26,978 nt of DNA from a virus: positions 1 to 26,978 of IMG/VR virus record IMGVR_UViG_3300020465_000075; one strand, written 5' to 3'. How positions within the stretch are numbered: the stretch's first letter is position 1; every line of letters starts with the position of its first letter. The translations under genes were made by a program, and so were the position numbers. The notes beneath the pieces are model-generated. The model was not told the DNA's origin, ran no database searches, and saw only the letters and a list, made by a program, of their open reading frames with translations. This document shows positions 1 through 26,978 of this stretch, piece by piece.

Positions 1-107
1 AGAAATTCTTGGTAATCTGCCAAAGCATCATCTATAGCAGGTTCTAAATCTGCTATAAATTGCCAATCAGGTTCAACCCTGGCTTCTGTTATCTCCCAAA
101 ATCTCAT
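1..107 (-). CDS. Partial hypothetical protein, N-terminal 35 residues
   Basis: This minus-strand reading frame opens at ATG 107-105 and runs off the left edge, so only the N-terminus is visible. It begins MRFWEITEARVEPDWQ and continues acidic and helical, with no recognised motif. The start overlaps the 3' end of the upstream lipoprotein gene by 35 nt. An in-frame TAG lies a short way upstream and no other good start is visible between them. There is no Shine-Dalgarno sequence at normal spacing. Instead a perfect T4 late-promoter box ends 5 nt before the ATG. The function is unknown. That this is a real gene rests on the uninterrupted frame and the promoter placement. Confidence 0.6.
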   Translation of the reverse strand, partial: MRFWEITEARVEPDWQFIADLEPAIDDALADYQEF

Positions 108-579
108 AATTGTATTTATAGCGCCTAATACCTAATGCTTTAGTTGAACGATACAATTCAATGCTAACACTATCGCTTTGGTTACCGCCTAGTATTTTCC
201 AATACACTTTACCATCTTCATGTTTTTCCCAACCTACATAAAAACCAACATGCCCTTGCCAGCCTTCTTTGCCTCTAGGAAATACAACAATATCTCCTGC
301 TTGAGGTATATCTACTGATTCTCCCCAATCTAAAAAACTTCTAGCAGTTAAAGGCTGAGGATGATTTATATCATGTAGGTTAGGTATATTACTTTCTTGT
401 AATACTGCATTTACAAAGGCCGCACACCATTCTGTATAACGTGGATCAACTCCTACATACTCTTTAAGATCACGACTGTTTTGTTTTTCATTCATACCAA
501 GTTTGCCTTCTGCATTTTGCACAGAAGTGTACATTGGCTGACATCCTGTCAACAGTAAAACCAAGATGATAATTCGCAT
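73..579 (-). CDS. Predicted lipoprotein cell-wall hydrolase, NlpC/P60-CHAP-like (TIGR02594-type)
   Basis: This 168 aa protein begins with a short lipoprotein signal: a hydrophobic run (residues 3-11) and an LLTGC lipobox with Cys13. The rest resembles the TIGR02594 family of NlpC/P60- or CHAP-like peptidases. It has WCAAF with candidate nucleophile Cys52, WGESV at 85-89, GDIVVF at 95-100, GHVGF with His110, and GGNQ with Asn133. The likely role is cutting peptide bonds or amides in peptidoglycan during lysis or entry, at the inner face of the outer membrane if lipidated. It follows the Lys-rich gene by 4 nt. The ATG has no clear ribosome site, but TATAAGTA ends 5 nt before it. A phage-encoded lipidated hydrolase is uncommon; spanin-like or superinfection roles are also possible. 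The family call is firm and the biological role is inferred. Confidence 0.8.
   Translation of the reverse strand: MRIIILVLLLTGCQPMYTSVQNAEGKLGMNEKQNSRDLKEYVGVDPRYTEWCAAFVNAVLQESNIPNLHDINHPQPLTARSFLDWGESVDIPQAGDIVVFPRGKEGWQGHVGFYVGWEKHEDGKVYWKILGGNQSDSVSIELYRSTKALGIRRYKYNYEILGDNRSQG
113..120 (-). promoter_or_regulatory. T4-type late promoter, exact TATAAATA
   Basis: The minus strand reads TATAAATA from 120 to 113, an exact match to the T4 late (gp55-dependent) consensus. It lies inside the last codons of the lipoprotein gene. Exactly 5 nt separate it from the ATG at 107, so the expected +1 falls on or next to the start codon. Only three exact copies were found by eye in the window, and all three sit just upstream of a correctly oriented start. 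Confidence 0.6.
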
Positions 580-583
580 GTGT

Positions 584-1822
584 TTACTTATACACTTGCA
601 ATATTATTGTCTCAGGATTAAATCTACCATTTAGTTTTGTTTCAGTTGTTTTGAGGGTTTTAAATTGTACAGGTACTTTGTGTTTTGTGATCTTTTTCCA
701 CTGAGATAAAATTTCTTGTGGTTTACGTATAGTTTTTTGTACACTACGTTCTGGATCAAAAAATTGTATAGTAGTACCTTTTACTTTAAGAGTTGCATGT
801 GCTTCTGGATAGTAAACACCAATTTTTCTTGTTTTACAATTAAACACAACCAACATTGTTGAGTCTATGATTTCTGCTGGCTCTTTACTGGTAATACCAA
901 AGTCGCTATCAAAAACTTTATACTTTAGTTTCTTTACTTGCTCGGCCGCAGTTTTTTGTTTTGGCTTTCTAACAATTCTTGTGTGTTTGTTTTCAGCCAA
1001 CAGTATATCAAATGCCTGAAACAGTCTTTCATAAAACTGTAGTGCATCTTTACGTTGTGTTTTGTTTAAATGATCATAGCCTTCTTCTAATTGCTTCTGC
1101 ATTTCATCACGTTTGCTTGGAGCAGGCAGACTGTCTAATTCACGATATTCTTCCAATGGTCCTGTGTACCATTTTCGCATGAATCTTACATGTCCTAAGT
1201 TTGTGCCTACACGTTTAAGAGTCTGCAGAATGTTTTTGTCTTTGAGTTTGTTCTTTTGTGGATCAATTAAAAACTCATCAATCCAAGTTTCTATGTCCTC
1301 AATTTTTTCTTCGGCGGCTTCTTCTAAACGTTCTTGTATTGTAGGAACATAGCCCTTCTTCTTTTTGCTTTCTTCTTCTTTCTTTTCCTCAATCATAGTT
1401 GAGCCTGTTTCAATGAGCTCTCCTATACGTTTTTTAATCCATTCTGTCATTGGTGCAACATCGCCACTGGTACCAGGACATGATTGCCAATACTCTTGTT
1501 CTTTTTCATTGTAATCAGGACAGCCGTCTAACAATAACTTACAATTAATACCTGTAACTATTTGAAACTTGCCTGATTTTCTTACACTAGCAATATCGTT
1601 TTTGGTATAGCCGTTTTGTTTCATCCATGTAAAAATGTGTTCTACATTGTCTGCGTATTTGAAATTCATGTAGTAGAAATCATGCACAGTTGTTTTCAAT
1701 CTGTGAAATTGTTGTCCGTCTAACTGTTCCCAATTTTCAAAACTGGGTGCTTGTAAGCCTCTAGTACCTCGTCTAGGTGCCGACGATTTCTTCTTTTTTC
1801 TAACTTTAACTCCACTAGCCAT
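584..1822 (-). CDS. Lys-rich hypothetical protein, 412 aa
   Basis: I do not recognise this family. The frame is open up to 1879, but ATG 1822 is chosen because an AGGAG ribosome site precedes it by 7 nt. The N-terminus is strongly basic (MASGVKVRKKKKSS). A mixed-charge segment near residues 145-180 contains two Lys/Glu runs and looks like coiled coil, and a second basic stretch lies around residues 280-300. The C-terminal third looks like a compact beta-rich domain. The basic tail suggests nucleic-acid contact, but no known DNA-binding motif is visible. The gene is divergent from the gp14-gp15 cluster across an 83 nt gap and is followed closely by the lipoprotein hydrolase. It could be a virion or DNA-packaged protein; this is only inference. 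Confidence 0.75.
   Translation of the reverse strand: MASGVKVRKKKKSSAPRRGTRGLQAPSFENWEQLDGQQFHRLKTTVHDFYYMNFKYADNVEHIFTWMKQNGYTKNDIASVRKSGKFQIVTGINCKLLLDGCPDYNEKEQEYWQSCPGTSGDVAPMTEWIKKRIGELIETGSTMIEEKKEEESKKKKGYVPTIQERLEEAAEEKIEDIETWIDEFLIDPQKNKLKDKNILQTLKRVGTNLGHVRFMRKWYTGPLEEYRELDSLPAPSKRDEMQKQLEEGYDHLNKTQRKDALQFYERLFQAFDILLAENKHTRIVRKPKQKTAAEQVKKLKYKVFDSDFGITSKEPAEIIDSTMLVVFNCKTRKIGVYYPEAHATLKVKGTTIQFFDPERSVQKTIRKPQEILSQWKKITKHKVPVQFKTLKTTETKLNGRFNPETIILQVYK
585..592 (-). promoter_or_regulatory. Late-promoter-like box TATAAGTA
   Basis: The minus strand reads TATAAGTA from 592 to 585, one mismatch from TATAAATA. It overlaps the stop codon of the Lys-rich gene and lies exactly 5 nt before the ATG at 579, the same geometry as the box at 113-120. 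It partly encodes the Tyr-Lys C-terminus of the upstream protein, so chance is possible. Confidence 0.4.
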
Positions 1823-1829
1823 GGTTACA

Positions 1830-1834
1830 CTCCT
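1830..1834 (-). promoter_or_regulatory. Ribosome binding site deciding start 1822
   Basis: The minus strand reads AGGAG (1834 to 1830), 7 nt before ATG 1822. It argues against the longer 431-codon reading that would begin at 1879 without a ribosome site. Confidence 0.75.
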
Positions 1835-1881
1835 ATGTTTGTTTCTATTATAGTAACATACACTAGTTAGTTTTGTCAATC

Positions 1882-1889
1882 GGTAAATA
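1882..1889 (+). promoter_or_regulatory. Possible late promoter GGTAAATA
   Basis: The plus strand reads GGTAAATA, two mismatches from TATAAATA with the TAAATA core intact. It lies 16 nt before ATG 1906, so the predicted +1 near 1895 leaves just enough leader for the ATGGAG ribosome site at 1895-1900. The same octamer occurs upstream of the 1447 aa fibre gene (12543-12550), which adds some weight. Confidence 0.4.
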
Positions 1890-1905
1890 CAGTTATGGAG
1901 ATCTA

Positions 1906-2670
1906 ATGATGAAACTAGGTGCTATTGTTTGGGGATTACCCGACCATTTTAATATTGATATACACAATAAACTGGGTGCTATACTAAAACCTTTTACACA
2001 AACGCAATTGGCTAAATTTGGTATTGAAAAAGGTGATACATTGTGGATTGGTTCATGTTTTGATACCACTCTGATTCCAATGGGCGAAAGAGAGTCAAAA
2101 ATTGATATGCAAGACACAGGCAATGGCAAAAATGCTATAGGTAGCAAAGATCCAAGAGATTATATATCAGTTTTTAAAGCATTAGGATACACACATTTAC
2201 TGTTAATAAAAATGCCTTTCTTAGTAGGAAATTATATGTTAGCTGGCAAACAAGTTAGCGAAGATGCTTTGAATAATTTAATATTGCTTATGACTAGCAA
2301 AGAAGACATACATTTTATTGCACAACCTAATTATGATACAGATGAATCAGATGATTGGGATATAATGCCAATCATAGTTGATATTAATACTGCTAATCCT
2401 GAATTTATGTTGTACAATAAACCATTGGCCAATGTGCATGAAGATAATATTAAATCATATGATTTTACCAGCATAGGTTTATATGCAGGCAATATGTCAT
2501 GGGTTGATGAAGTAGGCAGTGAAGCTTTCTTACGTGTATTAGAATCCACTATACCAGCAGACGTAGATATACAGCTTCTAACCAGTGATAAGATGGGTCC
2601 AGAAAATCCACATCATATTGACGTAATTGAAGGTATGTTAGAAGAAATAAAGGACACCGCTAATGCCTAG
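1906..2670 (+). CDS. Hypothetical protein in the gp13 position, 254 aa
   Basis: The product begins MMKLGAIVWGLPDHFN. ATG 1906 (or 1909) is chosen because GGAG lies 5 nt upstream. The frame extends upstream to TTG 1873, but without a ribosome site and across a promoter-like box. I do not recognise the family. It is acidic, with a mixed alpha/beta pattern: hydrophobic strands near THLLLIKMPFLV and WDIMPIIVDI, and no signal peptide or clear transmembrane helix. Its stop overlaps the gp14 start by 8 nt. In T4 the gene before 14 is 13 (309 aa), but this protein does not show recognisable gp13 sequence, so it may be a replacement or an unrelated insertion. It is probably a late structural or assembly protein, judged only from its operon. 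Confidence 0.8.
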   Translation: MMKLGAIVWGLPDHFNIDIHNKLGAILKPFTQTQLAKFGIEKGDTLWIGSCFDTTLIPMGERESKIDMQDTGNGKNAIGSKDPRDYISVFKALGYTHLLLIKMPFLVGNYMLAGKQVSEDALNNLILLMTSKEDIHFIAQPNYDTDESDDWDIMPIIVDINTANPEFMLYNKPLANVHEDNIKSYDFTSIGLYAGNMSWVDEVGSEAFLRVLESTIPADVDIQLLTSDKMGPENPHHIDVIEGMLEEIKDTANA

Positions 2671-3733
2671 GCTTACACTTTACAAACCTACAAAGACAAA
2701 TGATTTCTACTTTATGGATAAAACAATTCGTGAACAATTTGATATAGGCGGAGTGGGTGTCATAGTACACAAATATATTGGACCACAAGATGTAGCGGAT
2801 CAGAACGACAAAACCCAGCCTAAATACACTGATAGTAGTGCCACAGATGCTAATGGTAACCTAACTAATGTAGAGCCAGATATTAGCGAACTAGATGTAC
2901 AAGATGTTCTATTTTTAGAAAACAGAGACAGAGTATATGATCCAGACATATATGAATTACGTGGTGTATATAATGTAGCTGATACAGATTTTGATTTATC
3001 ACAGTTTGGATTGTTTCTAACAAACGATACTTTGTTTATGACATTTCATATGAATGACATGGTAACAAAAATGGGTCGTAGATTAATGACAGGTGATGTG
3101 GTTGAACTACCACATCTATTAGATGAACTAGCATTAGATCAAAGCAAAGCACCAATACCAAAATTTTATAGTGTAACAGATGCCGCTCGTGGCAGTGAAG
3201 GTTTTTCACAAACTTGGTATCCACACATATGGAGAGTTAAACTAGCACCACTTAATGATGCACAAGAGTACACAAACTTACTTGGCAGTAACGAAAACGA
3301 AGACAGTCTAGCAAGTCTTGTTAGCACATACAATCAAGAAATGGATGTTAACAAAAAGATAGTTGAAGAAGCCGAAGCATCAGGTGGAGGAAATTATAAT
3401 ACAGATCATCTGTATACTACATCAGACAATGCAAATCCAAGTCCAGATTGGACTTATGGCGAATCACTTGCAAGTGGATTAAGTTTTCCTGCATCGCCTA
3501 ATCAAGGTGATTATTTCTTACGTACTGATTTTGATCCAAACAGACTGTTTGTTAGACGTGGTGCAAAATGGGTAAGACTGTATGATAATATTTCTACATC
3601 AACATGGGACAGAAACACATTTGGTTCAGTAGAAGAATTTGTAAATCAACTCGGTAAAGATAGTGTAGACAATGAAGACTTTGATGTACGACAATCATTA
3701 AGTAACATAGCAAAAACTAAGAAGACAACATAA
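2663..3733 (+). CDS. 14: gp14-like neck protein with C-terminal extension
   Basis: This 356 aa protein resembles T4 gp14, a neck protein that helps close the filled head and forms the tail-attachment site. The support is a weak but ordered match: the SQFG segment near residues 113-116, GDVVELP at 144-150, which corresponds to GDLIYFP in T4, and IWRVK near 189-193. The very next gene is gp15, as in T4. T4 gp14 is 256 aa, so this homologue is about 100 residues longer. Residues 275-308 carry a short fibre-type motif (Gly-Asp-Tyr, Arg-Thr-Asp, then Lys-Trp-Val) also seen in phage surface repeats. The ATG overlaps the upstream stop, with AAGGA 8 nt before it. The family call is moderate to good; the role of the extension is unknown. 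Confidence 0.75.
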   Translation: MPRLTLYKPTKTNDFYFMDKTIREQFDIGGVGVIVHKYIGPQDVADQNDKTQPKYTDSSATDANGNLTNVEPDISELDVQDVLFLENRDRVYDPDIYELRGVYNVADTDFDLSQFGLFLTNDTLFMTFHMNDMVTKMGRRLMTGDVVELPHLLDELALDQSKAPIPKFYSVTDAARGSEGFSQTWYPHIWRVKLAPLNDAQEYTNLLGSNENEDSLASLVSTYNQEMDVNKKIVEEAEASGGGNYNTDHLYTTSDNANPSPDWTYGESLASGLSFPASPNQGDYFLRTDFDPNRLFVRRGAKWVRLYDNISTSTWDRNTFGSVEEFVNQLGKDSVDNEDFDVRQSLSNIAKTKKTT

Positions 3734-5088
3734 TGAATTATTTTTATGACAAACAAATGAGAAGACACCTAGTTCAATTCGTACGAATGTTTTCAAACTT
3801 TAGTGTACAAATTGGAGAAAACGATAACGGTGATCCAATCTATAGAACTGTTCCTGCAAAGTATGGTGATCCAACACGCATGGCGGCGGCTATTATGCGT
3901 GAAAACTCAGAGAACAAAATGCTAAGTGTTCCTCAAATTACATGTTTTATCACAGGCATGGCACAAGATCCAACCAGAAGAATTCATGCTGGTTTTCAAA
4001 AAAGAGAAACCATATACGAAAAAGATTTTAACGAAGCAACAGGTAATTATTCAACAGATCCTGGTAATACCTATCAAATTACAAAAACTGCACCTGTACC
4101 ATACATGTTAGATATAAATGTAGATGTTTGGACAAGTAACACAGATCAAAAATTACAGTTGCTAGAACAGTTATTGATATTGTTTGATCCAGTGATTGAT
4201 TTACATAGCAGTAAAAATCCATTTGATTGGACAGCTCTCAGTTATAATGAACTAACCAATATACAATTTACAAGCAGACAACAACCAATTGGAACTGAAG
4301 ATATTATTGAAATTGCAACATTAACTTTTAGAAGTTTGGTATATCTAACACCTCCTGCTAGATTTAATAGAAGCAAACTTATTCACACAATTCTTACAAA
4401 ACTGTATACAATGGATGATGATCAAGTTGATCTATTTGCACAGAAGAAGAGCTTTACACATGACAGTTTATCATACACAGTAATAACTCCAAGTCAATAT
4501 TGGATTCAAATCACTGATGCTACTACTGTTAAAATTATGAATCAAGATACAACCATACTAGATAGCAATGGAGATACACTCAATTGGGAAACTATACTAG
4601 CACCAATTGGCAGAATAAATGACGGATATAGTCAATTAAGATTACGTTTAGCAGGTACACCAGATGACGACGATAGTGATGTAATTGGTACTATAGCATA
4701 TGATAATGGTAATGTTAATCACTTAACATTTACAATAGATACAGCAACACTTCCTGCAACCACTTTAACCGCTGTAGATAAGTTTGTAAATCCACAAGCA
4801 AATTATCCAGGCGATGGTACATTACCGGCGGCATCCAGTGGACAGCGATATAAAATTAGTGACGAACCACCTTCAGGAGGTTGGGGCACTTTAACAGCGG
4901 CCAAAGATGATATCATTCAATATGACGGCGCCAATTGGACAGTAAGTTTTGATGCTAGTGCAAACGGCTCTACTGCACAATATGTAACTAATACAGATGA
5001 TAGTCAGTTGTATTACTACAATGGTGATGATTGGGTACATGCTTGGCAAACCACACACAAACCAGGATTTTGGAGAGTTTATCTTTGA
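3733..5088 (+). CDS. 15: gp15-like tail terminator/sheath stabiliser with long C-terminal extension
   Basis: The N-terminal ~230 residues match T4 gp15, the ring that ends the tail tube and sheath and binds the head neck. Visible matches are YFYDKQMRR at the N-terminus, a FSVQI strand, an IYRTVPAKYG segment aligning with IRVPITYAS of T4, a PYMLDINVDVWT strand, an LLEQLLILFDP helix that matches VEQILPYFQP, and a final TFRSLVYLTPP that matches TFEVNGWMYPP. T4 gp15 has 272 residues and this one 451. Residues 355-440 look like a DUF2793-type surface module: GQRYKI, GGWG, YDGANW, YYYNGDDWV. The start overlaps the gp14 stop by one base (TAATG), indicating coupled translation. The core call is strong; the nature of the extension is inferred from motif pattern only. 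Confidence 0.83.
   Translation: MNYFYDKQMRRHLVQFVRMFSNFSVQIGENDNGDPIYRTVPAKYGDPTRMAAAIMRENSENKMLSVPQITCFITGMAQDPTRRIHAGFQKRETIYEKDFNEATGNYSTDPGNTYQITKTAPVPYMLDINVDVWTSNTDQKLQLLEQLLILFDPVIDLHSSKNPFDWTALSYNELTNIQFTSRQQPIGTEDIIEIATLTFRSLVYLTPPARFNRSKLIHTILTKLYTMDDDQVDLFAQKKSFTHDSLSYTVITPSQYWIQITDATTVKIMNQDTTILDSNGDTLNWETILAPIGRINDGYSQLRLRLAGTPDDDDSDVIGTIAYDNGNVNHLTFTIDTATLPATTLTAVDKFVNPQANYPGDGTLPAASSGQRYKISDEPPSGGWGTLTAAKDDIIQYDGANWTVSFDASANGSTAQYVTNTDDSQLYYYNGDDWVHAWQTTHKPGFWRVYL
5072..5077 (+). promoter_or_regulatory. Ribosome binding site deciding the Nudix TTG start
   Basis: GGAGAG lies 7 nt before TTG 5085 and inside the last codons of gp15. The ATG at 5031, which would extend the protein by 18 residues deep into gp15, has no comparable ribosome site. 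Confidence 0.65.
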
Positions 5089-5546
5089 TACAAGCATCTG
5101 GTTGTTTGCTTCTTGCACTTGATACAGGTAGAATTTGTTTACAACAAAGAAGCAGTAACAACACACATCCTAGAACATGGGCATTTTGGGGAGGCAAAAG
5201 CGAACCAGACGAACGTCCTATTGAAACACTTCTGCGTGAACTAGAAGAAGAAATAGGCATGTTGCCTGATGTACAAAAAGTACACCCTTTGCATATCTTC
5301 ACAAGCAAGAACAAAGAATTTACATACAACACTTTTGTGGTTGCAGTATACGAAGAGTTTGTTCCTGTATTAAACAATGAAAGTGATGGTTATTGTTGGG
5401 TAAAATTAGGTAACTGGCCAAGACCATTACACCCTGGCAGTAAAAATATTCTGTATGATAAAACTATGGTCAAAAAAATTGGGACCATCTATAAAAGAAA
5501 TTCTAATACAAATGGCCCCGATTGGATCTCTAGCTTAAACAGTTAG
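5085..5546 (+). CDS. Nudix hydrolase
   Basis: Nudix enzymes cleave nucleoside diphosphates linked to another group, using Mg2+. A perfect Nudix box (G-x5-E-x7-RE-U-x-EE-x-G-U) spans residues 37-59 of the 153 aa product: Gly37, Glu43, Arg51-Glu52, Glu55-Glu56, Gly58. The N-terminus begins IQASGCLLLAL, the usual first strand of the fold, which fits the TTG start at 5085. That TTG overlaps the gp15 stop and is preceded by GGAGAG at 7 nt. ATG 5031 remains an alternative start. The substrate cannot be read from the sequence: (d)NTP clean-up, ADP-ribose, dinucleoside polyphosphates and mRNA 5' caps are all known for phage Nudix proteins. The gene ends the late neck operon and overlaps the convergent glycosyltransferase by 12 nt. 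Confidence 0.92.
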   Translation: MIQASGCLLLALDTGRICLQQRSSNNTHPRTWAFWGGKSEPDERPIETLLRELEEEIGMLPDVQKVHPLHIFTSKNKEFTYNTFVVAVYEEFVPVLNNESDGYCWVKLGNWPRPLHPGSKNILYDKTMVKKIGTIYKRNSNTNGPDWISSLNS

Positions 5547-6659
5547 TTTCTTTTTCATCGAACTTAAAAATTCCTTCTTAAGCCAATCAAAGTCGTTGAT
5601 CATTGCGAGTTGGTTTGGATCTCCGGCGTATTTTTTACCATAGTCAGCACCATTTTTAGCACCACGCAATGCGTATCTACCAAATCTAGCACCATTATCG
5701 ATGTTTAACCAAGTATCTAACCGTTCAGTATTTTCGTCAACCTTACTGTTTGAGATAATGTTACTTGAGAGTTTAGCACATTCTCTAAAAGCTGATCTCC
5801 ATGTACGATATGGATCTTTATTGAATGCAGTTATATTACTAACTTGATCAACAGGTTGAAAAAATGCTACATTGGTACTAAAATCGGGCATTTTGTTACC
5901 TAGCTTCATCAACTGTTGTCTTGGAAATAATTTTACTGCACCAAATCCGTATTCCAGTCCATTTATCGGATTACGGGCTCGCCAGCAATATGTTGTGTTC
6001 TTTCGTTTGCTTTTAGGAGGCACAAAATCAAAACGAAAGTGATCCATAATTACTGCGTCTGCATCTACTATCCATACCATTTCACTTTGGCTGGTTGCTC
6101 CAGCTTCTTTGTATGCATTTCCAATTCCTCTAATGTTTCTAATATGCCGGGCTTCCGGATATTTTTCTGCGAGTCTTTGAAAATTTCTGTCTGCTTCAGG
6201 TTCATGGTAACTTATGAAGCAAATATCAAATTCTGAGTCAACATATCCAGCAATGATTCTACTGCGAATAACACTTTTAGGGTTACCGCTGGTAGGTACT
6301 AAACGTACCACGTCCCAACCTAATGGGCGTTTGCTTCTATAACTGACTACAGGAAATTCATATATATAATTTGTATCTGTACCTTCTGGTCTCCAATGCC
6401 AAGGAAAATCATCAGCAATAGGATAATTTTCATTGATTACCCAAATGTGACTGACTTGATCTGCATATCCTTCTGCCATAACATTGACAGTTTCCATGTC
6501 ATTGATATCTTCAACATACAGTTTTGGAAAAGGAGAAATACATCTTGCAAGTATTCGTTGCCAAGGTGATACTGGTGTTTCTCCTCTAATCTCTTTTAAA
6601 TGTTTTATATCAAACTGGTTGTTCCAGTCTGGTCTCCACATTAATTGTTCAGTTTCCAT
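5535..6659 (-). CDS. GT-A family glycosyltransferase, 374 aa
   Basis: The central part has the pattern of a GT-A (family 2-like) glycosyltransferase: DICFISYHEP near 145-154, an RNIRGIGNAYKEA segment near 174-186, then MVWIVDADAVI with a DAD metal/sugar-nucleotide motif at 199-201. Before it, residues 1-140 form a separate N-terminal region rich in Trp and aromatic residues with no recognised domain. The C-terminal ~120 residues are also unassigned. The protein should transfer a sugar from a nucleotide-sugar to an unknown acceptor. The ATG lies 8 nt after AAGGA and overlaps the upstream glycosyltransferase stop by 11 nt, so the two are translated together. Tail fibres upstream are plausible acceptors, as are host glycans or DNA; this is inference. 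Confidence 0.78.
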   Translation of the reverse strand: METEQLMWRPDWNNQFDIKHLKEIRGETPVSPWQRILARCISPFPKLYVEDINDMETVNVMAEGYADQVSHIWVINENYPIADDFPWHWRPEGTDTNYIYEFPVVSYRSKRPLGWDVVRLVPTSGNPKSVIRSRIIAGYVDSEFDICFISYHEPEADRNFQRLAEKYPEARHIRNIRGIGNAYKEAGATSQSEMVWIVDADAVIMDHFRFDFVPPKSKRKNTTYCWRARNPINGLEYGFGAVKLFPRQQLMKLGNKMPDFSTNVAFFQPVDQVSNITAFNKDPYRTWRSAFRECAKLSSNIISNSKVDENTERLDTWLNIDNGARFGRYALRGAKNGADYGKKYAGDPNQLAMINDFDWLKKEFLSSMKKKLTV

Positions 6660-7371
6660 CTTCTATGTCCTTTAAGGTATAAACTTTACTTCCTACATGT
6701 GCAATACTTTGAGCAAGTTCAAAATCTGCATATGCTTGAAATCCAGCCTTAGATGCTTTTTCAAAAAAGTAAATGTCTTCACCCATCATTGATTCAGATT
6801 TACTATCGTATTTAACACCGAACCAAGGAGGATCTGAATAATCGTGTACGACTGCATCTACTACATCTAATTTACGCATTATATTAGGATCTTGCTTGTT
6901 CATTGTTTCAAACACTTCTCTGTGAATTAACACACAACCAAACCCTAAGGCCGCAACTTTTTCAATACCGCCATCTACAGATCTATTTAATCTTGCATCA
7001 TAGTCCATGGCACTTTTAAATGCAGTACTTCTAATTGGTTTTACTCTTGTAGTGTAAGGAGCTCCAACAATTTTTGCTTTCCTGTTTAGTAACCTATCAA
7101 TAGTATCACTAGGAAAATGCATGTCGCTGTCTAACCACATTAAAAAATCAGCTGATGTTTCTAGTGCTTCTCTTGTTAGAGCATCTCTCTGCATTGTTAC
7201 ATTACTGCCATACTGCATATGAATAGAAACTGACTTTCTATCCTGTCCGCATTTATGCATAAGATTAGCTAAACTGCGAGTAAACATTGTACTGCATTGA
7301 TCCATTACAGGAATACATATTGCAATCCTATAACCATCATTGTTTACATATGTAGAAGGTACACTTACCAT
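6649..7371 (-). CDS. GT-A family glycosyltransferase, 240 aa
   Basis: The N-terminal half has a typical GT-A layout: a first strand IAICIPVMD (residues 16-24), an ARG-type helix region with NVTMQRDALTREAL near 57-70, then FLMWLDSDMHFP with a DSD motif at 81-83. The later GEDIYFFEKASKAG (about 200-213) resembles the catalytic-base and acceptor segment of family 2 enzymes. It probably uses a nucleotide-sugar. The start follows AGGTGA at 5 nt. The stop overlaps the next glycosyltransferase, forming a two-gene unit, and a 164 aa protein of unknown function is directly upstream. Donor and acceptor cannot be deduced. Confidence 0.82.
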   Translation of the reverse strand: MVSVPSTYVNNDGYRIAICIPVMDQCSTMFTRSLANLMHKCGQDRKSVSIHMQYGSNVTMQRDALTREALETSADFLMWLDSDMHFPSDTIDRLLNRKAKIVGAPYTTRVKPIRSTAFKSAMDYDARLNRSVDGGIEKVAALGFGCVLIHREVFETMNKQDPNIMRKLDVVDAVVHDYSDPPWFGVKYDSKSESMMGEDIYFFEKASKAGFQAYADFELAQSIAHVGSKVYTLKDIEDGN

Positions 7372-7378
7372 GTGTCAC

Positions 7379-7873
7379 CTACATCATATCTTGTGGAACC
7401 ATGTCCTGTGAAAGTTGGCGTTCTGCTTGTACAACACCATCATTTAACAGTTTGGCAAGATTTGCAGTTGTTTTTACACAATTTGCAAAGGCTGTATCAT
7501 TGAGAGCCGCGATACGATTCATGTGATCAGGTTGAATTTTGCCAATGGTTAAAATATCAATTGCCGCCATTCGGGCAAGTCTGTCTACCCAATATTGCTC
7601 TTCATAGGTTTCAATGTTTTCAAGCAATGCTGGAACATCATGTTTTTGACTCATATCTGCTAGAATATCTTCTAAAATTTTAAGCTCAGCTTCTAAGCCA
7701 GCTTTAGTATGCTTACCATTATTAATTTCAATTTGCGATTGAACATAACGTATTTCATTGATAAGCAGTTGTGCCTGTCTTGCAGGATGTGGATGTTCGC
7801 CTAGCACGAACGTTTCTATTTCATATCTTGTACGATGGATAATCGCCGTGTCGACGATATTTTTCTCTGCCAT
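7379..7873 (-). CDS. Hypothetical helical protein, 164 aa
   Basis: I do not recognise this protein. It is predicted to be almost wholly alpha-helical, with a possible coiled coil near residues 60-95 (LEAELKILEDILADM) and a Gln/Met-rich C-terminus. No membrane segment or enzyme motif is visible. The start has the strongest ribosome site in this block (AGGAGG followed by about 6 nt). The stop lies 7 nt before the first glycosyltransferase, so it is likely in the same transcript. It could be a virion or chaperone protein for the fibres, but nothing in the sequence proves this. Confidence 0.75.
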   Translation of the reverse strand: MAEKNIVDTAIIHRTRYEIETFVLGEHPHPARQAQLLINEIRYVQSQIEINNGKHTKAGLEAELKILEDILADMSQKHDVPALLENIETYEEQYWVDRLARMAAIDILTIGKIQPDHMNRIAALNDTAFANCVKTTANLAKLLNDGVVQAERQLSQDMVPQDMM

Positions 7874-7938
7874 GTTTTACCTCCTAAGGTTTTACATTTC
7901 TTAGTATATATCTGTACACACCAAGGGTGAGATGTTTA

Positions 7939-8148
7939 TTATGGACTTGCACCAGTTGAATTACCGTTTTGCCAACCGCCAAATGTTGCACTAAGTTTCG
8001 TATTTGTTGTAACACTAGGATTAATAAATGCACCAAATGTTGCACTCAATAGTAAATTAGAGTTTGAACCAGGAATACCTCCTTGTCCGTTAAAAAAAGT
8101 ACGAACTGTACTCATTGATATCTGGGCGCCTGTTGCCGGTAGTGCCAT
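7939..8148 (-). CDS. Small fibre-associated virion protein, 69 aa
   Basis: The N-terminus, MALPATGAQISMSTVRTFF, follows the pattern (MALP.xG.ISMs.v.t) common at the start of phage tail-fibre and virion-surface proteins. The remainder is Gly/Ser/Asn rich and contains the hexapeptide LSATFG twice, at residues 34-39 and 52-57, reflecting a 14 bp DNA repeat. It starts 3 nt after the 1447 aa fibre gene stop, with only a weak GAG ribosome site, so translational coupling is likely. It may be a small fibre-tip or collar component. Length and motif support a real gene; the function is inferred. Confidence 0.65.
   Translation of the reverse strand: MALPATGAQISMSTVRTFFNGQGGIPGSNSNLLLSATFGAFINPSVTTNTKLSATFGGWQNGNSTGASP
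7979..8046. repeat. Direct repeat of 14 bp, two copies
   Basis: CCAAATGTTGCACT occurs at 7979-7992 and again at 8033-8046, a period of 54 bp or 18 codons. It encodes the repeated SATFG motif in the 69 aa protein and suggests an internal tandem duplication. Confidence 0.8.
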
Positions 8149-8151
8149 AGT

Positions 8152-11100
8152 TTATTTCTCGCTACTATTAGTTATAATAGAATTTACCTGTTCTGTCAAG
8201 GTTTTTATTTGTTCTTGTTGTTCTTTCATACCTTCTATGAGTAGTGCAACCATTTTTTGATAGTCAACTGCTTTGGTTCCATCATCTCTCTGTCTTACAA
8301 CTTCTGGTAATACTTCTTCTACTTCTTGAGCAATAACACCAACATCATGTTTACGTACAAAGTAACCATCTTCTCCACCACGTTTTGCAATATGTTCGTC
8401 AGTCCAATCAAACGTCACACCACGCAAAGCAGTAATTTTTCCTAGTGGATCTGCAATTACTTCTATGTTTTCTTTTAAATTTCTATCAGATGAATAAAAT
8501 GCAGTTACATCATTTGTTGCTCTAATTTCACCTGTTGTACTAGATGCGGCTGTGCCTACACCAAAACTGTCAAATTGTACATCAGCTGATGAGCTGGCTG
8601 TTCCAGCAAGTAATACTGTGCCTGTAGCATCCGGAAATGTTATTGTTCTATTTGCAGTAGCAGTTGTCATTGTAAATGCAGTATCATAGGTACCAGAATC
8701 AAAAACTAAATTTGGATATCCATGACTTGCATTACCTTGAAGATACAAATCTAAAGCAAATATACGGAATGAGCCATTGTTAACACCTGGTACACTTATG
8801 TTTGTATCAGCACCATTAATACCAAGTGCGTCGATTAAACCAGCAGTTCCTGAACCGGCTATATCGTCATCTTTGATTATACTAAGTTGATATGCACCAC
8901 ATTCACTGCCATCCGCGGCTCCCTTTATGTAGAATTTTTGCATAGCATACATGGTATCATTGCCACCATCATCATGGCCGTAAAAATCAAATCTTGCTAA
9001 AGGTCCGTTGACAGCGTTGTTCTGAGAGTAGTATGTATGCATGTGTGATTCACCACCAGCATTGTAATCCGTTTCCCATGTAACAGTAGCCGCGGTGCTT
9101 GTGCCTTGACGCATGTTAAAATTTACTACAGCACTAGTATTGTCTACAGCTTCGGGTCCAAAATGCATTTTAGAACCATCGGCTTCAAATTTAAATAAAT
9201 TATTGACATTAGCCAAAGGTCCATTGGTGCCAGCATCTCCATATTTTAGAGCAAACTCAGTGCCTGCCGCCACTAAATGATAATCTCTAGTTTGACCAGT
9301 ATCTGAGAATGAAAGAAAAGGATTAACATCATCTTCTATAACAATTCCATTTCCATAATTTGCCGCTGGAGCAGGACTTCCAACACCAACACCAATTACG
9401 TTTGCACCACTGGCAGTATAGGTTCCGCCGGAGACACCACCAAGGACATCAGACAATGTTTCTGCCGCTGTTCTACCTTCTACACTTGTACCATCTATTT
9501 TTAGGAAATCATCATCGGCAACATTGGCATTACATACCAATAGGTTGCCATTACCTATACCAGTATCAGAACCTGCACCACCTCCAAGTTGTGATGTTAG
9601 TGCCACTGTACCTGTTGAGTCTGGTAATGTAATTGTGTTGTTTGCTGTTGGATCTGTTGCTGTTAACAGCGTGTCATTACTATTGTCAGTTGAACCTTCA
9701 AAGTAAACACCAGTTGATCCTGATACTTGAAATGAAGTTGCTATTGCTTGTCCTGACACAGTAAGATTATTACTGCTCGGATTGTATGATAATCCAGCAT
9801 CTGTGTACACTTGGTTAACTGCCATTGATGAATCATCACTGTCAACAATGTTTACATAATGAGCGGCATCTACGGCGCCTCTTTGTATTGTGTGTATAGT
9901 TTGGGCTTCTGCGGCTGTTGATGACGCACCTACCAATGCACCAGTGAATGTTGTTGCTTCCATTGTTTCAGCAACCAAAGTACCTAAACTAAAACTTCCA
10001 TCTGATGTGTTAATATTACCTGTTACTGCTGGATCATATTCATCAAACAATCTAAATTTTTGATCTGTTACGTCAAAGAATAAACCTACTTGTGTAAATC
10101 CTACACCAGATGCACCTGTATTTCTAAATCCAATCACACCAAGGTCAATGTTTGCAGGAGCGGCCGTACCATTCCATGTATCATTTAATGTGTGTCCTGA
10201 TGTTGCATTAAATTTAATTTTAATGCCACTGTCTAGGGTTTGTTCATCTCCAGTAATGCTTACAGCAGTTGCTTCTGTAGAAGAAAAGTTATCTTTACTC
10301 CAACTAAACTTGTCTGGAGTTCCTACAGTATCAATTTTTACATAATAGGTTGTACTTGCTGTGCCTTCAAATAATCCGGCAAATGTACCATCATTAAGTC
10401 CACTACCTGAAAAGTTAACAGTTCCAATACTGTCACCTGATCCTAAGAACACATACGGATCTTCAACGTTCAATGAGTTAACATCTGTACTAGCACTGGT
10501 ACCTAAAATTGTTAAGTTACCACCAATAACAACATCACCATCAAATCGTGCATCACCTGTTGTTCTAAAACTCGCCGCCATGTTGTTGATCATATCAACA
10601 TATACAACACCTGTACTTGCATGTGATTTAGTTGTTTTACAAACTTCAACACTAAAGTTAGGATATGTTGGCGAAGTTGCTGTTAAACTACCTGCTGTAT
10701 CAACATACAGCGGAGCACCAACACTAAATGAACTGGTATCTAAGTTAAAATACAAACCTTGTATCATAACATAACCATAGCCTGTGTTAGCAATACTGCC
10801 AAATGTTAAACCTATTGTGTGTTGTACATCAGTTGAACTTTTATCTGAAAGTGAAACTTTCATACCACCAGCTGTAAGTCCACCACTGTATCGCACAGCC
10901 TTACCAGCCGCGATTGTTGAACCTGTATCGTTATAAACATATTGGAATGTATTCTGTCCAATTCTAATGATTTGTGAAGTATCACCTGTGTAATATGCTA
11001 GAGCATCAAAATTGTTTTCATAGAAAACTCTACCTTCGGCGGCACTACCAGGAGTGCCTGCACCGGTGTCAATGTCCATATAATCAACACCATCTATGTA

Positions 11101-12495
11101 ACCTTGTGCCTTAATATTATCTGTATGTGTGTTTAACCAACGCAATGAAGCTGAACCAAGTTCCCTTGTGCCGTCATTGTCAGGTATAATACTACTATCA
11201 ACCTTGGCTGTTATGGTAAGTGTATCTGTGTTTGCATCACCAATGTCTATGTTACCATTGAGTGTACTTGCACCTGCTACAGTTAGTCCGCCACCTACGT
11301 TTAGGTTTTCAGCAATACCTACACCACCATCTACAATAAGAGCACCAGATGTTGCAGTTGTACTTGTGGTTGTAGCATTTAGGTTTACTGCACTTGTAAC
11401 ATCAAGTGTGCCTGCAATAACTGTGTTACCAGTTGCGGCCGCTATGGTTACTTTGTTTAAACTATCACCATATGTGATATCGCCAGTAGCACCTATTGTC
11501 ATTCTTACTGTGCCAGCTGTTTTAAAATCTAATTCATCATTGTCTGCACCTGCACTATCTTCTGCTAAAATAGTTGTGTCACCATCTCCGTCTTTAACTC
11601 CGCCTAATGAGCCCCATGCTGATCCATCATAACCTTCAAATGAACTATCATCAGTGTTATAACGTAATTGTCCTTGAACGGCAGTTGGTCTTTGTGCAGT
11701 ACTACCAACTGGAATTTGTATAGATCCAGTTGTTGCAATTTTCATATTGGCGCCATCAAATGTAAAATTTGCATCATCTTCGAGTACACCTGATGTGCCT
11801 GCAATCGTAATTCTATTATCTGTAAGAGCAGAGTTTGTTAAACCAGTTACATCTACAGCACCAAATTTTGCTCCACCAACAGAACCAGACATAACTTCAC
11901 TGGTATTAGATGCTTGAGGGATAAACATAAATTTGTTGTCTGTGTCATCCATACCAAAGAAACCAACTCTAGCCTGTGAACCATCATGCCAACGAAATTC
12001 AACACCTCTGTCTTTGTTATCATCTGAGCCAGGAGGTGAATCACCACCTAGTGTCATAATAGGATCATCTACAGTCATTGTGGTACTGTTTACAGTTGTG
12101 GTGGTACCATTAACTGTAAGATTACCTGTGACTGTAACATCGTTAGGCAAACCAATTGTGACTGTGCCAGATGATTCTGCTACTTCAACTTCGTTTGCAG
12201 TACCATTAAATGTAAGTGTTCCACCACCTGCTATAGCAGATGAATTAGAACCATCAGTTACTGTAAATGCTGTTGGTAAGTTTGTAATGGTTTGTCCACC
12301 AAAGTCTACTGCTTTGTTGAACGCAATTTTTTCTGCACCATTACTTGTGTCAAATGTAAGAAAGGCTGTACTGCCTTCTTTAATTACTAATGCGGTAGCC
12401 GATGCATCTTTTAGTACAATTTCGCTATCGTTACCTGCTGAGTTTTCTACTGTAAGGCCATTCTTGACCTTAAAATTATGTTGAAAAGTTGCCAT
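8152..12495 (-). CDS. Giant tail-fibre-like protein with C-terminal peptidase S74 chaperone domain
   Basis: This 1447 aa protein is a mosaic of low-complexity beta repeats rich in Thr, Gly, Asn, Asp and Ser, with hardly any Cys. It ends in an intramolecular chaperone (peptidase S74): SDRNLKENI from residue 1336, then VTFDW, GVIAQEVEEVLPEVV and YQKMVALLIEGMKEQQ. In known members this domain trimerises the fibre and then cuts itself off just before the Ser. Ser1336 and Lys1341 are the expected dyad, which would release about 112 residues. The repeats include LTFNGTANEVEV, QLRYNTDDSSFEGYDGSAW and NTITLPDSTGTVAL modules shared with the next two fibre genes. The gene starts at ATG 12495 after GGGAAG, with a GGTAAATA late-promoter-like box 48 nt upstream. 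Role: host recognition. Confidence 0.93.
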   Translation of the reverse strand: MATFQHNFKVKNGLTVENSAGNDSEIVLKDASATALVIKEGSTAFLTFDTSNGAEKIAFNKAVDFGGQTITNLPTAFTVTDGSNSSAIAGGGTLTFNGTANEVEVAESSGTVTIGLPNDVTVTGNLTVNGTTTTVNSTTMTVDDPIMTLGGDSPPGSDDNKDRGVEFRWHDGSQARVGFFGMDDTDNKFMFIPQASNTSEVMSGSVGGAKFGAVDVTGLTNSALTDNRITIAGTSGVLEDDANFTFDGANMKIATTGSIQIPVGSTAQRPTAVQGQLRYNTDDSSFEGYDGSAWGSLGGVKDGDGDTTILAEDSAGADNDELDFKTAGTVRMTIGATGDITYGDSLNKVTIAAATGNTVIAGTLDVTSAVNLNATTTSTTATSGALIVDGGVGIAENLNVGGGLTVAGASTLNGNIDIGDANTDTLTITAKVDSSIIPDNDGTRELGSASLRWLNTHTDNIKAQGYIDGVDYMDIDTGAGTPGSAAEGRVFYENNFDALAYYTGDTSQIIRIGQNTFQYVYNDTGSTIAAGKAVRYSGGLTAGGMKVSLSDKSSTDVQHTIGLTFGSIANTGYGYVMIQGLYFNLDTSSFSVGAPLYVDTAGSLTATSPTYPNFSVEVCKTTKSHASTGVVYVDMINNMAASFRTTGDARFDGDVVIGGNLTILGTSASTDVNSLNVEDPYVFLGSGDSIGTVNFSGSGLNDGTFAGLFEGTASTTYYVKIDTVGTPDKFSWSKDNFSSTEATAVSITGDEQTLDSGIKIKFNATSGHTLNDTWNGTAAPANIDLGVIGFRNTGASGVGFTQVGLFFDVTDQKFRLFDEYDPAVTGNINTSDGSFSLGTLVAETMEATTFTGALVGASSTAAEAQTIHTIQRGAVDAAHYVNIVDSDDSSMAVNQVYTDAGLSYNPSSNNLTVSGQAIATSFQVSGSTGVYFEGSTDNSNDTLLTATDPTANNTITLPDSTGTVALTSQLGGGAGSDTGIGNGNLLVCNANVADDDFLKIDGTSVEGRTAAETLSDVLGGVSGGTYTASGANVIGVGVGSPAPAANYGNGIVIEDDVNPFLSFSDTGQTRDYHLVAAGTEFALKYGDAGTNGPLANVNNLFKFEADGSKMHFGPEAVDNTSAVVNFNMRQGTSTAATVTWETDYNAGGESHMHTYYSQNNAVNGPLARFDFYGHDDGGNDTMYAMQKFYIKGAADGSECGAYQLSIIKDDDIAGSGTAGLIDALGINGADTNISVPGVNNGSFRIFALDLYLQGNASHGYPNLVFDSGTYDTAFTMTTATANRTITFPDATGTVLLAGTASSSADVQFDSFGVGTAASSTTGEIRATNDVTAFYSSDRNLKENIEVIADPLGKITALRGVTFDWTDEHIAKRGGEDGYFVRKHDVGVIAQEVEEVLPEVVRQRDDGTKAVDYQKMVALLIEGMKEQQEQIKTLTEQVNSIITNSSEK

Positions 12496-12542
12496 ATCGC
12501 TTCCCTCTCCACGGTTAGGCTACACTACTGTATATTGTTATT

Positions 12543-12550
12543 ATTTACCT
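12543..12550 (-). promoter_or_regulatory. Possible late promoter GGTAAATA
   Basis: The minus strand reads GGTAAATA from 12550 to 12543, in the 58 nt gap before the 1447 aa fibre gene. It is two mismatches from TATAAATA with the TAAATA core kept, and is identical to the box at 1882-1889. Confidence 0.35.
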
Positions 12551-12553
12551 AAA

Positions 12554-14845
12554 TTAGATTAAGTGTTTTTCTGCAATGAACCTATAGTTCATAGAATCTG
12601 TATTAGCAGGAGTAATTCTTAATCTAACATTACCACTGTTAATATCTGCAGAAATTGTAAATTGATTTGCACCACTTAATAATGAACCATAAGTTGTCAT
12701 GTAAACATTTGATCCGTCATGTAAAACTAAAATTTGTGTTATTTGAAATACTGAACTTGTGGTGTTTTCGCATGATATAAAATATTTTGCACTACGATAT
12801 GTGGTTAATGACCACTGGTCTACACTAAATTCTGCTGTAGAAGAACTGGTTGCTGTACTGGCATGACTGTGATATGCATTGTGCATTGTGATGTTATTGG
12901 TAAAAACTGTGCCAACTTGATTGGCTTGGCTACCAATATTTTGTGCAAAGAGTGTACCAATTTGATTAGATCCTGTACCAATATCACTTTGACCATTGGT
13001 TGATATTGTGATATCTTTGTCATTTAAATCTAATGCACCTCCAAGTTGTGGTGTTGTATCTTCGACAACATTTAACATCACAGTACCAGATGCATTTGGT
13101 AAAGTTATAGTATTGTCTTGACCAGGATCTGTGGCTGTAAGTTTTGTTTCATTTCCGTCGTCTGTAGAACCTTCAAATATAAGGTCTGCATCTTTGCCAA
13201 TGCGTACACCTTCTCTGTCAAACTCAGCAACGATTGTGTTTACACTATCTTTTAGTACACTTATTCTAATTGCACCATCTTCATTGGTTGCTGTTATATC
13301 TCTTAGGTATCCATATATTTGTGCATAGGTTTTTGTAGCAGGAGTGCCTGCACTATTGTAAGCATCAAATTTAATAACACCAATTCCGTCTCCCCCGCTT
13401 GGTGTTGCACTCTGTCTATCAAGTGTAATACTAGGGCCAACTGCATTAGTGGCATCATCACTGTTAATGTTGATATTACCTTTACCGGTAATATCTTTGC
13501 CGTTCATGTCTAGGTTACCACCTAGTTGTGGTGTTGTATCAGCAACAACATCAGTTGCTGTATCAACAAATTCAATTTCTGTACCACCTGCGTTTACTTT
13601 CAAAAACTTACCAGGATCAAATGATGCAGGTGTATCTGTTAGTTCTAAGAAATTAGTGGCAGAAAGTCTATTCCATGCACCACCTATGTAACCTTCAAAT
13701 TCTAAATCATTGGTATTGTAACGTATCATACCAACTGTTGGTACACCTGGTCTTTGTGCAGTACTTCCGCCTGGTATTTGTAAAGCACCATTTGTATCAA
13801 ACTTTACATTGGTACCATCGAACAATATTGCATTGTCAGTAGTAAGTCTACCACTGGCTCCAGCAATAATAAATTTTTGATTGTTAAGATCACCTACTGA
13901 CATTTCAGTAAATGTAGCTGTACCTTGTGATGTTAAATTACCAGTGAGTGATGTAATACCTTTGACAGTTAAATTATCTTCTGCTTCTAATTCACCTAGA
14001 TGTACTTTGATATAATCTACAATGTTAACATTACCAGAAGTTTGTCCATCTTCTGTAGGACATGAAATAAAAGCAACTTCATCTTCGCTTTCGTCATATA
14101 TGGCACCTACGTTATTTGTGTTTGTAGATGTACCATCGCCTCTAGTAACAATAAACCCTTGGTCAACTGATTGTGTTGTAGTGCCTTCGCCTAATTTAAT
14201 GAGTGCTTGGTTAATAGATGTGCTGACAAGTGTTGTTTGTGTACCACTTACTTGAAAGTTTCCTGTCATAGTAACTGTACCACCGACGTTCATGTCTCCA
14301 CCAACGTTTAATGCACCACCAATACCAGCACCACCAGATACAACCAATGCACCTGTAGAAGTACTAGAACTTGTGGTACCATCATTAACATCAACTCTTG
14401 CATCAAAGTCTGCAATACCACCAACTAGCAAAGTAGAATCTAGTGTTGTGGCGCCTGTTGCTCTAAAAGTACCACTAACATCTAACAGTTTTGTAGGAAC
14501 ACTTTGATTTATACCTATGTTACCATCTGAATGGATAACCATACGTTGAGTGCCAGCAGTAAAGAAATCAATTTGATCATTGTCTGTACCGTCACTATCT
14601 TCAACAGTAACATATGTATCTTTGTCAATATCCTGCATAATGGTGGTAAATGTTTTCCATGAACTACCATTATAGCCTTCAAATCTAGTTGTGGTTGTAT
14701 TGAATCTTATATCTCCTGTGTTAGGAGATCCGGATCTAGCACCAGTATTACCTGACGGAAGTGTCAATGCACCGGTGATATCCAGTTTTAAATCATTGGT
14801 TTGAGTTTTTAACAGATTTTGCTGGTGATCTATTTTTATTGCCAT
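12554..14845 (-). CDS. Tail-fibre-like protein, 763 aa
   Basis: This is a repeat-rich fibre protein built from the same modules as its neighbours. Examples are DIRFNTTTTRFEGYNGSSW near residue 45, MIRYNTNDLEFEGYIGGAW near 375, DTTPQLGG repeated twice, and NTITLPNASGTVML near 575. Its C-terminal ~90 residues form a different ending from the S74 protein: AKYFISC, QILVLHDGSNVYMTTYGSLL, then a strand-rich tail. The same ending appears in the 304 aa gene upstream. It carries no S74 domain. The N-terminus (MAIKIDHQQNLLKTQTNDLKL) is probably the part attaching to the virion. An exact TATAAATA late promoter lies 24 nt before the ATG. Probably a fibre or fibre-like whisker component; the exact position in the virion is unknown. 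Confidence 0.85.
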   Translation of the reverse strand: MAIKIDHQQNLLKTQTNDLKLDITGALTLPSGNTGARSGSPNTGDIRFNTTTTRFEGYNGSSWKTFTTIMQDIDKDTYVTVEDSDGTDNDQIDFFTAGTQRMVIHSDGNIGINQSVPTKLLDVSGTFRATGATTLDSTLLVGGIADFDARVDVNDGTTSSSTSTGALVVSGGAGIGGALNVGGDMNVGGTVTMTGNFQVSGTQTTLVSTSINQALIKLGEGTTTQSVDQGFIVTRGDGTSTNTNNVGAIYDESEDEVAFISCPTEDGQTSGNVNIVDYIKVHLGELEAEDNLTVKGITSLTGNLTSQGTATFTEMSVGDLNNQKFIIAGASGRLTTDNAILFDGTNVKFDTNGALQIPGGSTAQRPGVPTVGMIRYNTNDLEFEGYIGGAWNRLSATNFLELTDTPASFDPGKFLKVNAGGTEIEFVDTATDVVADTTPQLGGNLDMNGKDITGKGNININSDDATNAVGPSITLDRQSATPSGGDGIGVIKFDAYNSAGTPATKTYAQIYGYLRDITATNEDGAIRISVLKDSVNTIVAEFDREGVRIGKDADLIFEGSTDDGNETKLTATDPGQDNTITLPNASGTVMLNVVEDTTPQLGGALDLNDKDITISTNGQSDIGTGSNQIGTLFAQNIGSQANQVGTVFTNNITMHNAYHSHASTATSSSTAEFSVDQWSLTTYRSAKYFISCENTTSSVFQITQILVLHDGSNVYMTTYGSLLSGANQFTISADINSGNVRLRITPANTDSMNYRFIAEKHLI

Positions 14846-14869
14846 ACCTACACTCTCTTACTGTGCAAG

Positions 14870-14877
14870 TATTTATA
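14870..14877 (-). promoter_or_regulatory. T4-type late promoter, exact TATAAATA
   Basis: The minus strand reads TATAAATA from 14877 to 14870 and overlaps the stop of the 304 aa fibre gene. Predicted initiation near 14864 gives a leader of about 19 nt before ATG 14845, so the 763 and 1447 aa fibres can be transcribed on their own late in infection. Confidence 0.75.
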
Positions 14878-15787
14878 CGTTTACTGTCTGGCGTATTACT
14901 TTCAATGAAGCACTTGTGGCTGAACCCATTGTAACTTTAAGTTCCACGTTTGCTCCGTTAACAGCCGCAGTAAACGTGCCTAGAGTAGATCCACTTACTA
15001 GTGTGCCGTATTGTGTAATATAAGCATTTGTACCGTCATGTCCTACCATAACCTTACTGCTTTGAAAAGCAGAGCCCTGTGTGATTGCAATAAAGTATTC
15101 ACTTGCTCTAAAAGATGCTATAGCAAATGTATCTAATACTTGTATTGATGTAGAAGCTATAGTTGATCCAGCACTTGTGATATGACTGTCATTTGCACCA
15201 CTGCCCATTATTTTAAAAGTTGGAGTCATTAATGATGTAGTAACTGTTACATCAGCTGGTAGGCCAACTGTTACTGTATCTGTTGCACCTACAACAACTT
15301 CAACTTCGTTAGTAGTACCATTAAATGTAAGATTGTCTGTGCCAAGAGCCACTGCTTGTGTATTAGATGCACCATCAACAATGTTGAGTGTGGCCGCAGA
15401 AGCAGTATCTACATAATTTTTTGTAGCGGCATCTTGAGCCGCAACCGGATCGCCTAAGTTTTCTATTTTGCCTGTGCCTAGGTCTGCACTTTTTAACCAT
15501 GCTTTGCTCCAAGTTGCACCTGTTGTTCCTAACGAATATGTGTTATCACCATTTGGTCTAATGTTAGAACCTATGTCCGCGGCAAGATTAAGTGTGTCTG
15601 TATCAGCATCACCTAAACTAAGTGTACCACCATCTGCTGTGATATTACCTTTAACATATAATGCTTTCTCTACTAAGGCTCCACCTTTAAATTGAACTGA
15701 CGCTGTAGATACAGTTGCATCTGTTAAATCTTCAACTACTGATATTGTTGCTCCACTACCTGAAGCTGTTTTTCTGAAACTTGGCAT
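14873..15787 (-). CDS. Tail-fibre-like protein, 304 aa
   Basis: This short fibre-like protein begins MPSFRKTASGSGATIS. It contains a GNITADGGTLSLGDADTDTL module, a SLGTTGATWSKAW module and an LTFNGTTNEVEV module followed by VTVGLPADVTVT, the last nearly identical to a segment of the 1447 aa protein. Its C-terminal ~90 residues (SEYFIAI, VMVGHDGTNAYITQYGTLVSG) match the end of the 763 aa protein, defining a shared terminal domain. The start follows GGAG at 6 nt; an overlapping ATG at 15792-15790 is out of frame. A TAAATA-containing box and a terminator lie directly upstream, so a new transcript probably begins here. It may be an adaptor or short fibre. Fibre identity is well supported and exact location is not. 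Confidence 0.8.
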   Translation of the reverse strand: MPSFRKTASGSGATISVVEDLTDATVSTASVQFKGGALVEKALYVKGNITADGGTLSLGDADTDTLNLAADIGSNIRPNGDNTYSLGTTGATWSKAWLKSADLGTGKIENLGDPVAAQDAATKNYVDTASAATLNIVDGASNTQAVALGTDNLTFNGTTNEVEVVVGATDTVTVGLPADVTVTTSLMTPTFKIMGSGANDSHITSAGSTIASTSIQVLDTFAIASFRASEYFIAITQGSAFQSSKVMVGHDGTNAYITQYGTLVSGSTLGTFTAAVNGANVELKVTMGSATSASLKVIRQTVNV

Positions 15788-15806
15788 TGCATTCTCCTAC
15801 TAAGAG

Positions 15807-15814
15807 TATTTAGT
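15807..15814 (-). promoter_or_regulatory. Possible late promoter ACTAAATA
   Basis: The minus strand reads ACTAAATA from 15814 to 15807, two mismatches from the late consensus with the TAAATA core kept. It sits 19 nt before ATG 15787 and directly after a terminator hairpin, a common arrangement at a transcript boundary. Confidence 0.35.
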
Positions 15815-15842
15815 CAAAAAGGAAGGCACCCTAAGGCACCTT
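15815..15842 (-). terminator. Rho-independent terminator at the end of the candidate ncRNA
   Basis: On the minus strand AAGGTGCC (15842-15835) pairs with GGTGCCTT (15830-15823) around a TTAG loop. This is an 8 bp stem with two central G-U pairs, which form only in minus-strand RNA. CC and then five T follow. It ends the unit that starts at the promoter near 16113. Confidence 0.7.
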
Positions 15843-16079
15843 CGCAAACTTTAAAAAAAGGAGTTATTAGTGAGTAGGGAGGACTTTGGGTTCACCTCCA
15901 ACTAGATCGACCGAGATACCATTCTCATATCCTCTAGCACTTACTTCCGCCCGGGAGGGCGATGTGATTTTCAGTCGCTAAACCTTAAACCTGGCTACCA
16001 CGCCTAAGCAATCAAGTTATGCCTCTAGGTAAGACACGTTTCCTTGCACTACTCTAGTAAGACCGTCGCCTTGCTATAC
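15816..16079 (-). ncRNA. Candidate structured ncRNA, about 260 nt, unknown class
   Basis: No open frame of useful length occurs here on either strand. About 210 nt of the body is roughly 49% G+C by hand count, well above the AT-rich surroundings. It is bounded by a sigma-70-like promoter (16085-16113) and a terminator (15815-15842). Several hairpins are visible. One spans 15959-15978 (GCGA/TCGC enclosing TGA/TCA). One spans 15902-15937 (CTAGA/TCTAG enclosing GAGA/TCTC). One spans 15878-15899 (GGAGG/CCTCC). A possible long-range closing helix pairs GAGTAG (16054-16049) with CTACTC (15877-15872). It does not show tRNA, tmRNA, RNase P or group I intron hallmarks that I can recognise. An untranslated regulatory leader or a packaging/processing signal are alternatives. 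Confidence 0.5.
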
Positions 16080-16084
16080 TTATT

Positions 16085-16113
16085 AATATAGTACTTCTTA
16101 TACCAGAAGTCAA
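16085..16113 (-). promoter_or_regulatory. Sigma-70-like promoter TTGACT-17-TATATT
   Basis: The minus strand has TTGACT (16113-16108), exactly 17 nt, then TATATT (16090-16085). Each hexamer is one base from the bacterial consensus. Predicted start is near 16079. It lies just after the gp23 terminator and lacks the TATAAATA late box, so it could be read by host RNA polymerase early in infection, unlike the late genes on both sides. Confidence 0.55.
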
Positions 16114-16133
16114 CCTTTTTTTGTATCTTTTTT

Positions 16134-16167
16134 CAAAAAAAAATGGGCCACCGAAGTGACCCATTTT
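16134..16167 (-). terminator. gp23 rho-independent terminator with UUCG loop
   Basis: On the minus strand a 12 bp stem (AAAATGGGTCAC/GTGGCCCATTTT, one T·G pair) closes a TTCG tetraloop in the favourable C(UUCG)G context. A run of nine T follows, the first four inside the stem. It begins 22 nt after the gp23 stop. The plus-strand version also folds and could act on reverse transcripts. Confidence 0.9.
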
Positions 16168-16188
16168 GTAATATGGTATAACCAAAAC

Positions 16189-17346
16189 TTATGTAAAGCT
16201 AAGGTTACCGCTGTTGATTGTAATACCTTCAACATAGTCTGCCGCATTACCGAGCGATGAAGCTTGGTTGGACAATTCTGTGTAACCATATCGTGTCATA
16301 AATGAAACTACTGGTTCAAATGTTGATGGATCCATAACAACACCACTGCTCATCAATGGAATGTATGGGCAGTAATACGCTGGTGCGTCCATTTCGCCTG
16401 AGCCTTTGTAGCCTACCAATGCAACAGTTGAATCTGATGCATACTGGTCTGCGTACACTCTCATTGTACCGTTAAGAGTACCTACAAATTTTGTATTTGT
16501 TGGTGCTTCAAAAGGTCCTTCAGTTGTTCTTGCGAATGCTGAAGTTGTAGCTGACTGAAGAACAGTAAGCATTGCTGGTGATACTACCAAGTAGTTACCT
16601 GCGCCTCTTCTTGTTCTTGCGGCGATTAGATTTGCGGCTCTATTTACTAGAACTGCAAATGCGGCATGTTCGTCACCAACAAATGTAGCAGTACCTGATA
16701 CACCGGCCTGGTTGTATGTTAATGATGGTGTGCCTGCCAAGCTTCTAAGTGAAGCAAGGATTTCTTGATCGATTTCAGCAGTAATTTCTTGGGCTAGTGC
16801 CGCCATTACTTCTGCTTCGACGTCAATGCCATGCATTGAGTTGGCGTCTTGAGCCGCTTCAAAAGTCCAGCGAGCTGATAGCTTTCTGGTTTTTGCTTCG
16901 ACTGTTTGCTTTAGGATCTGGATGCTTAACTTTTTACCAGCTGTAGCTTCAAGTGTTGAAGTTGTATCAGCGGCGTTAGTTGATGCATTACCAGAATAAC
17001 CTGTTGCAATCAAGAATGGACTTAATGCCTCATCACCTGCAGTAGCTGAGTCAAAAGTTTCAGCATATCTTACTCTAAGTGTGTGGATCTGTCCGACTGG
17101 GCCTGTCATAGGCTGAACACCAACTAGCTCGTTAGCGATAACTGTTGGCATAACACGGCGAATGACTGGAAGGATAACTTTATTTAAAGTTGCAATATTA
17201 CCGGCCATTGTTGTGCCAGCAGATGCAGTCTCTGACAAATACTGCTTAGTATTTTCGAGAGTCTGTTCCATAACAACTTTTTTGTTACCTTCAAGACCAT
17301 CAACCAGTGCGTCTTTGGTTTCATTCCAATTTTCTGTAAGGTTCAT
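16189..17346 (-). CDS. 23: gp23 major capsid protein precursor
   Basis: gp23 forms the hexamers of the head shell. This 385 aa protein shows clear T4 gp23 signatures: GVQPMTGPVGQ, a VEAKTRKLSARWTFEAAQD segment, HGIDVEAEV, ITAEIDQEI, NYLVVSP and GVVMDPSTFEPVVSFMTRYGY. A gp21-type cleavage site LSE at residues 37-39 would remove a 39-residue propeptide; T4 removes 65. T4 gp23 has 521 residues, so this protein is notably short. It starts at ATG 17346 with AGGAG 8 nt before it, 15 nt after gp22, and is followed by a strong terminator. No gp24 vertex gene follows here, unlike T4. Identity is very secure. Confidence 0.97.
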   Translation of the reverse strand: MNLTENWNETKDALVDGLEGNKKVVMEQTLENTKQYLSETASAGTTMAGNIATLNKVILPVIRRVMPTVIANELVGVQPMTGPVGQIHTLRVRYAETFDSATAGDEALSPFLIATGYSGNASTNAADTTSTLEATAGKKLSIQILKQTVEAKTRKLSARWTFEAAQDANSMHGIDVEAEVMAALAQEITAEIDQEILASLRSLAGTPSLTYNQAGVSGTATFVGDEHAAFAVLVNRAANLIAARTRRGAGNYLVVSPAMLTVLQSATTSAFARTTEGPFEAPTNTKFVGTLNGTMRVYADQYASDSTVALVGYKGSGEMDAPAYYCPYIPLMSSGVVMDPSTFEPVVSFMTRYGYTELSNQASSLGNAADYVEGITINSGNLSFT

Positions 17347-17361
17347 TGGATCTACTCCTAA

Positions 17362-18471
17362 TTAATTGCGGATACCCGCTAGTTTGCGAAGGTTGATAAT
17401 TTCAGCCTGTGTTCCGCCAGTGTTGTTTGCGTCACTTGAGGCCTTGTTACCTGTAAACTCAGTCTTCTGAGTTTCATTAATTATGTTTTTGTCGATTGGC
17501 TTAGAATCTTCCTTAATAACACTAGGTAGATACTTTTTAAACTGTCGTTGCAATCTATCAGTGTTTACACTTTCGAGTAAATCTGACATGATTTCACGTT
17601 TGTCCTTAGCCAACGGAGCCATTAGCTCGTCAAGGATTTGTTTACGTTCTGTTGATTGTTCCATTACTTTAACAGCCTTCTTGCCTTCTGCTATCATAAC
17701 GTCTTTTTCATTCAGCTTATCTTCAGCTTCTTTCAACAGACCTGACATTTCCTCGATTTTCTTAGAAAGTATTTTAACCTCAGTGCCTTCTGCAAGGTAA
17801 CTTGTCATAAACTCACCTGCAAATGTTTCGAATATTTTACGTCCGAATTCATTTTCACGTGCTGATTTAATATCTTCCTTCAGTGTTGCCAATTCCTTGA
17901 CAAAACCTTCTGATACAATACCATGCACTTTTTCAGATGCTTGTTTAACAAACTTGCTTCTGGCTTCTTCGATTACTTTCTTTCCTTCTTTTATCATTTT
18001 GACTTTTTGCTCAACTAGTGAACGTTTGTCTTCATGAAATTCGTTTAACTCCTTAGTGAGTTGCTGGATCGCAAAACCTTCTAGCTTAGAAATTTTATCT
18101 TCGCCAGCTTGTCGATCCGCTCTCAATTCGGCAATTTCCTTCTTGAGAGTTTCCATGATGAATTTGTTAAGAACATCAGCATGTTCGGCAACCGCTTTTT
18201 TGTACTGTACACGTTCTTCTGCTACTTTTTTCTTGTCTTCATTAAACTCAGTGAGTTCTTTGACTACAACATCACGTAGCATCTTATCCGCGGCTTCAAT
18301 GATCTGAGATTTATCATGATCATATCGCTGTGCAAATTCTTCTCTTAGTTCACCCGTAATACTCTTACGTGCTTCTTCGAGTTTTTTATCGAATGCTTCA
18401 CTAATACTTGTTCTAACTTCTTCGGAAAGCACCTCGGAGCCTAGAAGTTCTTCAATCGCTGTAAGAGCCAT
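17362..18471 (-). CDS. 22: gp22 prohead core scaffold
   Basis: gp22 is the internal scaffold on which the prohead shell assembles; it is then degraded by gp21. This 369 aa protein is nearly all charged alpha-helix, rich in Lys and Glu, with long coiled-coil stretches through about residues 15-290 and a Thr/Asn-rich tail. Its position between gp21 and gp23 is the T4 order. T4 gp22 has 269 residues, so this scaffold is about 100 residues longer; the extra length lies in coiled coil. Several L-x-E and I-x-E tripeptides could be gp21 cut sites. The start follows AGGAG at 6 nt. The call rests on composition plus position, since scaffold sequences diverge quickly. Confidence 0.88.
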   Translation of the reverse strand: MALTAIEELLGSEVLSEEVRTSISEAFDKKLEEARKSITGELREEFAQRYDHDKSQIIEAADKMLRDVVVKELTEFNEDKKKVAEERVQYKKAVAEHADVLNKFIMETLKKEIAELRADRQAGEDKISKLEGFAIQQLTKELNEFHEDKRSLVEQKVKMIKEGKKVIEEARSKFVKQASEKVHGIVSEGFVKELATLKEDIKSARENEFGRKIFETFAGEFMTSYLAEGTEVKILSKKIEEMSGLLKEAEDKLNEKDVMIAEGKKAVKVMEQSTERKQILDELMAPLAKDKREIMSDLLESVNTDRLQRQFKKYLPSVIKEDSKPIDKNIINETQKTEFTGNKASSDANNTGGTQAEIINLRKLAGIRN

Positions 18472-18473
18472 TA

Positions 18474-19106
18474 TTATCTCCTATATCCAAGGTCGTTAAT
18501 GAACCGTAGGATCTCTTCCTTGAGATACTTTTGGGCTTTCTTGTCGTGTTCAGTAGCTCTAGCAACATCCATAAGCACATTTCCCTTACGACCATGGTTC
18601 ATTAGCTGTTCGTAAATGGGATCTGGATACGCCTCTGGAGCACTCGGATTGGCAACGATATCGACTGTGACTATTTCAAAGTCGCTAACTTGGCCGTTCT
18701 CTGTAACGTTACCGCTACCTCGACTAGATACGCCTAGTTTTACACCATTCTCTATCAGGGTAGTACATATGTTACCCATCGGAGTTGGTAATAATTTTAG
18801 CTTACCAATTCCATCTGATCCTTGCATTTGAATATTTTGAATCACATGACTCACTCTATCCAAGTTAATGTTTAGATCATCTGGATGATCGGCTTCGCCT
18901 AATACACTATACCCACCTTCAATTTTTTCTTGCAGAGTTTTAACTGCCGTATTAATTTCATTAAGTGGATATACTCGTCCATTATGATTTTGCTTTTCAC
19001 CTTGTATGAAAATGCCCTTCATGTACAGGTCTTTGCCCTCGCTATCTCTTTCAGCAACGAGAGCCGCCTGCGATGGTGACATAGTTTCAATTAGTGTCTG
19101 CATCAT
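18474..19106 (-). CDS. 21: gp21 prohead maturation protease
   Basis: gp21 is the serine protease inside the prohead that trims gp23 and digests the core before DNA packaging. At 210 aa it is close to the T4 length of 212. The herpes-type assemblin-like fold is indicated by YMKGIFIQGEKQNHNGRVYP, where the N-terminal strand leads to a loop. The candidate catalytic His74 lies in LGEADHPD and the candidate nucleophile Ser127 or Ser128 in GVSSRGSG, followed by FEIVTVDIVANPSAP. Starts at ATG 19106 or the adjacent 19103, just after the acidic core gene stop; the ribosome site is weak, so coupling is likely. Family and role are secure. Confidence 0.94.
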   Translation of the reverse strand: MMQTLIETMSPSQAALVAERDSEGKDLYMKGIFIQGEKQNHNGRVYPLNEINTAVKTLQEKIEGGYSVLGEADHPDDLNINLDRVSHVIQNIQMQGSDGIGKLKLLPTPMGNICTTLIENGVKLGVSSRGSGNVTENGQVSDFEIVTVDIVANPSAPEAYPDPIYEQLMNHGRKGNVLMDVARATEHDKKAQKYLKEEILRFINDLGYRR

Positions 19107-19109
19107 CTA

Positions 19110-19952
19110 TTACTTCTTTGCTCTTTTTGTTTCAGTCATCTTTGGTTTAGGTGCTGAACTCAATTTTGCATCTTGTGTAGTGCCACCAATGTCTTGTGCC
19201 TTTGGTGCAGGTCGGCCTTTTTCGTCACCGCCCTTAGACATATCTACAGCTTCACCGCCCATATCATCGCCAGGTCCTACAGGACTAGCTTTGTTATCAG
19301 CATGATCGGCATTGTCCGCACTTTTCTTTTCTGTATATTCACGTAGCTCTTCGTCTAGATCTTCGTCTTTTGCTTCTTCAACTGATTCATCTTCTTCAAC
19401 TGCTTCGTCTTTTGCTTCTTCCACAGCTTCATCTTTTTCTTCAGTTTTTTCTGCAACAGGCTCTTCTACACTTTCTTCAGGCATTTCTGGCATTTCCATG
19501 TCCATTTCGCCTTCAGCTTCGTCACCGGCTTCGTCGCCCATGATTTCTGCAAATGTTGCCTTAAGTTCTGCTAGAGCGTCTTCTACGTTCATTATAGCAT
19601 CTTCGGCTTTTTCAGCATCGCCTGATGGTGCTTCTTCGTCGCCCATTTCAGCTTCGCCTTCTTCTTCTTCGCCTTCTTCGCCAAAGTATTCTTCAGCTTC
19701 GATTTCTTGTTTGTCTGTTTCGACATCGTCAAGGAAGTCAGCTTCGTCGTCTTCACTACCGAAGTCTTCATCGAGTTCTTCCTCGTTAGCTTCGTCTACG
19801 ATTTTTTCTTCTTCAATCTCATCCGATTCAACAAGGTCTGACCATACTTGACGGGCGAGTCCGACATAATATTCATGCAGAAGTTCTTCTGCCTGCTCTT
19901 TGTCCTCATTAATAAGGTGTTCCAGAGCTTTTTCTAGTTTTTCTCGACTCAT
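19110..19952 (-). CDS. Acidic prohead core protein, gp67/gp68 position
   Basis: The first ~45 residues (LEKALEHLINEDKEQAEELLHEYYVGLARQ in outline) resemble the start of T4 gp67, a small prohead core protein. The rest is dominated by Glu and Asp, with repeated EEAKDE/VEE blocks near residues 175-205. The C-terminal 70 residues shift to a Gly/Pro/Lys-rich tail. T4 gp67 has about 80 residues, so this 280 aa form is far longer. T4 places 67 and 68 between 20 and 21; here this gene is directly before gp21. Its job is probably to fill and shape the prohead core. The start follows GGGAG at 7-8 nt. Length variation and repeats suggest expansion by duplication. The exact counterpart, gp67 or gp68, is uncertain. 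Confidence 0.75.
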   Translation of the reverse strand: MSREKLEKALEHLINEDKEQAEELLHEYYVGLARQVWSDLVESDEIEEEKIVDEANEEELDEDFGSEDDEADFLDDVETDKQEIEAEEYFGEEGEEEEGEAEMGDEEAPSGDAEKAEDAIMNVEDALAELKATFAEIMGDEAGDEAEGEMDMEMPEMPEESVEEPVAEKTEEKDEAVEEAKDEAVEEDESVEEAKDEDLDEELREYTEKKSADNADHADNKASPVGPGDDMGGEAVDMSKGGDEKGRPAPKAQDIGGTTQDAKLSSAPKPKMTETKRAKK

Positions 19953-19986
19953 TATAAATCTCCCGTTAGTAGAGTTATTACACTTC

Positions 19987-19994
19987 TATTTAAG
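19987..19994 (-). promoter_or_regulatory. Possible late promoter CTTAAATA
   Basis: The minus strand reads CTTAAATA (19994-19987), 34 nt before ATG 19952. The TAAATA core is present but two bases differ from the consensus. Chance is a real possibility. Confidence 0.25.
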
Positions 19995-20019
19995 ACGTCT
20001 TGGTAATACGTCTTGGTAA
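19995..20019. repeat. Tandem 12 bp repeat in the core-gene leader
   Basis: ACGTCTTGGTAA occurs at 19995-20006 and 20008-20019, separated by a single base (period 13). It lies between the candidate promoter and the hairpin at 20024-20047, in the non-coding gap upstream of the acidic core gene. It could be a protein-binding site or a duplication scar. Confidence 0.8.
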
Positions 20020-20023
20020 ACAC

Positions 20024-20047
20024 CTGTCAAAACCGTCTTTTTGACAG
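20024..20047. other. Perfect 9 bp inverted repeat in the gp21-operon leader
   Basis: CTGTCAAAA (20024-20032) and TTTTGACAG (20039-20047) pair perfectly around a 6 nt loop. No T-run follows on either strand, so it is not a standard terminator. In minus-strand mRNA it lies between the 66 aa gene and the acidic core gene, where it could be an attenuator, RNase site or stabilising hairpin. Confidence 0.7.
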
Positions 20048-20082
20048 AATATGCCTATTCGTTGCCATGAATGCCTGGATTG

Positions 20083-20283
20083 TTAAGTAGATTCGCCTTG
20101 GAATCTTGTGCCGTAAATTTGTTTGTATAGTTTAATGCGTTCAAGTTCTTCTATTTTTTTACTAGCATTGAAACTTTTTAGTTTATTAAGATGCCTTAAT
20201 GTTAGCCTAGGGCGTCTAGCTTGATCAATATCAATTTTGCTGAATTCATCTCTTGAACTGTCTTTGAACTCTACTAAACGCAT
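20083..20283 (-). CDS. Small basic protein between gp20 and the core gene, 66 aa
   Basis: This 66 aa protein is basic and helical (RRPRLTLRHLNKLK, KKIEELERIKLYKQIYG). Its place right after the portal gene is where T4 has small prohead core genes 67 and 68, so a core or portal-assembly role is likely. I recall similar short proteins at this place in T4-type marine phages, but I cannot check it. The start follows AGGA at 8 nt, and a roughly 130 nt non-coding leader with repeats follows it. No known enzyme motif is present. Confidence 0.7.
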   Translation of the reverse strand: MRLVEFKDSSRDEFSKIDIDQARRPRLTLRHLNKLKSFNASKKIEELERIKLYKQIYGTRFQGEST

Positions 20284-20327
20284 GTTTTAATTCCTAATTG
20301 TAGTATATATGCCTAGATGTCTTACTT

Positions 20328-22010
20328 CTATGCAGAATCGGTGTCAGAATCGGGGTTTTCACCGCCACCTAATGGCGAATCGTCACCTGTTGCATCATCA
20401 CCTACATCGGCATCTGGGGCTATATCTACGGCTGTGTCTGTATTAAGTTCTTCTGGTCGCATGCCAACTGCACTTAATCCGCCACTTGTATTGCTGGATC
20501 CACCCAACTCTTCGATAGTACCCATTTCTTCTTTCCACATTTTTTCGTTTTCAATAATTTCATCTTCACTAAGTCCTAGATACTTGCTCAGTATAAATCT
20601 TCTACTTAGATATGGAACACCTTCTAAGTTGTTGAACAATCCTGCACGTTGAGAATCTAGTTCAATGCTTCTGTAATCGCTGAAGCTCTGTGGTTCTAAG
20701 AAACGCACTTCAAATGTTTGTGCTGGTACTTCAATGCCTTTGTGCTTACAGTACATTTTAAACTCTTTGTCAAACACGTCTTGCATGATGTTTTGTAATC
20801 GTAAACAATACCTATTGAATCTATATTCTTGTATAAATGCTGTGCCAACTCTGCCATCATTGTATGAGGAAGTTCCATCATCGGGACCTGTTGGCAAATA
20901 ACTGCTAGGCACACGCAATGCTCTAAGCATTTTGTTTGTGAAGTATTTTAAATCATCAATTTGACCTAGGTTTTCACCACCTGGTAACACTTCAACTTTG
21001 GAACCTCTACCTTCGGCAGTTTGTGCAAAGAAGTAGTCTTCCATGATGGATAATGGATTATAACTGCTATCCATAATGTTAGCACCACCACCTGTTTTAG
21101 AAGGAATACGTCTTTGATGAATTTCGTTTTTAACTCGCTCGACAAAACTGATTGCTTTGTGTGTTGGCATGTCACCAACATCTACATAAAACACTCTGCG
21201 TTCTGGAGCTCTTTGTACTCTGTATATAATAATAGAATCTTCAAGCAGTTCTTTTTGCTTGTATGTTTTAAAGATAGGATCCAGTATACTGTTACCAAAA
21301 GGAAAGTTTGTGTCCATTCCTTCGCTTAATGCAACATGTACAATATGTTCGGCATCAACGGCAAACTCTTGTATCTGTCCTGAATTGTTTTGAAACACAC
21401 CACTAGGACCACTCATGCCAGGCGTTTGTCCGCCTTTAGCTAGGTTGTCTATTGTGTTGTAGCTGTCTTTGTGTTGTTTGATTTCTGTTGCTACAAGCGT
21501 TTGTAAGTTCAAGTCTATATTTTTAAGTATGTACTGCTCAGGTTCCTTGCCCTTACTGTCATTAAGTATAACCTTGCTTACATCAACTGGATTTGCCCAT
21601 ATAAGTTTGTATGTTTCCGGATCACGAATAAAGATTTGATCTCCGTACTTAATAGTGTTTCTGAATATTCTAAACAAACGTCTATCAAATTCATTTATGT
21701 TACACCATTGCCGTAATGCTGTGCCCAGTACATCTACTTCACTTTCTGTGCTATCTTCTTTGTAATTAATTTCAAAAGGAAGATTATCATCATCAGTGAC
21801 CTGTGTACTAAATTCACTGATTGTATCAAGTGCGGCATTTATTTCGCTGTCCATGTCCATTGCGTCATATTGCATATAACGTTCAACACGATTAGGGTGT
21901 CCGCTGTATAATTCAGGCAGATAGCTTTGCCATCTGTTAGCACTAGGAGATGCTTTGTCGCCTCTTCCACCACCGCCTTGGTATACTGTAAAATGTTTTT
22001 TCCAACTCAT
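20328..22010 (-). CDS. 20: gp20 portal vertex protein
   Basis: gp20 forms the dodecameric portal through which DNA enters and leaves, and it starts prohead assembly. This 560 aa protein (T4: 524) has the expected layout. An N-terminal region contains NRWQSYLPELYSGHP, MDMDSEINAALDTISEF and YGDQIFI. The middle has YRVQRAPERRVFYVDVGD, IMEDYFFAQ and a LPGGENLGQIDDLKYF segment, followed by LRVPSSYL. The C-terminus ends in an Asp/Gly/Ser-rich acidic tail. GGAA lies 8 nt before ATG 22010, with a CATAAATA late-promoter-like box 38 nt upstream. The gene leads the capsid cassette. Very secure; the gp20 region is the usual marker for T4-type marine phages. Confidence 0.96.
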   Translation of the reverse strand: MSWKKHFTVYQGGGGRGDKASPSANRWQSYLPELYSGHPNRVERYMQYDAMDMDSEINAALDTISEFSTQVTDDDNLPFEINYKEDSTESEVDVLGTALRQWCNINEFDRRLFRIFRNTIKYGDQIFIRDPETYKLIWANPVDVSKVILNDSKGKEPEQYILKNIDLNLQTLVATEIKQHKDSYNTIDNLAKGGQTPGMSGPSGVFQNNSGQIQEFAVDAEHIVHVALSEGMDTNFPFGNSILDPIFKTYKQKELLEDSIIIYRVQRAPERRVFYVDVGDMPTHKAISFVERVKNEIHQRRIPSKTGGGANIMDSSYNPLSIMEDYFFAQTAEGRGSKVEVLPGGENLGQIDDLKYFTNKMLRALRVPSSYLPTGPDDGTSSYNDGRVGTAFIQEYRFNRYCLRLQNIMQDVFDKEFKMYCKHKGIEVPAQTFEVRFLEPQSFSDYRSIELDSQRAGLFNNLEGVPYLSRRFILSKYLGLSEDEIIENEKMWKEEMGTIEELGGSSNTSGGLSAVGMRPEELNTDTAVDIAPDADVGDDATGDDSPLGGGENPDSDTDSA

Positions 22011-22047
22011 ATAAGTCTTTCCATGTTTATATCGTTCTATTGTATGT

Positions 22048-22055
22048 TATTTATG
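22048..22055 (-). promoter_or_regulatory. Late promoter CATAAATA for the capsid cassette
   Basis: The minus strand reads CATAAATA (22055-22048), one mismatch from the consensus. It leaves a leader of about 32 nt before gp20. It probably drives gp20 and the downstream head genes. Confidence 0.55.
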
Positions 22056-22072
22056 GTAACCTGTCAACCTTA

Positions 22073-24349
22073 TTAACTTGGCAATCTTTGTTCTCTATAG
22101 AACTTTTCATCTGCATCAAGTGACTGTCTTGTAAGACTATTATTGATCATTGTGTTATCTCTGATTGTTTGTAGGGCCGCCACTGTTTGCTCACCTGATT
22201 TTTCCATAATTACGCCCAGTCTGGTCAATAAATCACCTTCACCTGCCGCTGGATCAAAACCAGCCATAATACGGCCTAGACTGGTTCTTCTAATTGCATT
22301 CACTGATGCAATAGTTTTTTGGTTATTTTGTTCAATTTCTTTTTTCTCTTCAGGTGTCTCATCACCTGTTAATGCTTTGTATCCAAAATATCCTGCTGTG
22401 CCTACTGCCGCGACTGCTAATGCACCAAGTAATACCGGCATACTGATCAATCCCATTGCCGCACCACCCAATGATAGAGCTATCGTGCCTGCTCCTTGCA
22501 GAGCCATTCTTAGACCTAAGCCACCAGCAACCATGCCCCCTAATTTTGTCCAAAATCTATTCATTGCACTTTTTCCTGCAGGCCTAGGTGTTTTGCCTTT
22601 ACCTTTGCCTTTACCATCGCCTCCTCCTATTGCACCAAAATTTATATCACCACCGCCATCATCGTCACCACCGGCGGCATAAGTCTGTTGAGCAACAAGG
22701 AATGCAACTGCGGCCGTGACTTCGGCGGCATTAAATCCTTGACTAAGGTCTCCGCCTAATCCCATGGTTCCTGAAAGTTTTGATATTATTGACTGTGCAA
22801 AAGCATTAGTGGCTTCTGCATCACCTGGTTTAAATCCTAGTATATCTGTGTTTGCCATCTTGGTTAACAGTTGACTTATAAATGCTTGAAGATCTCTATC
22901 TCTGGTACCCAATGCAGTTGCTTGGCCTAAATTTTGTAATTGTAAATTATTTAGATCTTGTCCTCGTAAATTTTGCAATGATTGATTCAATTGTTGCAAT
23001 GAACTTAAAACTGTATTAGCACCCCCGGCCGCACTAGAGCCTCCAACTACCAATTGTGTCATCTGTTGAACAAATGCAGGACTTGACATAATAGACTGCA
23101 TTTGATCTCCCATGCCTGCAATTCCTTGTATGTCATTATTAATGTATGCTCTCATAATATCAGCTAGAGCAGGACCGCCTGCAGACTGCATCAATTGGCC
23201 TGCTTGTAGTAATTCTGGTGCCATTTGTCTTAGAGCAACTTCCATACTCATGCCTGACTGTTCGGCGGCATTTGCAATTTCTGTTAACCGTGGACCTAAC
23301 TCATCTCCTAGCATAGCCTGTACAACATTTGCCGAATTCATTGCTCTAGCTTGTTCATCAGCTGACATATTCATGAAACGTAAACCACCTACGGCTGATT
23401 GTCTTTCTGCCATTCTAGCTCTGATCATTTCTCTTCTGTCAGCACCTGTAAGCTGTGCCATTGCTGTAGTTTCATACAGCATTCTGCCTAGACCTTCGTT
23501 TGTATTTTCCAATGAACGATTTACTCTTTCTTGACTCATACCCATTCGTTGCATGATTTCAATTTCCTGCAACATCACTGAATTTAATTCTGCTACGCTA
23601 AAACCAAAATCGCCAAATGGTCTAGTAGCACCTGCAAATGATTGACTTAACTCAGTGAATCTTTTCATTCCGCCATCAACACTACCACCTAGTGTTGTAA
23701 CACTTCTACTGCTTTGTTCTAGTGCGTTGGTTAGATCTTTAAGAAATATACCTGCTTCACCGGCCGCTGTTCTCAGTTCCAACATGTTGCCAAATAATCC
23801 ACCGCCTGATATTTGTGCCATCTGTTTGGCCTGAGCGGCAAATTCATCTGCAATACCAAGTGCAAATCCGCCACCTGCGGCCGCGGCCTTGGTTAAAGCA
23901 CCTGTAAGTCCAGACATGAATCTTCCTATTCCAGTGCTACCAAATGTTTCAGACAGCATGGTTCCAACTCTTGAAAAACCAGTTAGTGCAGGACCTAGTG
24001 TGGCTGACAATGATGTGTTACCAGATGCTAGTGCAGTAAATCCTGTTTTAAAATCTTGTCCAACTTTATTAAAAGCGTCTCTTCTTTGTTTTCTAGCCTG
24101 AGCCGCCTCTTTTTTAGCATCTTCATTTCCTGTTTTAGTTTCTTTAAGATCTGCTGTAGTATCTTTCTCAATTTTAGATAAATGTTCTCCCATCTTCTTA
24201 AGACCCGAGGCAGATATTGTATTGCCTCGCATCATAGAAGTTAATATTTGCTGTGACATACCAGTAGCAGTGGCTATCTTCTGCAGAGTGGCCTCCATAG
24301 CAAAATCAGGAATAATTACATTTTCACCGTTTATGTTAATTGTTGCCAT
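22073..24349 (-). CDS. Large membrane-active or tape-measure-like virion protein, 758 aa
   Basis: The product begins MATININGENVIIPDF; the longer reading from 24391 lacks a ribosome site, while ATG 24349 has AGGT 6 nt upstream. Features in order: a helical charged N-terminus to about residue 95; a Gly/Ala-rich hydrophobic stretch near 130-165; a long Met/Gln-rich helical middle; a flexible Gly/Asp/Lys linker (GGGDGKGKGKGK) near 560-580; a strongly hydrophobic 55-residue region (about 605-660) that could make two or three membrane helices; and a charged tail. This pattern fits tail tape measures and proteins ejected through the tail to form a membrane channel. T4 gp29 (590 aa) is the known tape measure, but no direct similarity can be claimed by eye. 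It lies between gp20 and a divergent baseplate gene. Function is inferred. Confidence 0.65.
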   Translation of the reverse strand: MATININGENVIIPDFAMEATLQKIATATGMSQQILTSMMRGNTISASGLKKMGEHLSKIEKDTTADLKETKTGNEDAKKEAAQARKQRRDAFNKVGQDFKTGFTALASGNTSLSATLGPALTGFSRVGTMLSETFGSTGIGRFMSGLTGALTKAAAAGGGFALGIADEFAAQAKQMAQISGGGLFGNMLELRTAAGEAGIFLKDLTNALEQSSRSVTTLGGSVDGGMKRFTELSQSFAGATRPFGDFGFSVAELNSVMLQEIEIMQRMGMSQERVNRSLENTNEGLGRMLYETTAMAQLTGADRREMIRARMAERQSAVGGLRFMNMSADEQARAMNSANVVQAMLGDELGPRLTEIANAAEQSGMSMEVALRQMAPELLQAGQLMQSAGGPALADIMRAYINNDIQGIAGMGDQMQSIMSSPAFVQQMTQLVVGGSSAAGGANTVLSSLQQLNQSLQNLRGQDLNNLQLQNLGQATALGTRDRDLQAFISQLLTKMANTDILGFKPGDAEATNAFAQSIISKLSGTMGLGGDLSQGFNAAEVTAAVAFLVAQQTYAAGGDDDGGGDINFGAIGGGDGKGKGKGKTPRPAGKSAMNRFWTKLGGMVAGGLGLRMALQGAGTIALSLGGAAMGLISMPVLLGALAVAAVGTAGYFGYKALTGDETPEEKKEIEQNNQKTIASVNAIRRTSLGRIMAGFDPAAGEGDLLTRLGVIMEKSGEQTVAALQTIRDNTMINNSLTRQSLDADEKFYREQRLPS

Positions 24350-24359
24350 TAAATACCTA

Positions 24360-24367
24360 TATAAATA
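24360..24367 (+). promoter_or_regulatory. T4-type late promoter, exact TATAAATA
   Basis: An exact TATAAATA on the plus strand. Predicted +1 near 24373 gives a leader of about 40 nt for the gp26-type gene. The box lies inside the leader of the divergent 758 aa gene. Confidence 0.75.
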
Positions 24368-24371
24368 ACTA

Positions 24372-24388
24372 TGTATCGATAAGATACA
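24372..24388. other. Inverted repeat at the two divergent transcript starts
   Basis: TGTATC (24372-24377) and GATACA (24383-24388) form a 6 bp stem around GATAA. It spans almost exactly the segment between the predicted +1 positions of the divergent late promoters, so both mRNAs would begin with the same hairpin. Confidence 0.6.
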
Positions 24389-24393
24389 CAATG

Positions 24394-24401
24394 TATTTAT
24401 T
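24394..24401 (-). promoter_or_regulatory. Late promoter AATAAATA
   Basis: The minus strand reads AATAAATA (24401-24394), one mismatch from the consensus. Predicted initiation near 24388 gives a 39 nt leader before ATG 24349. It lies on the far side of the plus-strand promoter, so the two transcripts cross at their 5' ends. Confidence 0.55.
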
Positions 24402-24412
24402 AGAGGAAAACC

Positions 24413-25243
24413 ATGTCAGATAACCCATTAATGTCTCATATGCGACAAGAAACCGTTTTTGTTAGACTACCGAGCAAAGGAAATTTCTACACACAGAAGC
24501 CAGATCTAACAGATGATGGAGAAATAGGTGTACGTGCTATGACCAGTGCAGATGAAATTGCAATGAAAGTACCTGATGCACTTTTTAATGGAGAAGCAAC
24601 ATATAGAATTTTAAAAAGCTGTTGTCCTCGTATTAAAGATCCTAAAGAGATGCCCTACAATGATGTAGATGTTGTACTGATGGCGATACGTAGAGCCACA
24701 TATGGCAATGAACTCAATGTGCCTGTAAAATGTAAAAATACTGAGTGTAACAATGAACAAGAATACATCAAAGAAATTGATCCGTTACTAGCACAGATTC
24801 CTTTACTAGAAGATACGTATACTGTTACAGTTGGTGACCTAACAGTTTATCTCAGACCAATTGATTTACAATCTACAACACAATTACAAATCCAAGCAGT
24901 AGAGCAAATAAAAATTAATGATACACTTGCAACATTTGAAGGCAATCAAGATCAAATTACATCATTTCAAAACAGCATGAGAACTATTGCAGACAGTAAC
25001 ACAGAAATTATTTCAAGATGTGTTTACATTGTTGAATTGCCAGATAAAAAACGAGTTGAAGATCCTAAACAAATTCAAGAATGGATTAACAACATTGATG
25101 TCATTACATACAATTCTATAATGAACAAACTGCTAGAAATACAGTCTGTTGTAATGAAAGTGGTTGTTGAAGGTAACTGTGTTAAATGCAATGAACCTTT
25201 CAGTCAACCATTGATAGTGGATCAATCGCATTTTTTCGCATGA
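24413..25243 (+). CDS. 26: gp26-type T4 baseplate protein
   Basis: This 276 aa protein resembles the T4 baseplate family (PF12322) annotated as gp26 in T4-type marine phages, part of or needed for the central baseplate hub. Motifs: LPSKGNFYT near 19-27, GEIGVRAMTSADEI near 36-49, KVPDALFNGEA 52-62, a SCCPRIK segment near 69-75, and AIRRATYGNE 91-100. Cys107 and Cys112, with Cys256 and Cys259, could form a zinc site joining two halves. ATG 24413 has AGAGGA about 6 nt upstream and an exact late promoter 45 nt upstream. The stop overlaps the next start (ATGA). T4 gp26 itself is shorter, so the family name is more certain than one-to-one equivalence. Confidence 0.82.
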   Translation: MSDNPLMSHMRQETVFVRLPSKGNFYTQKPDLTDDGEIGVRAMTSADEIAMKVPDALFNGEATYRILKSCCPRIKDPKEMPYNDVDVVLMAIRRATYGNELNVPVKCKNTECNNEQEYIKEIDPLLAQIPLLEDTYTVTVGDLTVYLRPIDLQSTTQLQIQAVEQIKINDTLATFEGNQDQITSFQNSMRTIADSNTEIISRCVYIVELPDKKRVEDPKQIQEWINNIDVITYNSIMNKLLEIQSVVMKVVVEGNCVKCNEPFSQPLIVDQSHFFA

Positions 25244-25488
25244 GCGTCGCACGTAGTAACTACCAGCAGGTTAGGGCGGCGCAGGAAAAAATAGATGCTG
25301 AAAGAAAACAGTTGATTGCTAATATGATGGATTCTATATTATACACCGAAGGTGCATTTTCTTATCATGACTTGCTTGTAATGGAGCCTGGTGAGATACA
25401 AATAATGATTGATAGATTTTCTCATAAAATAGAAACAGAAAATAATGCAAGACAGTCCGCGGCTGGTAAAAAATCTGTGTCGCTATAG
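25240..25488 (+). CDS. Small helical protein coupled to the gp26-type gene, 82 aa
   Basis: This 82 aa helical protein starts in the ATGA overlap with the gp26-type stop and has no ribosome site of its own, so translation depends on the upstream gene. It contains an amphipathic charged helix (QQVRAAQEKIDAERKQLIANMM), an MEPGEIQIMIDRF segment and a polar tail. In T4 the gene after 26 is 51, a baseplate hub assembly factor of 249 aa. This protein is in the same place but far shorter, with no alignment I can claim. It may be a tail-assembly chaperone. Its TAG stop overlaps the stop of the convergent gene inside CTATAG. Confidence 0.75.
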   Translation: MSVARSNYQQVRAAQEKIDAERKQLIANMMDSILYTEGAFSYHDLLVMEPGEIQIMIDRFSHKIETENNARQSAAGKKSVSL

Positions 25489-25947
25489 TTTATTACGTCT
25501 GTGTACAAAATTTCTATCGTCATCACTCCAACTGTTATAGTAGCCTTGACGTTCAAGTGTTTTACTTGCATCAACCAACGCACTATATCTCTGTAACAGT
25601 AACAAACCAGCAATACCAAAATTCATTTCTACACCACTCACTAATTCATAATGATCTGGATGATCCATTAACAGCCACATGTCGTGTGGTTGCCACACAT
25701 CATTGAATTGCAGTTTGGTTTTCAGCATAGGTTCCAATGGTTTATCATAGAACCACCATATAGCAACATCTAAACTGTCGTCCCAATCTGCCGCCACATG
25801 ACTGAGTTCATCCCAATTGGTAAATTTTTGTATGCTTACTCGTTCATCCATCAGAGCCTTTTTCGCAAAAGGACATGGAGGAAAGTTGTTCAGTAATGGA
25901 TTTGGTCTGCTTACAAATTTAGTGATCCATGAACGGATCTGTTCATC
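25483..25947 (-). CDS. Hypothetical protein with CPFA motif, 154 aa
   Basis: The start is ATG 25947, which overlaps the ATP-grasp stop (ATGGATGA); the longer reading to 26019 lies inside that gene. The product starts MDEQIRSWITKF and carries NFPPCPFAKKA with Cys26, an unusual conserved-looking motif. Aromatic-rich stretches follow (WDDSLDVAIWWFYDKP, DVWQPHDMWLLMDHPDHYE), and the C-terminus is basic. I do not recognise the family. Close coupling to an ATP-grasp gene suggests a shared pathway, with the Cys perhaps acting as a nucleophile or metal ligand. That is inference. Confidence 0.75.
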   Translation of the reverse strand, partial: DEQIRSWITKFVSRPNPLLNNFPPCPFAKKALMDERVSIQKFTNWDELSHVAADWDDSLDVAIWWFYDKPLEPMLKTKLQFNDVWQPHDMWLLMDHPDHYELVSGVEMNFGIAGLLLLQRYSALVDASKTLERQGYYNSWSDDDRNFVHRRNKL

Positions 25948-26845
25948 CATTGAAGTAATCACTAAGTTTTTGTGCATGTTCTCTACATTTTTCATAATCA
26001 TTGCCTGCCACAAATGCAAGCCGTTGACCTCCTGGCGGATTAGAATCTTCTATCAAGTCAATGTCATAGTACACGAAGTTTACGCCTTCTGCAACCGAAA
26101 ACTTAACTCTATCAGCCAATTTCATTTTGTATTTTTTATTCAGTTTACCCCAAACAGGAACTGTACACCCTTGTTCTATATCAGATATATCATGCCATGT
26201 GCCTAGTTCATAAAAGTATTTAACCTGCTTGATATACTTTGGTCCCCAGGCACACATCATCTCTGTGTTGCAACGTGGGTGTACTTCAATGCACTTATCA
26301 CCTATAAATTCAAAGTTAAGCATGCCTGTGTAACCTTGCATATGACTTTCTATAAATTCCAATATGAATCTTCTGCGGTTAAATGTTTGTACTTCTTGTG
26401 GTGAATCTGTTAATAGTTGACTTTGCCAATGCGAAAAACGACCATCTCCCATCGAATAACCAACTGTGTATCGCCAATCTAATACTTTGTTTTCTTTCAC
26501 AGCAAGATCAAATGTACTGTGTTCGCCTGTCAGTACTTCCATACAAATGTGTGCCGGAAAGTAGTTTTTTAAATAATCGTCTCTATCTACACAATGCGAA
26601 GTGTTTATGCCCATACCCCACAAGTTCTGCAAAGGTTTAGAAAAGCAAGGTAAAAAGTCAGGGTGTTGTTTTCCGTGTGGAAACCATTTCATGTTCTGTA
26701 TATCTAGAATACGCCTTTTATCGAACAACCATTCAAGATTAGGATTTATTTCCAATGCATCAGGATCATGCAAAGGAATATCGACAGAAGGAATTAGCTC
26801 CAAGTTCTCGCACCAATGCGAAAACTGTTCGTCTCCCAACCACAT
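25943..26845 (-). CDS. ATP-grasp-like ligase, 300 aa
   Basis: ATP-grasp enzymes join a carboxylate to an amine or thiol using ATP through an acyl-phosphate. The evidence, in order: FDKRRILDI near 41-49, typical of the first ATP-binding lobe; LTGEHSTFDLAVKENKV at 105-121, like the G-E-x-S-x-D-V strand pair; MLNFEF with Glu179 and IEVHPRCN with Glu187 and Asn193, which fit the Mg-binding pair; and AFVAGNDYEKCREHAQKL near 277-294, the usual C-terminal helix. The N-terminal pre-ATP-grasp lobe is reduced. ATG 26845 follows AGGAG at 9 nt. The next gene, with a CPFA motif, overlaps its stop. Substrate is unknown. The family call comes from pattern, not alignment, so it should be confirmed by profile search. 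Confidence 0.68.
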   Translation of the reverse strand: MWLGDEQFSHWCENLELIPSVDIPLHDPDALEINPNLEWLFDKRRILDIQNMKWFPHGKQHPDFLPCFSKPLQNLWGMGINTSHCVDRDDYLKNYFPAHICMEVLTGEHSTFDLAVKENKVLDWRYTVGYSMGDGRFSHWQSQLLTDSPQEVQTFNRRRFILEFIESHMQGYTGMLNFEFIGDKCIEVHPRCNTEMMCAWGPKYIKQVKYFYELGTWHDISDIEQGCTVPVWGKLNKKYKMKLADRVKFSVAEGVNFVYYDIDLIEDSNPPGGQRLAFVAGNDYEKCREHAQKLSDYFNG

Positions 26846-26890
26846 TTAATTAATCTCCTAATCGATGAACAAGTTCATCGGATTTTTCGT

Positions 26891-26978
26891 CTAAAGACTC
26901 AAATCATTTACTATACTTAGTCTATTTGGCTTTGGTTCAGTCGCACTTAGCCTGTTTACGGCAAAGCACAACTGGTCC
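26891..26978 (-). CDS. Partial gene, C-terminal 28 residues
   Basis: A minus-strand reading frame enters from the right edge and ends at TAG 26893-26891. The visible end reads DQLCFAVNRLSATEPKPNRL and continues SIVNDLSL. Its function cannot be told from so little. The next frame downstream stays open for 17 codons after the point of overlap, and its stop (TAA 26852-26850) lies just beyond the AGGAG of the ATP-grasp gene. This suggests the gene once ended there and was shortened by a one-base change, or that a frameshift is used. Coding confidence is moderate because of the short length. Confidence 0.5.
   Translation of the reverse strand, partial: DQLCFAVNRLSATEPKPNRLSIVNDLSL

Follow-up and report, generated by a model that had tools for sequence, protein, structure and literature searches.

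The ORF-free stretch behind the major capsid gene gp23 of an uncultivated phage contains a structured RNA of ∼208 nt (positions 16075–15868, minus strand) that is a member of a known family, manA (RF01745), as a divergent subfamily in a new genetic context. With a probability of roughly 0.7, we read the region as an autonomous RNA gene having its own promoter, a discrete transcript and its own terminator, in other words a trans-acting RNA ‘moron’. All positions refer to the window, the whole stretch of 26,978 nt of phage DNA that was analyzed. An Rfam scan of positions 15780–16200, a check proposed in an earlier sequence-only reading of this DNA, returned manA at model positions 1–192 with 61.3 bits (E 2.3e-15), above the gathering cut-off of 55.2 bits; that reading was therefore wrong in stating that the RNA matches no recognizable ncRNA class. 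The features of the locus, all on the minus strand, are:

16189–17346, minus strand: gp23 major capsid gene (phrog_138, E 8e-97), the conserved upstream neighbor of the RNA unit
16140–16167, minus strand: intrinsic terminator of gp23, read as shielding the RNA unit from upstream transcription
16085–16113, minus strand: sigma-70-type promoter, TTGACT-17-TATATT
15868–16075, minus strand: manA-family structured RNA (RF01745), supported by covariation
16049–16053, minus strand: 5′ strand of the closing helix, AGUAG, from the RF01745 alignment, with compensatory changes in homologues
15878–15899, minus strand: 3′ hairpin GGAGG/CCUCC, stacked on the closing helix and paired in 7/7 sequences
15873–15877, minus strand: 3′ strand of the closing helix, CUACU, from the RF01745 alignment, with covariation
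15822–15843, minus strand: intrinsic terminator of the RNA unit
15807–15813, minus strand: T4-type late promoter box CTAAATA, serving the next gene
14873–15787, minus strand: tail-fibre-like structural gene with weak PHROG tail/fibre matches and its own late box, the downstream neighbor

ORFs of at least 60 aa are absent from 15788–16188, and the stretch from 16113 to 15822 runs, as had been described, from its own promoter to its own terminator just after the gp23 terminator. The earlier figure of about 49% G+C also agrees with that of the RNA (0.49, against ∼0.36–0.46 for surrounding 250-nt windows), and no conserved small peptide, the finding named in advance as speaking against an RNA, was found in the region. 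The RNA-unit terminator reads GAAGGTGCC-TTAG-GGTGCCTTC-CTTTTT (15843–15822). Promoter-like sites are not above chance in the window (five found, 6.8 expected); the promoter of the RNA, proposed from the sequence and located here at 16113–16085, is the top intergenic sigma-70-type match, and we consider it credible because it is conserved at all 21 homologous loci compared with 2.0% of random positions. The neighboring genes have late-type promoters, in line with the previous description of a host-type promoter amid late genes: NATAAATA/CTAAATA boxes were detected 10–53 nt upstream of five predicted starts in the window. ARAGORN called no tRNA or tmRNA gene in the window.

A cmscan of the whole window against Rfam at gathering thresholds gave no match, and neither did an RF01745 search of the window's own record; the narrow scan found manA, which had been missed because of the fast first-look filters. 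In 50 viral contigs carrying near relatives of the window gp23, the RF01745 model gave 16 credible matches, six of them above the cut-off. A second model, R1, built from seven sequences and without cyanophage members, reciprocally finds cyanophage manA (E 1e-13 to 1e-23) in P-SSM2, P-SSM4, P-SSM3, S-TIM4, S-SSM5, P-TIM68, P-RSM6 and P-RSM3 as well as in contig copies. A near-identity search across phage records returned nothing. A match to SPO1-like Bacillus phages was rejected as RNA homology: it spans ∼65 nt around the promoter and includes only the first few nucleotides of the RNA, and is thus read as similarity between strong A-tract promoters.

The window RNA forms 53 of the 57 pairs of the RF01745 consensus structure. 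Covariation was assessed in seven sequences (the window, Pelagibacter phage Mosig and five contig copies) that were aligned without structure, the Rfam structure then being placed on the window row; pair counts cover nested helices only. In this set 85.4% of cells pair and both-sided, compensatory changes occur at 31/57 pairs. The covariation score is 0.459 compared with 0.198 for shuffled alignments, was reached by none of 500 shuffles, and lies far above all slid-structure controls, so that the covariation check advocated in the sequence-only reading came out strongly in favor of a conserved RNA. De novo consensus folds of the seven sequences and of a diverged set of ten gave largely the same architecture. 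The two subgroups were aligned separately, since a joint alignment of all 18 copies misplaced several helices. As the folding energy is unremarkable (z −0.90), support for the structure comes from covariation and not from thermodynamic stability. Among the hairpins suggested earlier, those at 15902–15937 and 15878–15899 belong to the conserved structure, whereas the one at 15959–15978 competes with a conserved helix; the long-range closing helix, then only a possibility, is conserved (16053–16049 with 15877–15873).

In relatives, the RNA keeps its place and its signals. All 16 credible RF01745 matches sit 96–1003 nt behind gp23. R1 recovers 27 copies among 93 loci, and each of the 25 copies with gp23 in view lies 95–999 nt downstream of it. 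A promoter with at least 9/12 matches, ending 5–14 nt before the RNA, is present at the equivalent site in 27/27 copies. When the flanks of 21 loci were compared with 3150 random positions of their own contigs, terminators were found within 80 nt after the RNA at 19/21 loci (4.6% of random positions) and late boxes within 90 nt at 20/21 (1.0%). There are two exceptions: at L256 the RNA is followed 6 nt later by a tRNA-Gly, then a terminator and then the late box, and at L227 the late box comes directly after the RNA. One copy (L277/L284) is antisense to gp23 and has a terminator-like hairpin behind it, with no sense ORF behind the RNA. The ORFs downstream are of at least three kinds (MPSFR..., MSSHINPDSG... 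and MGRP...).

Given its constant neighbor, the RNA might simply be a long 3′-UTR or processed spacer, a structured element of the gp23 transcript, or an insulator stabilizing or ending it, that has no role as an RNA in its own right, and its position behind gp23 is indeed kept in two distant capsid lineages. However, a promoter directly precedes the RNA in every copy, the gp23 terminator separates the two in the window, the distance between them varies about tenfold, one copy is antisense to gp23, and manA lies far from gp23 in other phages. We consider this explanation highly improbable.

Other structured RNAs occur at the same loci in relatives. In many of them the MGRP... gene that immediately follows the manA unit has a freshwater-2 RNA (RF02980) in its late-promoter leader (L262, 4540–4623, plus strand; L265, 9544–9627, plus strand; L287, 1429–1346, minus strand; also L283, L289–L292, L294, L295, L297 and L298); no such RNA was found in the window. 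Five relatives have a Glutamine riboswitch (RF01739) in the interval from gp23 to the manA unit (L262, 3972–4021, plus strand; and, on the minus strand, L283, 657–610; L285, 1622–1573; L287, 1993–1946; L295, 558–512).

The window gp23 is closest to jumbo-phage capsids (70% identity to Sinorhizobium phage Phosso, 67% to Vibrio phage 2.275.O and PA5oct). Among isolated phages, the ten whose gp23 is most similar (Phosso, Vibrio 2.275.O, PA5oct, XbC2, CBB, 121Q, SCTP-2, RaK2, Atu_ph07 and Munch) gave no RF01745 or R1 match under strict filters, which does not prove absence. Downstream sequence was examined in 62 gp23 relatives: the RNA was present in 23, and 39 had another gene or no RNA match directly behind gp23. 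Mapped on a 64-row gp23 tree, this patchy presence requires at least 16 changes, and two RNA subtypes interleave, the sister loci L232 and L246 carrying different ones. Since presence is patchy and the subtypes interleave, the distribution reads as gain, loss and swapping of a putative manA cassette at one site.

Such turnover would also be expected of a cassette that is selfish or a relic, in which case a mobile RNA element would persist at a hot spot while giving the phage no advantage. This seems improbable to us, because compensatory changes in most helices and the retention of the promoter in every copy indicate selection on the RNA. Phage morons are autonomous promoter–gene–terminator cassettes. 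The window cassette resembles them in having its own promoter and terminator and in its sporadic presence at one site, which does not track the phylogeny of its neighbors; it differs in encoding an RNA, whereas morons encode protein.

Beyond the window lineage, manA-like DNA was found in 37 phage records. The RNA of cyanophages such as P-SSM2, P-HM1 and S-TIM4 shares with that of the window a score above the cut-off, the same helix architecture, reciprocal matches and a strong sigma-70-type promoter at its 5′ end (at least 9/12 matches in 29/30 cyanophage-type contig copies). In P-HM1, MED4-213, S-TIM4 and S-SSM5 it also lies directly behind gp23, although these capsid proteins are just 30–34% identical to the window gp23, and P-HM1 and MED4-213 have the same order of promoter, RNA, terminator and late box. 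The differences lie in the core, which is CUGAAUAAACUU in cyanophages and CAAGGAA... in the window lineage, in the RF01745 score, 10 of the 16 credible matches of the window lineage falling below the cut-off, and in the surroundings, the window lineage having a terminator and late box directly after the RNA and a gp23 of the jumbo-phage type.

Mosig EXVC030M (MT647606, 108164–108371; RF01745, 64 bits) is the only named relative found through plain DNA similarity. Its manA is ∼70% identical to the window RNA and 78% to that of the sister locus L288, and has the same type of promoter. In contrast to the window RNA, it is not behind gp23 and precedes a rubrerythrin gene by ∼17–23 nt, with no terminator. 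Many cyanophage copies, like that of Mosig, lack a terminator and are followed after 11–60 nt by a sense ORF; other cyanophage contexts are mixed, with gp32-, thyX- and talC-like ORFs (named by eye from their N-termini) close behind.

Several further features were seen around manA copies. In 13/30 cyanophage-type contigs (e.g. L307 and L315) terminator and promoter are fused upstream of manA: the −35 box TTGACA is located inside a terminator-like hairpin, and the T-run of this hairpin makes up part of the promoter spacer. In 8/30 (L300, L302, L305, L306, L308, L310, L314 and L315) manA is directly followed by a conserved hairpin of ∼45 nt, AGACCTAAGATGCAACTC..GAGTGGGGCAGATGGTCT, in most cases with a T-run after it; scans of three of these loci against Rfam gave no match for it at E 0.05. 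A same-strand tRNA-Asn begins 3–7 nt after manA in L318 (L119) and L328 (L143), a tRNA-like sequence that ARAGORN did not call follows it in L326, and a same-strand tRNA-Thr lies just upstream in L093. This adjacency suggests that tRNA and manA may share processed transcripts. Hypothetical CDSs are annotated across manA in five cyanophage records, P-SSM4 (PSSM4_169.1; L341), P-HM1 (PHM1_121; L342), P-HM2 (PHM2_011/012; L343), S-SSM5 (SSSM5_127; L350) and S-TIM4 (ORF_135; L345), and are probably spurious.

manA is entered in Rfam as cis-regulatory and was described as a probable riboswitch by Weinberg et al. (2010; PMC2864571), raising the possibility that the window RNA is a riboswitch-like attenuator with a conditional terminator, through which sigma-70 transcripts would reach the downstream structural gene once a ligand is bound. 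In the window the next gene is collinear with the RNA and its terminator, and the many cyanophage copies close to an ORF fit such a leader. In the window lineage, however, a late box of its own precedes the next gene, the downstream genes differ between loci, and one copy is antisense and another is followed by a tRNA. Judging by sequence, co-transcription as a 5′-UTR is not supported, as a predicted terminator and a separate late box intervene in the window and in nearly all relatives. Nor is there an excess of pairing between the RNA and the terminator arms that could form an antiterminator (best complementarity 5.79 versus 5.74 for shuffled sequences, 19 loci). Because the terminator arms also vary freely and the next gene has its late box, we regard an attenuator as unlikely. 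An autonomous RNA unit is favored by its own signals, the antisense and tRNA-followed copies, the variable downstream genes and the patchy distribution. Since leader-like positions are real in cyanophages, this autonomy is firm for the window lineage only, and elsewhere in the family, where many cyanophage copies and that of Mosig adjoin ORFs without a terminator, manA may act as a leader.

We propose that a host-type (sigma-70) polymerase would start at the 5′ end of the manA RNA and stop at the RNA's own terminator, so that a discrete transcript of ∼250 nt would result; T4-type late boxes are found instead at the neighboring virion genes. From the type of promoter, early expression is plausible, and we infer that the RNA is made early or continuously and is stable. 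It would then be trans-acting, with a host protein or complex as its most likely binding partner, and would not serve to regulate the gene that follows. The target might belong to the translation or tRNA machinery; the occasional adjacency to tRNAs makes this the first place to look, and no more.

manA is known from T4-like cyanophages and marine metagenomes; Weinberg et al. drew a possible pseudoknot in it with a question mark (PMC2864571), and its structure was revised in Rfam 14 (PMC7779021). It is noted to lie often beside tRNAs (CMCompare, citing Rfam; PMC3692125), and cyanophage S-CREM1 carries it (PMC9964418). Our literature search on manA RNA found no report of expression, function, ligand or target. 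Judged from sequence, manA in the window lineage appears to be a free-standing RNA and not the catalogued switch before a protein gene. We give about even odds to a broader view, in which manA is misclassified and comprises early, stable, trans-acting phage RNAs that have a conserved host target and that cyanophages, a pelagiphage and jumbo-type phages carry as cassettes, either downstream of gp23 or within units containing tRNAs, the leader-like positions in cyanophages reflecting co-transcription of whatever follows. The family has been catalogued as cis-regulatory and a riboswitch candidate since 2010. If manA is free-standing in phages, the search for a ligand controlling the downstream gene would be misdirected, and the question would become which host or phage component manA binds, one that is directly testable in the cultured phages with manA behind gp23 (P-HM1, MED4-213, S-TIM4 and S-SSM5).
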